Source of the DNA: Adlercreutzia sp. ZJ176 | GTDB taxonomy: Bacteria; Actinomycetota; Coriobacteriia; Coriobacteriales; Eggerthellaceae | DNA length: 64,000 bases | Direction: 5' to 3' | Assembly (NCBI RefSeq): GCF_011038975.1 | Contig: NZ_JAAKEC010000008.1 | Span: forward strand, 62,001-126,000 | In this document: piece after piece, positions 1 to 64,000 of the stretch | Layout: each line of letters starts with the position of its first letter | Numbering within the stretch: the first letter of the stretch is position 1 | Program-made: the position numbers and the translations under genes | Notes under the pieces: model-generated | Seen by the model: the letters and a program-made list of their open reading frames with translations, nothing else | The model's database searches: none | What the model was told of the DNA's origin: nothing

Positions 1-297
1 CTCGCCCAAGATGGACGGGATGAGGAAGCAGCCGTCCTGCTGCTTGGGGGCGTTCTCGAGCGCCACGCCTTGCGTGAAGCCCTCGCGCTCCACGTCCTCG
101 CGCATGACGTTGGACAAGTCGCCGATGGGGTGGAACGTGGGCTCGACGCCCGCGAGGTCGTATTCGGTGATGGGAGCCAGCGAGTCGATGATGGCGTTCA
201 GGTCAACCGTCATCTGCTTGACTTCCTCATCGTCGAGGCCGATGCGCGTGTATTCGGCGATGCCGCGCACATCATGCTCGGATAGGTGCTGTGTCAT
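1..297 (-). CDS. gatC: Asp/Glu-tRNA amidotransferase subunit C (partial)
   Basis: GatC is the small subunit of the GatCAB amidotransferase, which converts misacylated Glu-tRNA(Gln) or Asp-tRNA(Asn) to the amidated form in the cytoplasm. The 99 visible residues start MTQHLSEHDVRGIAEYTRIG and show the family layout: an N-terminal helical pair (LNAIIDSL) followed by the extended belt PTFHPIGDLSNVMREDV that wraps around GatA. The reading frame is open to the window edge, so the stop codon and presumably gatA lie outside. GatC proteins are usually 95-100 residues, so only a few codons are missing. A GAGG sequence about 11 nt before the ATG is the only visible ribosome binding site. Confidence 0.9.
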   Translation of the reverse strand, partial: MTQHLSEHDVRGIAEYTRIGLDDEEVKQMTVDLNAIIDSLAPITEYDLAGVEPTFHPIGDLSNVMREDVEREGFTQGVALENAPKQQDGCFLIPSILGE

Positions 298-359
298 GGT
301 TGGTCGGTCCTCTTTCGGATTGCTCATCGCCGCAGCGCGCGGCGGACTCATAGCAAACC

Positions 360-368
360 ATGATAGCA
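360..368 (-). promoter_or_regulatory. Extended -10 promoter element for gatC
   Basis: On the minus strand the sequence TTTGCTATCAT lies about 60 nt before the gatC start. TGC-TATCAT matches an extended -10 (TGn plus TATnAT). The identical 11-mer occurs before ychF, which argues that it is functional. No good -35 hexamer is seen. Confidence 0.4.
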
Positions 369-466
369 AACCCGCGAACCGATGAACCCGCACGTGGCGC
401 GCGCGTTAGAGATTTAACACGAAGCCGCGGCGGCGAGGGTCGCGCGGATCGCGCGCCGCGGCCACG

Positions 467-1783
467 TCACATCCCGAGCTCGCGCGCCGCGGCGGCGAGG
501 GTTGCGCGCGTGAGGGGCTCGCCGTGCGGCACGTGGGTGGCGAGGCAAGAGAAGCGCGGCTTGTCGGCGAGATAGGCGTCCGCGGGCAGGCCCGCCCGCG
601 CGGCGAGCGCGCGGGAGGAGGCGCGCACGTCGGCCTTGGCGAGCCCTGCGCGGCGCAACGGCGAGACGACGCCCGCCTCGTCAAGCGAGCGGAAGCCCGG
701 GCGGCGCGCCGGGTCGTCGCTCGCGTTGGTGCCGTCGGCGAGCACCGCAAAGCCGTCGGCGCGCGCCGCCTGCCAAATGCGCGCGAAGATGAAGCGCTTG
801 CAGAGGCGGCAGCGGTCGGGCGGGTTCGCGCAGATGTCGGCCTGGGAGAGCACGTCGGCCTCGATCACGCGCAGGGGCACGCCGACGCGCGCGGCCACCG
901 CGCGGGCGTCGACGAGCTCGAAGGCCGGCTGGAAGGCCGTGCTCACCAGGTACGCCCCCACCTCGCAGCCCGCCGCGCGCGCGGCCGCGAGCAGGTACGC
1001 CGAGTCGGTGCCGCCCGAGAAGGCCACCGCGAGCCGCGGGGTGCGCGCGAGAAACGCCTCAAGCGGCTCCGCGCCGAGGCGCTGCCCCTCCCCCACCCAC
1101 GCCGCGTCGGGGGCCACCGCGCGCTCTGCGGGATGCTCGATCACGCGCATGTCAAGCCGCAGCGTCTGCTCGACGATGCGCATGAGCACCTCGTCGCTCA
1201 CCTCGGGTTCCACCTTCAAGAGCCCCACCAGGCCGAACAGCACCACGCAGAACATCTCGCGCACGAGGTCGATCTCCACCTGGTGGTAGGCGGCGTACTC
1301 GGTGACGATGTGCTCGTTGATGCAGTCGACCGTCTCGCGCACGGCGCGCACGTCGAACGCGTCACGCTGCCCGAGCTCCTCGAGCACGCGGATCATGGGG
1401 CGCGGGCCGTCGGCGTCGTAGAGCGCGAGGCGCAGGGCGCGCACGCCCTTTTTGAGCGAGGCGGGCGTGTCGCCGAACACGCGCAGCTCGTTCCACACGA
1501 GCACCGTCTCCACGAGGTCGGCCACGTAGTCGTCGAGCACGGCGTCGATGACGGCCTGCTTGCTGGCGAAGTAGTAGTAGAACAGCTCGCGCGTGATGCC
1601 CGCCTCGGCGGCGATGGCCGTGACGGTGGTCGCGCGCACGCCGTCGCGCTCGAAGCACGCCCGCGCCGCCTGCATGATGTCGCCGGCCTGCCCGCCGAGC
1701 CGCACGACGGCCGCGTCCTTCTGCCGCCCCGTGATGCGCACGCGGCGGCCGCCATCCTGCGCACGGCAGGGACGCTCGGGCAT
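467..1783 (-). CDS. TetR-type regulator fused to LarE-like PP-loop sulfur transferase
   Basis: This 438-residue protein joins two domains not normally found together. Residues 35-82 are a TetR helix-turn-helix (TVTAIAAEAGITRELFYYYF), followed by a helical ligand/dimer domain to about residue 215. Residues 240-438 resemble LarE, the ATP-dependent enzyme that donates sulfur to the nickel-pincer cofactor of lactate racemase: PP-loop SGGTDS at 256-261, CRLCK at 325-329, DGTNASDD at 350, SPL...GLAKADVR, and FSCLATHVPHG at 411 with the cysteine that aligns by motif with the LarE sulfur donor. The LarE part stops some 60-70 residues short of the usual length. The start ATG has AAAGGAG 7 nt upstream, inside the end of the preceding gene, so the two are an operon. 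An in-frame upstream extension exists but has no ribosome site. Confidence 0.8.
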   Translation of the reverse strand: MPERPCRAQDGGRRVRITGRQKDAAVVRLGGQAGDIMQAARACFERDGVRATTVTAIAAEAGITRELFYYYFASKQAVIDAVLDDYVADLVETVLVWNELRVFGDTPASLKKGVRALRLALYDADGPRPMIRVLEELGQRDAFDVRAVRETVDCINEHIVTEYAAYHQVEIDLVREMFCVVLFGLVGLLKVEPEVSDEVLMRIVEQTLRLDMRVIEHPAERAVAPDAAWVGEGQRLGAEPLEAFLARTPRLAVAFSGGTDSAYLLAAARAAGCEVGAYLVSTAFQPAFELVDARAVAARVGVPLRVIEADVLSQADICANPPDRCRLCKRFIFARIWQAARADGFAVLADGTNASDDPARRPGFRSLDEAGVVSPLRRAGLAKADVRASSRALAARAGLPADAYLADKPRFSCLATHVPHGEPLTRATLAAAARELGM

Positions 1784-1799
1784 GGGCGGCTCCTTTCGG

Positions 1800-2762
1800 C
1801 TACTCGTTCTCCTCGACGACGCGTCGGTACGCCGCGGTGTCGGCGTAGATCTCGTCGGCAAGCGGGTTCAGCTTGGCGCGGCGGATGCGAACGACCTGCC
1901 ATGCGGCAAGCGCCACGTTCGACGCCAGCGCGACCAAGCTTACCACGAAAAACGCCGTGGGGTTGTGCGTGGTGGGAATGGGGGCCAGCACGTCAGCGAA
2001 CTGCGGGACCGTCATGACGAACATGATCCACAGCGCGAGCGTCTGCGCGCGATGCTGCAGCCACGCGCCCCGCTTGATGAAGAAGGTGGGGATGGTGCAG
2101 GCGAGCAGGAGCGCCAAGCCGCAGTAGGCGGAGTGGTCGGAGATGCAGTTGTAGGTGTAGGCGAAGTTCCACAGATCGTAGGCGATGATCCACGCCCAGA
2201 TCATGTCCGGCCAGATCATGTCGCGCGTTCGGTCCTTCGATATGATGATGCCGAACCAGCCGCAGATGGTGAGGATGTTCAGGATGCCCGCGATGCCGTT
2301 CATGATGTTCCACGGGCCGGAGATGGTCCACAGGTTGTCGACGGTGCCTCCCGCCCACAAGCCGAAGCTGAACACCTGGAAGTCGCGGACGACCGCCTCG
2401 GCGATGTTGACGGCCAGGATGAGCGGCGGGAAGCACAGCGCCCAGCGCTTCTCGTAGAGGTGGTGGACCTGGCCGTCCTTGCCCTTCCACGTGACGAAGC
2501 GCAGGGCCATGAACCCGAGGCAGCCCGCGAGCGCCGAGTAGGTCTTAACCCAGTTGAACCACGTGCCCGTGCCGTACTCGTTGCCGGGGGCGGCGGTGGT
2601 CGGCCACACGAATATCGTGAGGAGGACCGGCACGACGAGGAAGAGCGTGATGCCCGCCCAGGGCCTCACGCGCCCCAACTCGTTGAACGCCATCAGGGCA
2701 AAGAGAACGAACAGCCATATGGCCAAGTAGATCGGGTCTGCTGCCTGGTAGAGAACTCCCAT
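1800..2762 (-). CDS. Polytopic membrane protein, possibly DUF5692 family
   Basis: An integral membrane protein of 320 residues with about nine hydrophobic segments. Distinctive stretches are WPTTAAPGNEYGTGTWFNW near residue 53, GGTVDNLWTISGPWNIMNG in the middle, and YTYNCISDHSAYCG. The tail (about 45 residues) is charged and cytoplasmic-looking. I do not recognise a transporter signature; it resembles what I recall as the DUF5692 proteins of Eggerthellaceae, whose function is unknown. The start has AGGAAGGGG 7-8 nt upstream. It precedes the TetR-LarE gene by 16 nt and is probably co-transcribed, so it may export or sense something controlled by that regulator. Confidence 0.7.
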   Translation of the reverse strand: MGVLYQAADPIYLAIWLFVLFALMAFNELGRVRPWAGITLFLVVPVLLTIFVWPTTAAPGNEYGTGTWFNWVKTYSALAGCLGFMALRFVTWKGKDGQVHHLYEKRWALCFPPLILAVNIAEAVVRDFQVFSFGLWAGGTVDNLWTISGPWNIMNGIAGILNILTICGWFGIIISKDRTRDMIWPDMIWAWIIAYDLWNFAYTYNCISDHSAYCGLALLLACTIPTFFIKRGAWLQHRAQTLALWIMFVMTVPQFADVLAPIPTTHNPTAFFVVSLVALASNVALAAWQVVRIRRAKLNPLADEIYADTAAYRRVVEENE

Positions 2763-2847
2763 GCCCGCCCCTTCCTCTCGAATGGGGAGGCACGCGCTCC
2801 CCCTGACGGCTGGAGTGTAGCATCTGGGAGCAGGCGGAGTCTTTACA

Positions 2848-2880
2848 GAACGGGCCCGCCTGTAAACAGGCAGGCCCGGG
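2848..2880 (-). terminator. Hairpin after the aldo/keto reductase gene
   Basis: Arms GGGCCCGCCTG and CAGGCAGGCCC pair around a TAAA loop with one internal mismatch. It sits downstream of the minus-strand aldo/keto reductase gene. The T-tract is poor, so this is a weak or Rho-assisted terminator. Confidence 0.45.
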
Positions 2881-2987
2881 GAAACCGCAGGCAGCGATCG
2901 CCGTGCGCGGCGGCGCGGCAGGGGCCTCGGAAGCGGGCGCCCCTCAAGGCCGCCGCGGCAGGCAGCGGGCGCGGGCGCTCCGGCATT

Positions 2988-4214
2988 CTACTCGAACAGC
3001 GCGGCGGCGCGGGCGAGCTCGGACGTGATCGCGATGTGCTGCGGGCACACGCGCTCGCACGCCCCGCAGCCGACGCAGCTCGACGCGGGGTGCGCGCCGG
3101 TGCTCCACGCGTAGTTCTCCTTCGCGCGGCGCTCGTCGCCGAACTGCGCCATGATGTTCAGGCTCTCGAGCGCAGAGGGGATGCCGATGTGCTGCGGGCA
3201 GCCCTTCACGCAGTAGCGGCAGTCGGTGCACGGCACGGTGGGCGCGTCATCCAAGATGCCGCGCACGCGCTCGACCACGGCCGCCTCCTCGGCGGTCAGC
3301 GGCTTGAAGTCGCGCATGACGCCCACGTTCTCGCGCATCTGATCGATGTTCGACATGCCCGAGAGCACCGTGAGCACGCCGGGCAGCGACGCGGCGAAGC
3401 GCAGCGCCCACGAGGCGAGCGGAGCTGAGGGGTTCGCCTCGGTGAGCACGGCGCGCGCAGCGGGAGGCAGCTTCACGAGCGAGCCGCCCTTCACCGGCTC
3501 CATCACGATGACGGGCAGGCCGTGCGCGCGGGCCACCTCGTAGCACTTGCGCGACTCCACCTTGGGGTTCTCCCAGTCGGCGTAGTTGATCTGCAGCTGC
3601 ACGAAGTCCACCTCGGGATGCGCGGCGAGCAGCGCCTCAAGCGCTGCGGCTTTGTCGTGGATGGAGAAGCCCACGCGGCGGATGAGCCCCTCGGCCTTCT
3701 TCTGCTGCACGAACTCCCAGAGCCCGTAGTCCTCGAACTGCTGCGAGAGCTCGCCGCCGAGGTTGTGCAGCAGGTAGTAGTCGAAGTACCCCGCGCCCGT
3801 GCGCTCAAGCGAGATGTCGAGCATGCCGCGCGCCTCCGCGGCGCTCTTCGCCGCCCAGGCGGGCAGCTTGGTGGCCAGCTGGAAGCTCTCGCGCGGGTAG
3901 CGGTCCACGAGCGCGCGCTTGATGGCGGGCTCCGACGCGCCGTCGTGGTAGGTGAACGCCGTGTCGAAGTAGGAGAAGCCGGCGCCCATGAACTCGTCGA
4001 CCATGGCGCACACCTGCTCGACGTCGATGGGCTCCCCGCCCCGGTCGGTCGCCTCGCCGATGTTGCGCGCGCTGCCGCTCGCGCAGACCGGCAGCCGCAT
4101 GAGCCCGAACCCCAGCTTCTTGATGCCAGCGCCGGCGCCGCTTCGGGCGTCGGGTGCGACACCTGCGGCGCCGTCCCGGATGCCAGCCGCAATGCCAGTC
4201 GTAACGTCAGCCAT
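2988..4214 (-). CDS. Aldo/keto reductase with C-terminal double [4Fe-4S] ferredoxin domain
   Basis: A 408-residue cytoplasmic oxidoreductase. The N-terminal 300 residues are an aldo/keto reductase barrel with the expected elements: FDTAFTYHDG (the tyrosine in YHDG is the likely acid), KLPAW with the partner lysine, DYYLLHNLG, and FVQLQINYADWENP. The C-terminus carries two ferredoxin motifs, CTDCRYCVKGCP and CVGCGACERVCP, which bind two [4Fe-4S] clusters. This family is widespread in anaerobes; the substrate is unknown. The first residues of the mature reading (TGIAAGIRDGAAGVAPDARS) are a low-complexity leader before the conserved start of the barrel. GGGAGGAGC precedes the ATG at good spacing. 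Confidence 0.9.
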   Translation of the reverse strand: MADVTTGIAAGIRDGAAGVAPDARSGAGAGIKKLGFGLMRLPVCASGSARNIGEATDRGGEPIDVEQVCAMVDEFMGAGFSYFDTAFTYHDGASEPAIKRALVDRYPRESFQLATKLPAWAAKSAAEARGMLDISLERTGAGYFDYYLLHNLGGELSQQFEDYGLWEFVQQKKAEGLIRRVGFSIHDKAAALEALLAAHPEVDFVQLQINYADWENPKVESRKCYEVARAHGLPVIVMEPVKGGSLVKLPPAARAVLTEANPSAPLASWALRFAASLPGVLTVLSGMSNIDQMRENVGVMRDFKPLTAEEAAVVERVRGILDDAPTVPCTDCRYCVKGCPQHIGIPSALESLNIMAQFGDERRAKENYAWSTGAHPASSCVGCGACERVCPQHIAITSELARAAALFE

Positions 4215-4246
4215 GATGAGCTCCTCCCAAAGCCGCGCGCCAAACC

Positions 4247-5320
4247 CTATACGTTGAACTTGAAGTGCATGACGTCGCCGTCCTGGACGACGTACTCCTT
4301 GCCCTCCTGGCGAAGCTTGCCCGCGTCACGGCAGCCCTTCTCGCCGCCGAGCGCCACGTAGTCCTCGAAGCTGGCCGTCTCGGCCTTGATGAAGCCGCGC
4401 TCGAAGTCGGTGTGGATCACGCCGGCGGCTTGCGGGGCCTTCGCGCCGACGGGAACGGTCCACGCGCGCGTCTCGGTGACGCCGCTCGTGAAGTAGCTCT
4501 GGAGCCCGAGCAGGTGGTACGCCTCGCGGATGAGGCGCGCCAGGCCGCTCTCGGACAGCCCGAGCACCTCCATGTACTCGGCGGCCTCCTCCGGGTCCAT
4601 CTCGGCGAGCTCGGCGATGTCGGCCTCGACCTTCGCGCAGATGGGCACGGGGACGCAGCCGTCGATCTCGGGCAGCTCGGCGTCGACGGCGTCCTCGTCG
4701 ACGTTCGCGATGTAGAGCATCGGCTTCATCGTGAGCAGGTGCAGCTCGTAGATGGCCGCGGCGTCCTCCTCCGAGAGGCCGAGCGTGCGCGCGCGGTGGC
4801 CTTCGTTGAGGCCCTCGAGCGCGCGGCGCGCCACCTCGAGCTTGCGCGCGCCCGCCTTGTCGCGCTTGGCCTCCTTCTCGAGGCGCGGGACTGCCTTCTC
4901 GAGCGTGGCGATGTCGGCCAGGATGAGCTCGGTCTTGATGGTCTCCACGTCGCTTAGCGGGTCGACGCGCCCGGCCACGTGCGTGACGTCCGGGTCGCCG
5001 AAGAAGCGCACCACCTCGGCGATGGCGTCGGTTTCGCGGATGTTCGCGAGGAACTGGTTGCCGAGGCCCTCGCCCTGGCTGGCGCCCGCCACCAAGCCCG
5101 CGATGTCCACGAACTCGACGGTCGCCGGCACGATCTTGGCCGGGTTGTCGATGGCGGCCAGCGCGTCGAGGCGCGCGTCGGGCACCGGCACGATGCCGAC
5201 GTTGGGCTCGATGGTGGCGAACGGGTAGTTGGCGGCCAGGCCGCCCTTGTTGGTGAGCGCGGTGAACAGCGTGGACTTGCCCACGTTGGGCAGCCCGACG
5301 ATACCGATGGAGAGGGACAC
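4247..5320 (-). CDS. ychF: Redox-regulated ribosome-binding ATPase YchF
   Basis: YchF (OLA1 family) is a P-loop ATPase of the OBG GTPase group that binds the ribosome and acts in stress responses. The 357-residue protein begins with the G1 motif [11 protein letters not shown], followed by [12 protein letters not shown], the G3 motif [10 protein letters not shown], and the NVDE element that replaces NKxD and explains ATP preference. The C-terminal TGS-like domain ends [18 protein letters not shown], the usual ending. I place the start at a GTG with AAGGAG 5 nt upstream; the longer in-frame extension is GC-rich and not conserved. It is a monocistronic gene with its own extended -10 promoter. 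Confidence 0.95.
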
Positions 5321-5378
5321 GAGAACTCCTTGCCGTAGGCGGCCGCCCCATGCGGCCGCTTGATTGGGAATGACGCCT

Positions 5379-5387
5379 ATGATAGCA
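5379..5387 (-). promoter_or_regulatory. Extended -10 promoter for ychF
   Basis: TTTTGCTATCAT on the minus strand, about 60 nt upstream of the GTG start. TGC before TATCAT gives an extended -10. The element abuts the T-tract of the upstream terminator, so termination and initiation signals share bases. Confidence 0.5.
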
Positions 5388-5418
5388 AAAGCGGCCTCCC
5401 CGCGCAGGGAGGCCGCTT
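5387..5418 (-). terminator. Intrinsic terminator of the NSS transporter gene
   Basis: Perfect 12-bp stem (AAGCGGCCTCCC with GGGAGGCCGCTT) around a short CGCGCA loop, followed on the minus strand by TTTT. It closes the transporter transcript immediately before the ychF promoter. Confidence 0.75.
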
Positions 5419-5572
5419 CGTCAGGCGGGAAAAGCCCCGGGCGCAGCCGGGGAGGCCGGGCGGCCCGCAAGCCCGCAAGCTCCGCGCAGGCTGCAAGCCC
5501 GCAGGCGCCGGGGAGGCCGGACAGGCCGCAGGCGCCGCGCAACCCGCGCGCCGCGCGGGCGCGCCGCGGCGG

Positions 5573-6973
5573 CTACAGCGTGATGAGGCCCATCGTGTTC
5601 ATCACGTAGGCCACGAGGATCACCACCACGAACACCGGCGCGATGTACTTGATCATCACGACGAACAGCTTCTCGGCGGCGAACTTGCTCGACTGCTTCA
5701 CCTCGGAGATGATGACCTGCGGCTTGATGATCCAGCCCACGAAGACGCACGTGAGCAGCGCCACGATGGGCATCATGATGGTGTTGGACAGAAAGTCGAA
5801 GAAGTCGAGCAGCTGCGCGTCCTGGTACTCGCCGATGCCGAAGACCGAGTACATGAGGTCGACCGACAGCAGGTTGTTGTAGCCCATGTTCACGATGATG
5901 CCCACCACGACGACGAACACCGAGCACGTGGCGATGGCGAACGTGCGGCCGCGCTTGGCGCCGTCCTCCACGATGGAGACGAGCGTCTCGAACAGCGAGA
6001 TGCAGCTCGTGAGCGCCGCGAAGAACACAAGCGCGAAGAACGCGAAGCCCACGGCGTTCGCCGCGAAGCCGAAGCCCTCGAACACCTGGGGGAGCACGCC
6101 GAACATGAGGCCCGGGCCGGCCTTGGTGGCCACGGCCTCGGCGCCGCCCTGCACGGCCACGGCCGCCGGGATGATCATGAAGCCCGCGAGGATGGCGATG
6201 CCCGTGTCGAACACCTCGATGCGGCGCACGGAGTGCTCGAGGTCCTCGTCCTTCTGGAAGTAGGAGCCGTACGTGATCATGATGCCCATGGCCAGCGACA
6301 GGCTGAAGAACATCTGCCCCATGGCCGCCACCACGAGCTCCACGCTGAACTTCGAGAAGTCGGGGATGAGGTAGTACGCCACGCCGTCAAGCGCGCCGGG
6401 CAGCGTGAGCGAGAAGGCCGAGATGCCGACGGCCATCACGATGAGGGCGATCATGAGCACCTTGTTCACGCGCTCGATGCCGCGCTTCACGCCGAGGGCG
6501 ACCACGACCACCACCAAGGCGATGAACACGAGCATCCACGCGTACGTCTCGGGGTTCTGCAGGATGAAGCCGGTGAAGTAGTCCTCCCCTGCGATGACGC
6601 TGGCCGGCTCGAACAGGTAGGCCGCCATGTACTTGGTCACCCAGCCGCCGATCAGCGCGTAGTACGGCGTGATGATGAAGGGGACCGCGCTGGCGAGGAT
6701 GCCGATGATCGCGTACTTCTTGCCGAAGCACTTGAACGCGCCGATGGCGCTCTGGCCCGTCCGGCGCCCGAGCGCCGTCTCGGCCATCATGAGCGCGAAG
6801 CCGAACGTCACCACCAGGATGACGTAGACCAGAAGGAACGCGCCGCCGCCGTACTTGGCGGCCAGGTACGGGAAGCGCCACATGTTCCCCAAGCCGACCG
6901 CCGAGGCGGCTGCGGCCAGGATGAACGCCCACTTGCCAGACCAGCTGGCGCGGGCCGTCTCTTTTGTAGCCAT
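5573..6973 (-). CDS. Sodium-dependent transporter, neurotransmitter:sodium symporter (SNF/NSS) family
   Basis: A 466-residue inner-membrane symporter of the LeuT fold that couples sodium entry to uptake of amino acids or related compounds. The family hallmark SAVGLGNMWRFPYLAAKYGG lies in transmembrane helix 1, and about 11-12 hydrophobic helices follow, matching the bacterial members with 11-12 helices. FSLSLAMGIMITYGSYFQKD in the middle corresponds to helix 6-7. The substrate cannot be told from sequence. No partner gene is adjacent; it ends in a clear intrinsic terminator and starts from a leader with TATAAT about 120 nt upstream. Confidence 0.92.
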   Translation of the reverse strand: MATKETARASWSGKWAFILAAAASAVGLGNMWRFPYLAAKYGGGAFLLVYVILVVTFGFALMMAETALGRRTGQSAIGAFKCFGKKYAIIGILASAVPFIITPYYALIGGWVTKYMAAYLFEPASVIAGEDYFTGFILQNPETYAWMLVFIALVVVVVALGVKRGIERVNKVLMIALIVMAVGISAFSLTLPGALDGVAYYLIPDFSKFSVELVVAAMGQMFFSLSLAMGIMITYGSYFQKDEDLEHSVRRIEVFDTGIAILAGFMIIPAAVAVQGGAEAVATKAGPGLMFGVLPQVFEGFGFAANAVGFAFFALVFFAALTSCISLFETLVSIVEDGAKRGRTFAIATCSVFVVVVGIIVNMGYNNLLSVDLMYSVFGIGEYQDAQLLDFFDFLSNTIMMPIVALLTCVFVGWIIKPQVIISEVKQSSKFAAEKLFVVMIKYIAPVFVVVILVAYVMNTMGLITL

Positions 6974-7095
6974 GATGTTACTCCGTTCGTCTCACGTCGG
7001 CGCAGCGCGCCAACCCCTTGCGGAGCACCGACCTCCCCACGCGTCTTGCGCGAAGGTGCGCGCGGACGAAGGTGCTCGAGATATAAAGCCACCAG

Positions 7096-7101
7096 ATTAT
7101 A
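7096..7101 (-). promoter_or_regulatory. -10 hexamer for the NSS transporter
   Basis: Consensus TATAAT preceded by GCCGC, about 120 nt before the start codon; no matching -35 at 17 nt. Confidence 0.4.
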
Positions 7102-7325
7102 GCGGCGAATGGGCTCGCGCGCGTCCAGGTTGCCAAACATTTTCGAAACGGGTCCGCAGGCGGTCGGGACGTGCGGGGCGTACGCGCGGGTGAGCGGGCA
7201 ACGCAGGCAGGGGCGCGACCCACGCGCAACGTGCGCGCAAACCCCTCCAACCTATGCGCATTGCATGACGCGCCGCCGCAGCGGCGGCCGCGCGCGGTAT
7301 CATGGAGACTTGCGAAAAGACAAGA

Positions 7326-7345
7326 GGCCCGCCTTGGGGCGGGCC
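7326..7345 (+). promoter_or_regulatory. GC hairpin in the asnB leader
   Basis: GGCCCGCC and GGCGGGCC form a perfect 8-bp stem with a TTGG loop, ending 5 nt before the GAAGGAG ribosome site. It is too close to the start to be an ordinary terminator for another gene and may modulate asnB translation or serve as an attenuator. Confidence 0.4.
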
Positions 7346-7367
7346 CCGGCGAAGGAGCTTGCAAGCT

Positions 7368-9350
7368 ATGTGCGGTATCTGCGGTTTCACGGGCGCGACG
7401 CCCGAAGATCTGCCCACCCTGAAGGCGATGTGCGACGTCATGGCGCATCGCGGGCCTGACGGCGAGGGCCAGTACCTCGACGACGGCATCGCGCTCGGGC
7501 ACCGCCGCCTCTCGCTCATCGACCTCGAGGGCGGCAACCAGCCCATGGTGCGCGCCACCGGCGAGCACGCAAGCGCGGTGACCTCCCCCGCCCTCGCCGC
7601 CGACGGCAGCTTCATCCAGGGCGAAGCGCGCGGGATGGCGCGCGGCCGCCACGCGATCGTGTTCAACGGCGAGATCTACAACTACCGCGACCTGCGCGCC
7701 GAGCTCGAGGCGGAGGGCTGGGAGTTCGCCACCAACTCCGACACCGAGGTGCTGCTCGTGGCCTACCTCGCCTGGGGAGAGGCGGCCCTGAACCGCCTGC
7801 GCGGCATGTTCGCCTTCGCCATCTGGGACGCCGAGACGCGCGAGCTCTTCTGCGCGCGTGACTTCTTCGGCATCAAGCCGTTCTACTACACGCTGCAGCA
7901 CACGAGCCGCGGCGCGCAGTTCATCTTCGGCAGCGAGATCAAGTGCATCCTGGAGCACCCCGCCTACACCCGCGCGCTCAACGAGGAGGCGCTCGAGAGC
8001 TACCTGTGCTTCCAGTTCTCGGCGCTGCCCGAGACGTTCTTCAAGGGCATCTTCAAGCTCGCGCCCGCCCACTGCCTGCGCGTGCACGCCGACGGGCGCC
8101 TCGAGACCACGCGCTACTGGCGCCCCACCTACGACTTCGACGAGGGACGCAGCCGCGAGGACACGGTGCGCGCCATCGACGACGCCATGCGCGAGAGCGT
8201 GCGCTACCACAACGTGGCCGACGTGGAGGTGGGCAGCTTCCTGTCGAGCGGCATCGACTCGAGCTACATGGCGGCGTGCCTCGCGAAGGAGAACCCCGCG
8301 ATCAAGACGTTCACCGTGGGGTTCGCCGAATACGAGGGCGAGCGCAACGAGATCAGCTGGGCTGCCGAGCTGGCAGGCCAGCTCGGCATCGCGAACGCGA
8401 GCAAGCACATCGGCGAGGAGGAGTACTGGGCGAGCCTGCCCGCCGTGCAATGGCACATGGACGAGCCCTCGGCCGACCCGAGCGCCGTGGCCCTGTACTT
8501 CGTGGACCAGATCGCCTCAAAGCAGGTGAAGGCCGTGCTCTCGGGCGAGGGCGCCGACGAGTTCTTCGGCGGCTACCGCATCTACCAGGTGCCCTTCGCG
8601 AACCAGAAGGTAGCGTGGGCGCCGAAGGGGCTTTTGCGCGGCGCGTCGAAGGTGATGCGCGCGGCTCACGTCCGCGGCGCGAACTACCTCGAGCGCGCGA
8701 GCGAGACGTGCGAGGACTGGTACTACACCAACGCCAACGGCGTGGCGTTCACGCCCGAGGAGCGCGCGCGGCTGCTCAAGCGCCCCGTGAGCGGGCCCTC
8801 TCCCCAAGCGCTCACCGCGCCCGTGTACGCCGAGGCGGCCGGGCTCGACGAGACCACGCGCATGCAGTACGTCGACCTGTACTTCTGGCTCGTGGGCGAC
8901 ATCCTGCTCAAGACCGACAAGATGTCGATGGCCCACTCGCTCGAGAGCCGCGTGCCGTTCCTGGACAAGGAGGTGTTCAACGTCTCGCGCACCATCCCCA
9001 CGCGCCTGAAAGTTGACGCCGAGCAGACCAAGCTCACGCTGCGCGAGGCCGCCGAATGCGCCATCCCCCAGGACTGGGCGCAGAAGGAGAAGCTCGGGTT
9101 CCCCGTGCCCGTGGTGAGCTGGCTGCGCGAGGAGCGCTACTACAACCTGGTGCGTGGGTGGTTCACGGGCGAGACCGCGCAGCGGTTCTTCAACGTCGAC
9201 GAGCTTGTGAAGCTCCTCGACGAGCACCGGGCCGGCGCCGACCGCAGCCGCAAGATCTGGATCATCTACATGTTCCTCATGTGGCACGAGATCTACTTCG
9301 GCGAGGCGCACGTGGGCAGCGCCGAGGAGGCCGCGCAGGCTGTGCGGTAG
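7368..9350 (+). CDS. asnB: Asparagine synthase (glutamine-hydrolysing)
   Basis: AsnB amidates aspartate to asparagine using glutamine and ATP. The protein begins MCGICGF, so Cys2 is the N-terminal nucleophile of the glutaminase domain after Met removal; this fixes the start, with GAAGGAG 10 nt upstream. The glutaminase domain keeps MAHRGPDGEG, GHRRLSLIDLEGGNQPM and VFNGEIYNYRDLR. An extra segment of roughly 35 residues sits between GGNQPM and VFNGEIYN compared with short family members. The synthetase half has the pyrophosphatase loop SSGIDSSYMA, LSGEGADEFFGGY and SLESRVPFLD. At 660 residues it is of the long bacterial type. Its 3' end overlaps the convergent symporter gene by 58 nt. Confidence 0.95.
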   Translation: MCGICGFTGATPEDLPTLKAMCDVMAHRGPDGEGQYLDDGIALGHRRLSLIDLEGGNQPMVRATGEHASAVTSPALAADGSFIQGEARGMARGRHAIVFNGEIYNYRDLRAELEAEGWEFATNSDTEVLLVAYLAWGEAALNRLRGMFAFAIWDAETRELFCARDFFGIKPFYYTLQHTSRGAQFIFGSEIKCILEHPAYTRALNEEALESYLCFQFSALPETFFKGIFKLAPAHCLRVHADGRLETTRYWRPTYDFDEGRSREDTVRAIDDAMRESVRYHNVADVEVGSFLSSGIDSSYMAACLAKENPAIKTFTVGFAEYEGERNEISWAAELAGQLGIANASKHIGEEEYWASLPAVQWHMDEPSADPSAVALYFVDQIASKQVKAVLSGEGADEFFGGYRIYQVPFANQKVAWAPKGLLRGASKVMRAAHVRGANYLERASETCEDWYYTNANGVAFTPEERARLLKRPVSGPSPQALTAPVYAEAAGLDETTRMQYVDLYFWLVGDILLKTDKMSMAHSLESRVPFLDKEVFNVSRTIPTRLKVDAEQTKLTLREAAECAIPQDWAQKEKLGFPVPVVSWLREERYYNLVRGWFTGETAQRFFNVDELVKLLDEHRAGADRSRKIWIIYMFLMWHEIYFGEAHVGSAEEAAQAVR

Positions 9351-10822
9351 CGAAGCGCACGCTCCCTGCTCGCCATCTCTGCGTCGCGCGCAGCGAGCTC
9401 CTCCTTCGAGAGGCCCTTCCAGGTCGGCTCGACGCCCGCGCGCTTCTCGGCCGCCTGCGCCGCCAAGCCCGGGACCACGTAGCCGATCCAGCACAGGATG
9501 GCACCCCAGAAGTTCACGCCGAGGAAATTCGCGTAGGCGCCCGTGCCGATGTTCATGAACGCAAGCGACGATGCGCTCACCGTATCCACAACGCCGAGCA
9601 CCATGCCGATCCAAAACGCCAGATGAAAGCCGAGCTTCGTCGGCTTCACCACGCCATGCAGCAAGAAGATGGGGCCGAGGCCCATGATCATGGTGCCTGA
9701 TATGGTGGTCGCCGTGATGATGTCGGCGCCCATGATCATGGGCAGATTACCGATGACGGCGAACGCCAGCATGAACACGATGCCGATGAGGCGCACGTTC
9801 TTGGGCTCGTATCCCAGGATGCCGGGCAAGTCACGCGCGGTGAGCTTGCCGAGCGCCGTGAACGTGGAGTCGAGCGTGGAGCCCGCGGTGGAGATCATGA
9901 TGACCGCCATGGCGAAGAAGGCCATGATGCCGAGGGACTGCGACACGACGACCGGAGCGCTCGAGCCGGCGGTGGAGATGCCGTTGAGGTAGGCGTGAAC
10001 GCCGATGAGAGAGAAGAGCACGATGGCCACGAAGCCGAGCAGGCCCGCCACCGTAAAGCTCTTGAGCATCTTCTTCTCCTCGCAGAGGAACCCGCGGTCG
10101 GTGAGCACGGCGTCATGGAAGCCGTAGGAGAGGCACTGCAAGCCAGCGCCGATGATGAAGTCGACACCTCCCTCGAGCGACCACACGCCGCTCGTGACGT
10201 AGTCGCCGAGCGGGTCCATGGGGACGACCATCACCAAGACGCCGATGAGCAGCACCGCGAAGAGGACCGCCTGCACCACGTCAGTGATGAGGGAGCCGCG
10301 CATGCCGCCGCGACAGCAGTAGGCCACCGTGATGAACGTGAACAAGATGGCGGCGATGACAAACGGCGCCGACCCTGACGAGCCGTAATACGCGCCCACG
10401 ACCGACGTGTTCGACCACACCTCGTTGAACAGGCGCACGAGAATGGCTGCGGAGAAGCAGAACGCAGCCGCCACGCCGTAGTGCTCGGTGAGGAAGCTCA
10501 CGAGGCCCGTCGCCCCGAACTTGCGGCGCAGGCGGTAGAGCGCCCAGCCCGTGAGCGGGATGCACAGCCAGTAGACCGCGTACCCGATGCCGCCGACGAT
10601 GCCGAAGCTCGCGCCCATGTTCGCCGCGTTGGTGACCGACTTGGCAAAGATCCACGCGATGAAGATCGACGCCGTGATCATCCACGGGTTCGCGTCGCGG
10701 CCAGCGCGATCCTCTCCGCGAAAGAAGCCGCCGACCGACACGGTCTTCGGCGAGATGACGTACATGACAATGCCGTATACGACGAGGAATCCCCAGAAGA
10801 GGATGCCGGTAGAGCCGTCCAT
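9293..10822 (-). CDS. Sodium:solute symporter (SSS) family transporter
   Basis: A 509-residue membrane protein with about 13 hydrophobic helices. SSS-like features are the early helix with ASIFIAWIFAKSVTNAANMG, the GGMRGSLITDVVQAVLF segment (similar to the sodium-site helix of PutP/vSGLT-type carriers), and AGSTLDSTFTALGKLTARDL in the late half. The substrate is unknown. The last 20 or so residues run antisense into asnB and look poorly conserved (RTACAASSALPTCASPK), so the natural stop may once have been earlier. The ATG is chosen over a TTG two codons upstream because of AGGAAGGGG. An AT-rich palindrome lies in its promoter. Confidence 0.85.
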   Translation of the reverse strand: MDGSTGILFWGFLVVYGIVMYVISPKTVSVGGFFRGEDRAGRDANPWMITASIFIAWIFAKSVTNAANMGASFGIVGGIGYAVYWLCIPLTGWALYRLRRKFGATGLVSFLTEHYGVAAAFCFSAAILVRLFNEVWSNTSVVGAYYGSSGSAPFVIAAILFTFITVAYCCRGGMRGSLITDVVQAVLFAVLLIGVLVMVVPMDPLGDYVTSGVWSLEGGVDFIIGAGLQCLSYGFHDAVLTDRGFLCEEKKMLKSFTVAGLLGFVAIVLFSLIGVHAYLNGISTAGSSAPVVVSQSLGIMAFFAMAVIMISTAGSTLDSTFTALGKLTARDLPGILGYEPKNVRLIGIVFMLAFAVIGNLPMIMGADIITATTISGTMIMGLGPIFLLHGVVKPTKLGFHLAFWIGMVLGVVDTVSASSLAFMNIGTGAYANFLGVNFWGAILCWIGYVVPGLAAQAAEKRAGVEPTWKGLSKEELAARDAEMASRERALRYRTACAASSALPTCASPK

Positions 10823-10866
10823 GCGCAATGCCCCTTCCTCTCGAAAGACAAGTATTGACTAGTGCC

Positions 10867-10908
10867 CTTATAAGAGTATATCTATTACTATACTATGTCT
10901 ATAGTATA
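10867..10908 (-). promoter_or_regulatory. AT-rich promoter with perfect dyad upstream of the SSS symporter
   Basis: TATACTAT-GTCT-ATAGTATA (10889-10908) is a perfect inverted repeat in an island of A+T within GC-rich DNA. On the minus strand TAGACA overlaps the dyad and TATACT or TATAAG lies 15 or more nt downstream, as for a promoter whose -35 is covered by an operator. The leader then carries the AGGAAGGGG ribosome site. Confidence 0.5.
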
Positions 10909-10981
10909 AATTGAAGAACAGGGCAAGAAACTCTTGAGGCCGCCGAGCGAAGACGAGGACAAGCCGCAGGGCAGCGCCTCT

Positions 10982-13018
10982 CTACCCTTGGACGAGCGTG
11001 CCGCCGCAGCTCGATCCGAATCCAGCCGTGCAGGCGTAGCAGTGGTTGCCAAACGCGATGGGGCGCGCAAGGGAGCGCGCCGGGTTCGCAGCGTAGTCGA
11101 ACACGGTCAGAGGCGCGCCCGCCGCGTCGGTCGCCTCCAGGCCGAGCGCTTGGTTGAAGTCGCAGTCGTAGACGCGCCCGTCCCAGCCAATGGAGAGCTG
11201 GTGACGACACATCATGTTCGGGCACGTGTCGGCGTTGAAGCTGTCGATGAGCAGGTCGAGGTAGTTGTCGAACGACCCCGCGTCAATGAGGCTCGCGCCA
11301 TAGCGGCCGATGGGGTTGTTCGCCACCGCAAACAAGTTGTCGAAGGAGAGGCCGAGCTCAGTGAGGCGGCGGCGGTACAACGCCTCGAGGTCGGCCTGAG
11401 CAGGCGGCAGCACGGGTTCCTGAGGGTTGAACACCACGCTGAGCACATGGTCGCCGTCACATCCGTACCCGCGCGCGTTGAGCGCACCCAGCACCTCGAG
11501 CGTGGCGTCGTAGACGCGTCTGCCGCGCTGCATGTCAGCCTGGGCGGAGAACACGTTGGGCAGCGACGCCACCACCTCGACTCCGAGCTCGGCGTACAGG
11601 TCAAGCAGCGGAGCGTAGGCGGGGTCCTGCAGGATGACGAGGTTCGAGCGCACCATGACGTGCGGAGCCGCCTTTACCGCCTCGCGCAAGAGCCATGCGA
11701 TGTCAGGGTGCATCTCGGGAGCGCCGCCCGTTATGTCGATGGCGTCAACGGCGTGGTCACGCGCCACCTTGAGAGCCGCCTCCAGGACAGCACGGCCCAT
11801 GGCCTCCGTGCGCGACGGACCCGACCCCACGTGGCAGTGGGCACACGCCAGGTTGCAGCGCGCCGTGACGTTGAGCTGCAGCGTGGAGGGCTCGGCGACC
11901 GTAAAGAGGCATGCTGGGTCGTCGACCATGTCCTCGAAGTAGAGGAGCTTCGCCAAGGCGCGAGCCACGTCGCGCTGCGTAGCCCGCGGCACGCCCTCGC
12001 CGCGAACATCCGCCCGCTCACGCGCTTCGCGACGCGCCGTCGGCCCCGGCGCGAACCCACCGAGCAGCGCGTCGGCCAGGCGGTCGTCCGGCCCGTCCAC
12101 GATGCGGTCGCGGTACGACACGGCTGCCGGCGAAAGCTCGTCCCACAGGTTGTCGAACCAGGCGAGAAAGGCGTCGTGATCGTAGCGCACGGGCACAGCC
12201 TGCACGAAGAGCCCGTCAAGCTCGCAGCCGAACAGCGCGTCATCATGCGGCGTCTCGGCTATGCGGATCGCCAATCCGTAGCGCTGGCCCGCGAAGTTGG
12301 GCAGACCAGCCGCCCCGTTGTTGATGACGCAGCCGCGAGCGAGGGCCACGGCCGCGGGTGCGCACGTGTGCGTGGTGGCAAGCACGTCGATGCCGTTGTC
12401 GGCCATGAATCGGTCGATCTCGTCTTGGCGCATGATGTCCTGCAGCGATTCGCGCGAGCAGCCCCACCCGCCGATGAGCTTCTCGTCGCCGTGCGTGATG
12501 CCCACCTTGAAGCCCGCCACGTCAACGGCCATGACGGCAGGGCGGCCCTCAAGCGGCTCCTTGAGCTCAGGATGCGCGTCGACGGCAATCGAAAGCATCT
12601 TGTGGATACGGTTCGAGCGGCTCACCGACTCGTCGGACGTGCACTCAGGATAGGCGCAACCGCATCCCACGCCCACGTCAACCTGACGGCGCAGCTCAGC
12701 TTCCACGTTGCCCACAAGCGGCACGTAGCGCTCGATCCTCCGCTCGACGGCGGCGAAGTTCTCGGCCGTCTTGTCGAACCAATGCACGTCCCCATTGAGG
12801 ACCACGAGCGTATTCTGACCCTCGGCCTCTACGAGCGCGTCGATGGCATCGAGCGCAAAGGGGTTGCCGTACAAGCCGCCTACTACGTAGAGCACCTCGC
12901 AGCGCACCTGAGGCACGCCGGCAAAGGCGTCAGATGCGATGCGGTAGTCGACAGGACATGCTCGCCCTGCATCCTTGAACAAGCGACGCTTGACCCCATG
13001 AGCTGCGCACGACGACAC
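10982..13018 (-). CDS. Metallophosphoesterase fused to ArsS-like radical SAM/Cys-rich protein
   Basis: A 678-residue two-domain protein. Residues about 40-250 keep a degenerate calcineurin-type metallophosphoesterase pattern: VVLNGDVHW, PLVGNVEAEL, GITHGDEKL, ATTHTCAP and VINNGAAGLPN. Residues from about 375 to the end are a radical SAM enzyme: CNLACAHC at 388-395 ligates the [4Fe-4S] cluster that cleaves S-adenosylmethionine, TGGAPEMHP follows, and the C-terminus has MMCRHQLSIGWDGRVYDCDF and CYACTAGFGSSCGG, the auxiliary cysteine signature of ArsS (arsenosugar biosynthesis; radical SAM/Cys-rich family). Its substrate is unknown. GTG is chosen as start because AAGGAGG sits 5 nt upstream; a longer frame exists. 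Alternative: two-domain peptide- or phosphonate-modifying enzyme. Confidence 0.82.
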   Translation of the reverse strand: MSSCAAHGVKRRLFKDAGRACPVDYRIASDAFAGVPQVRCEVLYVVGGLYGNPFALDAIDALVEAEGQNTLVVLNGDVHWFDKTAENFAAVERRIERYVPLVGNVEAELRRQVDVGVGCGCAYPECTSDESVSRSNRIHKMLSIAVDAHPELKEPLEGRPAVMAVDVAGFKVGITHGDEKLIGGWGCSRESLQDIMRQDEIDRFMADNGIDVLATTHTCAPAAVALARGCVINNGAAGLPNFAGQRYGLAIRIAETPHDDALFGCELDGLFVQAVPVRYDHDAFLAWFDNLWDELSPAAVSYRDRIVDGPDDRLADALLGGFAPGPTARREARERADVRGEGVPRATQRDVARALAKLLYFEDMVDDPACLFTVAEPSTLQLNVTARCNLACAHCHVGSGPSRTEAMGRAVLEAALKVARDHAVDAIDITGGAPEMHPDIAWLLREAVKAAPHVMVRSNLVILQDPAYAPLLDLYAELGVEVVASLPNVFSAQADMQRGRRVYDATLEVLGALNARGYGCDGDHVLSVVFNPQEPVLPPAQADLEALYRRRLTELGLSFDNLFAVANNPIGRYGASLIDAGSFDNYLDLLIDSFNADTCPNMMCRHQLSIGWDGRVYDCDFNQALGLEATDAAGAPLTVFDYAANPARSLARPIAFGNHCYACTAGFGSSCGGTLVQG

Positions 13019-13058
13019 GCCATCCTCCTTGCATTCCCCGTGATTCGTTAAGATGAAG

Positions 13059-13085
13059 ATTATAACTATTATTTGATTGTGTCCA
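13059..13085 (-). promoter_or_regulatory. Promoter of the metallophosphoesterase-radical SAM gene
   Basis: On the minus strand TGGACA (13080-13085) and TATAAT (13059-13064) are 15 nt apart in an AT-rich patch, about 40 nt upstream of the GTG start. The spacing is short, but both hexamers are close to consensus. Confidence 0.5.
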
Positions 13086-13188
13086 GTAAAAAATGACCCT
13101 GTGAAAAAAGAAAGGGCTGACAAGGACCGCCCTCACGTCCAGCCCCCTCTCTTGTGCGAGTGCCGCGCCTCGAGGCGGTTGTCCTTCC

Positions 13189-13476
13189 CTAAGCGAGCTT
13201 CGAGGCGTCGACGGAGGTCAGGTGGCCGTCTTTGTCCTCGAAGAGGCACAGGCGGCCGTCATGGCTCTCGTAGAGCATGCTGAACGCCGCGGGGAGCGCC
13301 AAGCGATCGCGTGTGCCGGGGCGCCTGGCAGAGCCCTGCGACGCCGGCGCGCCCTCGGGACGCACCCTGCGCGGCCGGCTGCCCGCGCCGCCTGCCCGCG
13401 ATCCGCGCGCATGTTCGCCCGCCGCCGTGCGCTCGCGCCCGCCGCCGTGCTCGCGCCCGCCGCCGTGCGAAGCCAT
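13189..13476 (-). CDS. Small protein translationally coupled to truA
   Basis: A 95-residue protein whose ATG overlaps the truA stop (TGATG), with AGGTGAGG upstream, so translation is likely coupled. The first 55 residues are a glycine/arginine/alanine-rich, probably disordered tract encoded by repeated copies of CGCCCGCCGCCGTGC; the last 38 residues (LPAAFSMLYESHDGRLCLFE, then DKDGHLTSVDASKLA) look like a folded, conserved microdomain. One repeat copy lies inside the truA 3' end, so the two proteins share the local string RTAAGE. I do not recognise the family. GC-rich composition could make a false gene, but the C-terminal half has ordinary protein composition. Confidence 0.6.
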   Translation of the reverse strand: MASHGGGREHGGGRERTAAGEHARGSRAGGAGSRPRRVRPEGAPASQGSARRPGTRDRLALPAAFSMLYESHDGRLCLFEDKDGHLTSVDASKLA

Positions 13477-13540
13477 CAGTACCTCACCTGCCAGAACACG
13501 AGGCCCTGTGCCGGCACGTTCTCGCCCGCCGCCGTGCGAT
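13419..13540. repeat. Four copies of a 15-bp GC repeat spanning the truA 3' end
   Basis: CGCCCGCCGCCGTGC occurs at about 13420, 13438, 13454 and 13526. Three copies are closely spaced in the small downstream gene and one is in the truA C-terminal codons, giving related peptides in both products. Confidence 0.7.
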
Positions 13541-14264
13541 CGCGCGCCGCGAGCACCTCGCGCACCCAGCCGGGATCGCGCTGCCCGCGACCCACCATCA
13601 CGAGCGTGCCCACGATGGTGCGCACCATGGAGTGCAGAAACGCGTTCCCCACCACCGTGATGACGAGCACGTCCTCCCCCATCACGCGCTCGCGCGCAAA
13701 CGAGATCTCGCTCACGTTGCGGCACGTGGGCTTGCCCACAGCGCTCGCCGCCATGCAGAAGCTCTTGAAGTCGTGCTCGCCGATGAGGTGCGCGGCGGCA
13801 GCTTCCATGGCCCCCACGTCGAGCGGCGCGGGGATGTGCCACGAGAAGCTGCGCATGAAGATGGGCGGCACGTCGCCCGTGCAGATGTGGTAGCGGTACT
13901 CGCGCGCGACGGCGTCGAAGCGCGCCGAGAAGCCGCGCGGGCGCTCCTCGACCGCGCGCACGACGATGCCCTCGTGCGTGAGCGCGTTCATCGAGCGACG
14001 CAGGCTGTGCAGCGTGCGGTCACGCAGCTCGGGCACGTCGACGTCGAAGCTCACCACCTGGGCGCGCGCGTGCACGCCCGCGTCGGTGCGCCCCGCGCAC
14101 GTCGTGGGGACCTCGCGGCGGAACAGCAGCTCGAGCGCGTGCTCGAGCTCGCCCTGCACCGTGAGTTGCCCCGGCTGCCGCGCGAACCCGCAGAACGGCG
14201 CCCCGTCATACGCCACCGTGCACGAGAGCGTGAGGTCATGTAAGTATGTAGCATTAGCGTCCAT
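13476..14264 (-). CDS. truA: tRNA pseudouridine(38-40) synthase TruA
   Basis: TruA isomerises uridines 38-40 in the anticodon stem of tRNAs. The 262-residue protein has the expected order: an N-terminal beta strand with YDGAPFCGFARQPGQLTVQG, the catalytic aspartate in CAGRTDAGVHARAQV, ALTHEGIVVRAVEE, the REYRYHI strand, and the C-terminal GNAFLHSMVRTIVGTLV motif. Length is typical (about 250-270). TACAAT ends 7 nt before the ATG and there is no Shine-Dalgarno sequence, so the mRNA is probably leaderless. Its stop overlaps the next small gene. Confidence 0.95.
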   Translation of the reverse strand: MDANATYLHDLTLSCTVAYDGAPFCGFARQPGQLTVQGELEHALELLFRREVPTTCAGRTDAGVHARAQVVSFDVDVPELRDRTLHSLRRSMNALTHEGIVVRAVEERPRGFSARFDAVAREYRYHICTGDVPPIFMRSFSWHIPAPLDVGAMEAAAAHLIGEHDFKSFCMAASAVGKPTCRNVSEISFARERVMGEDVLVITVVGNAFLHSMVRTIVGTLVMVGRGQRDPGWVREVLAARDRTAAGENVPAQGLVFWQVRY

Positions 14265-14271
14265 GGTGGGT

Positions 14272-14277
14272 ATTGTA
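14272..14277 (-). promoter_or_regulatory. -10 of a probable leaderless truA transcript
   Basis: TACAAT is followed by only 7 nt (ACCCACC) before the truA ATG. A start site 6-8 nt after the -10 would fall on the A of the start codon, giving mRNA without a 5' leader. Confidence 0.5.
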
Positions 14278-14489
14278 GCGAACGGGCAGGCGAAGAAGAT
14301 ACCGCGCCAGGCTTCTCCGCACTTTCGGCGCGATTGGAATGATTATTCACCGAGCCCGCACAGTGACCGAACAAGCCCGCCTCCCATCAGGTGATTCACA
14401 AAATCTGCATATATCGTATCCGAGTAGCGACCTACATGACGAAAAACTCATCGTTTCGTCGCAGGGCAAAAATGAAGCATTCTCGGCCC

Positions 14490-14519
14490 TTGAGCCGCTC
14501 CAACTTTCAGGCGTAAACT
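14490..14519 (+). promoter_or_regulatory. Candidate promoter for the secreted-protein/sortase cluster
   Basis: TTGAGC and TAAACT with an 18-nt spacer, about 55 nt before the start of the secreted protein. The whole 14265-14574 gap is noticeably more A+T-rich than its surroundings and otherwise holds no gene that I can support. Confidence 0.4.
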
Positions 14520-14574
14520 TCACGCGTACGTTTTCGTGCATGCACAAGAAAACCTAGGAGAAAGAAGGAAACGC

Positions 14575-15297
14575 ATGCGTAAGAAGTTTGTCGCAATCGC
14601 CTGCGCCGCCATGCTCGCGCTGGCCATGCCGGCCTTGGCGTTCGCTGCCGACCCGGCGAACGCCGGCGGTAACATTAGCGCAGAGATGAACCCCAGCGCC
14701 GCCCAGGGTACCAGCCCGGACGACAACCAAGGTCCCGACAATTACAAGCCTGAGCCGGGCGAGCATAAAACCTCTTGGTATTCCCCGAAGCTCGAAGGTG
14801 CCATAGGAGTCAGCTGGGGCTATGACGACGAAGGCAACTACTTCAATGCTAAGGTCACGGCCAAGGGCGCCGAGGACATCGAGGTCGTGAAGACCGACGA
14901 GAAGGCCTCCAACTTCGACAACACCAAGGATTACACCAAGGTGCAGTCTTTTGAGGTTACCTCCAAGGACTTCAAGGCGGGCAAGGACCTCGTCACCGTC
15001 GCTTGGGTTGCTGGCGTGGATGCCACGGGCTATACCTGCTATGCCTACGTCGAGCACGGCGACGGCAGCGCCCCCGAGTCGTTCTGTCTCCCCATCGACC
15101 CGAGTGGACGAGTCACGTTCACCATGGGCAACCTGTCCACTATCACGTTCGGCCTGACTGCCGAGACGTTCGACCAGGCTGCTGCTGACAAGTACAATGC
15201 GGCGCACAACTACGGCGGCGACGTGGCTCCTCAGGTTGCCAAGGCTGTCGCTACCGACAACAAAGCAGAATCCCCGAAGACGGGCGATGCGCTCTAA
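14575..15297 (+). CDS. Secreted protein ending in a truncated SPKTGD sorting motif
   Basis: A 240-residue exported protein. The N-terminus MRKKFVAIACAAMLALAMPA followed by LAFAADP is a clear signal peptide with cleavage after AFA. A linker rich in N, P, G and D follows, then one globular domain (from GAIGVSWGYDDEGNYFNAKV to about residue 215) with two cysteines in YTCYAYVEHG and SFCLP that could form a disulfide. The very end is ESPKTGDAL followed by a stop: SPKTGD looks like the sortase recognition motif of this group of bacteria, but the hydrophobic helix and basic tail that should follow are absent. It is directly followed by a terminator and then a sortase and two LCP genes, so it is the obvious candidate substrate. 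The domain itself is not recognised. Confidence 0.8.
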   Translation: MRKKFVAIACAAMLALAMPALAFAADPANAGGNISAEMNPSAAQGTSPDDNQGPDNYKPEPGEHKTSWYSPKLEGAIGVSWGYDDEGNYFNAKVTAKGAEDIEVVKTDEKASNFDNTKDYTKVQSFEVTSKDFKAGKDLVTVAWVAGVDATGYTCYAYVEHGDGSAPESFCLPIDPSGRVTFTMGNLSTITFGLTAETFDQAAADKYNAAHNYGGDVAPQVAKAVATDNKAESPKTGDAL

Positions 15298-15328
15298 GAG
15301 CCGACCTTTCCTCATCGGAGATCAGCTG

Positions 15329-15361
15329 AAAGAGAGGCTTGCGCGAGCGGGCCTCTCTTTT
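15329..15361 (+). terminator. Intrinsic terminator after the secreted-protein gene
   Basis: AAAGAGAGGC pairs with GCCTCTCTTT around a 12-nt loop; the 3' arm itself ends in the T-tract. It may give the abundant substrate a shorter transcript than the enzyme genes downstream. Confidence 0.75.
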
Positions 15362-15473
15362 ACGTACTGGTTTCTTGCCGCCTGAGCGACGAAGCCGCCT
15401 TGCCCTGAGCTTCGTCACCCCCCCCTCAAGCAGCAAGAAGGCAGTATGCCTTGAACTGCAAAGGAGACTCATC

Positions 15474-16259
15474 ATGACCATATCGCCCCTTTCCCCCGCA
15501 ACACCGAAAAAGTATGTTGCGCACCTCGCGGCCGTCCTCGCCCTCACGGCAACGCTCGCCCTCTGCCTGGCGGGATGCTCCCCCGCCAGCGTCCAAGGCC
15601 CGAGCATCGACTCGCTCGATGCCAACGACCTGCCCGCTCTCCCCTCCGACAAGAACCCCATCGACTTCGCCGCCTTGCAGGAAGAGAACTCCGACGTGTG
15701 CGCATGGATCTACATCCCCGGCACCGAGGTCAACCTGCCCGTGTTGCAGAACCGCATCGCCGACAACTACTACCTCGTCCACGATGTCCACGGCAACGAG
15801 TCAGAGCTCGGCGCCATCTACTCGCAGTCGATCAACAGCACTGACTTCACCGATCCGGTCACCGTCCTCTACGGGCACACGTTCGAGGTAAACCAATCAT
15901 GGCGCGACAAGATGTTCGGAACGCTGCACAACTTCGAGGACGCTGAGTTCTTCGACAGCCATCCGAACTTCTACATCTACACGCCCACGCAGATCCTCAC
16001 CTACGAGATCGCGTCCGCCTACGAGTACGACAACCGCCACATCATGAACTCGTTCGACTTCAGCGACCCCGCCGTCGTCCAGGAATACTACGACTATGTG
16101 GTCAACCCCGACTCGATGGTGAAGAACGTACGCGAGGGCGAGCAACTCGTCGCAGGCGAGGACTCCATCATCCAACTGAGCACCTGCACGCGCCCCGCCA
16201 ACGACGCGGCGCGCTACCTCGTCACGGGAGTCTTGGTCAATGAGCAGTCAACCGAGTAG
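15474..16259 (+). CDS. Class B sortase with lipoprotein-type signal
   Basis: A 261-residue membrane-attached transpeptidase that cleaves a sorting motif and links the protein to the cell surface. The catalytic residues are visible: histidine in VTVLYGHTF, cysteine in IIQLSTCTRP, and an arginine in the following strand (ARYLVTG). NLPVLQN and WIYIPGTEVN are typical of class B. The N-terminus is unusual: a hydrophobic stretch ends LALCLAGCSPAS, which fits a lipobox, so the enzyme may be lipid-anchored instead of using a plain transmembrane helix. AAAGGAG is 7 nt before the ATG. It overlaps the next gene by 20 nt. Confidence 0.88.
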   Translation: MTISPLSPATPKKYVAHLAAVLALTATLALCLAGCSPASVQGPSIDSLDANDLPALPSDKNPIDFAALQEENSDVCAWIYIPGTEVNLPVLQNRIADNYYLVHDVHGNESELGAIYSQSINSTDFTDPVTVLYGHTFEVNQSWRDKMFGTLHNFEDAEFFDSHPNFYIYTPTQILTYEIASAYEYDNRHIMNSFDFSDPAVVQEYYDYVVNPDSMVKNVREGEQLVAGEDSIIQLSTCTRPANDAARYLVTGVLVNEQSTE

Positions 16260-17388
16260 CCCTGACGATAAGGCGTCGTGCGCGCGACATGTAGGGCCCG
16301 CTGTCAAGCAACCGCTGTCCCAATTCAGCGCGCAGCGCACAACGCAACACACACGTAAGATCAAACGTGCGGCACGCGTAGTCGGCATTGTCGTCATCCT
16401 CATTATCGCCGTCGTCAGCACAACAGCAGCGTGCCTTGTCAACGCCGGGAAGAGCAGCCTCCTCCAAGGGGTCGCGAACGTCAAGACGAGCGAAAGGACC
16501 GTCTCGCAAAACTCCGGCAAGACCGTCACCCACAATGGACAGACGTATCAGCTCAACGAGAACGTCACCTCCATCTGCATCATCGGAAACGACCAGGAGA
16601 GCACTACGCCTGCCGAGGGATACAACGGGCAAGCTGACGTCATCATGGTAATAGCGCTCGACACCGAGACGGGCAAAGCCACGGGCATCTCCATCCCCCG
16701 CGACTCGATGGTCGAGGTCAATCGCAACTATTCCGACACCAAGGAGTTCCATGACACGAGCCGCATGCAGATCTGTCTCGCCTATGCATATGGCGCAACC
16801 GACGAGGAGAGCAGCGAGCTCGTGTGCACGGCCGTCTCGCGCGTCCTCTACAACATCCCGCTCACCTACTACTACACCATGAGCATGTCAGGCATCGCAT
16901 CGCTCGCTGACGCTGTCGGCGGCGTCACCGTGGAGGCACTGCAAACCATCCCCGACACGAGCATTCATGAGGGAGAAACGGTGACGCTCCGCGGAAGCGA
17001 GGCGCTAGACTACGTTTGGTGGCGCGACGAGAGCAGGTACGGTACAGCGCTCGACCGCCAGGCGCGCCAGCAGCAATTCGTAACGGCATTGGCGTCGCAG
17101 GCCCTCACAACGGCGAAGAGCGACCCCGCCGCGCTCGTCAACCTCTTCAACGCCATGTCTGAATACTCCACCACCAACCTCGGCACCGCGGAGTTCAGCT
17201 ACCTCGCCTCGATCGTCGCCGGAAGCGGCATAGAATCCTTGAGTCTCACGGATCTGAAGGGCGAACCCGTCCACAACGAGGAAAGCTTCTGGGAGCAGTT
17301 CATCCTTGACAAGGACGCCGTCTACCAGACTGTCCTCGACGTGTACTACACGCCCGTCGGAGAGCCTCACGAGAGCGAGAAACTATGA
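16240..17388 (+). CDS. LytR-CpsA-Psr (LCP) family glycan transferase, copy 1
   Basis: LCP enzymes transfer lipid-linked glycans to peptidoglycan or, in some actinobacteria, to proteins, on the outer face of the membrane. The 382-residue protein has a basic cytoplasmic tail, one transmembrane helix near residue 48-68 (VVGIVVILIIAVVSTTAACL) and an extracellular LCP domain. Conserved elements are GQADVIMVIALDTETG (the aspartate for the lipid phosphate site), SIPRDSMVEV with the catalytic-site arginine, LCYTAVSR-like VCTAVSRVLYNIP, and DAVGGVTVE. The start lies inside the sortase gene. It is about 50 percent identical by eye to the next gene. Confidence 0.9.
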   Translation: MSSQPSSPDDKASCARHVGPAVKQPLSQFSAQRTTQHTRKIKRAARVVGIVVILIIAVVSTTAACLVNAGKSSLLQGVANVKTSERTVSQNSGKTVTHNGQTYQLNENVTSICIIGNDQESTTPAEGYNGQADVIMVIALDTETGKATGISIPRDSMVEVNRNYSDTKEFHDTSRMQICLAYAYGATDEESSELVCTAVSRVLYNIPLTYYYTMSMSGIASLADAVGGVTVEALQTIPDTSIHEGETVTLRGSEALDYVWWRDESRYGTALDRQARQQQFVTALASQALTTAKSDPAALVNLFNAMSEYSTTNLGTAEFSYLASIVAGSGIESLSLTDLKGEPVHNEESFWEQFILDKDAVYQTVLDVYYTPVGEPHESEKL

Positions 17389-18509
17389 GCGACGAAACCA
17401 TGAGATTGCCTGGAGACGCGCAGGAAGACGTCGCACCTCAAGAAGAGCATCGCTACACGTCCCAGGAGTCGCTCAGAGCGGGCAAACGAAAGCGCATCGT
17501 GATCGGCGTCATCCTCGCTGCCATCGCTGTCATCGCCCTTGCCGCCATCGCCTTCGCCTCCTTCCTCAACGCCGGCAAGGGCAGCCTCGTCAAGGCTGAC
17601 ACCGGTGACGCGAAGACCGTGGAGCACCAGGGCGTCACCTACCGCCTGAAAGACAACATGGCGTCCATATGCGTCATCGGAAGCGACTTTGAGAACGGAG
17701 GCGAGCACCTCGACGGCTTCAACGGGCAGGCTGACGCCACCATGGTGGTGGCGCTCGACACCGAGACCGGTGAGGCCGCCTGCATCGCCATCCCGCGCAA
17801 CAGCATGGTTGACGTCAACCTGCAGCACGGCGGGGACTTTCGCGGCACTAAGCGCATGCAGATCTGCCTTGCCTACGCCCTCGGAGAGGATGATGAGGAG
17901 GGCGGCGAGCTCATGTGCACCACCGTCTCGCGCCTGCTCTACAACATCCCCATCGAGCACTACTACACGATCAGCATCTCGGGGTTCGACGCGCTCACCG
18001 ACGCCATAGGCGGCGTGGAGGTAGAGGCACTCGAGGACATCCCCTACACCGACATCAAGAAGGGTGACGTGGTGACGCTGCACGGCGCCGATGGCGGCGA
18101 GCAAATCGTGTTCGACAGCGAGGACGTCAACTGGACAGGCGGCACCGCAGCCTGGTACGTGCGCTATCGCGACATGCACGAGATGAACTCTCCGCTTGCC
18201 CGGCAGGCACGTGAGCAGCAGTTCGTGCGGGCGTTCGCCAGCCAGGCACTCGAGGCCGCCAAGAGCAATCCCTCCGTGATCACCGACTTGTACAACACCG
18301 CCGCCGAATACTCAACCACGAACCTCGAGGCGTCGGAATTCGCCTACCTAGCATCGGTGCTCACCGAGCACGGCATCGGCACCATCAACCTCATCACCCT
18401 TGAGGGCGAGATGACTTTCAATGACGAGAGCGAGTGGGAGCAGTACATCATCGACCGCGACGCGCTCTACCAGACTGTCCTCGATGTGTACTACGAGCCG
18501 GTCGAATAG
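17385..18509 (+). CDS. LytR-CpsA-Psr (LCP) family glycan transferase, copy 2
   Basis: A 374-residue paralogue of the preceding protein, overlapping it by 4 nt (ATGA). A transmembrane helix lies at about residues 38-62, followed by the LCP domain: GQADATMVVALDTETG, IPRNSMVDV (here N replaces the usual D or E after the arginine), CTTVSRLLYNIPIEHYYTI, DAIGGVEVEAL. It carries an insertion relative to copy 1 around residues 236-262 (HGADGGEQIVFDSEDVNWTG). Both end in the same TVLDVYY motif. The duplicated pair and shared operon suggest two non-identical acceptors or glycans, or a heteromeric enzyme. Confidence 0.9.
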   Translation: MSDETMRLPGDAQEDVAPQEEHRYTSQESLRAGKRKRIVIGVILAAIAVIALAAIAFASFLNAGKGSLVKADTGDAKTVEHQGVTYRLKDNMASICVIGSDFENGGEHLDGFNGQADATMVVALDTETGEAACIAIPRNSMVDVNLQHGGDFRGTKRMQICLAYALGEDDEEGGELMCTTVSRLLYNIPIEHYYTISISGFDALTDAIGGVEVEALEDIPYTDIKKGDVVTLHGADGGEQIVFDSEDVNWTGGTAAWYVRYRDMHEMNSPLARQAREQQFVRAFASQALEAAKSNPSVITDLYNTAAEYSTTNLEASEFAYLASVLTEHGIGTINLITLEGEMTFNDESEWEQYIIDRDALYQTVLDVYYEPVE

Positions 18510-18518
18510 CAGAAAGCA

Positions 18519-18553
18519 GAGGCGCCGACGCGGCTCCGTCGGCGCCTCCTTTC
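18519..18553 (+). terminator. Terminator of the sortase/LCP operon
   Basis: Perfect 12-bp stem (GAGGCGCCGACG with CGTCGGCGCCTC), six-base loop CGGCTC, then CTTTC. Confidence 0.75.
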
Positions 18554-18629
18554 ATCAACTGACAGACAACGGGGCTTCTTTGGTTCGTTGCGCACTTCGT
18601 CAGACGGGCTTCGAGAACCTAAAATGGGA

Positions 18630-18953
18630 TCAGGGAAGCATCCGCGTGAGGTCACGCGCGCCGTAGATCAAGCGGCGAACCTCCATCACGTCGTCAAACA
18701 CCACGTAGAACACCATGTAGCTGCCCACCTCGAACCAATAGTACGGCAGAGGTCGCTCCCGGGTCGTCTTGTAGACGAGGGCGATCGTCGGGTTCTCCAG
18801 ATGAGCGAGGATGCCCGCCTCAACTGCGTCGACGAAGCGCTCGGCCGCCTCAGGCGCCCGCAGAACATACTTGAGGTACGAAACCGCCGCGTTGAGGTCG
18901 TCCCAGAACAGCGGCAGGTACTGCAGCCTATAGCGCTGCGGCGCGGCGCTCAT
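18630..18953 (-). CDS. ParE/RelE-type toxin
   Basis: A 107-residue basic protein of the RelE/ParE fold. QYLPLFWDDLNAAVSYLKYV and APEAAERFVDAVEAGI are the two N-terminal helices; PYYWFEVGSYMVFYVV, then VMEVRRLIYGARDLTRML, is the beta-sheet core with the C-terminal arginine-rich strand. It overlaps the antitoxin gene by 26 nt, and GGGAGGGG precedes its ATG. Members of this family either poison gyrase or cleave ribosome-bound mRNA; which applies here cannot be seen. It converges on the LCP operon with a shared terminator between them. Confidence 0.85.
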   Translation of the reverse strand: MSAAPQRYRLQYLPLFWDDLNAAVSYLKYVLRAPEAAERFVDAVEAGILAHLENPTIALVYKTTRERPLPYYWFEVGSYMVFYVVFDDVMEVRRLIYGARDLTRMLP

Positions 18954-19203
18954 CGCAAAGCCCCTCCCTGATCGAGCTGAAGACCTCTTCGTGCGTGTAG
19001 CGCAAATTCGTCGTAGCAGCCTGGAGATCAGAGGCGTCGAGCGCCGACTCCACGGTGCCGTTTATATGCTCGAACTGCTCGATGCTCATGACGACCATCG
19101 AGCCGTATCCGTTCTTCGTCAGAAAGACCGGGCCGCTCTCGACAACGTCTCGCTCGACGTCAGGGTAATGGTTTCGCAAGTCAGATACCGGCCGTATGTT
19201 CAT
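18928..19203 (-). CDS. Phd/YefM-type antitoxin
   Basis: A 91-residue partner of the adjacent ParE-like toxin. The N-terminal Phd/YefM fold is seen in MNIRPVSDLRNHYPDVERDV, VFLTKNGYGSMVVMSIEQFE, with an acidic, probably disordered C-terminus that would wrap the toxin. Such antitoxins also repress their own operon. AAGGGGCG precedes the ATG. Two AAATTCG repeats about 21 bp apart upstream (19220-19250) could be the operator. Confidence 0.88.
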   Translation of the reverse strand: MNIRPVSDLRNHYPDVERDVVESGPVFLTKNGYGSMVVMSIEQFEHINGTVESALDASDLQAATTNLRYTHEEVFSSIREGLCDERRAAAL

Positions 19204-19338
19204 CGCTTCGCCCCTTGCTCGAATTTACCAGATGTTATCCGAATTTTATCACGATCGGCTTCGAATGTCCTAAACGGCGGAAACAGAGCCTGTTGTCCAT
19301 TTGGCAGGGTGGTTGTAAATGCACTCGCGCGAATGTCG

Positions 19339-20058
19339 CTACTCCTCAGCTTCTTCAACCTGCGCGCCGTCGACGATGCCGCGCATGGTCTTCACGCGCA
19401 AAGCCGCGGCGCGCGCTTCCTCGAGCTTGCCCTTGTCGCGCGCTTCCTGCAGAAACGTGTCGGGGTCCTCAACGCTCAGATACGCCGTCAGATCCTCGTC
19501 AGCCACCGCGTCCCCGCTCTCCCTCGCGATGAGGTCAAGCGCAGCGCTCAGCTTGATCTGGAACTTCACATCCTCGACGAGCTTCGCCTCGAACTGCGAC
19601 TCCGACAGGTCCTCCTGCTGCATGTACTCCTGCTTGCTCAGGCCCGCCGACGCGAGGCGCGCGGCATAGCTGCCGCGCGACGCCTTGGCGTACGCCGCCA
19701 GGACGCCTGCGGGAACCTCGCCCTCCAGCCGCTCCACCAACGCGTCGGCACAGCGGCTGAACTTGAGGTTGCCCACGTTGCAGGCGTGCTCCCGGGCCAA
19801 ATCCGCCTTGATGGCCTCGCGCAGCTCGGCGATCGAGCTCAAGTCGGGAAAATGCGCCTTCACCCAGTTGTCGTCGAGGTCGGAGATGGCATGGATGCCC
19901 GACCCCTTCTCAGCCCGCGCGACATAGCCGAACAGCTGCGCGTCAACGTCCTCCTCGCCGAACGCGGGAGCAGGCGGCAAGGTGATGGAGACCGGGCTCA
20001 TCTCCTCCAGAGAGAACCAGCTCAAGTCAATCTGCGGTAGCTTCTCGTTTTCTGACAT
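19339..20058 (-). CDS. Truncated trigger factor-like chaperone
   Basis: A 239-residue protein matching only the C-terminal chaperone domain of trigger factor: DNWVKAHFPDLSSIAELREA, a lysine/arginine-rich helix KADLAREHACNVGN, VPAGVLAAYAKASRG, then LSESQFEAKLVEDVKFQIKL and KTMRGIVDGAQVEEAEE. The ribosome-binding loop and the FKBP-type isomerase domain of full-length trigger factor (about 430 residues) are missing. It may hold client proteins without docking on ribosomes. ATG is chosen because AAGGAGGACGT precedes it. It is encoded alone, upstream of a toxin-antitoxin pair. Confidence 0.75.
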   Translation of the reverse strand: MSENEKLPQIDLSWFSLEEMSPVSITLPPAPAFGEEDVDAQLFGYVARAEKGSGIHAISDLDDNWVKAHFPDLSSIAELREAIKADLAREHACNVGNLKFSRCADALVERLEGEVPAGVLAAYAKASRGSYAARLASAGLSKQEYMQQEDLSESQFEAKLVEDVKFQIKLSAALDLIARESGDAVADEDLTAYLSVEDPDTFLQEARDKGKLEEARAAALRVKTMRGIVDGAQVEEAEE

Positions 20059-20170
20059 ACGTCCTCCTTGGTTCAAGGGATTCCCCTCTTGCGGTTGCGG
20101 CAACGAGCCGCACTGACGTAACGCCGCGTTGCGGCGCTGACATGATCACCGAGGACCGTGCGTTCCTTTG

Positions 20171-22111
20171 CTACTTCTGCTTATCGAGGAACGCGTCGAT
20201 CAAGGTGAGCATTTCCTGAACCGAATGCACGCCAAGCTTGTGGTAGATGTTCGCAATGTGCGTCTTGGCGGTGTGGATGGATATCACGAGCTCCTTTTGG
20301 ACGTACTCGGCGTTGCGCCCCTTGGCGATGAGGAAGAAGATCTCCTGCTCACGAGGCGACAGGCGGTACAGATCGGCGATCTCCTGACACGCGGTGCGCC
20401 ACGGGCGCCGCTCGTCGCGCGACACGTTCGACCGCGAGCGCTTCGGCGCAGACGCCGCAGACGCAGCCTGCTTGCCAGAAGAGCCCTTCGCACCTGGCGT
20501 CGTCTTGCGCTCGCCAGGCGCCTCAGCAGGATCGCCCGCACCCGCCACAGACGACGCGCCCGCCGCAGCCGATGCGTCCGCAGGCACCCTTTCGCTCGCA
20601 GGCGCCCTTGCGCCCGCCGCGGGCACCAAGGCAGCGGGATCGCCCGCGCCGCGCTTCCCCTTCGCTTCGCCTGGCTTGCTCGCCTCCGCGCCGCCGATCA
20701 GCGACGTGGAGAGCGCCGACCTGATGACGCACGAGCCGGAAGCCGAGCACGTGCTGCACAACAGGTCCAGCGCATCCTCGCTCAGCGGCTCGCCCGCAGA
20801 AGACCCCGACAAGCCAGAGGCCGGCGCGGTCTGCGCGACCAAGTCGGCGTAGCCGTCCTGGTTGAACGACGGGACGAGCGCCGTCGCCACCAAGAGGATG
20901 ATGGCCATGCCGCACACGAAGAGCAGCGCCAGGCCGAAGCTGCCTCCCGGCATGGCGGACACGACGAAGTAACCCGCGCACAGGCCCAAGCCCAGGCTCA
21001 GGTACACCGACACGCGGCCGCTGTCGATGAACAGCCCGAACCCCGTCTCAAAGCGCCTCACCAGGCTGATCCCCTGGATGAGCCCGCCGAAGTCGAAAAG
21101 GTTGAATCCGGCGAGGATGGCGATCTCGGCTATGATGAGAATCCCTCCCGCGGTGACTGCCGACACCTCGTCGCTCACCACGCCCACGAGGGCGAGCCCC
21201 ACGACGCCGAATACGAAGAACATCAGCGCGAACCGGTGCATCATGTCGATGTCGGCATGCGTGCACGGGCGCTCGGGAACTAAGATGACGATGATGCCGG
21301 CCACGATGATGCCGACGAACACCACCGCGTTGCTCGCCATGAGCAGCATCATGCCGTTGGCGGCAAACCCGCCTTGAACCAGCCCGAATACGAAGGCGAA
21401 GACGACCGTGGGAACGATGCGCTTGAGCGTGAACCGCTGCGTGGTCTTCTCGTGCAGGTTCCACCGGGCACGCGGCTTCGTCGCCGCCTCGCTCGAAGCC
21501 TGCTCCCGCAGCTGCTTGAACTTGCCGCGATGCGCGGCGAAGGAAAGCGACGCCACCAGGGGAAGGCACGCGGCCACCACCATGTTGGCCGGAGGCACCA
21601 GGCTGCCCACTAAAAGCGCGACGAGGCCGCCGCCGATCATGTCAAGCGCAAGCGTGCGGAAGGGATGCAAGATGGCGAGCCGCGCGAAGTAGTGCAGCCA
21701 CACGAACATGAGGAGCGCCTCGCTCACGCCGAGGCAGACGACGGTCGCCATGCGCACCGGAAGGCTGGTGTCCAGAAGCGTGCCCGAGAGCGCCGTCGCA
21801 AGGCACGCGAGCACCGTCACGAACGCGATGAGCTTCGGGGAGGTGAAGAACCCCCGCGCGTTGGTAGCCCGCCGATCGACGAGCGCCAGCAGCCCGAACG
21901 AAGCGGCGAGCGTGAAGTAGAGCACCATCTGCCGCCCGAAGAACGCGTCTTGCACCAGCTCAGGCGCGCTTATGAGCAAAGGGGAGAACAGCACGATGTA
22001 ATGCCAGCCCAGAAGGGCCTTAAACCCCAGCTGCTTCAGCACGCGGACAGTCGACGTGCTCAAGGCAAGGCTCAAGAAGCTATCCGAAGTAGTCGTCAGC
22101 AAAGCAAGCAT
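20171..22111 (-). CDS. LuxR-family regulator with polytopic membrane N-terminus
   Basis: A roughly 646-residue regulator. The N-terminal 430 residues contain about twelve hydrophobic helices arranged like an MFS half-pair; a linker of some 130 residues follows that is rich in A, G, P and S with a CSTCSASGSC cluster; the last 70 residues are a LuxR/GerE helix-turn-helix: LSPREQEIFFLIAKGRNAEY, SIHTAKTHIANIYHKLGVHS. Proteins of this plan are abundant in Eggerthellaceae and often control nearby xenobiotic-reducing enzymes, with the membrane part presumed to sense the substrate. The start is uncertain: an ATG is taken here; a GTG ten codons upstream has no ribosome site either. Confidence 0.85.
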   Translation of the reverse strand: MLALLTTTSDSFLSLALSTSTVRVLKQLGFKALLGWHYIVLFSPLLISAPELVQDAFFGRQMVLYFTLAASFGLLALVDRRATNARGFFTSPKLIAFVTVLACLATALSGTLLDTSLPVRMATVVCLGVSEALLMFVWLHYFARLAILHPFRTLALDMIGGGLVALLVGSLVPPANMVVAACLPLVASLSFAAHRGKFKQLREQASSEAATKPRARWNLHEKTTQRFTLKRIVPTVVFAFVFGLVQGGFAANGMMLLMASNAVVFVGIIVAGIIVILVPERPCTHADIDMMHRFALMFFVFGVVGLALVGVVSDEVSAVTAGGILIIAEIAILAGFNLFDFGGLIQGISLVRRFETGFGLFIDSGRVSVYLSLGLGLCAGYFVVSAMPGGSFGLALLFVCGMAIILLVATALVPSFNQDGYADLVAQTAPASGLSGSSAGEPLSEDALDLLCSTCSASGSCVIRSALSTSLIGGAEASKPGEAKGKRGAGDPAALVPAAGARAPASERVPADASAAAGASSVAGAGDPAEAPGERKTTPGAKGSSGKQAASAASAPKRSRSNVSRDERRPWRTACQEIADLYRLSPREQEIFFLIAKGRNAEYVQKELVISIHTAKTHIANIYHKLGVHSVQEMLTLIDAFLDKQK

Positions 22112-22301
22112 CCCCCTGTATGCACTCCCCCACGTAGACACGTGGTTGTTGAAGCGTAGCAGTTACTTCGCGGTCAAACCTACAGCTTGAAGTACTAAAT
22201 GGCATCCGATTCATACCTCAAACTCTACGCGGAACCAGCCACAGCATGCTACTTTCACCAACAGGATGCTGCTTTCGGCAAGCGCGGTATGAGGAGGAAT
22301 T

Positions 22302-22613
22302 ATGGCGGGCGGATGCTGGGTGTGCAACCCCTTTTGCGGAAGATGCCAACCTGCACCCAAAAAATCAGGGACGTGTCCTCGGTGCGGCACGGTGACCATC
22401 TTCGACAAGCGGGACATAGTCGCAGGCGCGCAGCTTGCGTGCAAGAAGTGCGGCGAGGATCTGAACCAGGATGTTCGCCCCTCCGTCGTGCGCTGCGGCT
22501 TCAGCGGCCTTATGTGCGCCTACCCCTGCGGCAAGAGCGCGAGCCACAACCTGGGCGAGGGAGCCTACCGCGTCTGCGAGAAGAACACGCCCCCGCGCGA
22601 AACGCCCTCATAG
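22302..22613 (+). CDS. Small cysteine-rich zinc-knuckle protein
   Basis: A 103-residue soluble protein with twelve cysteines. The pairs CWVCNPFCGRC, CPRCG, CKKCG and later C-x6-C-x3-C-type spacing (CGFSGLMCAYPCG) suggest two or three zinc ribbons or an iron-sulfur site. A strong GAGGAGGAATT precedes the ATG, supporting expression. No family is recognised. It converges with, and overlaps by 6 nt, the methyltransferase-acetyltransferase gene. It resembles in style the zinc-ribbon proteins of the molybdoenzyme operon some 6 kb away. Confidence 0.7.
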   Translation: MAGGCWVCNPFCGRCQPAPKKSGTCPRCGTVTIFDKRDIVAGAQLACKKCGEDLNQDVRPSVVRCGFSGLMCAYPCGKSASHNLGEGAYRVCEKNTPPRETPS

Positions 22614-23930
22614 GCTCAAGGCCATGATGACGGCGTCGTCGACCGAGCCCGAAGCCGAGCCGCCTGCCGTCGGGGGTTCGACGTAATACCCTGTCCTCAC
22701 GCCAACCTCCTGAAACCCCATGCGCTGGTAGAACGCCCGCGCCGCCGCGTTCGAGGCGCGCACCTCAAGCTGGGCGGCCACCTCGCCCGCGCGGCGCGCA
22801 CATCGCGCGGCGTACGCCATGAGCGCCCTCCCCACGCCGCAACGCCGCGCCGTGCGCGACACGGCTATCTTGGTGATGGAGGCCACGCCCTGCTCAGGCA
22901 GGTCCCACCAGCCCACATAGCCCGCCACCGCGCCTCCGTCGAGCGCGACCGCATAGCAGGCGCGCGGGTTGTGGTCAAGCTCGGCGAGGAGGGCCGTCGG
23001 GGACCAGGGGTCGTCAAACGATGACATCTCGATCTCCACGACCGCGCAGAGGTCTTCCTTCCCCATGGCTCGCACGGTCAGACCGTCCTGGCGCTCCTCG
23101 CGCAAAAGCCCCGATGCGCGTGGCGCAGCGCCAGGCTTGCGCCCCGCCACGTAGAACGTCGACGTGAGGAAGAAGTAGTCGTCTCGCTTGAACAGAAGCC
23201 GCCACTGCTCGAGCAGGTCGGCCATCTCGGCGCGCAGGCTTTCGCACGCGACGTGCGAGCCGCGGCGGAAGTACGTGCAGCGCTCGAAGAGGGCGGCGCG
23301 CGCCTGCTCGTCGAGCCCTGCTGTGCTCGCCGTGCGCACCCGCACCCGCACGTCAGAGAACCCCGCCCGGCCCAGGATCGTCGCGCACTTCTGCCCGTTA
23401 TGGCGGTCGGTGTGGCGCGTATGGGGAATTTGGGATCGCATGCGCTGGTCATACAGGGCCATCACGCGCCTCATCAGGTGATCGGGGTCAGGGTAGGACA
23501 GCTTCGCCTCGTCGTCTGCCGTCTTCGCCACCACCCAGCCGCCGGGCCGCAGAAGCTCGAAGGCGCGCGCCGCGGCTGCGGCCGCGTCAGGCACGTGCTG
23601 CAGGGAGTGGTAGAAGCACACCAGGTCGAACGATCCCGGCGCGCCCTCGTATTCGTCAAGCGAAGCGCAGCGAAACGAGAAGCGCCCGTCATGCGCGCGC
23701 TCACGCGCCGCGAGAACGGCGTCGGGAAGCGGGTCGATGCCCACCACCTCCGACACGTTGGAGAACGGGGCGAAGCGCGCAACGGTCGCCTCCCCGTCAA
23801 AGCACCCCACGTCGAGCACGCGCGCCTGCTCGACGAAGGGGAAGCCGACGTCAGCAAGCTGCGCGCACTCATCCGCAAAGTCAGCCTGCGCGACGAGCGA
23901 CATCTGCCGCGCATTCCAAGACACCGCCAT
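22608..23930 (-). CDS. SAM-dependent methyltransferase fused to GNAT acetyltransferase
   Basis: A 440-residue cytoplasmic protein with two catalytic domains. Residues 1-265 are a class I methyltransferase: motif I VLDVGCFDGEATV, motif II VVGIDPLPDAVLAARER, and FDLVCFYHSLQHVPDA, AFELLRPGGWVVAKT. Residues 285-440 are a GNAT domain of RimI type: LTVRAMGKEDLCAVVEIEMS, ASITKIAVSRTARRCGVGRA (acetyl-CoA loop), and AAARAFYQRMGFQEVG. RimI acetylates ribosomal protein S18; here the combination points to dual modification of one target or a detoxifying enzyme. I see no sign of a frameshift joining two genes. GAGGGGAACGGG precedes the ATG. Confidence 0.85.
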   Translation of the reverse strand: MAVSWNARQMSLVAQADFADECAQLADVGFPFVEQARVLDVGCFDGEATVARFAPFSNVSEVVGIDPLPDAVLAARERAHDGRFSFRCASLDEYEGAPGSFDLVCFYHSLQHVPDAAAAAARAFELLRPGGWVVAKTADDEAKLSYPDPDHLMRRVMALYDQRMRSQIPHTRHTDRHNGQKCATILGRAGFSDVRVRVRTASTAGLDEQARAALFERCTYFRRGSHVACESLRAEMADLLEQWRLLFKRDDYFFLTSTFYVAGRKPGAAPRASGLLREERQDGLTVRAMGKEDLCAVVEIEMSSFDDPWSPTALLAELDHNPRACYAVALDGGAVAGYVGWWDLPEQGVASITKIAVSRTARRCGVGRALMAYAARCARRAGEVAAQLEVRASNAAARAFYQRMGFQEVGVRTGYYVEPPTAGGSASGSVDDAVIMALSL

Positions 23931-24192
23931 CCCGTTCCCCTCTCATGCCGACGCTGCACCCGTGAGAACTTACGCTCCCGCCAAGTGCTCACCCTAGCGC
24001 GGCGAGTATGAAACAGAGCCCATATGGTACGCGCGACCATATTCACCCGCGCGCAGAAGCCCCACAATGTCAGGGGAAAAGAGCGCGGGCTCACCTGCGC
24101 CCTGCGCCGCGTGCTGCCCGCCGCACAACCCGCACGGCCTTTTGCGCCGCGCACGCGCGCAGACGCGCTCTGCCGTACGAGGAAGGAACCAT

Positions 24193-25464
24193 ATGCAAGA
24201 CCAAGCTGTAGCCCAGATCAAGCGCAAGAGGGCCGTCTACCTCGTCCTCTCGACGCTCTCGCTGCTGTTTCTGGGCCTCATCTACGCGTTCTCCATGTTC
24301 GCCGCGCCCCTGTGCGCCACGTTCGGGCTTGAGAAGGACGCCGTGGGGCTCACCTTCAACATCATGATGATCGCGTTCTGCGTCGGCGCCGTCATCGGAT
24401 CGCAGATAGAGGGCAGGCTCGGCGTGCGTGGCACGCTCGTCGTGTCAGCCACCATGTTCCTCGTCGGCTTTGCGGGCACGGGCCTGCTCGGCTACGGCAG
24501 CATCGGGGCCGTCTACGGGTTCTACGGCGTGTGCGGCGGCTTGGGCGTGGGCATAGGCTACAACACGGTCATCGCCACCACCAACGTGTGGTTCCCCGAC
24601 AAGGTGGGCTTCTCCTCCGGCGTGCTCATGATGGGCTTCGGCCTCAGCTCGCTCATCTTCGGCACGCTGTCCGTCAACATCGCCGCGACGGTGGGCCTCG
24701 GCACCGTGCTGATCGCGCTGGGGGCCATCACCGCCGTCATCGTCGTCGTGCTGTCACTCGTCCTGCAGCGGCCGCCCGCCAACGTCGTTGAGCTGATGGC
24801 GCCCGAGAAGGCGGCCGGCGCGGGATACGATCCCGGCGAGGAGGACAAGGCGCTCAAGACCCCGACGTTCTACCTCTACTGGATCTGGGCCGTCATCGTC
24901 ATCGCCATCGGCCTGGCCACCATCGGAAACTGCGCATCTGACGCCCAGATGGTCGGCCTCGACGCGGCGTTCGCCACGCTGCTGGTCGGCTTCGTCTCCA
25001 CCTTCAACGGCGTGGGCCGCGTGATCGTCGGCATGATATACGACAAGACCAACGTGAAGGTCACCATGCTCATCGACGGCCTGGTGGCCGTGGCGGCGAC
25101 CGTCTGCATCATCGGCGCGTTCGTCACCGACATCTCAGTGCTCTACATCGTCGGCGCGTTCTGCTGCGGCTTCTGCTACGGCGGCGTCCCCGTGGTCGCC
25201 TCGGCATTCGCCCGCCAGCGCTTCGGCGCGAAAGAGTACCCGCTGAACCTGTCGCTGGCGAACTTCGCCATCGTGTTCGGCTCGCTCTTGAACGTCGTTG
25301 CGCAGAGCGCCGTCGGCGGTGGCGCCAATCGCCTGGGCGTGTTCGCGGTCATGGCCGCGCTCTCGGTCATCGCCGTGCTCGACGTCATCCCCTTCTCCAA
25401 GAGGTGGAGCGCCGACATGAAGATGCTCGAAGGGAAGCTCGCCGCGCATGAGGCGCGCAGCTAG
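24193..25464 (+). CDS. MFS transporter, oxalate/formate antiporter (OFA)-like
   Basis: A 423-residue carrier with 12 hydrophobic helices. The opening RKRAVYLVLSTLSLLFLGLI, YAFSMFAAPL resembles the OFA group of the major facilitator superfamily, which exchanges small carboxylates; GYNTVIATTNVWFPDKVGFS is the family's helix 4-5 region and CCGFCYGGVPVVASAFA the helix 10 region. The substrate is unknown. GAGGAAGGAACC precedes the chosen ATG; a longer frame upstream is GC-rich and unlike the family. Downstream are two competing hairpins and a small membrane protein gene. Confidence 0.88.
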   Translation: MQDQAVAQIKRKRAVYLVLSTLSLLFLGLIYAFSMFAAPLCATFGLEKDAVGLTFNIMMIAFCVGAVIGSQIEGRLGVRGTLVVSATMFLVGFAGTGLLGYGSIGAVYGFYGVCGGLGVGIGYNTVIATTNVWFPDKVGFSSGVLMMGFGLSSLIFGTLSVNIAATVGLGTVLIALGAITAVIVVVLSLVLQRPPANVVELMAPEKAAGAGYDPGEEDKALKTPTFYLYWIWAVIVIAIGLATIGNCASDAQMVGLDAAFATLLVGFVSTFNGVGRVIVGMIYDKTNVKVTMLIDGLVAVAATVCIIGAFVTDISVLYIVGAFCCGFCYGGVPVVASAFARQRFGAKEYPLNLSLANFAIVFGSLLNVVAQSAVGGGANRLGVFAVMAALSVIAVLDVIPFSKRWSADMKMLEGKLAAHEARS

Positions 25465-25479
25465 CATCCCGCTATGTAC

Positions 25480-25558
25480 CACCGTTGCTGCTGGAGCATC
25501 CCAGCAGCAACGGTGAGGGGCGGCTCAATCCCCCTGGTGGTCGCCCCTCACCGTTGCT
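25480..25558 (+). promoter_or_regulatory. Two mutually exclusive long hairpins (attenuator-like)
   Basis: Stem A pairs 25480-25494 with 25501-25515 (15 bp, loop AGCATC). Stem B pairs 25506-25522 with 25542-25558 (17 bp, loop of 19 nt). The segment CAACGGTG (25508-25515) belongs to both, so only one can form. Neither is followed by a T-tract. The following gene starts 45 nt later. CACCGTTGCT occurs at both outer ends as a direct repeat. Confidence 0.6.
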
Positions 25559-25602
25559 TGACGCAACGCCTCGCCAAGCAGACGTGCGGAAGGAGCACGA
25601 CA

Positions 25603-25920
25603 ATGAGCAAGAAGCGCCAGCGCCGGGAGGAAGCACTGGCCGAGATCGCGCAGCTGCGCGACTCCCGACGTGCCAATATACTCATCTGCGTATGCGCCTT
25701 CGCCATGGCCGTCATCGTCATCGCTGCCTCGATCTTCGCCCTCTCGCGCGCAAGCGAGAACATGATCGTGCGGGCGCTGGTCATGTTCGCCTCCATAGGC
25801 CTCGCCATCCAAGGCGGGTCAGCCAGCATGAAGTTCACCAAGTCGGGAAACCGCATCAAGTACCTGAAGCAGAGCCTCGGCATCACCGACGAGGACATCA
25901 AGACCTTCTGCAAGAACTAG
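25603..25920 (+). CDS. Small membrane protein
   Basis: A 105-residue protein: a basic, charged N-terminus (MSKKRQRREEALAEIAQLRD), two hydrophobic helices (ILICVCAFAMAVIVIAASIF and MIVRALVMFASIGLAIQGGS) and a charged C-terminus with ITDEDIKTF. No family is recognised. GGAAGGAG lies 9 nt before the ATG. It sits behind a strongly structured leader, which suggests regulated expression, and converges with another small basic membrane protein that also begins MSKK. Confidence 0.7.
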   Translation: MSKKRQRREEALAEIAQLRDSRRANILICVCAFAMAVIVIAASIFALSRASENMIVRALVMFASIGLAIQGGSASMKFTKSGNRIKYLKQSLGITDEDIKTFCKN

Positions 25921-25937
25921 GGAGCCACGAAGGTCCG

Positions 25938-26252
25938 CTACTTGCCCATGGTGCTGAGGCCCTGGCCCGTCACCTCCGTGACGATGACGAACGCGCAGAC
26001 GAGCAGGATCATGACAACCCACAGCAGGCGCTTCGCCCACTTCGTCGGCAGCGGCCCCACCCAATCAGAGCGCGAGTCGGTCTCCACGGTGCTGGCCACG
26101 CTCAAGACCTCCTTGTCGAACAGCGTGTTGCACACGGTGCAGCGGCTCCTTGACTTTGACATGCGCCCGCAGAACGGGCACACGATGGCGTCAGACTCCA
26201 GCGCCTCTCGGCGCCTCTGACGAGCCCTCTGCGTCTTGGCCTTCTTCGACAT
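25938..26252 (-). CDS. Small zinc-ribbon membrane protein
   Basis: A 104-residue protein. The basic N-terminus is followed by a zinc ribbon CPFCGRMSKSRSRCTVCNTL and a single transmembrane helix (LLWVVMILLVCAFVIVTEVT) near the C-terminus. AGGGGGAATCTT precedes the ATG. No function is known; zinc-ribbon proteins of this plan are frequent near molybdoenzyme loci in this family of bacteria. It is the last gene on the minus strand after the MFS carrier of the molybdoenzyme locus, separated by three hairpins. Confidence 0.7.
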   Translation of the reverse strand: MSKKAKTQRARQRRREALESDAIVCPFCGRMSKSRSRCTVCNTLFDKEVLSVASTVETDSRSDWVGPLPTKWAKRLLWVVMILLVCAFVIVTEVTGQGLSTMGK

Positions 26253-26289
26253 AAGATTCCCCCTGTCCTTATCACGTCAGGCCCCCAAA

Positions 26290-26477
26290 GGCGCCTGAAG
26301 CGTCTGCCGGCGCAATCCTCGCCGGGCGCTTCAGGCGCCCGCATCCCAGCAGCACAGTCGAAAGCAAGCAACGGCAAGGTGCCGCCAGCGCGTCCTTTCG
26401 GGGGACGCGGCTGGCGGCACCTCTGCGCAAAGGCCTCGCGTGCCGAAGCAGGCAACGCAGCCTCAGGCTTCGGCGCG
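26290..26477. repeat. Three consecutive large hairpins
   Basis: Hairpin 1 pairs 26290-26302 with 26327-26339 (13 bp) plus an inner CCGGCG/CGCCGG. Hairpin 2 pairs 26377-26389 with 26410-26422 (13 bp) plus an inner GCGTCC/GGACGC. Hairpin 3 is formed by GCCGAAGC and GCTTCGGC near 26442-26474. They separate the MFS gene from the small zinc-ribbon gene and may act as terminators in both directions or as a structured RNA. Confidence 0.6.
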
Positions 26478-26493
26478 TCGAAGGCCGCAAACC

Positions 26494-27897
26494 TTAGGCG
26501 TTCTTCGCATCGACGGCGATGTCATCGATGTTCATACCCTTAGCGCCCTTCGGCAGCAAGAACCCTGCCAGAAAACCGCATCCCATGGGAACGGCGAGCA
26601 GCATGATCAGCGGGGAGAACGCCCAGCCTGCCGCCTTCAAGCCGCCCAGGATGATGGGCGAGAAGATGCCGGCGGACTTGCCGAGCGCCACGATGGTGGC
26701 CACGCCGGAGTTGCGGAACTCGGTCGGGTAGGACTCGGACATCATCGGCTGAGCTGCGGTGATGGCGTAGTTCAGCGAGAAGCCCATGAAGACGAACGAG
26801 ATGAGGTACGGCCAGAAGCTGGTTGCCGCGGGCATGGTGACCACGAAGCCCGTGATGATGCAGGCGGCCACCGAGAGCGCGTAGCCGAACATGAGGTTGC
26901 GCTTGCGCCCCACGGCCTCGGACACGAAGCCCGTCGTGCAGTTCGCCACGACAGAGGCGGCGTTCTGGGCCATGGCCAGCATGTAGGACGTGGTGACCAC
27001 GCCGCCGGTCGCCTCGAGCATGAGGGCGGGCAGCCACGCGTTCACGCCGTAGATGCTGAAGTTGCCTGCGAAGTAGATGATGACCAGGGCGATGGTGGTC
27101 TTGAGGTAGCGGCCCCTCCACACCTCGACCGGGCTCGACTTGCCGGCGACCGGCGGGATGATGATGTTCTCGGCCTTCAGCTCATACGGCATGGCCTTGC
27201 CGGCGCGCTTCTGGATGCGCTCGAGCGTGTCGACGGCGCCCTGGGGGTTGCCGTGGACGGCGTACCAGTGAGCCGACTCCGGCGTGAACTTGCCGAAGGC
27301 GAACGCGTAGAGCACGGGCAAGGCGCCGATGGCGTAGCACACGTGCCACGTGGTGATCTGGACGACGATCGTGCCGACGAGCGCCGCCATGACCCAGCCG
27401 ACGATCATCCACGCCATGCCGAACGTGATGAAGAACGAGCGCTGCTTGGTGGGAGTGAACTCCGTGAACATCGTGGTGACGATAGGCGTGCAGACGCCCA
27501 GGAACAGGCCGGCGATGACGCGAAACGCCGCGAAGACCGTGTAGTTCGGCGCGAAGATGCACGGGATGGTGAACAGGCCGTACATGAACGTGCCGACGGT
27601 CAGCACCCTCTTGCGCCCGAAGTTGTCGGACAGCGGACCGGCTGCGAACGAGCCGATGACGATGCCGATAGTCGACCAGGAGGACAAGGCACCCTTCAGT
27701 GCGTCATTGCCTTCCGGACCGAAGAAATCCTGCATGATCTGCGTGTTGGTGTAAGAGATGATCATGTAGTCGTAGCCGTCGAACATCATGGCGATGCCGA
27801 CTAAGAACAGAATAGAGATGGTGAACTTGCTGACTCCGAGCGAGTCAATGGCCTGGGAAATGGTGAACTTTCCCGGGCTTGCCGCGGTGGAACCCAT
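26494..27897 (-). CDS. MFS transporter, aromatic acid:proton symporter (AAHS)-like
   Basis: A 467-residue carrier with 12 helices and a central cytoplasmic loop. The N-terminal region FLVGIAMMFDGYDYMIISYT has the DGYD motif characteristic of the AAHS group (benzoate, protocatechuate and related acids), and GPLSDNFGRKRVL is the MFS loop 2-3 motif. The second half has GFVSEAVGRKRNL. AAGGAGGGGTTAT precedes the ATG. It lies downstream of the molybdoenzyme gene set behind a terminator-like hairpin, so it may use both read-through and its own start. An aromatic or phenolic acid substrate is inferred from the family and the neighbours. Confidence 0.88.
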   Translation of the reverse strand: MGSTAASPGKFTISQAIDSLGVSKFTISILFLVGIAMMFDGYDYMIISYTNTQIMQDFFGPEGNDALKGALSSWSTIGIVIGSFAAGPLSDNFGRKRVLTVGTFMYGLFTIPCIFAPNYTVFAAFRVIAGLFLGVCTPIVTTMFTEFTPTKQRSFFITFGMAWMIVGWVMAALVGTIVVQITTWHVCYAIGALPVLYAFAFGKFTPESAHWYAVHGNPQGAVDTLERIQKRAGKAMPYELKAENIIIPPVAGKSSPVEVWRGRYLKTTIALVIIYFAGNFSIYGVNAWLPALMLEATGGVVTTSYMLAMAQNAASVVANCTTGFVSEAVGRKRNLMFGYALSVAACIITGFVVTMPAATSFWPYLISFVFMGFSLNYAITAAQPMMSESYPTEFRNSGVATIVALGKSAGIFSPIILGGLKAAGWAFSPLIMLLAVPMGCGFLAGFLLPKGAKGMNIDDIAVDAKNA

Positions 27898-27916
27898 ATA
27901 ACCCCTCCTTAGAAAC

Positions 27917-27962
27917 GTAAAGGGAGGAGAACCCCTTCTGCCAAGCAGGCGGTTCCCCTCCC
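27917..27962 (-). terminator. Hairpin between the zinc-ribbon gene and the MFS gene
   Basis: Arms 27951-27962 and 27922-27933 (12 bp with one G-U pair) followed on the minus strand by TTTACGTTTCT. It probably lowers, rather than abolishes, transcription of the carrier gene. Confidence 0.6.
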
Positions 27963-27973
27963 AAGACCAGAGC

Positions 27974-28171
27974 CTAATCCCTCAGATGACGCTCTTCGTC
28001 TGTGATGGGCTTGAAAGTTGCGCCCGCGATGGTGTCGTCGATGACCTTGGCGGCCCCGCACTTCTTGCACACCTCGGCAGCGGCGGCGTTGAACGTGTCG
28101 CACTCAGCGCACTTCCACAGAATCTTCCCCAGCGGCGGCGGACGGAAGCCGCCCTTTTCCTGCTTAGACAT
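27974..28171 (-). CDS. Small zinc-ribbon protein of the molybdoenzyme operon
   Basis: A 65-residue soluble protein with one rubredoxin-like or zinc knuckle: CAECDTFNAAAAEVCKKCGA. The N-terminus GGFRPPPLGKILWK and acidic C-terminus DEERHLRD are otherwise unremarkable. GAGGAGG precedes the ATG. It follows the ferredoxin gene by 28 nt and is clearly part of the same transcript; it could be an electron carrier (if iron-bound), a scaffold for enzyme assembly, or a metal chaperone. Confidence 0.75.
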   Translation of the reverse strand: MSKQEKGGFRPPPLGKILWKCAECDTFNAAAAEVCKKCGAAKVIDDTIAGATFKPITDEERHLRD

Positions 28172-28199
28172 TGCTGTCTACCTCCTCGGACGAGACGAA

Positions 28200-28556
28200 C
28201 TATATCGAGAAAAGCACCATCTTGGGCTTTTCCGCCAACTTGGCTGCCAGCTCCTCCTTGGGGCCCCAGTACATGATTCCCGACTGGCAGTGGTGTACGC
28301 AGGTGGGCAGCTTGCCCTTCGCGGTGCGCTCGGCGCACAGATCGCACAGCTCGGTGGGAAGCGGCAGGTAGGTCCACTCCCAGTCGCCGTTGATGTTCTT
28401 CACCGGGCCGTACTCGAGCGTCCTGATGCCGAACTGGCCGACGGGCAGGTCATGCTCCTTCTTGCACGCCACCTCGCAGGTGTGGCAGTTGGTGCAGAAC
28501 TCATAGTCGATAAGCAGACCGTACTCGCTAGTCTCCTTCGAAACGGGTGTAGTCAT
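28200..28556 (-). CDS. Ferredoxin-type subunit with two [4Fe-4S] motifs
   Basis: A 118-residue iron-sulfur protein. CTNCHTCEVACKKEHD (C-x2-C-x2-C-x3-C) and CDLCAERTAKGKLPTCVHHC supply the ligands for two [4Fe-4S] clusters in the manner of a shortened DmsB/NrfC-type electron-transfer subunit, which is normally around 200 residues with four clusters. The start is set at ATG within the tail of the molybdoenzyme gene (29-nt overlap), with AGGAGGAGG upstream; a TTG further up is less likely. It probably passes electrons to the molybdoenzyme. Confidence 0.88.
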   Translation of the reverse strand: MTTPVSKETSEYGLLIDYEFCTNCHTCEVACKKEHDLPVGQFGIRTLEYGPVKNINGDWEWTYLPLPTELCDLCAERTAKGKLPTCVHHCQSGIMYWGPKEELAAKLAEKPKMVLFSI

Positions 28557-30894
28557 AGCCTCCGAAACCTCCTCCTCGTGTGACAATCTCGCTCGGCGAG
28601 CAATCGTTCTCGGGCGTGACCTTGTAGCACTTGCACAGCGAACTCTTGTAGGGAGCGCCGTAGTGCGTCGGGCCGTAGACGCCCATGGTCGTCAGGTTGT
28701 TGGCGTTGCAGTCGAACACGCCGTACAGGCTGGGCTCGGCAGCCTCGCGCTCGGGGAACCACCAGCCGTGGCGGGCGCGCACGAGGTTCGGCATGAGGCC
28801 CGGGGCGATGTGCGCCTGCTGCTTGCACTTGCCGCGGCGGTTCTCGAACCAGACCCAGTCGCCTTCTTTGATGCCCTGCTCCTTGGCGATCTCCGGCGAG
28901 ATGTCGGCGATGGCGGTCGGATGGACCTCGCGCATGGTCGGCAGCTGGCGATGCTCGGAGTGGAACAGGCCGATGTGGCGGTGGCCCGAGGTGTAGATGT
29001 AGGGGTACTGCTCGTAGAGCTCGGGGGTGCGGTAAGGCGACTCGTAGGGCTCCATGTGATGAGGCAGCGGATCGAAGCCCCACACGTCGAACAGCGGCGA
29101 GGAGAGCTCGTACAGGCCGGTCGCGGTCACGAAGCCGGGGTTGCCGTCCTCGCGCAGCAGGCCCTTCTTGTACTTCTCGTAGGTCTCGTTGAAGTCCCAC
29201 CAGTCGTACACCTTGTGGGTGAGCTCCTCGAAGGTGTAGTCGACGCCATTGCCGTCGTCCTGGATCATGTAGGTCAGGAAGTCGCGGACGGTCTCGAACT
29301 GGCCGAAGAAGTCCGGGTTGAAGCGCTTGCCCAGGTAGAAGACGAGCTCCTCGTCCATCATGCACTCGTAGTAGCGGTCAGCGGAGGCCGTGATGGTGCG
29401 CAGCGGCTGCCACCAGGAGCGGAAGGAGTCGCGCTCGACGGACATGGCGACGGGGAGCACCAGGTCGGCGAAGGCGACGGCCGTCGGGGTCAGGTAGTAG
29501 TCGACCACGACCGTGTAGGGGACGTTCTTCCACGCGCGGTAGATGCGCGGGGCGTCGCCGCCCATGTTGGCGATCGGGTTGGTGCCGTGGACCCACATGA
29601 GCTGAGGCATGTAGGGCACGCCGGTCTCCATGGCCTCCAGCAGCAGGTCGGGCGGGATGAACGGGGTGTAGCCCGCGTTGTGGATGGGCGACTGCTTGGT
29701 GCCGATGCGGCGGTCGAGCATGTCCTGGGAGATGAACTCGAGGCCGCAGCCGTACTTCTTGGAGGAGTTGTACGCGTAGCGGACGAGCACGTTGCCGCCG
29801 GGAACGTCGAGGTTGCCGCACAGCGCCGTGATGTCGGAGATGGCGAACGAAGCCTCCATGGCAGCGATCTGCATGTCGATGGCGAGGCCCCACTGGATGG
29901 CGCCGGGCTTGGCCGCCGCGAACATGCGGGACGCGTCGATGATGGTCTGCTCCTCAACCCAGCAGATCTCGGCCACCTTGTCGGTCGGGTACTCTTGGAC
30001 GCGCTCCACCAGGTCATCGAAGCCGTACGTCCAGTTTTCGACGAAGTCGTGGTCGTAGAGGTCCTCGTTGATGATGACGTTGAGCATGCCCATGGCCAGC
30101 GCGCAGTCGGTGCCGGGGCGCACCTGCAGCCAGATGTCGGCCTTGGAGGCCAGCCAGGTGAGCGCCGGGTCAACCACGATGAACTTAGTGCCCATGCGCA
30201 TGAGGTCGATGAGCCAGTGGCCCATGAAGCCGTCGCCGTTCGAGGCCAGAGGCTCGTTGCCCCAGACGATGACGACCTCGGGGCACTTCCAGTCCTTGTT
30301 CTCGTAGCGATCGGGATGCAGCTGTGCCGCGTCCAGGATCCAGCAGTCGCCGTCCTTCATCAGGTTGGCGGTCATGCGGGGCTGGTAGCACGAGTCTGCG
30401 GACAAGAAGCCGAAGGCCATGTTCGGAGAGCCGAAGACGGCGCGCAGGCACATGGCGCCGTGCCACATGGCGTTGCGGCCCGTGCCGGACAGGGCGACGA
30501 TGCCCTCAGGCCCGATTCCGCCGTACTCGTTCTTGATGGTGTCGCACACCTTCGCGTAGGTTTCCTCCAGCCAGTTGAAGGCTTCCTCCCACGTGATGCG
30601 CTTCCACTTGTTCTCGCCCTTTTCGCCATCGCGGAGGAGAGGCCACTTCAGGCGATCGTTGTTGTAGATGTTCTCCACCATGTTCAGGCAGCGAAGGCAG
30701 AGACGACCCTGGCTGTACCCGAAGTTGGGGTCACCCTCAATCTTCTCGAGCTTTCCGTCCTTGACGTACGTGAGAACGCCGCAGCCGTTGTGACAACCAG
30801 GGCCCGTCCAGACCGAGGTACGCGTCACCTCATAACCATCTTCAAACCAACGCCAATCATCTTTGTACAGATCTTTGTTGTATTCGTTGATCAT
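28528..30894 (-). CDS. Molybdopterin oxidoreductase, catechol dehydroxylase-like (DMSO reductase superfamily)
   Basis: A 788-residue enzyme with bis-molybdopterin guanine dinucleotide cofactor. GCHNGCG (Cys34, Cys38) and CLRC (Cys66, Cys69) hold the N-terminal [4Fe-4S] cluster. SADSCYQPR at 165-173 is the region that supplies the molybdenum ligand (Asp, Ser or Cys; not decidable by eye). WGNEPLASNGDGFMGHWLID, VDPALTWLASKAD and WVHGTNPIANMGG are cofactor-binding stretches. No twin-arginine signal is present, so the enzyme is cytoplasmic. The N-terminal style (SVWTGPGCHNGCGVLTYVKD) resembles the gut-bacterial catechol dehydroxylases and relatives of acetylene hydratase and pyrogallol transhydroxylase. 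The neighbours (ferredoxin, AAHS carrier) fit reduction of an imported phenolic compound. ATG is chosen over a TTG two codons upstream; GGGGGG precedes it. Confidence 0.9.
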   Translation of the reverse strand: MINEYNKDLYKDDWRWFEDGYEVTRTSVWTGPGCHNGCGVLTYVKDGKLEKIEGDPNFGYSQGRLCLRCLNMVENIYNNDRLKWPLLRDGEKGENKWKRITWEEAFNWLEETYAKVCDTIKNEYGGIGPEGIVALSGTGRNAMWHGAMCLRAVFGSPNMAFGFLSADSCYQPRMTANLMKDGDCWILDAAQLHPDRYENKDWKCPEVVIVWGNEPLASNGDGFMGHWLIDLMRMGTKFIVVDPALTWLASKADIWLQVRPGTDCALAMGMLNVIINEDLYDHDFVENWTYGFDDLVERVQEYPTDKVAEICWVEEQTIIDASRMFAAAKPGAIQWGLAIDMQIAAMEASFAISDITALCGNLDVPGGNVLVRYAYNSSKKYGCGLEFISQDMLDRRIGTKQSPIHNAGYTPFIPPDLLLEAMETGVPYMPQLMWVHGTNPIANMGGDAPRIYRAWKNVPYTVVVDYYLTPTAVAFADLVLPVAMSVERDSFRSWWQPLRTITASADRYYECMMDEELVFYLGKRFNPDFFGQFETVRDFLTYMIQDDGNGVDYTFEELTHKVYDWWDFNETYEKYKKGLLREDGNPGFVTATGLYELSSPLFDVWGFDPLPHHMEPYESPYRTPELYEQYPYIYTSGHRHIGLFHSEHRQLPTMREVHPTAIADISPEIAKEQGIKEGDWVWFENRRGKCKQQAHIAPGLMPNLVRARHGWWFPEREAAEPSLYGVFDCNANNLTTMGVYGPTHYGAPYKSSLCKCYKVTPENDCSPSEIVTRGGGFGGYDYTRFEGD

Positions 30895-31069
30895 GAGCAA
30901 ACCCCCCTTTCTAAAGAGATTCAGCTGACTTTTCTTCTTTCTATTCCCCAGGTCCCCTGCGTTGCTCTTCAGCCAAGTCCTGACGCCGCCTCACCCCGAG
31001 AGCGCCGCAGGCCTTCTCTCTCCTCGCCTCATCGCGCGCAGCTGAACCTGAAAAACCAACGGGATCCTG

Positions 31070-31279
31070 CTACTTGGCCGCAGGAGGCTTCGGAGCGCCG
31101 GGGGCCTTCGGGGCGCCGGGCGCGACGGGAGCGGCACCCGGAGCCTTGGGGGCCGCGCTCTCGGGCGGCGTGAGATCGGCGCCGCACTTCTTGCACTTGG
31201 TGTTAGCAGGCGGGTTGAACTGGCCGCACGAAGGGCAGGTGGTCATCATCTCGTCAAACGAAGGTGGTCTAAAGCACAT
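31070..31279 (-). CDS. Small zinc-ribbon protein with Pro/Ala-rich tail
   Basis: A 69-residue protein, first gene of the molybdoenzyme operon. CPSCGQFNPPANTKCKKCGA is a four-cysteine knuckle; the remaining 35 residues are a proline/alanine/glycine/lysine-rich repeat tail (APKAPGA, APGAPKAPGAPKPPAAK). AAAAGGA precedes the ATG. A gap of 175 nt without a clear terminator separates it from the molybdoenzyme gene. The zinc knuckle resembles those of the 65- and 104-residue proteins in the same locus. Confidence 0.7.
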   Translation of the reverse strand: MCFRPPSFDEMMTTCPSCGQFNPPANTKCKKCGADLTPPESAAPKAPGAAPVAPGAPKAPGAPKPPAAK

Positions 31280-31407
31280 GTGAGTATCCTTTTCTCAAGA
31301 CTCCGCACTGTTGCGCCGTGCGAGTGGACGACTCTCATCCACAGGCCGCAGGCTACCAACGAAACGCGAGGCCTCCGTACCGAGGCACGTATGAAAAAGG
31401 GTGATCT

Positions 31408-31441
31408 AATACTGTGCGCTATAGGCTCATACAGCAGTATT
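31408..31441 (-). promoter_or_regulatory. Dyad in the promoter region of the molybdoenzyme operon
   Basis: AATACTG and CAGTATT are inverted, 20 bp apart (two helical turns centre to centre), in the A+T-rich region 130 nt upstream of the first gene. On the minus strand TTGAAT is followed 15 nt later by TATAGC within the dyad. The arrangement suits binding of a dimeric regulator such as a LuxR-type protein. Confidence 0.4.
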
Positions 31442-31500
31442 CAAGTGCTTGAGCAGGTGTTTTGCGAAGCGTTCTCATACGGGGAACGGCGCGCTAACAC

Positions 31501-31541
31501 GAGGGAGGCCCCGATCCTCAAAGCGGATCGGGGCCTCCCTC
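31501..31541. terminator. Perfect 17-bp hairpin, probable dnaE terminator
   Basis: GAGGGAGGCCCCGATCC pairs with GGATCGGGGCCTCCCTC around TCAAAGC. It lies between dnaE and the molybdoenzyme operon. Neither side has a strong T-tract, but the stem is the strongest in the gap and could stop transcription from both directions. Confidence 0.55.
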
Positions 31542-31633
31542 GCGCTGTTTCGCCACCGCCTCAGAGGAGACGGCTTCTGTCTTTTTCGAGCGCCCGCGGG
31601 ACGCCCGTGGGACGCGCCAGCTGTGCCCTCTGC

Positions 31634-31787
31634 GTCATCCCGAGCGGAGTCCTTGCAGGTGAAGAACCGAAGAGCCTAGCTGCAGGTGGGTTGCGCAGGC
31701 AGGCGCACAAGGTGCCCCTCGTGTCATCCTGAGCGGAGCGCCCGCAACTTGACCAGATACGACACCATGGGAGACGAGCGTCTCTGC
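31634..31787. repeat. Partial copies of the 128-bp palindromic element
   Basis: Degenerate left ends of the dispersed element begin near 31634 (GTCATCCCGAGCGGAG) and 31721 (GTGTCATCCTGAGCGGAGCG) and break off after 40-60 bp. The rest of the 31542-32164 gap contains no supportable gene; it holds further low-identity direct repeats (near 32060-32130, with CTACGCTGGG-type units). Confidence 0.55.
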
Positions 31788-31915
31788 ATGTCATCCTGAG
31801 CGCAGCGCCCGCAGGGCGCGGAGTCGAAGGATCTGGTCGCAAGTGGAGTGCGCATGCGGGCGCATCACGCTCGGGACCAGATCCTTCGACTCGCTTCGCT
31901 CGCTCAGGATGACAT
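31788..31915. repeat. Dispersed 128-bp palindromic element, copy 1
   Basis: Ends TGTCATCCTGAGCG and CGCTCAGGATGACA are inverted repeats; internal arms GAGTCGAAGGATCTGGTC and GACCAGATCCTTCGACTC pair as well, around a 35-nt centre. The same element recurs at 35.9 kb and 53.1 kb. It resembles REP/BIME or MITE-like elements seen in many gut bacteria; it has no coding capacity. Confidence 0.8.
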
Positions 31916-32164
31916 GGGGGGGCACTTCGCTCTACTCATGATGAAGCAGGAGGGCGAGACCCGTAACGATTATCAGTGACATGGGAAGGGGGACTTCTCC
32001 GCCTCTCCGCACTCCCTGCGCCGCCTCTCTCTGCTCCCGATGATGCAGGAGGGGTGCCCCTCCGATCCCCCACGCTGGGAGAGCAGAGAGAGCCCCTACG
32101 CCGCTCCCCTACGCTGGGCAAGCAGAGCGACGCGCCCCCTTTGCGCCGCTCCCTGCTGCTTCCC

Positions 32165-35100
32165 TTACACTGCGCGGCCGAAGAGCTCGGAGAGCTCACT
32201 ACGCATGATGGGGCTGTGCGCGTCCACGCTCACGGGCAGCTCGGCGCGGAACTTGCGGCCGTCGGACTGCTGCACGAACAGCACCACGCCGTCACGCCCC
32301 GGGTAGGACCGCAGGATGCGGTTGAGGCGCAGGCTGCGGTTCTGGTCGAACTCGGCCGAGGAGATGCGCAGCTCGAGGTGCGCGGGGCGCGCGTCCTCGT
32401 CGGAGAGCTCGATGGACTCCAGCTCGAAGCACATGATCTGGTTGCCGCGGTCGCTGTGCTCGAACTTGCCCTTGACCTTGGCGATCACGTCCTCCTGGAT
32501 GATCTCGGCGTAGTCGTCGTACTTGAAGCAGATGCACTCGACGTGCCCCGTGGTGTCCTCGAGCGTGAACGTGGCCATCTTCGTACCGCGCTTGGTGAGC
32601 TTCACCACCACGTTCGAGATCATGCCCACGAACGTGGCGTTCTTGATCTCCTTCGTGCGCTCGGCCAAGTCCCCCAGCTGGTACTTCGTCATGCGGGCGA
32701 TCGCGCCCTCGTACGGCGCCAAGGGGTGTTCCGAGACGTAGATCTTCATGATCTCCTTCTCGTAGGCGAGCTTCGTGCGCTTGTCCCACTCCACGCCGTC
32801 AGGCTCGGGCACGTCCTCCTTGAAGGAGTCGTCCGTGTCGGCGAACATGCTGAACATGTCCATCTGGCCGGCGTCGCGGTCCTTCTGGCGCTTGGCGGCG
32901 CCCTCGAGCAGCGGCGTCTCGTCCACGAAGTGCATGAGCTGCTTGCGCGTGTAGCCCGTGGAGTCGAACGCCCCGCCCTTAATGAGCGCCTCGAGCGTCT
33001 TGCGGTTGTAGCACTTGGCGTCGAGGCGGTTCACGAAGTCGTGCAGGCTCGTGTAGGGCCCGTTCGCCTCGCGCTCGGCGATGATGGCGTCAGCCACGTT
33101 CTTGCCCACGCCGCGCACGCCGACCAGGCCGAAGCGGATGCCCTCGTCAACGGGGGTGAACTCGGCGTTGGACGAGTTGATGTCGGGGGGCAGCACGGGC
33201 GTGCCGTTGTGGTTGCAGCTCGCGATGTACTTGATGAGGCGGTCGGTGTTGCCCATGTAGCTGGACAGCACGGCGGCCATGAACTCGTTCGGGTAGTGCG
33301 CCTTCAGGTACGCCGTGCGCATGACCAGGATGGCGTACGCCGCCGAGTGCGACTTGTTGAACGCGTACTTCGCGAACTTCTCGGCGTCCTCCCAGATCTG
33401 CTTCGCGATCTCGAGCGAGAAGCCGTTCTCCACCGCGCCCGTGTTCCAGTCCTCCTGCAGCGCGCGCATGACGTCGAGCTTCTTCTTGCCCATGGCCTTG
33501 CGCAGCTTGTCGGCCTTGCCGGCGGAGAAGCCGCTCATGGCCATGGAGATCTGCATGATCTGCTCTTGGTAGACCATGGTGCCGTAGGTCTCCTCCAAGA
33601 TGGGGCGCAGGCGGTCGTCGTAGTAGTGGATGGCCGTCTTGCCGGAGGCCACCTTGATGTAGTCCTCCACCATGCCCGACTCGAGCGGGCCCGGGCGGTT
33701 CAGCGCGATGGAGGCCACGATGTCGGAGAAGCGGTGCGGTGGGAGGCGCGCGAACAGGCTCACGTAGAGCGCGCCCTCCACCTGGAACAGCCCGTCCATG
33801 TTGCCCGCGCGCATGAGCGCGAAGGCGCCCTCGTCGTCGGTGGGGATCTCCTCGGGGACGACCTTGGTGCCGTAGCGCGCCTCGATGTTGCGGCAGGCGC
33901 GCGACAGCACGCCCAAGGTGCGCAGGCCCAGGAAGTCCATCTTGAGCAGGCCCAGGTCGGGAGTGTAGTGGCCGTCGTACTGCGTGATGATGCCGCCGCC
34001 CTTGGTGTCGCGCTTCATGGGCACGTGGTCGCTCATGGGGTCGCGGCAGATGATGGTGGCGCATGCGTGCACGCCCTCGCCGCGCACGTGCCCCTCGATG
34101 GACTTGGCCGCGTCGATGACGGCCTTCACGTCCTCCTCGGTCTGGTAGGCCTTCTTGAGGTCGGGGTTGGTGTCGAGCGCCTTGTCGATGGTGATGCCGA
34201 GCTCGTCGCCGATCATCTTGGTGATCTTGTCGCCCGTGGAGTACGGGTAGTCGAGCACGCGCGCCGCGTCGCGCACGGCGTTCTTTGCCTGCAGCTTGCC
34301 GAACGTGATGACGCCCGACACGTGGTCCTCGCCGTACACCTCTTTGATGTGCTCGATGACCTCGCCGCGCCGCTCATCCTCGAAGTCGACGTCGATATCG
34401 GGCATCTCCACGCGCTCGGGGCTTAAGAAGCGCTCGAACAGCAGGCCGTTAGAGAGCGGGTCGAGGTCGGTGATGCCCATGGCGTACGCCACGATGGCGC
34501 CTGCGGCCGAGCCGCGGCCCGGCCCGACGCCGATGCCCTGGCTGCGCGCCCACTCGATGTACTCCTGCACGATGAGGAAGTACGCCGGGAAGCCCTGCTG
34601 GATGATGATGCCCATCTCGTAGTCGGCACGCTCGCGCACCTCGGGCGACAGCGGCTCGCCGTAGCGGCGGACAAGGCCCTCGTCGACGCGCTTGCGGAAC
34701 CAGCTCTCCTCCGTCTCGCCCTCCGGCAAGGGGAAGCGCGGCAGGATGGAGTCGCGCTCGAGCTCGACGCTGACCTTGTTCGCCACCTCGACGGTGTTGT
34801 CGCACGCCTCGGGGAAGTCGCGCAGCGCCTCGCGCATCTCCTCTTCCGTCTTCATGTAGAACTGGTCGTTGGCGAACTTCATGCGCTTCGTCTCGTTCAC
34901 GAGCGAGCCCGTGCCGATGCACAGCATGATGTCCTGCGCGCGAGCGTCCTCCTGCAGAAGGTAGTGGAAGTCGTTCGTGGCGATGGTCTTGAGGCCCGCG
35001 GCGCGCGCCACGTCGGTGAGCAGGTGGTTGAGCTCGGTCTGCGTGAAGCCCGCGTCCGTGCGGATGCCCTGGTTCTGCAGCTCGATGTAGAAGTCACCCG

Positions 35101-35611
35101 GATCGAAGCAGCTCGCGAACCGGCGCGCCCACTCCACCGCGTCGTCGAACTGGCGGTTGTCCAAGAGCTTCGGGATGATGCCGGCGATGCAGGCCGACGA
35201 GCCGATGATGCCGTGGCCGTACTTCTGCAGCATGGAGAAGGTGGTGCGCGGCTTGTAGTAGAAGTTGTCGACGTGCGACTCGCTCACAAGCTTGAGCAGG
35301 TTGTGGTAGCCCTCGTTGTTCTTCGCGAGCAGCAGCAGGTGGTAGAGGCGCGGCTTGACGTCGGTGCGCAGCTCCTCGTCGGTGGTGAAGTACACCTCGC
35401 AGCCGTAGATGGGCTTGACCTTCTTGCCCGTCTCCTTCTCCACCGCGGCGCACGCGTCGCACAGCTCCGGCACGCCGCTCATCACGCCGTGGTCGGTGAT
35501 GGCCACCGCCGGCATGCCGAGGTCGGCCGCGCGGCGCACCATGTCCTTCACATGGGTGGCGCCGTCGAGCAGGGAGTATTCGGTGTGGTTGTGCAGATGG
35601 ACGAAAGCCAT
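32165..35611 (-). CDS. dnaE: DNA polymerase III subunit alpha
   Basis: The replicative polymerase catalytic subunit, 1148 residues, typical for DnaE1. The N-terminal PHP domain opens FVHLHNHTEYSLLDGATHVK and has AITDHGVMSGV. The polymerase active site is in PGRGSAAGAIVAYAMGITD and MPDIDVDFEDERR, with the catalytic aspartates in DIDVD. AYNKSHSAAYA-like AKYAFNKSHSAAYAILVMRT is the finger/binding region. A helix-hairpin-helix (VGVRGVGKNVADAII) and OB fold (ATFTLEDTTGHVECICFKYD) follow. The gene is monocistronic and its flanks are repeat-rich. GAGGCGG precedes the ATG. Confidence 0.97.
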   Translation of the reverse strand: MAFVHLHNHTEYSLLDGATHVKDMVRRAADLGMPAVAITDHGVMSGVPELCDACAAVEKETGKKVKPIYGCEVYFTTDEELRTDVKPRLYHLLLLAKNNEGYHNLLKLVSESHVDNFYYKPRTTFSMLQKYGHGIIGSSACIAGIIPKLLDNRQFDDAVEWARRFASCFDPGDFYIELQNQGIRTDAGFTQTELNHLLTDVARAAGLKTIATNDFHYLLQEDARAQDIMLCIGTGSLVNETKRMKFANDQFYMKTEEEMREALRDFPEACDNTVEVANKVSVELERDSILPRFPLPEGETEESWFRKRVDEGLVRRYGEPLSPEVRERADYEMGIIIQQGFPAYFLIVQEYIEWARSQGIGVGPGRGSAAGAIVAYAMGITDLDPLSNGLLFERFLSPERVEMPDIDVDFEDERRGEVIEHIKEVYGEDHVSGVITFGKLQAKNAVRDAARVLDYPYSTGDKITKMIGDELGITIDKALDTNPDLKKAYQTEEDVKAVIDAAKSIEGHVRGEGVHACATIICRDPMSDHVPMKRDTKGGGIITQYDGHYTPDLGLLKMDFLGLRTLGVLSRACRNIEARYGTKVVPEEIPTDDEGAFALMRAGNMDGLFQVEGALYVSLFARLPPHRFSDIVASIALNRPGPLESGMVEDYIKVASGKTAIHYYDDRLRPILEETYGTMVYQEQIMQISMAMSGFSAGKADKLRKAMGKKKLDVMRALQEDWNTGAVENGFSLEIAKQIWEDAEKFAKYAFNKSHSAAYAILVMRTAYLKAHYPNEFMAAVLSSYMGNTDRLIKYIASCNHNGTPVLPPDINSSNAEFTPVDEGIRFGLVGVRGVGKNVADAIIAEREANGPYTSLHDFVNRLDAKCYNRKTLEALIKGGAFDSTGYTRKQLMHFVDETPLLEGAAKRQKDRDAGQMDMFSMFADTDDSFKEDVPEPDGVEWDKRTKLAYEKEIMKIYVSEHPLAPYEGAIARMTKYQLGDLAERTKEIKNATFVGMISNVVVKLTKRGTKMATFTLEDTTGHVECICFKYDDYAEIIQEDVIAKVKGKFEHSDRGNQIMCFELESIELSDEDARPAHLELRISSAEFDQNRSLRLNRILRSYPGRDGVVLFVQQSDGRKFRAELPVSVDAHSPIMRSELSELFGRAV

Positions 35612-35879
35612 GGGGGTACCGCCTCGCTTACGTATCGCCTGCGCATGCTGGAATTAGGGAAGATGTGCGCGAAAAAACTAACTTACGTTCGCGTGCCATG
35701 ATACCAGCAATCAAGGCGAACAAACGGTGGGGTTTGCGTGAGTTTGAGGGAGCGGCGCTCGCGGAAAACGTTTGGCGCCCAAGAGCACAGACTCCCTCGT
35801 GCCCTGAGCGAGACGCATACCTGCGCCACCTTCCCATGTCATACCGGCAACACGGTGGAGAGAGAAGGGATGGCGCCCC

Positions 35880-36006
35880 GTGTCATCCTGAGCGGAGCGC
35901 CCGCAGGGCGCGGAGTCGAAGGATCTGGTCGTGGGCGGGTGGCACATGCGGGCGCACCGCACTCGGGGCCAGATCCTTCGACTCGCTTCGCTCGCTCAGG
36001 ATGACA
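35880..36006. repeat. Dispersed 128-bp palindromic element, copy 2
   Basis: Same inverted ends and internal arms as the 31.8 kb copy; the central 35 nt differ. It lies just upstream of dnaE and is followed at its right end by tandem copies of that end. Confidence 0.8.
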
Positions 36007-36032
36007 TAAGGGGGGGGTGCTTCGCTCGCTCA

Positions 36033-36121
36033 GGATGGCACGGGGCCGCAGAGTGGCACGGGGCCGCAGGATGGCACGGGACTGCAGGATGACACGAAGC
36101 TGCAGAGTAGCACGGGGCGCG
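36033..36121. repeat. Five tandem 18-bp units derived from the element's right end
   Basis: Units of the form GGATGGCACGGGGCCGCA start at 36033, 36051, 36069, 36087 and 36105. GGATGRCACG in each matches the right end of the palindromic element, so they look like local amplification of it. Confidence 0.7.
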
Positions 36122-36140
36122 GGCGCGCTAACGTCAACCG

Positions 36141-36272
36141 CACGTGGCTAAAACGCCTGACCGAAACAGCCGAAACGCCCGGCCACAGCGGCCAAAACGC
36201 CCGGTCGCAGCATCCGAAACGCCTGGTCGCAGCGGCCAAAGCACCTGTTCGTAGCAGCCAAAACGCCTAGCC
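36141..36272. repeat. Six tandem 22-bp units before the ATP synthase terminator
   Basis: Six adjoining units, consensus GCAGCGGCCAAAACGCCTGG plus TC, begin at 36141, 36163, 36185, 36207, 36229 and 36251, with 2-6 changes each. The 22-bp period places each copy about two helical turns apart. There are no spacers, so this is not a CRISPR. Confidence 0.8.
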
Positions 36273-36288
36273 TCATCGTGGGGAAATG

Positions 36289-36320
36289 AAGGGGCCCGCA
36301 CCTTGCGGCGCGGGCCCCTT
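36289..36320 (-). terminator. Terminator of the ATP synthase operon
   Basis: AAGGGGCCCGC pairs with GCGGGCCCCTT (11 bp), followed on the minus strand by CATTTCC. Confidence 0.65.
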
Positions 36321-36344
36321 AAACAGGCTCTCGGTTAGAGGTTT

Positions 36345-36787
36345 TTATTTTGTGGTTCCGTTCGCGTAGTCGAGCTGCATCTGGTACCACTCCAGCTTGA
36401 CGCGGCCTGTGCTTATCTCGGCTTCGTCCTGCTTGTCGGGATGCGGCTTCTTCTCAAGCTCCTCGACGCGCAGGCGCAGCCGGTCAAACTTCTGGCGGAT
36501 CTCGGCGACGTCGATCTTCTCGACGTCCTTGCCGAAGCGGCCGAGCACCGTGACCACGTTGTTGTAGACCTGGGCAGCACCTTGGTACAGGATGAACTTC
36601 TTCTGGTTGTTGCCCGCCTCATCAAGGTTGATGGTGAGGACGCCGCCGGACTTGTTCGTCGCCACGAGCATCTCATGGCCCGGAAGGACGCCGTAGGCGC
36701 CGTCGATGCCCGGGATGTTCGCGTAGTAGATCTCGCCCGAGAACAGCTCACGCGTAGGAATAGCCACTGTGCAGTGGAGCGTAGCCA

Positions 36788-36788
<1 letters not shown>
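36345..36788 (-). CDS. atpC: F1Fo ATP synthase subunit epsilon
   Basis: The epsilon subunit couples rotation of the central stalk to, and can inhibit, the F1 catalytic head. The 147-residue protein has the N-terminal beta-sandwich (CTVAIPTRELFSGEIYYANI, PGIDGAYGVLPGHEMLV) and a C-terminal helical part that is longer and more charged than usual (LEKKPHPDKQDEAEISTGRV). It overlaps the atpD stop by one base (TAATG). Last gene of the operon. Confidence 0.93.
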
Positions 36789-38230
<1,442 letters not shown>

Positions 38231-39157
38231 TTATTCCTCCAAAGCTGCGGCACCGCCAACGATCTCGGTGATCTCGGTGGTGATTGCACCCTGGCGTACG
38301 CGGTTGTACACGCGGGTCAACGTCGAGACCATCTCGTTCGCGTTGTCAGTTGCCGACTTCATTGCGTTGCGGCGAGCGCCTTGCTCACCTGAGGCCGAGT
38401 CGAGAAGGGCGTAGAAGAACGCGTTGCGCAAGTACGCCTGCATCAGATAGAACATGACCGACTCAGCATCAGGCTCGAAATCAATGTCGCCCATGATGAC
38501 TTCGTCCTTGTCGCGGTAGGCGTCAAGGACGTCCTCCTCCTTGGGCGTGAGCCCTAGAAGCTCAGCGTAGGACTGCTGGTTGATCGGCAGGACCTGCTGC
38601 TCGACCAGCGTCTGCTCGGCGGCGTTCTTCGCGTGGTTGTACACGATGTAAACCTCGTCGAGCCTGCCGTAATGGTAGCCGTCACCGGCGTAGATCGACA
38701 GCTCGGCTGCCTGCTCGTACGTCGGGTCGGCAGATAGTCCTGCGAACTCGAACACCGGCTTGATGCCACGGTAGCTGAAGTAGCCGATGGCCTTCTTGCC
38801 ACATGCGGCCACTTCGACTTCGACGCCCTGACGCTCCTTCTCCTTGATGAGTTTTTCGGCGTGACGCAGCACGTTGCTGTTGAAGCCGCCAGCAAGGCCG
38901 CGGTCAGACGTCACCACAACGATGAGAGCGCGCTTGACCTCCTCGTGCGTCTGCAGGAGGGGCTCGGAGTCAACGGGTGCGTACTTCGCCGTGCTGATGA
39001 GCATGTCCGAGATGGCGCATGCCCACGGCAGGGCGTTCGCCACTCGCTCAGACGAGCGGCGAATCTTCGCAGCAGCAACCATTTCCATGGTGCGCGTGAT
39101 CTGCTTCGTCGAGGTGACGGAGTTGATACGCCTTTCAATGTCGTGAAGGTTGGGCAT
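38231..39157 (-). CDS. atpG: F1Fo ATP synthase subunit gamma
   Basis: Central rotor shaft of F1, 308 residues. The N-terminal helix MPNLHDIERRINSVTSTKQI, TRTMEMVAAAKIRR, and the C-terminal helix ATDNANEMVSTLTRVYNRVR (which contact the catalytic head) are conserved; VTSDRGLAGGFNSNV marks the Rossmann-like part. It lies between atpA and atpD as in most operons. Confidence 0.95.
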   Translation of the reverse strand: MPNLHDIERRINSVTSTKQITRTMEMVAAAKIRRSSERVANALPWACAISDMLISTAKYAPVDSEPLLQTHEEVKRALIVVVTSDRGLAGGFNSNVLRHAEKLIKEKERQGVEVEVAACGKKAIGYFSYRGIKPVFEFAGLSADPTYEQAAELSIYAGDGYHYGRLDEVYIVYNHAKNAAEQTLVEQQVLPINQQSYAELLGLTPKEEDVLDAYRDKDEVIMGDIDFEPDAESVMFYLMQAYLRNAFFYALLDSASGEQGARRNAMKSATDNANEMVSTLTRVYNRVRQGAITTEITEIVGGAAALEE

Positions 39158-39169
39158 AGTGACCGTCCC

Positions 39170-40734
<1,565 letters not shown>

Positions 40735-40741
<7 letters not shown>

Positions 40742-41313
40742 TCACCTCCATCTGTTGTTTCCTTGAGCACGTGGCGCGCGTTGTTCAGCTGCGAGACGAC
40801 GCTCGCGTCGATGCGCTTGCCGTTCACGCTCATGATGATGCCGCCCAAGATGGAAGGGTCGATGCGCTCGCGCAGCACCGCCTTCTTTCCCAGCTCGGCC
40901 TCAGCTTTCTCAATAATGATGTGGCGCAGGTTGTCGTCGAGTGCAACGACGGTCGTAACGTCTACCACACACAAATTCAGCTTGGTATCAAGCTCGTCCC
41001 CAAAGGCCGCGAAGACGCGCTTCAGGAGATCCGCGTCCCCGCGCTCTGCCATAACCGCCATGACCTCGACAAACGCCGGGTTGCACTCGGCGAATACCGC
41101 ACGAGCGAGCGCATTGCGCTGCTCAGGGGTGTAGGAGGTGTCAGACAGGGCCCCGGAGAGGTCCATGTCGGAGTGCATCAGGTGGATGATCTCCTCCATC
41201 TGGTTGCGCACCTCGAGCACGGCATCCTGCCCGCCAGCTTCGTTCGCGGCGTCAAACATGACGGCGGCGTACGCAGCAACTTCCTCTTTGACGACAAGAC
41301 GATTAGTTGGCAT
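40735..41313 (-). CDS. atpH: F1Fo ATP synthase subunit delta
   Basis: Peripheral stalk subunit linking the b subunits to the top of F1, 192 residues. The helical N-terminal domain begins [20 protein letters not shown]; the C-terminal part [18 protein letters not shown] is the best conserved piece of the family. The start overlaps the atpF end by 11 nt. An upstream in-frame extension that runs antisense-like through atpF is rejected. Confidence 0.92.
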
Positions 41314-41914
41314 TGAAGCTACCTGCCTCTTTGACGTAGCGCTCGATGATCTGGCGATGCTCGCCCTCGGTGAGGTCCTCACCGATCAAGCGCGCGGCAA
41401 CGTCAACCGAGGTGTCAGCGACAGACGCCTGAAGATCGGCGATAGCCTGCTTCTTCTCGGCCTCGATGGCCACCTTCGCCTTGGCGATCATGTCAGCAGC
41501 CTCGGCCTGGGCCTTGGCGGTGATGTCAGCCTTGACAGCATCGCCCGTGGCACGAGCCTCAGCCATGATCTGCGCGGACTGCGCTTTCGCGTCAGCCAGC
41601 TGCTTCTGGTACTCCGCAAGCACGCGCTCGCTCTCGATCTGCGCTTCCTCGGACTTCTTCAGGGCTTCCCTGATGTTGGACTCGCGCTTGGTGACGATGT
41701 TGTCGATCACCGGCCAGCCGAACTTCGCGAGGATGACGAGAATGATGACGAAGGCGACGAGCATCGGGATGAACTCGTTCATATCGGGAATGAGCACCGC
41801 GATGCCCTCTTTTTCAGAAGCGAACGCGAGGGTGGGGAAAGCACACGCAAGGCTTGCTGCAGCAGCTGCAGCGGCACCGGCCTTTGCCAACTTCTTGTTC
41901 AGTTTCGCTTTCAC
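41303..41914 (-). CDS. atpF: F1Fo ATP synthase subunit b with extra N-terminal signal-like segment
   Basis: Peripheral stalk subunit b, 203 residues. The usual membrane helix (FIPMLVAFVIILVILAKFGW) and the long charged coiled coil (ESNIREALKKSEEAQIESER) are preceded by an additional 35-residue N-terminus, MKAKLNKKLAKAGAAAAAAA then SLACAFPTLAFASEKEG, that looks like a cleavable signal peptide (cleavage after AFA). In most bacteria subunit b is 155-170 residues without such a leader. The leader would place the mature N-terminus outside. Confidence 0.92.
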   Translation of the reverse strand: MKAKLNKKLAKAGAAAAAAASLACAFPTLAFASEKEGIAVLIPDMNEFIPMLVAFVIILVILAKFGWPVIDNIVTKRESNIREALKKSEEAQIESERVLAEYQKQLADAKAQSAQIMAEARATGDAVKADITAKAQAEAADMIAKAKVAIEAEKKQAIADLQASVADTSVDVAARLIGEDLTEGEHRQIIERYVKEAGSFNAN

Positions 41915-41964
41915 TTATCCACCTTCTTTCCTAAAGCTTGATGTAATCGTACGATCAGGCGTCT

Positions 41965-42183
41965 TTAGAAGATGAAGGTGAGAACGAAGCCGATGAGCGC
42001 CAGAGCCTCAGCCAGAGCGCCGAAGATCAGGGCGTTGGTGAACAGCTTGCCAGCGATCTCAGGCTGACGCGCGGAGCCGATGCACAGACCGTAGCCGCAC
42101 AGGCCGAGGCCGATGCCAGGGCCAAGGGTGCCGATGCCGTAGCCGACTACCTTGAGGGCAGCGAGAACCATTGTAATTTCCAC
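41965..42183 (-). CDS. atpE: F1Fo ATP synthase subunit c
   Basis: Ring-forming proton (or ion) carrier, 72 residues, two transmembrane helices joined by the polar loop ARQPE. The ion-binding glutamate is in GALAEALALIGFVL. The residues around it lack the ES/T pattern of sodium-specific rings, so proton coupling is more likely. GTG start with AGGAGG 6 nt upstream. Confidence 0.95.
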   Translation of the reverse strand: MEITMVLAALKVVGYGIGTLGPGIGLGLCGYGLCIGSARQPEIAGKLFTNALIFGALAEALALIGFVLTFIF

Positions 42184-42348
42184 AGTTTCCTCCTTTTACC
42201 GTTTTTGAGCCTGTTTCTCAAAAACACTTGTACATATGTCTCTCAGCGCAAGGATTACGCTGGTGAAACCGAAGCAAGGGTGCGGACGCGAAGTCCGCTC
42301 GAGGCGCGCAGGCGCCGAGGCCCTGCGTGCGCGGGGCGGGCGGTACGC

Positions 42349-43152
42349 TTAGTGCTCGGACGTCGCCAGGCCGACGTAGACCGCCGACAGGATGGTGAAC
42401 ACGTAGGCCTGCAGGAACGCGACCAGGCACTCGAGCACGTACATGATGAACAAGAACGCGAACCAGGCGATGGACGCCACGCCGACGGGATTGGCGAAGT
42501 TGATGAGGTCCAGGATGAAGAACTGGGTCATGATGGCGAACACGCCGAGGATCACGTGCCCCGCGAACATGTTGCCGTAGAGTCGGACGGCCAGCGTGAG
42601 CAGGCGGACGACCAGGGAGAAGAACTCGAAGAACCAGATGATCGGGACCATCACCACGGGAAGGCCGGACGGGGCGATCGACTTGAGGTAGCCCAGGCCG
42701 CCCTTGGCCTTGATGCCGTAGTAGTTGAAGTAGATGAAGGACACCAGCGCGAGCGCCCACGTGACGGACAGCGAGCCGGTCGGGGTCTTCGTGCCCGGGA
42801 TGAGGCCGATCACGTTGCTGATGAAGATGAAGAAGAACAGCGTGGCCAGAAACGGGATGTGCTTCTTGTAGCCGTGCCCGATGGCGCCCTCGCCCATGTT
42901 GCGGCAGATGGCGTCGTATCCCCAGTCGATGAGACCGGCGAACTTGCCCTTCGGCGCGATGTCCACCTTGCGCACGCCGGCGAGCACGACCGCCAGCACC
43001 ACGACGCAGATGATGCACATCCACACGGTGTACTGCGTGATGCCGAAGCCGTTGCCGAAGTCGACGACGAACGCGGAGTTGAACGACTCGCTCAGCTCCT
43101 CAATCGGGCCAGCGATATCCGCCAGGGGATTGCCCGTAAGTTCAAAAGCCAT
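42349..43152 (-). CDS. atpB: F1Fo ATP synthase subunit a
   Basis: Stator subunit with the half-channels for protons, 267 residues, five or six helices. The essential arginine is in LAVRLYGNMFAGHV. FFSLVVRLL and LQAYVFTILSAVYVGLAT are the conserved final helices. AAAGGAGAGG precedes the ATG. It is followed by 165 nt before atpE, longer than other gaps in the operon. Confidence 0.95.
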   Translation of the reverse strand: MAFELTGNPLADIAGPIEELSESFNSAFVVDFGNGFGITQYTVWMCIICVVVLAVVLAGVRKVDIAPKGKFAGLIDWGYDAICRNMGEGAIGHGYKKHIPFLATLFFFIFISNVIGLIPGTKTPTGSLSVTWALALVSFIYFNYYGIKAKGGLGYLKSIAPSGLPVVMVPIIWFFEFFSLVVRLLTLAVRLYGNMFAGHVILGVFAIMTQFFILDLINFANPVGVASIAWFAFLFIMYVLECLVAFLQAYVFTILSAVYVGLATSEH

Positions 43153-43173
43153 GTACCTCTCCTTTACCCTTCT

Positions 43174-43455
43174 CTATCGACGCTTCGACAAGACCAAGCC
43201 GAAGACGATCACCCCGACGACGAACGCCAGAAGCTCGGCTACTGAGTAGGCGACGACCACGTCAGGCGCGATGAGCTTGCACGCGATCATGCCCGCGATG
43301 AGGATGACGAACGACGCGATGATGGTGAGCAGAAACGGGGCGAGCATGTCGATTGAATGAGTTGGGTTGACCGTGCGGATCTTCTTGGTGGCCACCCGAA
43401 ACGGGATGAGGCTCACGAAGCCCACGATGATCGCCACGATGACTGCTATCGCCAT
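43174..43455 (-). CDS. Small membrane protein, AtpI-like, first in the ATP synthase operon
   Basis: A 93-residue protein with three hydrophobic helices (AIAVIVAIIVGFVSLIPF; FLLTIIASFVILIAGMIACK; VVAYSVAELLAFVVGVIVFG). Its position before atpB and its size match AtpI/ATP synthase I proteins, which assist c-ring assembly or magnesium/calcium entry; sequence identity to them is not evident by eye. The start is uncertain; an ATG near a weak GAGAAAG is used, since an upstream extension is hydrophilic and unlike the family. Confidence 0.65.
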   Translation of the reverse strand: MAIAVIVAIIVGFVSLIPFRVATKKIRTVNPTHSIDMLAPFLLTIIASFVILIAGMIACKLIAPDVVVAYSVAELLAFVVGVIVFGLVLSKRR

Positions 43456-43509
43456 AGCCCACTTTCTCGTTCGTCCCTGCGCACAATACGCCCTATCAGA
43501 GCCTTTCGT

Positions 43510-43538
43510 ATCATAGCCGAATGTGAAGAACTTGCGAA
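43510..43538 (-). promoter_or_regulatory. Candidate promoter of the ATP synthase operon
   Basis: TTCGCA and TATGAT separated by exactly 17 nt, about 55 nt upstream of the first gene; GGCTATGAT resembles the extended -10 sites of gatC and ychF. Confidence 0.5.
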
Positions 43539-43560
43539 GGCTCCATAACAAACCCGCATG

Positions 43561-43637
43561 TTTTTTCGGGCGAGCGGCAGGCGGCGACGCGGCTCGACGC
43601 GGCCGCCGTCCGGCAGCGCGCCGCCCACCCGAAAAGT
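43561..43637. terminator. Large imperfect palindrome after glyA
   Basis: TTTTCGGG (43563-43570) and CCCGAAAA (43628-43635) bound a very GC-rich 57-nt centre with several further partial pairings (for example GCGGC with GCCGC). It lies between the glyA end and the ATP synthase promoter and probably ends glyA transcription. Confidence 0.5.
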
Positions 43638-43656
43638 CCTTCCAATAGGCGAAAAG

Positions 43657-44913
43657 CTAGTATGCGAGCCCCGGGTAGAGCGGGTGCGCCTCCAGGATGC
43701 CGTCCACCTCCGCGCGCACGCCGGCGAGCACGCCGGGGTCGCCGGCGTTGAACACCGCGCGGGCGATGAGCTCTCCCACCAGGTAGAAGTCCTCCGCGCC
43801 GAGCCCGCGCGTGGTGCCCGCCGCCGAGCCCACGCGGATGCCGCTCGTGACGAACGGCGAGCGCTGCTCGTTGGGGATGGTGTTCTTGTTGGCCGTGAGT
43901 CCCACGCCCTCGAGCAGCCGCTCGGCGTCCTTGCCGGTGACGCCCGCAGGGGTGAGGTCCACGAGGCACAGGTGGTTGTCGGTGCCGCCCGACACGAGGC
44001 GCAGCCCCCCGTCGGCCATGCCCTGCCCCATCGCGCGCGCGTTCTCCACCACGTGGTCGATGTAGGCGGCGTACGCGGGCGTGAGCGCCTCGCCGAAGGC
44101 CACGGCCTTGCCGGCGATCACGTGCATGAGCGGGCCGCCCTGCGCGCCGGGGAAGATCGCCTTGTCGATCTTCTTCGCAAGCTCGTCGGAATTCGTGAGG
44201 ATGAATCCGCCGCGCGGGCCGCGCAGCGTCTTGTGGCTCGTGGAGGTGACCACGTCGGCATGCGGCACCGGGCTCGGGTGCGCGCCGGTGGCCACCAAAC
44301 CCGCGATGTGCGCCATGTCCACCATGAGGAAGGCGCCCACCTCGTGCGCGATGCGCGCCATGCGCTCGAAGTCGATGACGCGCGGGTAGGCGGAGGCGCC
44401 GGCCACGAGCACCTTCGGGCACACCTGCTTGGCGATGCGCTCGACCTCGTCGTAGTCGATGAGCTCGGTGGCGGGGTCCACGCCGTAGGACGCGATGTCG
44501 TACAGAAGGCCCGAGAAGTTCACCGGCGAGCCGTGCGTGAGGTGCCCGCCGTGGTCGAGGCTCATGCCGAGCACCGCATCGCCCGGCTCGACGAGGGACA
44601 GGTACGCGCCGAAGTTCGCGCTCGCGCCCGAGTGGGGCTGCACGTTGGCGTGCTTCGCGCCGAAGAGCGCGCAGGCGCGGTCGCGCGCGAGGTTCTCCAC
44701 CACGTCGACCTTCTCGCAGCCGCCGTAGTAGCGCTTGGACGGGTAGCCTTCGGCGTACTTGTTGGTGAGCACGCTGCCGACCGCCTCCATCACGGCGCGC
44801 GAGGTGAAGTTTTCCGACGCGATGAGCTCGATGCTGCCGCGCTGGCGAGAGAGCTCGTCGGCGAGCGCGGCGCGCACCTCGGGGTCGGTCTGGGCGAGGA
44901 ATTCCAGGGTCAT
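43657..44913 (-). CDS. glyA: Serine hydroxymethyltransferase
   Basis: PLP enzyme that interconverts serine and glycine and loads one-carbon units onto tetrahydrofolate; 418 residues, standard length. The N-terminal [20 protein letters not shown], the [14 protein letters not shown] stretch, and the PLP-lysine motif [16 protein letters not shown] are all present; [12 protein letters not shown] and [15 protein letters not shown] follow. GGAGACC lies upstream of the ATG at good spacing. It is 24 nt downstream of rpiB on the same strand, so the two form an operon. Confidence 0.97.
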
Positions 44914-44937
44914 GGGGCACGGTCTCCTTACGTCGCG

Positions 44938-45378
44938 CTAGTTGTCCTCAAGCTGCATGATCTTCTCGACGCGGCCCGCGTGGCGCCCGCCGCCGAACTC
45001 GGTGGAGAGAAACGCGTCCAGGATGCGCTTGTTCTCCTCGAGGTCGACGAAGCGGCCCGACAGCGTGACCACATTGGCGTCGTTGTGCTCGCGCGCGAGG
45101 GCGGCGAACTGCGTGTTGATGACGTTGACGGCGCGGATGCCGCGCACCTTGTTGGCCGCCACCGCCATGCCGATGCCCGTGCCGCACACCAGCACGCCGG
45201 CCTCGGCGTCGCCGCGCGCCACGTCGCGCGCCACGAGCGCGGCGTAGTCCGGGTAGTCGACGCGATCGTCGGAGTCGGGGCCGCGATCCGCCACGTCATG
45301 CCCCTCGGCGGCCAGGTAGTCGACGAGGCGCTGCTTCTGATCGAAGCCCGCGTGGTCGCTTGCGATGCTGATGCGCAT
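44938..45378 (-). CDS. rpiB: Ribose 5-phosphate isomerase B
   Basis: Isomerises ribose 5-phosphate and ribulose 5-phosphate in the pentose phosphate pathway; 146 residues. The RpiB/LacAB pattern starts ISIASDHAGFDQKQRLVDYL, DYPDYAALVA, and GVLVCGTGIGMAVAANKVRG with the catalytic cysteine. GRFVDLEENKRILDAFLST closes the fold. GAAAGG precedes the ATG. The gene is first of the rpiB-glyA pair, with TACAAT about 145 nt upstream. Confidence 0.96.
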   Translation of the reverse strand: MRISIASDHAGFDQKQRLVDYLAAEGHDVADRGPDSDDRVDYPDYAALVARDVARGDAEAGVLVCGTGIGMAVAANKVRGIRAVNVINTQFAALAREHNDANVVTLSGRFVDLEENKRILDAFLSTEFGGGRHAGRVEKIMQLEDN

Positions 45379-45554
45379 GGGTTGTACCTTTCCTTCGGGC
45401 GCCGCGCTCGCGTTTGCGGGAGGGACGCGGCGCGGTCGTGCTCGTTTGCCGTTGTACTCGTGCGTTTGTCGTGCTCGTTTTCGGTTGTGACCGTTTTCGG
45501 TCGTGCCCGTTTGGGGCAGATTGCATTGTATGACGAATCGCGCCGCTCATGAAG

Positions 45555-45808
45555 CCCGATTCGCAGGCTTCGCACGCGCTCCACGGGCACGGGAGGGCGG
45601 GCAGGCGGCTGGCAGCGGGCGCGGTGGACCCGCGAAGCGAGCGGGCGGCGGGTGGCGGGCAGGCGGTTGGCGCGCAGCGGACGGCGGGCGGGCGCGCAGC
45701 GGGCGGCGGGCGGCGGGCGCAGAATGGCGGGCGGAGCCGCGGGCGCGATGGACCCGCGAAGCGGGCGAGCGGGACGGCGGGCGCGGACCGGCGAAGCGCG
45801 CGGGGCGC
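45555..45808. repeat. GC-rich low-complexity spacer with direct repeats
   Basis: About 250 bp of GGCGGGC-type tandem simple repeat. Two imperfect copies of GCGCGRTGGACCCGCGAAGC (near 45618 and 45744) are 126 bp apart. No gene is supported on either strand in this spacer. Confidence 0.65.
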
Positions 45809-46771
45809 CTACGCGGCCGGGGCGCGGTGGGCCTCGAGCCAGGTGAGCACGTCGGCGTACACGCGCTCGTGCCCGTCCTCGTTCAGGATCTCGTGGCGCA
45901 TGCCCTGGTAGAGCACCACCTCGACCGACTCCACGCCGGCTGCGCGCATGATCTCGGCAGAGGCGCGCACCCCCTCGCCGTTGTCGCCGACGGGGTCATG
46001 TGCGCCCGCGATGAACAGGATCGGCAGGTCAGGCGGTATCTTCGCCGCAAGGTCGAGGCGCGCCGCGTCGTAGGTGAGCGCGGTGAGCGCGGCGTAGCCG
46101 CCCGCCGTGAACGGGCGCCCGCACAGCTCGTCGGCGATGAACGCGTCGACGTTGGCCTCGTTCGCCGACAGCCAGTCGTACGGCGTGCGCGCGTTCTCCA
46201 CGGCGCGGGAGTAGGCCCCGTCGGCCACCGAGCGCAAGAAGGGGCTCTCCGCGCGCTCGCCCGACACCCGCGCGATCGAGCGCGCGATCACGTTGCCCGC
46301 CTTCGACACCGCGCGCGGCTTGTTCCCCGTGCCGCACAGGACGGCGCCCGAAAGCCCCTCGGCATGGCGCGTGAGGTAGACGCGCGTGATGAAGCTGCCC
46401 ATGGAGTGGCCGAACACGAAGTACGGGACGCTGCGCGCGAAGCGGGCGCTCACCAGGCGCCTGAGCGCGTCGACGTCCTCCACGAGCACCTCGGCGCCCC
46501 CGCGCGCGGGCATGTGCCCCCAGTCCTCAGGGTCCGAGACGCTCTTGCCGTGGCCGATGTGGTCGTGCGCGCATGCCACGTAGCCGTGCGCGGCCAGCTC
46601 GCGCGCGAACGCGTCGTAGCGGCCTGCATGCTCGCACATGCCGTGCACGATCTGCACGATGCCGCGCACGCTCGGCGCGGCGCCTGCCGGACGCCACAGC
46701 AGACCTTTGATCTGGCTTTTCCCGTCAGCGGACGAGAATCCCAACGCAGTGCGCTCCACGGGGTAGAGCAT
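45809..46771 (-). CDS. Alpha/beta hydrolase (lysophospholipase/monoacylglycerol lipase type)
   Basis: A 320-residue serine hydrolase, probably cytoplasmic (no signal). The core motifs are HGMCEHAGRYDAFARELAAH (oxyanion strand), DHIGHGKSV, the nucleophile elbow VFGHSMGSFITR with Ser, ILFIAGAHDPVGDNGEG with the aspartate, and QGMRHEILNE with the histidine. This combination matches the serine aminopeptidase S33/monoglyceride lipase group. AAAGGAGGGCCC fixes the ATG. It is a single gene upstream of the low-complexity spacer. Confidence 0.9.
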   Translation of the reverse strand: MLYPVERTALGFSSADGKSQIKGLLWRPAGAAPSVRGIVQIVHGMCEHAGRYDAFARELAAHGYVACAHDHIGHGKSVSDPEDWGHMPARGGAEVLVEDVDALRRLVSARFARSVPYFVFGHSMGSFITRVYLTRHAEGLSGAVLCGTGNKPRAVSKAGNVIARSIARVSGERAESPFLRSVADGAYSRAVENARTPYDWLSANEANVDAFIADELCGRPFTAGGYAALTALTYDAARLDLAAKIPPDLPILFIAGAHDPVGDNGEGVRASAEIMRAAGVESVEVVLYQGMRHEILNEDGHERVYADVLTWLEAHRAPAA

Positions 46772-46918
46772 GGGCCCTCCTTTCACGTCTCGTCAAAGCC
46801 GCGCGCATTCGCATGCGGCATGTCTGCGTCAGCGGGCGAGCCGCGCGGGCGCGCGCCGCAGCGGGCGCGAACGCGTCAGCGCGCCCGGCCCGCCAGGCGG
46901 CCCCGGGCAGCCCGGCGC

Positions 46919-47518
46919 CTAGCCCACCGCCCGCATGTCGGCGACGGTGATGCCGCCCTCGCGCACGAGCAGGGGGTGGTCGCCCGTGCAGTCGAGGATG
47001 GTAGACGCCACGCCGCTTCGCGGCGCGTCATCGACGACCACGCAGCCGACCTGCGCGGCGAAGGCGGCGTCGATGTCCTCGAAGGAGCGCGGCGCGGGCG
47101 CGCCGGACAGGTTCGCCGAGGTGGTGGCCAAGGGCGCGCCGAGGAGGCGCATGAGCCCGAGCGCCGTGGCGCTGTCCGGCATGCGCAGCCCGATGGTGCC
47201 CGCCGCCGAGCAGAACGCGCGCGGCACGTCCGCGCTCGCGCGCACGATGAGCGTGAGCGGGCCGGGCCAGAACGCCCGCGCGAGCACGGAGGCGGGCGCC
47301 GGGACATCCTCGCCGAAGCGCGCCAGGTCGCCGAGGGACCCCACGAGCCACGCGACGGGCTTGCGGGCGTCGCGCCGCTTGAGCCGGTAGAGCTCCTCGG
47401 GGCTTTCCGCGTGGCAGACCGACACGCCCACGCCGTAGACGGTGTCAGTGGGAAAGATCACGGCCTCGCCGCGCCTGAGGGCGGCAACGGCCTCGGCTGC
47501 GGTGGCGGGATGGTTCAC
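46919..47518 (-). CDS. Threonylcarbamoyl-AMP synthase (TsaC/Sua5)
   Basis: Makes threonylcarbamoyl-AMP for the t6A modification of tRNAs that read ANN codons; 199 residues, so the short TsaC type without the Sua5 extension. Family motifs are GEAVIFPTDTVYGVGVSVCH, LYRLKRRDARKPVAWLV, FWPGPLTLIVRAS, IGLRMPD and PLATTSANLSGAP. The substrate pocket (K-R-D-x-x-K-P, S-A-N) is intact. AGAAGGAGAGGCGCC lies just before the ATG. Confidence 0.94.
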   Translation of the reverse strand: MNHPATAAEAVAALRRGEAVIFPTDTVYGVGVSVCHAESPEELYRLKRRDARKPVAWLVGSLGDLARFGEDVPAPASVLARAFWPGPLTLIVRASADVPRAFCSAAGTIGLRMPDSATALGLMRLLGAPLATTSANLSGAPAPRSFEDIDAAFAAQVGCVVVDDAPRSGVASTILDCTGDHPLLVREGGITVADMRAVG

Positions 47519-47740
47519 GGCGCCTCTCCTTCTGCCTTTGAATGCTGAGCCGTTAGGCGCCAGTATAAGGCAAAGCGAGCCCGCGATGGAACCGCAAGCC
47601 CGCTTTCATCGACGCGGCGCGCGCAAGACGCGCGTGACGGCTCGCTTCAGGGGCAACGCGGGGTCAGCCGCCCGCAGACGCCCAAGGCCGCCCACGGTTT
47701 TTCGCAGCTACTCGTGGCCACCCGAGGCGCCCGCAGCTGC

Positions 47741-48163
47741 TCACAGCTCGCCGAGCTCGCGCGACCAGTCGAAGCCGGGAGGCGGGGCGGTGGGGATCGC
47801 CTCGCCAGAGGCGCCTGCGGCGGGCGCACCCGCAGCCCCTTCGCCGGGATCCCACTGGCAGGTGCCCATGTCGACGTGATCCTCGTCGGCGAAGGCGACG
47901 CCCTCCTCCTCGAGCATCGCGCGCTGCACCTCAGGGCCGCCGAAGGCGAAGCCGCGGCACAGGCTGCCGTCCTTGAACACCACGCGGTGGCACGGGATCA
48001 AGGAGGCGTCTTGGCCGGGCGCGGGGTTGGCGCGCAGGGCGAAGCCCACGTAGCGCGCCGAGCGCGGGCGCCCGACGAGCCGCGCGATCTGCCCGTAGGT
48101 GGCCACCTTGCCGCGCGGTATGCGCTGCACCTGGGCGAACACCTGGTCCGAGAACTCAGCCAC
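47741..48163 (-). CDS. MGMT-family methylated-DNA cysteine methyltransferase domain protein
   Basis: A 140-residue protein that matches the DNA-binding/transfer domain of O6-alkylguanine methyltransferase. FSDQVFAQVQRIPRGKVATY, GQIARLVGRPRSARYVG (the recognition helix with the Arg finger) and SLIPCHRVVFKDGSLC. The PCHR motif keeps the reactive cysteine, unlike alkyltransferase-like proteins that have PWHR, so repair activity is possible. The last 45 residues are an alanine/proline-rich tail of unknown role. It overlaps the flavoprotein gene by 8 nt and is the last in that operon. Confidence 0.88.
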   Translation of the reverse strand: MAEFSDQVFAQVQRIPRGKVATYGQIARLVGRPRSARYVGFALRANPAPGQDASLIPCHRVVFKDGSLCRGFAFGGPEVQRAMLEEEGVAFADEDHVDMGTCQWDPGEGAAGAPAAGASGEAIPTAPPPGFDWSRELGEL

Positions 48164-49835
48164 GGGACGCCTCCCCCGCGCCCGCGCACGCGGCGAGCTC
48201 CGCGCAGATGCGCTCGGCGATGCGCAGGCCGTCCGTGGCGGCGCTCATGATGCCGCCGGCGTAGCCCGCGCCCTCGCCGCAGGGGTAGAGGCCGGCGATC
48301 GTCTTCGACTGGAAGTCATCGCCGCGCAGGATGCGCACAGGAGCCGAGCTGCGCGCCTCGACGCCCGTCATCACGGCCTGCGGGTGCGCGAACCCGCGCA
48401 GCTTGGCGTCGAGCGCGACCAGCCCCTCGGCCAGGGCGTCGGTCACGAGCGGCGGCAGGCACGCGCGCAGGTCGGTCCACGCCACGCCGCGCGGGTAGCT
48501 CGGGCGCACGAGCGTGCTCGCATGCCCGCTCTCGTCCGCCAAAAAGTCGCCGACCGTCTGCGCGGGCGCCGTGTAGGGCGCTCGTCCGCCGGCGCTTCCC
48601 AGGTCGAACGCCGCGCGCTCGATCTGGCGCTGGAACGCCACGCCGGCGAGCGCGTCTGCGCCGGGGAAGTCGTCGGGCTCGATGCTCACGAGCAGCGCGC
48701 TGTTGGCGTTGGCGCCGTCGCGCGCGAAGCGGCTCATGCCGTTCACGCACACGCCGCCCTCCTCGCTCGCCGCGGCCACCACCTCGCCTCCGGGGCACAT
48801 GCAAAATGTGTACACGCCGCGGCCCGCCTTCGTGTGCGCCGCGAGCTTGTAGTCGGCCGCGCCGAGCGCCGGATGGCCCGCCGCCGCGCCGTACTGCGCC
48901 TGGTCGATGAGCGCCTGCGGGTGCTCGATGCGCACGCCGACGGCAAAGGGCTTGCGCTCGAGCGCCGCGCCGGCCTGCCGCAGCATCTCGTAGGTGTCGC
49001 GCGCGGAGTGCCCGCAGGCCACCACGACGCGGCAGGCGGGCTCGACGCGCTCCGCGTTCGTGCGCACGTCGCGCAGGCGCACCGCGGCCACGCGCCCGCC
49101 CGCGACGTCGATGCCGCACAGCTGGGTGAGGAAGCGCACCTCCCCGCCCTCGGCGACGATGCGCTTGCGCAGGTTGCGCACCACGTCCGCGAGCTTGTCG
49201 GTACCGATGTGGGGCTTGGCCGCCACGAGGATCTCGCGCGGCGCGCCGGCCTCGGCGAACGCCTCGAGCACGTGGCGGATGTGGGGGCTTTTCGTCCCCG
49301 TGGTGAGCTTCCCGTCGGAGAACGTACCCGCGCCGCCTTCGCCGAACTGGACGTTCGCCGCCACGTCGAGCTCGCCGCCCGCCGCGAACGCCTCGATGGC
49401 GGCGAGGCGCTCCTCAACTGCGCAGCCGCGCTCGACCACGAGCGGGCGCAGGCCGGCGCGCGCGAGGTAGAGCGCGCAGAACAGGCCCGCGGGGCCCGTG
49501 CCCACCACGACGGGCCGCGGCTCGCCCGCCTCGGCGAGCGCAGCCGCGCAGTCCGGCACGCGCAGGGGCTCGGGCGGCACGTGGGGCTTCACGCTCACGC
49601 CCTTGGCAGGGCGCGGGGACGCGGCGTCCGGCACCTCGACGGCGCAGGTCACCACGAAGTGGACGTTCCTCTTCTTGCGCGCGTCAACGCTGCGCCGAAG
49701 CAGGCGCACGTCCGCGACCTCATCGGGCGCGACGCCGAGCGCCACGGCCACTTCCCGGCGCAGGAGGCTCGCGCTGTCGGGCAGCAGGGCGTCGAGCGAC
49801 ACCGGGATGTTCGAGGCCTCCACGCACCGCGTCAT
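48156..49835 (-). CDS. FAD-dependent oxidoreductase, COG2509-type
   Basis: A 559-residue flavoprotein. After an N-terminal domain of about 95 residues (DALLPDSASLLRREVAVALG), the FAD-binding Rossmann fold begins PVVVGTGPAGLFCALYLARA, followed by ANVQFGEGGAGTFSDGKLTT, GGEVRFLTQLCGID, and PCGEGAGYAGGIMSAATDGL. The family is an uncharacterised dehydrogenase group. CMCPGGEVVAAASEEGGVCV is also conserved. ATG overlaps the upstream gene's stop (ATGA); this 4-nt overlap and the run of overlaps point to one operon. Confidence 0.88.
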   Translation of the reverse strand: MTRCVEASNIPVSLDALLPDSASLLRREVAVALGVAPDEVADVRLLRRSVDARKKRNVHFVVTCAVEVPDAASPRPAKGVSVKPHVPPEPLRVPDCAAALAEAGEPRPVVVGTGPAGLFCALYLARAGLRPLVVERGCAVEERLAAIEAFAAGGELDVAANVQFGEGGAGTFSDGKLTTGTKSPHIRHVLEAFAEAGAPREILVAAKPHIGTDKLADVVRNLRKRIVAEGGEVRFLTQLCGIDVAGGRVAAVRLRDVRTNAERVEPACRVVVACGHSARDTYEMLRQAGAALERKPFAVGVRIEHPQALIDQAQYGAAAGHPALGAADYKLAAHTKAGRGVYTFCMCPGGEVVAAASEEGGVCVNGMSRFARDGANANSALLVSIEPDDFPGADALAGVAFQRQIERAAFDLGSAGGRAPYTAPAQTVGDFLADESGHASTLVRPSYPRGVAWTDLRACLPPLVTDALAEGLVALDAKLRGFAHPQAVMTGVEARSSAPVRILRGDDFQSKTIAGLYPCGEGAGYAGGIMSAATDGLRIAERICAELAACAGAGEASRG

Positions 49836-51199
49836 GCGCGCACCGCGCCTTCCGCGCCCTGCGCGGCGCCGAGGGCGCGCGCGGCGCTGCGGCCCGCGAG
49901 CAGGCCGCTCGCCCACGCCCAGTGCAGGTTGTAGCCGCCGCAGGGCGCATCCACATCAAGCGCCTCGCCCGCCACGTAGAGTCCCGGCACCGCGCGCGCC
50001 TCGAGCGTGCGCATGTCGAAGCCCGCCACGTCGAAGCCGCCGCGCGTCACCTGGCACTGGCGCTCGTCGCCCGGCCCCTCGACCACCAGCGCGAAGCGCT
50101 TGAGGGCGCGCGCGAGGTCGTCAAGGGAGGCGCTCGCGAGCGGCGCGGCGTCCTCGTACCCGAGGCTTTCCAGCAGCACGTGGGCCACCTGCGGCAGCAC
50201 CATGCCGCGCAGGAAGTCCTCGCAGGTGAGCGCATCGCCGAAGAGGGAGGCCAGCTGCGCGCGGCGGCGCGCGAGGAAGTCGGGCGCGCTCGCGAGCTCG
50301 ACGCGGGGCAGGAAGTCCACCGCGAGCTCGTCGCCCGGGCGCGCGTCGCGCGACAGGTTGAACGCCGCGATGCCCGACACGCCGTACTTGCGGAACATCA
50401 CCTCGCCCTGCTCGCGCCGCAAAAGCTCGCCGGCGCGCCGCAGCTCGAGCGCGCCGCGCACGCGGATGTTGTCGAGCTGGCGCACGAGGCGCGTCTCGGT
50501 GGCGATCGGCCCGAGCACCGGGCGCTGCTCGCGGAACGCGAGCGCGTCGGGCAGCATCGCACGCGCCACGCGCCCGCCGCAGGCAACCACCACCGCGTCA
50601 GCGCGGAAGAACGCGCCGTCATGCAGGCGCAGCGTGAAGGGCCTGCCCGGCCCGCGCGGCGGCTCCACGACGTCGACGCGGACGTCGCAGCGCATCTCGA
50701 CGCCCGCCGCCGCAGCTGCGGCGCGCAGCACGTCGAGCACGACGGACGCCTTGTTGGCCTGCGGGTACAGCCGCCCCTCCGACTCCTCGCGCCACATGAG
50801 GCCGTGAGCGGCGAAGAAGTCGAGCACGGCGGCGCCCGGGCCGGGGGCGAAGCGCGCCCGACGCGAGGGCTCTCGGCCGTCGGCGAGCGCCTCGGCGTTG
50901 CCGAGCACGGCCTCCGCGAACTTCGCGTTGCGGTAGAGCTTCGGGTCGATGCGCGCGTTGGAGAAGTTGCAGCGCCCGTTGCCCGTGGCGAGGATGGAGC
51001 GCCCCACCCGCTCGTCAGCCTCAAGCACCACCACGCGCACGCCCGCGTCCAGCGTCGAGGCCGCGAACGCGCCTGCGGGTGAGCTCGCGCCGCCGTCCCC
51101 ATTCGCGCGCACGCCCGCGTCCGCGCGCGCGCATTCCGCAGCCGCCACGGCGGCCGCCAGCCCGGCGGCCCCGCCGCCTATGATCGCAAGAGTCCTCAT
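49832..51199 (-). CDS. NAD(P)/FAD-dependent oxidoreductase, HI0933/BaiN family
   Basis: A 455-residue flavoprotein: MRTLAIIGGGAAGLAAAVAA, VLEADERVGRSILATGNGRC, NFSNARIDPKLYRN, MWREESEGRLYPQANKASVV, and near the C-terminus PGLYVAGEALDVDAPCGGYN. The last stretch is the family's conserved FAD/substrate pocket, normally GEVLDVDGPCGGYNL. Some relatives reduce bile-acid intermediates; no bile genes are present here. The family function is otherwise open. A TATAAT ends 7 nt before the chosen ATG and there is no ribosome site, so the mRNA is likely leaderless. It starts an operon of three genes. Confidence 0.88.
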   Translation of the reverse strand: MRTLAIIGGGAAGLAAAVAAAECARADAGVRANGDGGASSPAGAFAASTLDAGVRVVVLEADERVGRSILATGNGRCNFSNARIDPKLYRNAKFAEAVLGNAEALADGREPSRRARFAPGPGAAVLDFFAAHGLMWREESEGRLYPQANKASVVLDVLRAAAAAAGVEMRCDVRVDVVEPPRGPGRPFTLRLHDGAFFRADAVVVACGGRVARAMLPDALAFREQRPVLGPIATETRLVRQLDNIRVRGALELRRAGELLRREQGEVMFRKYGVSGIAAFNLSRDARPGDELAVDFLPRVELASAPDFLARRRAQLASLFGDALTCEDFLRGMVLPQVAHVLLESLGYEDAAPLASASLDDLARALKRFALVVEGPGDERQCQVTRGGFDVAGFDMRTLEARAVPGLYVAGEALDVDAPCGGYNLHWAWASGLLAGRSAARALGAAQGAEGAVRA

Positions 51200-51206
51200 G
51201 GGTGCC

Positions 51207-51212
51207 ATTATA
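51207..51212 (-). promoter_or_regulatory. -10 of a probable leaderless flavoprotein transcript
   Basis: Consensus TATAAT ends 7 nt before the ATG at 51199; a start site at the usual distance would coincide with that ATG. An upstream ATG would overlap the -10 and is therefore excluded. Confidence 0.5.
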
Positions 51213-51251
51213 AGGCAACGCCGCGTGCGCAACCCGCTGCCAATCTGCGTC

Positions 51252-51395
51252 TCAGGGCCGCTTCTCGTTATCAATGACATCCAGCAGCTCCTGTTGCGAG
51301 TGGACGTCCATCTTCTGGTAGATGCGGTAGATGTGGCTGCGCACCGTATGCTCCGATATGTAGAGCCGCTCCCCGACGTACTTTGCGTTGCGCCC
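51252..51395 (-). pseudogene. LuxR-family regulator, C-terminal fragment only
   Basis: A 47-residue end of a LuxR/GerE helix-turn-helix: GRNAKYVGERLYISEHTVRS, HIYRIYQKMDVHSQQELLDV, ending IDNEKRP and a stop. The homology begins abruptly at GRNAKYV; upstream sequence in any frame lacks the rest of the domain and the membrane region seen in the 20-22 kb regulator. It is the decayed remnant of a regulator once facing a divergent molybdoenzyme. Confidence 0.75.
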
Positions 51396-51401
51396 CAGGA
51401 A

Positions 51402-51765
51402 GCATGGTGCGAACCAGCGTCCGAAGCCGGAAAGCTTGACGCGAAGGACGGAGAGTGTCACGGCTATTGCGCCATGCGCATGGAACGAGGCTCCTGCGGC
51501 AACATCACCACGGTCAAGGACGGCGTGGTCGTCAGCATCGAAGGCGACCCTGCGCGACCCAGCAACAGAGGAACGCTCTGCCCGCGTGGCAAGGGCGCCA
51601 TCATGAACATGTACAACCCTTACCGCATCAAGGCGCCCATGAAGCGCACCAACCCTGAGAAGGGCATGGACGTCGATCCTGGCTGAGTCGAGATCACCTG
51701 GGACGAGGCCATCGGCATCGCAGCCGAGAAGCTGCGGGAGGTCTACGACCGCGACCCGCGCGAGG
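51402..51765 (+). pseudogene. Molybdopterin oxidoreductase, N-terminal fragment with nonsense mutation
   Basis: About 120 codons of an oxidoreductase N-terminus: the iron-sulfur motif CHGYCAMRMERGSCGN, TTVKDGVVVSIEGDPARPSN, RGTLCPRGKGAIMNMYNPYR, then KAPMKRTNPEKGMDVDPG, a TGA, and in the same frame VEITWDEAIGIAAEKLREVY. The family normally has tryptophan (DPxW) at the stop, so TGG became TGA. Homology ends at about 51765, where it runs straight into TorD sequence. The bulk of the enzyme (over 600 codons) is deleted. Confidence 0.78.
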
Positions 51766-52143
51766 CTGATACGCCACGTAGACGCCCAATGCATCAACCC
51801 GCCGTACGAGTCGCTTTACGCAAACGAGCCAGAAAGCGCCGTCGTCCAAAGCCTGAACCGCCTGTTCGTCGAAGCCGGGTTTGCGCCGAGCGGAGAGTAT
51901 CGCGAAGCCGCCGATCAGATCGGCATGGAGCTGTCTTTCATGAAGTTCTGCGTCGACCGGGAGATCGCGGCTGTGCTGGAGGGGGACGAGGACGCGGCCC
52001 GCGCCATCGCCGCGATCAAGGATCGCTTTTTCAACGAGCACCTGGGCAGGTGGATGGCAGGCTACGGCGAGGCGATGAGGCGGAGCGCCCGGACCGACTA
52101 CTACCGAGCCATCGCAGACCTCCTGACGAGCCTCGGCTCTTGA
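51763..52143 (+). pseudogene. TorD/DmsD-type chaperone, C-terminal fragment
   Basis: About 125 codons of a TorD-like molybdoenzyme chaperone: LIRHVDAQCINPPYESLYAN, EYREAADQIGMELSFMKFCV and FFNEHLGRWMAGYGEAMRRS then ARTDYYRAIADLLTSLGS and a stop. The N-terminal half is missing; the fragment is fused by deletion to the oxidoreductase remnant, one base out of its frame. Such chaperones load cofactor into the exported enzymes, so the lost enzyme was probably of the exported type. Confidence 0.72.
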
Positions 52144-52233
52144 GGTTACAAGCCTCTTGTCAGACATACGCCGTCGACGAAACGCCTTCGCATGCTCCTT
52201 GGCGCAGACAACGTCCCGGAGCTGCGGAGGCGC

Positions 52234-52629
52234 TCAGCCTTCTCGCAACACCGACTGGATCCAATCGGAAAGCTCATCGTACGAGACGCTTCCGCCAGCC
52301 ACGCCCATCATGATTGCCAGCAGCTCATCATGCCTCGGCCTGAAGCAGCACCCGTTCAACCTCAGGAACGCGCCCATCACGGCAGCCGCTGCGCGCTTGT
52401 TGCCGTCAAGGAAGGGATGGCTTGACGCTATCCCGTATGCGTACCGCGCGGCCTTCTGGGCCAACGTGGGATAAAGATCCTCTCCGCCGAACGTCTGGAA
52501 CGGCTGGGCCAAAGCTGATTCCAGCAGCCCCTCGTCACGCACGCCGTCAAGACCGCCGAACTTGGCGATGGCGGCGGAGTGGATGGAGCGCACCGCCTCC
52601 TTGCTCAGCGGCCTCGCAAGCCCGCTCAC
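52234..52629 (-). CDS. doc: Doc-type Fic-family toxin
   Basis: A 131-residue toxin of the Fic/Doc fold, which inactivates translation by phosphorylating elongation factor Tu (Doc) or modifies other targets. The active-site loop is HPFLDGNKRAAAAVM (HPFxDGNKR), typical of Doc; SALAQPFQTFGGEDLYPTLA precedes it. The start overlaps the antitoxin stop by 4 nt. The gene lies downstream of the molybdoenzyme remnants and could be one of the invading elements that mark this spot. Confidence 0.9.
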   Translation of the reverse strand: MSGLARPLSKEAVRSIHSAAIAKFGGLDGVRDEGLLESALAQPFQTFGGEDLYPTLAQKAARYAYGIASSHPFLDGNKRAAAAVMGAFLRLNGCCFRPRHDELLAIMMGVAGGSVSYDELSDWIQSVLREG

Positions 52630-52844
52630 TTCGCAAGCTCCCTGAACACGTCGGCGTACTCGTCCATGAAGTCTATTGCCACGTCCACGGCTTCCATAGA
52701 GGAATCACGGGCGGCGGCGGGGCTAATCGTCACCCACGGCTTGTTGTTCTTTAGGACCGTCACCGGGCGACCCGTTCTGTTTATCTCGGCAGTTACGCGC
52801 GAAAAGTTGTCCTTTGCCTCGGCAAGACCTATCGTGATGGCCAT
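52626..52844 (-). CDS. phd: Phd-type antitoxin
   Basis: A 72-residue partner for the Doc toxin: GLAEAKDNFSRVTAEINRTG and VTVLKNNKPWVTISPA form the Phd/YefM DNA-binding half, and an acidic C-terminus (AVDVAIDFMDEYADVFRELA) would bind the toxin. TGGAGGCATC precedes the ATG. Its promoter contains a perfect palindrome that covers the -10, in keeping with autoregulation. Confidence 0.9.
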   Translation of the reverse strand: MAITIGLAEAKDNFSRVTAEINRTGRPVTVLKNNKPWVTISPAAARDSSMEAVDVAIDFMDEYADVFRELAK

Positions 52845-52872
52845 GATGCCTCCATTGCCTCGAATTTGACTT

Positions 52873-52908
52873 GGCTAGAATTCTAGCCACTTTAAGCCCG
52901 CGGCTCAA
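52873..52908 (-). promoter_or_regulatory. phd-doc promoter with perfect 16-bp palindromic operator
   Basis: -35 TTGAGC (52903-52908) and -10 TAGAAT (52880-52885) are 17 nt apart. GGCTAGAATTCTAGCC (52873-52888), a perfect palindrome, contains the -10, so binding of Phd there would block RNA polymerase. Confidence 0.7.
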
Positions 52909-52974
52909 TGGCCGGCTTGAGTCAACTGGAACGCACCCGAGAATCGCATCCGTTGAAGCGAGCCATCACCCCCC

Positions 52975-53136
52975 CATATCATCCCAGGCGGGCAGCCTCC
53001 CGTGTCATCCTGAGCGGGCCATCACTCCCCATATCATCCCAAGCGGGCAGCCTCCCGCGTCATCCCAAGCGGGCAGCCTCCCGCGTCATCCCAAGCGGGC
53101 ATTTCCCCCGTGTCATCCTGAGCGGGCATTTCCCCC
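52975..53136. repeat. Six tandem 26-28-bp units derived from the element's left end
   Basis: Units such as GCGTCATCCCAAGCGGGCAG plus CCTCCC follow each other up to the start of element copy 3. Each begins with the TCATCCTGAGCG (or TCATCCCAAGCG) end of the 128-bp element. Confidence 0.75.
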
Positions 53137-53264
53137 GTGTCATCCTGAGCGAGCGAAGCGAGTCGAAGGATCTGGCCCCGAGCATGACGCGCCCGCATGC
53201 GCACTCCACTTGCAACCAGATCCTTCGACTCCGCGCCCTCCGGGCGCTCCGCTCAGGATGACAC
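53137..53264. repeat. Dispersed 128-bp palindromic element, copy 3 (inverted)
   Basis: Same ends as the copies at 31.8 and 35.9 kb but in the opposite internal orientation: the GAGCGAAGCGAG arm is now on the left and the CGCCCTCCGGGCGC arm on the right. Confidence 0.8.
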
Positions 53265-53310
53265 GAGGGAAATGCCTGCGCATCCCGCGCCTCGCACGTC
53301 CCGCGCACCC

Positions 53311-53518
53311 CGCGCCTCGCACGTCCCGCGCACCAGCGCAGCCACGCCCGCACGCCACCCGTCGCCGGCACGCAACCCCGCACGCCAATACGCATCCCGT
53401 GCTCAGACACGCTGCCACCAAACATCACGCACGCCACGCCAGGCAGCCATGCCCACGCGCGCCTCGCGCGTCCCGCGCGCTAGCGCAGCCACGCCCGCAC
53501 GCCACCCGTCGCCGACAC
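53311..53518. repeat. Pair of 61-bp near-identical direct repeats
   Basis: 53311-53371 and 53458-53518 share 57 of 61 bases, beginning CGCGCCTCGC and ending GTCGCC(G/A)CAC-like. Shorter copies of CGCGCCTCGC(A/G) also occur at 53286 and 53520. The rest of the 53265-53555 gap is low-complexity; I see no gene in it. Confidence 0.65.
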
Positions 53519-53555
53519 CCCGCGCCTCGCATGTCCCGCGCCACGCCCGCACGCA

Positions 53556-53586
53556 ACAAAAAAACGGCCCCGGTTTCCCGGGGCCG
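53556..53586 (-). terminator. Intrinsic terminator of the first AGCS symporter
   Basis: CGGCCCCGG pairs with CCGGGGCCG around a 4-nt loop, followed on the minus strand by seven T residues. A textbook example. Confidence 0.9.
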
Positions 53587-53616
53587 CCTTGCATAAGCGG
53601 GGTATGCCGCCCTTCC

Positions 53617-55047
53617 CTACTTACTCTCGAGCTGAGGGATCGGGGTCTCGTCGAGCTCGCCGAGGTTGCCCTCGTAGACGTAGTGGCGCGTCTCGCGCGC
53701 GATCAGGCCGGAGAGCAGCAGCACCATGATGATGTTGGGCACAGCCATGAGCGCGTTGGTGATGTCGGAGATGGTCCAGACCACGTCGCCGATGCCGATG
53801 GCGCCGAGGAACGCCACGATCACGTAGAGCACCTGATAGGGGCGGATGGCCCTCTTGCCGAACAGGTAGGTGACGCAGCGATTGCCGTAGTAGCTCCAAC
53901 CCAGGATGGTGGAGTACGCGAACAGGATCATGCCGAACACGAGGATCGGCGTGCCGATGTAGGGGATCTCGGCGAACGCGGCGCTCGTGAGCTGCGCGCC
54001 GGCGGTGATGGAGCCCGCCATGATCTGCGCCTGAAGGTCGGCGTTGCCGAGCATGGTGGACACGAGCACGAGGCCCGTGAGCAGGCAGATGACCACGGTG
54101 TCCCAGAAGGTGCCCGTCATGGACACGAGCGCCTGGCGCGCCGGGTTGCGCGTGGAGGCGGCGGACGCCACGATGGGCGCCGAGCCGAGGCCGGACTCGT
54201 TGGAGAACAGGCCGCGCGCGCAGCCGAACTGCAGCGCCAGCATGAGGCCGCTTCCCAGAGCGCCGCCGAACGCCGCCTTCGGGGTGAAGGCGCACTCGAC
54301 GATCAGGCAGAGCGCCGGCCAGACGTACTCCCAGTTCATGCCGAGGATCATGATGCAGCCCCACGCGTAGGCCAGCGCCATGAACGGCACGAGCTTCTCG
54401 CACACGCGCGAGATCACCTTCACGCCGCCGAAGATGACGGCCGACACCATGATCACGATGGCCAAGCCGATGCCCCAGGTGGGGATGCCCGGCAGGTTCG
54501 TGGTGATGACCTCGGTCATGGCGGAGGACTGCACCGCCGAGCCGATGCCGAACGAGGCGACGGCGGCGAACACCGCGAACGCGCCCGCGCCGAGCATCGC
54601 CCACCACGGGGTGGTGCCGTCGCCCTTCTTGAAGGCGCGCTTCCACGCGTACATGGCGCCGCCGAGCATGTTGCCGTTGTGGTCCTTCACGCGGTACTTC
54701 ACCGCGGCGTACGTCTCGGAGTACTTGGTGGCGATGCCGAACACGCCGGTGAGCCACATCCACAGCACCGCGCCCGGGCCGCCCGCGATGATGGCCGTGC
54801 CCACGCCCACGATGTTGCCCGTGCCGATGGTGGCTGACAGCGCCGTGCACAGCGCGCCGAACTGGCTGATGTCGCCCGGAGCGTCCGGGTCCTTGGTGAT
54901 CGACAGCTTGATGGCCGTCGGAAGCTTGCGCTGGATGAAGCCCGTCCTGAAAGTCATGAAGATGTGCGAGCCCAGAAGGAGGACCAGCATCGGAATGCCC
55001 CAGACGAAGCTGTCAACCGCATTGATGACGTCGATTACCGCTTCCAT
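53617..55047 (-). CDS. Alanine/glycine:cation symporter (AGCS) family, copy 1
   Basis: A 476-residue sodium:alanine/glycine symporter with about 11 helices. The conserved family stretch ATIGTGNIVGVGTAIIAGGP, GAVLWMWLTGVFGIATKYSE, then RGLFSNESGLGSAPIVASAA are all present, and WSYYGNRCVTYLFGK near the C-terminus is the usual ending of the transport core. GGGAAAGAGACGC precedes the ATG. The paralogue immediately downstream is very similar; the two probably arose by tandem duplication. It has its own promoter and terminator. Confidence 0.94.
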   Translation of the reverse strand: MEAVIDVINAVDSFVWGIPMLVLLLGSHIFMTFRTGFIQRKLPTAIKLSITKDPDAPGDISQFGALCTALSATIGTGNIVGVGTAIIAGGPGAVLWMWLTGVFGIATKYSETYAAVKYRVKDHNGNMLGGAMYAWKRAFKKGDGTTPWWAMLGAGAFAVFAAVASFGIGSAVQSSAMTEVITTNLPGIPTWGIGLAIVIMVSAVIFGGVKVISRVCEKLVPFMALAYAWGCIMILGMNWEYVWPALCLIVECAFTPKAAFGGALGSGLMLALQFGCARGLFSNESGLGSAPIVASAASTRNPARQALVSMTGTFWDTVVICLLTGLVLVSTMLGNADLQAQIMAGSITAGAQLTSAAFAEIPYIGTPILVFGMILFAYSTILGWSYYGNRCVTYLFGKRAIRPYQVLYVIVAFLGAIGIGDVVWTISDITNALMAVPNIIMVLLLSGLIARETRHYVYEGNLGELDETPIPQLESK

Positions 55048-55395
55048 AGCGTCTCTTTCCCTTGTGTGGTGAACCGTTTCCCGTGACGCGAAAGAGCTTG
55101 TGTCGAAAGGGGTTTGCTCGACAGGACGACCGACGGGATGGCCGCCGGGGTGCGGCGAAAGCCGTTTCGGCAGAAGCACTTTAACGCGCTAAAGTAGCTG
55201 CATTATAGGCAGAAGCGAGCGCTCGATTTGTTAACAAGCTGAAAACTGTCAGCGAACGGAGAGCACGCGCCGCCGCGTGGCAAGACGGGCGCCAGCGAGC
55301 GGCTGGCGCGGGCCTCAGTGCGGGCAGCCGCGCGAGCCCAGGCGCAAGCAGCCGCGCGAGCCCAGCGAGCCCACGCGCCGGCGCAAGCGACAGGC
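55048..55395. other. Intergenic region between the two AGCS genes
   Basis: Contains the promoter and leader of copy 1 (minus strand; see the entry at 55.2 kb) and the 3' end of copy 2. Two direct repeats GCAGCCGCGCGAGCCCAG (55324-55341 and 55348-55365, period 24) lie after the copy 2 stop. No gene is seen here, nor a clear terminator for copy 2. Confidence 0.6.
55178..55207 (-). promoter_or_regulatory. -10 and operator-like dyad before AGCS copy 1
   Basis: TATAAT (55202-55207) is followed, just past the expected start site, by ACTTTA-ACGCGC-TAAAGT (55178-55195), a perfect 6-bp inverted repeat. A regulator bound there could block early elongation. The leader to the ATG is about 150 nt. Confidence 0.45.
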
Positions 55396-56820
55396 CTACT
55401 TCCCCTTGACCACGGGGATGGGCGCGTCGCACACCTCGTCGAGGTGGCCCTCGTAGACGTAGTGGCGCGTCTCGCGCGCGATCAGGCCGGAGAGCAGCAG
55501 GATGGCGATGATGTTCGGTATGGCCATGAGCGCGTTGCCGATGTCCGAGATCGTCCAGACCACGTCCCCCACCCCGACGGCGCCGAGGGCCGCCACGATC
55601 ACGTACACCACCTGGTACGGGATGTTGGCGCGGCTGCCGAGCAGGTAGGTGACGCAGCGGTTGCCGTAGTAGCTCCAGCCTAGGATGGTGGAGTAGGAGA
55701 ACGCCACCATGCCGAGCACGAGGATGGGCGTGCCCAGGTACGGGATCTTCGCGAAGGCCGTCGAGGCCAGCGCCGCGCCCGTGTAGATGCTCGGGTTCTC
55801 GAGGATCTGCGCCTGGATGTCGGGGTAGCTGATCATGGTAGACACGAGCACGAGCCCCGTGAGCAGGCAGATGACCACCGTCGACCAGAACGTGCCCGTC
55901 ATGGCGATGAGCGCCTGCTCGGCGGGGTTCTTGGTCTTGGCGGCAGCCGCCACGATGGGGGCGGTCCCCAGGCCGCTCTCGTTGGAGAACAGCCCGCGCG
56001 CGCAGCCGTACTGCAGCGCCGTCGCCAGGCCACTCCCCACGGCCCCGCCGAACGCCGCCTGGGGCGTGAACGCGCACGTGAGGATCATCAGGACCGCCTC
56101 GCCGAGAACGCTCCAGTTCAGCACCATGATGACGAGGCATCCCGCCGCGTAGGCCACGGCCATGAAGGGCACGAGCTTCTCGCACACGCGCGAGATCGAC
56201 CTCACGCCGCCGAAGATGACGGCCGACACCGCGACCACGATGACCACCGCCACGGCCTCCTTGGGGATGGCCGGGATCGACGAGGTGATGATGCCCGACA
56301 TGGCGGAAGCCTGCACCGCGCTGCCCGTGCCGATGGTGGCGACGACGGCGAACGCCGCGAAGGCCACCGCGCCCGCCTTCGCCCACCACGGGACGGAGCC
56401 GTCCGCGCGCGCGAAGGCGCGCTCCCACACGTACATGGCGCCGCCGAGCATCTGGCCGGCGTGGTCGCGCACACGGTACTTGATGGAGGCGTACACCTCG
56501 ACGTACTTGGTGGCGATGCCGAAGATGCCGGCGATCCACATCCAGAGCACCGCGCCCGGCCCGCCCGCGAGGATGGCCGTGGCCACGCCCACGATGGAGC
56601 CGGTGCCGATGGTGGCCGCGAGCGCCGTGGCCAGCGCGCCGAAGTTGGAGATGTCGCCCTTGCCGTCGGGATCGCTCGCGAGCGACATGCGGATGGCGGC
56701 CGGCAGCTTGCGCTGGATGAAGCCCGTGCGGACGGTGAGGTAGAGGTGCGTGCCCAAGAGCAGGGCTATCATGGCGGGACCCCAGACGAAGGAGTCGATG
56801 GCGTTGAGTATCTCAGTCAT
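55396..56820 (-). CDS. Alanine/glycine:cation symporter (AGCS) family, copy 2
   Basis: A 474-residue paralogue of copy 1, around two thirds identical by eye, with the same signature blocks: ATIGTGSIVGVATAILAGGP, GAVLWMWIAGIFGIATKYVE, CARGLFSNESGLGTAPIVAA. Amino-acid differences are spread out, so it is not a recent duplication. The start ATG has no ribosome site; TACAAT lies 11 nt upstream of it, so a very short or missing leader is possible. Upstream lies one copy of the 51-bp repeat that also bounds the toxin-antitoxin pair. Confidence 0.94.
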   Translation of the reverse strand: MTEILNAIDSFVWGPAMIALLLGTHLYLTVRTGFIQRKLPAAIRMSLASDPDGKGDISNFGALATALAATIGTGSIVGVATAILAGGPGAVLWMWIAGIFGIATKYVEVYASIKYRVRDHAGQMLGGAMYVWERAFARADGSVPWWAKAGAVAFAAFAVVATIGTGSAVQASAMSGIITSSIPAIPKEAVAVVIVVAVSAVIFGGVRSISRVCEKLVPFMAVAYAAGCLVIMVLNWSVLGEAVLMILTCAFTPQAAFGGAVGSGLATALQYGCARGLFSNESGLGTAPIVAAAAKTKNPAEQALIAMTGTFWSTVVICLLTGLVLVSTMISYPDIQAQILENPSIYTGAALASTAFAKIPYLGTPILVLGMVAFSYSTILGWSYYGNRCVTYLLGSRANIPYQVVYVIVAALGAVGVGDVVWTISDIGNALMAIPNIIAILLLSGLIARETRHYVYEGHLDEVCDAPIPVVKGK

Positions 56821-56853
56821 AGTGGTTCGCCATTGTAACCTTCTGCCCGCGCC

Positions 56854-56904
56854 CGCGCAGCGACGATTCGGCGACGGTCCCCGCCCCACGAAAAATGCGA
56901 AACG
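56854..56904. repeat. 51-bp direct repeat flanking mntA-hepT, left copy
   Basis: Begins CGCGCAGCGACGATTCGGCG and ends ATGCGAA(A)CG. It differs from the right copy at 57608 by two bases in 51. Confidence 0.85.
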
Positions 56905-56919
56905 AGCCGGGGCGCCAGG

Positions 56920-57258
56920 CTACTCCTCGGACAGTGTGGACTCTATCCAGGACCTCATGCGCGGATAGTCCTCCGTCGAGGTCTTGTAGACCGTCGCGAA
57001 CGAGAGCGTGAAGTACCCGTGAGCGTAGACGTCGCGAGTTCTCGCCGCAAACCGCAGCTCCGTGTCCGGGTGCTTCGCATAGAACTCAGCGCTGAGGCTC
57101 TTGGCGAGCTCGCCTATGTTGATCGACGTCATCGAGGCGGCGCGCTCGACTGTTTCGTTGCCGAGGAACTCGGCTTGGCTCATGCCGTCAAGCAGCTGCT
57201 CCAGGTATTCGATCTCCGAGACGATCTTCTCGAGGATCCTGCGGTCACGCTCGTTCAT
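56920..57258 (-). CDS. hepT: HepT-type HEPN toxin
   Basis: A 112-residue ribonuclease toxin of the HEPN fold. The active-site motif R-x4-H-x-Y appears as RDVYAHGY, and RRILEKIVSEIEYLEQLLDG is the first helix. The DUF86-like layout with GNETVERAASMTSINIGELA is typical of HepT. Its start overlaps the mntA gene by 14 nt. The toxin is normally silenced by MntA adding AMP to the tyrosine of that motif. The pair lies between 51-bp direct repeats. Confidence 0.9.
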   Translation of the reverse strand: MNERDRRILEKIVSEIEYLEQLLDGMSQAEFLGNETVERAASMTSINIGELAKSLSAEFYAKHPDTELRFAARTRDVYAHGYFTLSFATVYKTSTEDYPRMRSWIESTLSEE

Positions 57259-57565
57259 AGAGCGGCACCACCTTCGTCACCTGCAGAAGAGATCCGTCTG
57301 GAGGGGGATCCTGAATGACGTCTACAGGGAGGCCGAGCTGCTCCTCCATGCTCGACAGCACCTTGGCCAGCGTGAACAAGCTTACTATAGCCGACTCGAA
57401 CGAGACGAGCAGGTCGACGTCAGAGGCTTGGGAGGCGCGTCCTTCCGCATAGCTCCCGAAGAGGGAGACGCGAGCAATCCGCTCCTCCTCGCGAGCGCGC
57501 GCGTTATAGGCGACGGCAGCCTTCGAGACGGCGCTTCTCAGCTCGTCCAGCGAATACGGAGCCAT
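57245..57565 (-). CDS. mntA: MntA-type nucleotidyltransferase antitoxin
   Basis: A 106-residue minimal nucleotidyltransferase. The family motif GSYAEGRASQASDVDLLV (GSx10DxD) binds the magnesium-nucleotide. It adds AMP groups to HepT and thereby blocks it. AAGGAGGTGTCC precedes the chosen ATG, two codons after an alternative one. TATAAT lies 35 nt upstream, at the edge of the right-hand 51-bp repeat, so the pair carries its own promoter. Confidence 0.9.
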   Translation of the reverse strand: MAPYSLDELRSAVSKAAVAYNARAREEERIARVSLFGSYAEGRASQASDVDLLVSFESAIVSLFTLAKVLSSMEEQLGLPVDVIQDPPPDGSLLQVTKVVPLYERA

Positions 57566-57600
57566 GGACACCTCCTTCAGTCAAACGAAGACGCTGGTTC

Positions 57601-57606
57601 ATTATA
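57601..57606 (-). promoter_or_regulatory. -10 hexamer for mntA-hepT
   Basis: Consensus TATAAT on the minus strand; the 51-bp repeat begins 1 nt upstream of it, so the repeat supplies the upstream half of this promoter. Confidence 0.5.
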
Positions 57607-57607
57607 C

Positions 57608-57658
57608 CGCGCAGCGACGATTCGGCGACGGCCCCCGCCCCACGAAAAATGCGAAGCG
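57608..57658. repeat. 51-bp direct repeat flanking mntA-hepT, right copy
   Basis: Same sequence as 56854-56904 with two substitutions; both copies are on the same strand. Confidence 0.85.
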
Positions 57659-57741
57659 GAGAAGAGACGCAGGCGGTGCGCTTGGCGGGGCGGCGGGCAG
57701 CGCGGGGCGGCAGGCGGTACAGGCCTGCCCCAGGCCGTGCG

Positions 57742-59067
57742 TCAGCGGGTCTTGAAGGTGAAGGTCGCGGGGTTGGCGGTCTGCAGCCAGGCGAGGTAGG
57801 TGTCAGGGCTGTGGGCCGTGAGCGCCGAGGTCACGTCGATGCTGGCGAGCGCGCCTGCTGCCTGCGCGAGCGCAGCCGCCCCGCCCGAGCCCTCCGACAC
57901 CCGCGCGAGCGCCGATGCGCACGCCTCGAGCACGTCGGCGGGCAGCGGGCTCTCGCGCCGGTCGCCCACCACCTCGCAGCGCGTGAGCGCAGACCGGGCG
58001 GCGCTCATGTGGTTGTACGCCGCACGGTAGGCCACGTGCTCCCGCGCGGGGAGCTCGACCGTCATGCCGTACGCGCCGTAGCCCCACGCGGCAAGCGGAA
58101 GGCTCGGTACCGCGTCAGCTGGGTTCACCACGTTGAAGATGCCCGCATACGCCTTATTTGCGCGCTCGGGTGAGCGCGTGCTGTTCGGCGCGGCGAACGT
58201 GTAGGCGTGCACGCCGGCGTACGACCCCTCGTCGATCAGGTCGGCAGCCAGGAGGTTCACCACCGCCCCTCCCCTGCTGTGCCCGAAGAGGAGCACGTGG
58301 GTGGTGCGCTGGTCGAGGCCATGGCGCTCCAGGTAGGCACCGAGCGCCGAGCGCGCCTCGTCGGCGGCGCGGGCGAACCCGCGATGGTCCGCCTCGCCTG
58401 CATCAGGGCCGAGCGCGCAGTTGAAGTTGCTCAGCCACTCGCTCCCGTAGGTGCCGCGCACGCCCACGAGCACCACGTCGCCCGCGACGCGCCCGTCTGA
58501 GGCGACGAGCTCCTTGCGCGCGAGCGCGTAGGCCGCCACGTCCGTCGAGCCCGAAAGCGCATTCGCCACCTCGTCGACGACGCGGCTGCGGCCCTCGTAC
58601 GCGCTCACGTCGACGTCACAAAAGCCGAGCGCGCCTAAGGCCTCGACCGCGTAGGCGCGGCCTCCGGGCGCGCCGTAGCTCGACTGCGCGTTCACCGCGG
58701 CGCTCAGCGCGGCGCAGGTCGCAGCCAGGTCGTTGTTGTAGGAGCGGGAGCCGTCGATGAGCCACGCGTTGTCGAAAGCCACCTGCGCCTCGGCCACGTG
58801 TCCGCCGCCCACGCCTGCCAGCTCGCTCGCGTAGGCGACCGTGACCGACTCGGAGCGCGCAGCGGGCAGGGCGGGCAGCGGGCGCGTGAAGGCGTCTTCG
58901 GCGAGCGCCGTCGGGGCAGGCGCCGCAAGCGCCACGTCAGGCGCGCGGCGCACCATGTCGGCTATGACCGTCGAGGCCGCGTGCACGCCCGCCGCCCCGA
59001 GCGCCAGCATGAGCACGAGGCCCAGCGCCACCACGCGGACCAACGTCGACGTCTTCTCCTCAGCCAC
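57742..59067 (-). CDS. Membrane-attached lipase (class 3-like) family protein
   Basis: A 441-residue serine hydrolase with one N-terminal membrane helix or signal (LVRVVALGLVLMLALGAAGV) and an extracellular domain. VLLFGHSRGGAVVNLLAADL is the lipase nucleophile elbow with the catalytic serine, YTFAAPNSTRSPERANKAYA is typical of class 3 lipases, and VNPADAVPSLPLAAWGYG carries the catalytic aspartate. The histidine is likely in the YNHMSAARSAL region. GTG is chosen as start because AAGGGAG lies 6 nt upstream. It is not linked to other lipid genes here. Confidence 0.85.
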   Translation of the reverse strand: MAEEKTSTLVRVVALGLVLMLALGAAGVHAASTVIADMVRRAPDVALAAPAPTALAEDAFTRPLPALPAARSESVTVAYASELAGVGGGHVAEAQVAFDNAWLIDGSRSYNNDLAATCAALSAAVNAQSSYGAPGGRAYAVEALGALGFCDVDVSAYEGRSRVVDEVANALSGSTDVAAYALARKELVASDGRVAGDVVLVGVRGTYGSEWLSNFNCALGPDAGEADHRGFARAADEARSALGAYLERHGLDQRTTHVLLFGHSRGGAVVNLLAADLIDEGSYAGVHAYTFAAPNSTRSPERANKAYAGIFNVVNPADAVPSLPLAAWGYGAYGMTVELPAREHVAYRAAYNHMSAARSALTRCEVVGDRRESPLPADVLEACASALARVSEGSGGAAALAQAAGALASIDVTSALTAHSPDTYLAWLQTANPATFTFKTR

Positions 59068-59223
59068 GGCCGTCTCCCTTCGCTCCAGCTTTCGCCGTCT
59101 TCGACGGTTCAAAGTCTAAGGAGCGAACCTTACCGCAGACTTACACGCCCGTGACATTTTCCTCGGCGTTTCCAGCACGTTGAGGAGAGGAGGCGAAATC
59201 GGGGCGCAGACGTCAGCTTCTCC

Positions 59224-59562
59224 CTACTCGAAGCGGTAGAGGTCGCGCGTGGCCCTCTGGAAGTCCTCGTACACCTCGAGCGCGACGGCCTCGTCGGCGA
59301 CCAGCTCGAACGCGGCGGGCTGGCCCTCTTCGTCGACCTCGGTCACCTCGAGCAGCACCACCTCGCCCGACGAGCACGCCGGGCTGTCCTCGTCAACCGG
59401 GAAGAAGAACCCGTACGAGCGCCCCTCGTGCAGGACGAGCCCCAGAAACTCGAGCTCGACCACGTCGCCCCGCTCGTCTTCGAACGAGAACGTGACGCCC
59501 TCCTCCACCGGGGGGCAGAAGTTCGGCGCGCTTCCCTCGCGTATGCTTCCCTGATCGGCCAT
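59224..59562 (-). CDS. DUF1292-type acidic protein
   Basis: A 112-residue, strongly acidic protein with the DUF1292 core: VTFSFEDERGDVVELEFLGL, VLHEGRSYGFFFPVDED, EVVLLEVTEVDEEG. Function unknown. It follows secDF by only 2 nt, so it is co-transcribed with it, and may be a small cytoplasmic partner. The ATG lacks a strong ribosome site (overlap with secDF tail). Confidence 0.85.
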   Translation of the reverse strand: MADQGSIREGSAPNFCPPVEEGVTFSFEDERGDVVELEFLGLVLHEGRSYGFFFPVDEDSPACSSGEVVLLEVTEVDEEGQPAAFELVADEAVALEVYEDFQRATRDLYRFE

Positions 59563-59564
59563 GG

Positions 59565-62255
59565 CTAGCTCCTCCCGTGCTTCTTCGGCTTCTTCTTGTT
59601 GCCAGTGCTCTTCTGCGGCGCCTTCTCGGGTGCCACAGCCGCCGCGGCCGCTGCCTCGAGACGCGCCAGCGGCACCTGCGCGACGGGCTCGCTGCCCGCG
59701 TGCTCGAACTCGAAGAGGGCGATCTCGGTCCCGTACTTCTTCTGCAGCTTGGCGAACTTAGGCTCGCGCGTCTTCCACATCGCATACAGCGGCGTGGCGA
59801 TGGCGATGGACGAGTACGAGCCCGCGATGAGGCCGATCGCCATGGCGAACGCGAAGTCCTTCAGCGTCTCGCCGCCGAACAGAAGCATCGCGAACACCGG
59901 GATGAACGACGTCAGCGTGGTGTTGATGGTGCGGATGAGCACCTGGTTGATGGAGTGGTTCGCCATGGTCATGAACGTGCAGCGGATGCTCTCGCCGCTC
60001 ATGTTGTCGTTGATGCGGTGGAACACCACCACCGTGTCGTACAGCGAGTAGCCCAAGATGGTGAGCAGCGCCGCGATGGTGTTGGGGTTCACCTCGCGGC
60101 CCACGAGCGCGTAGATGCCCATCACCAGGATGAGGTCGTGGAACAGCGCCACCACGGCCATGATGCCCATCTTGTAGTCGCGGAAGCGGATGCCGATGTA
60201 GGCGATGATGAGCACGAGCGACACCAGAAACGCGATCAGCGACGACTGGATCACGCTTGCGCCCCAGTCGGGCCCGATGGTGGTCACCTCGAAGCTCTCC
60301 GTGGACAGCCCCAGCTCGGCGGCGACCGCGCCGGCGCTCGCCGCGGCGTCCTCGGCGCTCGTGGTGGTGGTGCGCACGAGGAAGCCCTCCTCGCCGTCGG
60401 CCGTGGTGGTCTGGATCACCGCGTCAGGCTCGCCCGCGTCGGCGAACGCGTCGCGCATCTGCTCGATGGTGACCTCGCCGGTGTCGTGGAACGCCACCGA
60501 GGTGCCGCCCACGAACTCGATGCCGAAGTTCAGCCCGCGCAGGCCCACCACGGCAAAGCACGCGCACATGGCGACGGCCGCCACGATGAGGAACACCTTG
60601 CGGTGGCCGAGGAAGTTGATGTCGCGCTTGATGAAGCGGCCCTTGACCTTCGGCGCCGGAGGGTTCGCCGGAGAGGCGCCCGCGCCTGCCGCCGGAGCGT
60701 CAGCCCCGGCGGTCCCGGCAGCCCCCGCGGCCTGGACGTCGGCGGCACCAGCGGCCTGGGCGCCGGCGGCCTGGGTGCCGTCCGCCCCCGCGACCCCGTC
60801 AGCTTCCGCCGCCTTCGCAGCCGCCTCGCCCGCGCGCGCCGCCTCGACCGAGTCGCGCGTGCCCCAGAAGCCGGGGTGTCTCGCGATGGCCTTCGGCGCG
60901 AGCAGGCGGATGAGCGGCGCCTTGAACAGGAGCATCATCACGATGTCGCACAGGATGCCGAGCGCCAGCGTGAGGCCGAAGCCCTTGACCGACGCGCTCG
61001 CCAGGAAGAACAGCGACAGCGCCGACACGAGCGTGACCAGGTCGGCGTCGATGGAGGTCATAATGGCGTGCCGCACGCCCGTGATGGACGCCGCGCGCAC
61101 GCTGCGGCCCATGCGGATCTCCTCGCGGAAGCGCTCGAGCGTGAGGATGGAGGAGTCAGCCGCCATGCCGATGGTGAGCACGATGCCCGCCACGCCCGCA
61201 AGCGAGAGGCTGAACAGCCCGAACGCCGAGAGCGCTGCCAGGATGCCCAGGTAGAGCACGGCGAACACGAGCATGGCCGCCGCCGTGATGAGGCCCAGGC
61301 CGTGGTAGAACACCAGCAGGTAGAGCATGACCACGGCCAAGCCGATGAGCGCCACCAGCACGCCGGAGGCCAGCGCGTCCTGGCCGAGCGTCGGGCCGAC
61401 CACCTGGCTCTGAGCGTACTCGAAGCTCACGGGCAGCGAGCCCGACTCGAGGATGGTCTGCAGGTTCTTCGCCTCTTCCTGCGTGTAGTTGCCCGTGATC
61501 TGCACCTGCCCGTTGGGGATCTCGGACTGCACGCGCGGCGCGGACTGCACCTCGTTGTCGAGGATGATGACGATCTCGCCCTTGGTGGGCGCGAGCTCGG
61601 CCGTGGCCTCGGCGAACGCGGCGGCGCCCTCGGCGTCGAGCGTGACGTTCACCGCGTAGTCGGTGCCCGTCTCGCTCGCGCGGTCGATGGTGACGTTGGT
61701 GATGTTCTCGCCCGTGACGAGCGGCGTGTAGGTGCCCGGCTCAACGGTGAGGTGCTGCGTCTCGCCCGTGGGGAAGGTGTTGCCGTAGTCGTCCGTGAAG
61801 GTGGCCTCGTTGGCGTACTGGCCGCTCTTGATCTTCTGCACCACCTCCTGGTCGGTGAACGAGTCGAGGCGCGCGAGGGTGAGCGAGCCGGTGCGCCCGA
61901 TGGTGGCGAGCGCCTGCTCGGTGTCGGACAGGCCCGGGATCTGCACGAGGATCTGGTCAGACCCCTGCACCTGCACCGTGGCCTCCGACGCGCCGAGGGC
62001 GTTCACGCGGCTCTCGATGATGGCGCGTGACTTCTCCATGTCGTCAGCCGTCACCGCGCTGCCGTCGTCGGACTTCGCCGTGAGCACCACCGACAGGCCG
62101 CCCTGGATGTCGAGGCCCTGGTTGATCTTCTCCTGCGGCGGCGTGAACAGCGCCACCGACACCACCACCAGCACGGTGGTGAGGACGAGCAGCCATATGT
62201 TGCGGCGGTCGTGCGTGCGCGCCGGCTTCTTCTTGACGTTGCGCTCCAAAGCCAT
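59565..62255 (-). CDS. secDF: Protein translocase subunit SecDF (fused)
   Basis: An 896-residue fusion of SecD and SecF, the accessory proteins that use the proton gradient to pull exported proteins across the membrane. SecD part: LDIQGGLSVVLTAKSDDG, SRVNALGASEATVQVQGSDQ, the six-helix region starting GQDALASGVLVALIGLAVVM, and SLAGVAGIVLTIGMAADSSI. A linker of about 60 residues rich in A, G and P (near 488-545) leads to SecF: FIKRDINFLGHRKVFL, GIEFVGGTSVAFHD, and ALLTILGYSLYDTVVVFHRI. The C-terminus is alanine/lysine-rich. Start ATG next to GGAGC. Upstream of the DUF1292 gene in one transcript. Confidence 0.95.
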   Translation of the reverse strand: MALERNVKKKPARTHDRRNIWLLVLTTVLVVVSVALFTPPQEKINQGLDIQGGLSVVLTAKSDDGSAVTADDMEKSRAIIESRVNALGASEATVQVQGSDQILVQIPGLSDTEQALATIGRTGSLTLARLDSFTDQEVVQKIKSGQYANEATFTDDYGNTFPTGETQHLTVEPGTYTPLVTGENITNVTIDRASETGTDYAVNVTLDAEGAAAFAEATAELAPTKGEIVIILDNEVQSAPRVQSEIPNGQVQITGNYTQEEAKNLQTILESGSLPVSFEYAQSQVVGPTLGQDALASGVLVALIGLAVVMLYLLVFYHGLGLITAAAMLVFAVLYLGILAALSAFGLFSLSLAGVAGIVLTIGMAADSSILTLERFREEIRMGRSVRAASITGVRHAIMTSIDADLVTLVSALSLFFLASASVKGFGLTLALGILCDIVMMLLFKAPLIRLLAPKAIARHPGFWGTRDSVEAARAGEAAAKAAEADGVAGADGTQAAGAQAAGAADVQAAGAAGTAGADAPAAGAGASPANPPAPKVKGRFIKRDINFLGHRKVFLIVAAVAMCACFAVVGLRGLNFGIEFVGGTSVAFHDTGEVTIEQMRDAFADAGEPDAVIQTTTADGEEGFLVRTTTTSAEDAAASAGAVAAELGLSTESFEVTTIGPDWGASVIQSSLIAFLVSLVLIIAYIGIRFRDYKMGIMAVVALFHDLILVMGIYALVGREVNPNTIAALLTILGYSLYDTVVVFHRINDNMSGESIRCTFMTMANHSINQVLIRTINTTLTSFIPVFAMLLFGGETLKDFAFAMAIGLIAGSYSSIAIATPLYAMWKTREPKFAKLQKKYGTEIALFEFEHAGSEPVAQVPLARLEAAAAAAVAPEKAPQKSTGNKKKPKKHGRS

Positions 62256-62426
62256 GGGCGAGATGCTCCTTTTCGTGTTCTCTTCCTCAAAAGCCCTCGG
62301 GCGGTCGCTTGCGCAAACCGCCCGAGAGGTGTTTCACGTATCTTATGCGGTCAACTTATCTATTGTGCCACAAACGGGCATCCTCGGCCAGACCGCAGCC
62401 GCTCACCGTCGCTTTATTCTCGAATC

Positions 62427-64000
<1,574 letters not shown>

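Follow-up and report, generated by a model that had tools for sequence, protein, structure and literature searches.

The locus reported here joins, in one protein, parts of two described systems. The [4Fe-4S]-dependent LarE of T. maritima (PMC9283937; TIGR00268) is a PP-loop protein in which the CxxC-C cysteines hold the [4Fe-4S] cluster needed for sulfur transfer (PMC9283937). For the LarE of L. plantarum, Arg212 and Arg214 have been proposed to bind the substrate phosphate (PMC9283937), and Arg228 and Asp231 lie at the trimer axis (PMC7118094). The second system is the TetR regulators associated with the membrane protein DUF5692; genes for DUF5692 and TetR often neighbour IsrA-type oxidoreductases with HypA/HypB (PMC10134865), and in Eggerthellaceae the two occur as free pairs.

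In Adlercreutzia sp. ZJ176 a single gene encodes a TetR regulator that continues into a LarE (Table 1). As compared to the T. maritima LarE, the protein shares the PP-loop SGGxDS, the CxxC-C ligands and the presence of larB and larC nearby, but its LarE sits behind a TetR regulator and, as in its free relatives, is without about 68 C-terminal residues, including by our own mapping the arginines for the substrate phosphate. With the DUF5692-associated TetRs (PMC10134865, and the free pairs of Eggerthellaceae) it shares the same TetR, the DUF5692 partner and the kind of putative operator that precedes DUF5692; those TetRs, however, are free and end a few residues past LRLDM, whereas here the chain runs on into LarE. 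A third point of comparison is the LarE-acetyltransferase fusions present in four other Eggerthellaceae genomes (G075, G076, G088 and G039), in which the same short LarE is likewise joined to an unrelated domain; there the partner is a C-terminal GNAT domain, while here it is an N-terminal regulator.

The fusion lies in the window, i.e., the whole stretch of 64,000 nucleotides of ZJ176 that was analysed (G000:C48:62001-126000), as an uninterrupted frame of 438 codons on the minus strand. A preliminary description of this DNA had read the frame as a TetR helix-turn-helix and ligand domain followed by the PP-loop, CRLCK and SCL motifs of LarE, with a partner gene immediately upstream, and had regarded the combination as undescribed. 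These points are borne out. The TetR half matches TetR_N and, in an alignment over its full length, retains 69 of the 73 positions with a conservation of 95% or more among 26 free relatives; all three LarE motifs are present; and the partner gene encodes DUF5692. A search of the literature for a TetR-LarE fusion returned nothing relevant; in none of the sources searched is the fusion described. Residues 239-431 match the NCBIfam LarE model TIGR00268 (E=4e-45, model positions 4-190 of 259), a narrow pass at 154.1 bits where the cut-off is 150, and residues 242-426 match the LarE of L. plantarum as well as a third PP-loop chain, 8cnz (phmmer, PDB). An AlphaFold model of the fusion built from two sequences had a mean pLDDT of 42, too poor for use.

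Table 1. Features of the tetR-larE locus of Adlercreutzia sp. ZJ176 (positions in the window; residues are those of the fusion protein)
Feature	Position	Strand	Basis or remark
gatC, 5' part inside the window	1..295	-	followed by gatA, gatB, larB and larC1 outside the window
tetR-larE fusion gene, 438 aa	467..1783	-	ATG at 1783, stop 467-469
LarE-type PP-loop sulfur transferase part (predicted), residues 226-438, short C-terminal form	470..1108	-	
Cys413 in SCL (412-414), third cluster ligand by homology	545..547	-	invariant, 45 rows
RCRLCK, residues 324-329	797..814	-	Cys325 and Cys328 (CxxC of CxxC-C) invariant, 45 rows
PP-loop SGGTDS, residues 256-261	1001..1018	-	S256, G257, G258 and D260 invariant, 45 rows
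Junction, residues 213-225	1109..1147	-	comparison with free TetRs and free LarEs
TetR part, residues 28-212: helix-turn-helix and ligand-binding/dimerisation region	1148..1702	-	alignment, dN/dS
TetR_N helix-turn-helix, residues 36-82	1538..1678	-	Pfam, E=5.5e-14, 52.1 bits, cut-off 24
Ribosome-binding site AAAGGAG, 6 nt before the fusion ATG	1790..1796	-	sequence
DUF5692 membrane-protein gene, 16 nt upstream of the fusion	1800..2762	-	E=1.3e-128
Candidate palindromic operator TTTACA-N13-TGTAAA	2842..2866	.	104 nt before the DUF5692 start (script's count)
Aldo/keto reductase with 4Fe-4S ferredoxin domain	2988..4214	-	beside larE in many relatives; indicates the former larE site

The fusion is a real protein-coding unit and is lineage-specific. 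In Adlercreutzia sp. ZJ473 (G028), residues 1-418 are encoded in one frame, with 95% identity to ZJ176, up to the end of a contig, and a second contig carries the remaining C-terminus, the final residue being at the identical position. Between the two genomes, residues 28-418 show a dN of 0.019 and a dS of 0.125 (dN/dS about 0.15), with 34 of the 51 differences at third positions. Taken by part, dN/dS is 0.33 for the helix-turn-helix core, 0.13 for the ligand domain and 0.11-0.14 for the linker and LarE, the comparison for the linker comprising four nucleotide differences in all. LarE residues 241-418 are under constraint, and free evolution is limited to the first 27 residues of the fusion, which are unconserved in relatives too. 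We searched 138 genomes of the family and then 398 genomes of the class; no further TetR-LarE fusion was found among the 398, both domains being spanned by the same two proteins only, and a few longer matches among these genomes represented read-through of stops. The notion that Eggerthellaceae in general keep the fusion does not hold: a widespread fusion is ruled out by its occurrence in 2 genomes only among the 398 of the class, both in a genus represented by three genomes, and the third (G029), like the others, has separate tetR and larE genes.

The history of the locus can be followed in the relatives. There, DUF5692-tetR forms an isolated two-gene pair at a locus of its own, and larE belongs to a block with the order ychF, aldo/keto reductase, larE, (gatCAB), larB and larC, of which each genome retains a part. 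In G029, for instance, a free larE is found in the order ychF-larE-gatCAB-larB and DUF5692-tetR lies elsewhere; the order in ZJ176 is ychF, aldo/keto reductase, DUF5692, tetR-larE, gatC, gatA, gatB, larB, larC1. We note that larE and larB are separated by gatCAB in ZJ176 (G000:C48:57173-62000, just before the window) and in several relatives. In a LarE tree the fusion LarE of ZJ176 groups with the free LarE of G029 (support 100/97), and therefore it is larE that stayed and the regulator module that moved in. This comparison shows that the DUF5692-tetR module came between the aldo/keto-reductase gene and larE by rearrangement, and that tetR was joined in frame to larE when a small number of unconserved codons were lost. 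The free TetRs stop a few residues past EQTLRLDM (..LRLDMxPL..) with an unconserved tail, and the free LarEs have a variable start before GEGQRLGAEPLEAFxARTPRLAVAFSGG; therefore the join at residues 213-225, which removed LarE's own start, cost neither domain its conserved part.

With respect to the TetR half, most free relatives are 66-76% identical to it, the corresponding DUF5692 proteins are about 84-91% identical, and in the tree a long stem branch leads to the fused TetR. DUF5692 adjoins the TetR gene in 13 of the 13 TetR loci compared. Beyond the pair itself no neighbour that might hint at a ligand is conserved in all of these loci, and no family of the IsrA-type oxidoreductase/HypA/HypB kind is conserved next to the pair in them. 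A second, diverged DUF5692-TetR pair of ZJ176 (L002, G000:C49; 44% and 39% identity) is unfused. A palindrome upstream of DUF5692 is conserved in 27 genomes, mostly as TTCACA-N13-TGTGAA; the form TTTACA-N13-TGTAAA is that of the fused clade and is seen in two genomes besides, and some genomes combine a half-site of one form with a half-site of the other. In the fused clade both half-sites have been altered symmetrically, from TTCACA..TGTGAA to TTTACA..TGTAAA. The whole ZJ176 genome contains a single exact copy of the palindrome and six sites with one mismatch, as compared to two matches per strand for a control pattern; the palindrome is absent at larB and larC, and no sigma-70-type promoter was found beside it. 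There is strong evidence, from its conservation, that this palindrome is an operator, and the TetR would presumably be the protein that binds it.

The LarE half retains all of the catalytic residues. In an alignment of 45 LarE rows from 44 distinct places, S256, G257, G258, D260, Cys325, Cys328 and Cys413 occur without exception in every row, and the fusion is the sole LarE match over the cut-off in the ZJ176 genome. The preliminary description had considered the LarE part truncated by about 60-70 C-terminal residues, and it had speculated that the domain might hence act as a sensor of AMP or of sulfur-donor state. The shortness itself was seen correctly, as about 68 C-terminal positions of the TIGR00268 model are missing; the same short C-terminus, however, is found in nearly all close free LarEs examined, including those beside larB, so that the shortness predates the fusion, and we reject the truncation as a fusion-specific mark of a sensor. 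The full C-terminal segment is present in four more distant LarEs (L074, L075, L077 and L078). The missing segment carries, according to our own mapping, Arg212, Arg214, Arg228 and Asp231 of the L. plantarum LarE, and it was not found elsewhere in the ZJ176 genome (best E 0.2). The short LarEs probably bind their substrate and assemble differently. To judge by its sequence, then, the second half of the fusion would be a LarE-type protein of the short form, whose exact product we infer. A short LarE and a GNAT acetyltransferase in one frame were observed at L062:7645-8904, L066:7196-8548, L065 and L100 (the first two checked with Pfam).

The surroundings of the fusion supply part of the pathway. 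Of larA, larB and larC, which the preliminary description suggested be looked for, larB (267 bits) and larC1 (187 bits) lie 5-6.5 kb downstream of the fusion, on the same strand and outside the window; LarA was not found, there being no Lar_N match in ZJ176 or its genus. The LarC of the genus spans positions 1-234 of the 375 of Ni_insertion (L082:11988-12911 in G000:C48; L041:1490-2392). That of G029 stops where the ZJ176 LarC does, other genera have a full LarC, and at the locus itself no LarC2 is found near larC1 in this genus. With LarA absent, LarC2 not nearby and LarC partial, the end product of the pathway in the genus is therefore uncertain.

We consider it likely that the gene product is bifunctional, a fusion particular to this lineage in which LarE has been brought under the control that the DUF5692 TetR exerts on its own operon. 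The TetR half would most likely still dimerise and, by way of the palindrome at 2842-2866, repress the operon that encodes it, and the LarE half would most likely still be a [4Fe-4S]-dependent sulfur transferase that works with the nearby LarB and LarC1, a reading based on the motifs, the synteny and the selection described above. LarE would be made within a DNA-binding protein, the operon would be controlled by that protein's own ligand, and the fusion would represent a bifunctional chain rather than a new sensor domain. What counts against this explanation is that the substrate-arginine segment is missing, that LarC is partial without a nearby LarC2, and that there is no LarA. One might instead suppose that the LarE part is no longer an enzyme and that it now gates the TetR as a sensor of AMP, ATP or sulfur-donor state; the loss of the segment with the substrate-binding arginines would fit such a change, and the long stem branch of the fused TetR could mean an altered function. 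We think this unlikely, since the segment is equally missing in free LarEs beside larB and its absence is older than the fusion, since the catalytic residues are all retained in what is the genome's sole LarE, with larB and larC1 nearby, and since LarE residues 241-418 are constrained. A sensor role for the LarE part is without specific support.

Alternatively, both halves might be active and also coupled, so that LarE turnover, substrate or cluster state would alter DNA binding by the TetR, as in a trigger enzyme. That both halves are intact and constrained, and that larE now sits in what would be a TetR-controlled operon, lends this some probability, albeit a low one; however, in dozens of genomes this TetR functions without a LarE, the operator is absent at larB and larC, and the LarE-acetyltransferase fusions of other Eggerthellaceae suggest that the short LarE accepts partners without any obvious link. 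It is doubtful that the state of LarE (its substrate, adenylate or [4Fe-4S] cluster) has direct control of the TetR such that transcription of the operon would track the flow of pincer-nucleotide synthesis. The fusion might also exist in the DNA only, if translation from an internal start also yielded a free LarE, or if the chain were cleaved, and the functions were thus separate. An in-frame ATG (residue 212) and GTG codons do occur near the junction, but these are without a good ribosome-binding site, whereas the fusion start has one, and the ATG of residue 212 corresponds to a conserved Met of the free TetRs and not to a LarE start, all of which makes separate products quite improbable. An assembly error or frameshift joining two genes, raised as a concern in the preliminary description, is extremely improbable: we found no point in its favour, and the identical junction in ZJ473, at 5% amino-acid divergence and with mostly third-position changes, rules it out.

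The preferred reading, a bifunctional chain under the regulator's own control, would make this locus a clear instance of an enzyme captured by a regulator. Close relatives show what the parts were before they fused, and also the locus, the junction and the operator, so that the effect of the fusion on either function is directly testable. The family as a whole raises a further question. Most of the Eggerthellaceae LarEs examined are without the segment thought to bind the substrate, though larB is often adjacent, and a recognisable LarA is found in few Eggerthellaceae genomes; this leads us to propose that in Eggerthellaceae the synthesis or the use of a pincer-type nucleotide may follow an undescribed route. 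Several weak Lar_N matches in relatives resemble DUF362-type ferredoxin proteins. A divergent LarA-like protein is encoded directly after larE-larB in G037 (L115:7665-8972), a type that was not found in ZJ176 and that occurs in 5 of the 138 family genomes; this protein, whose homologue L118 has a match to DUF362 and a weak one to Lar_N, is possibly a divergent user of the pincer nucleotide.
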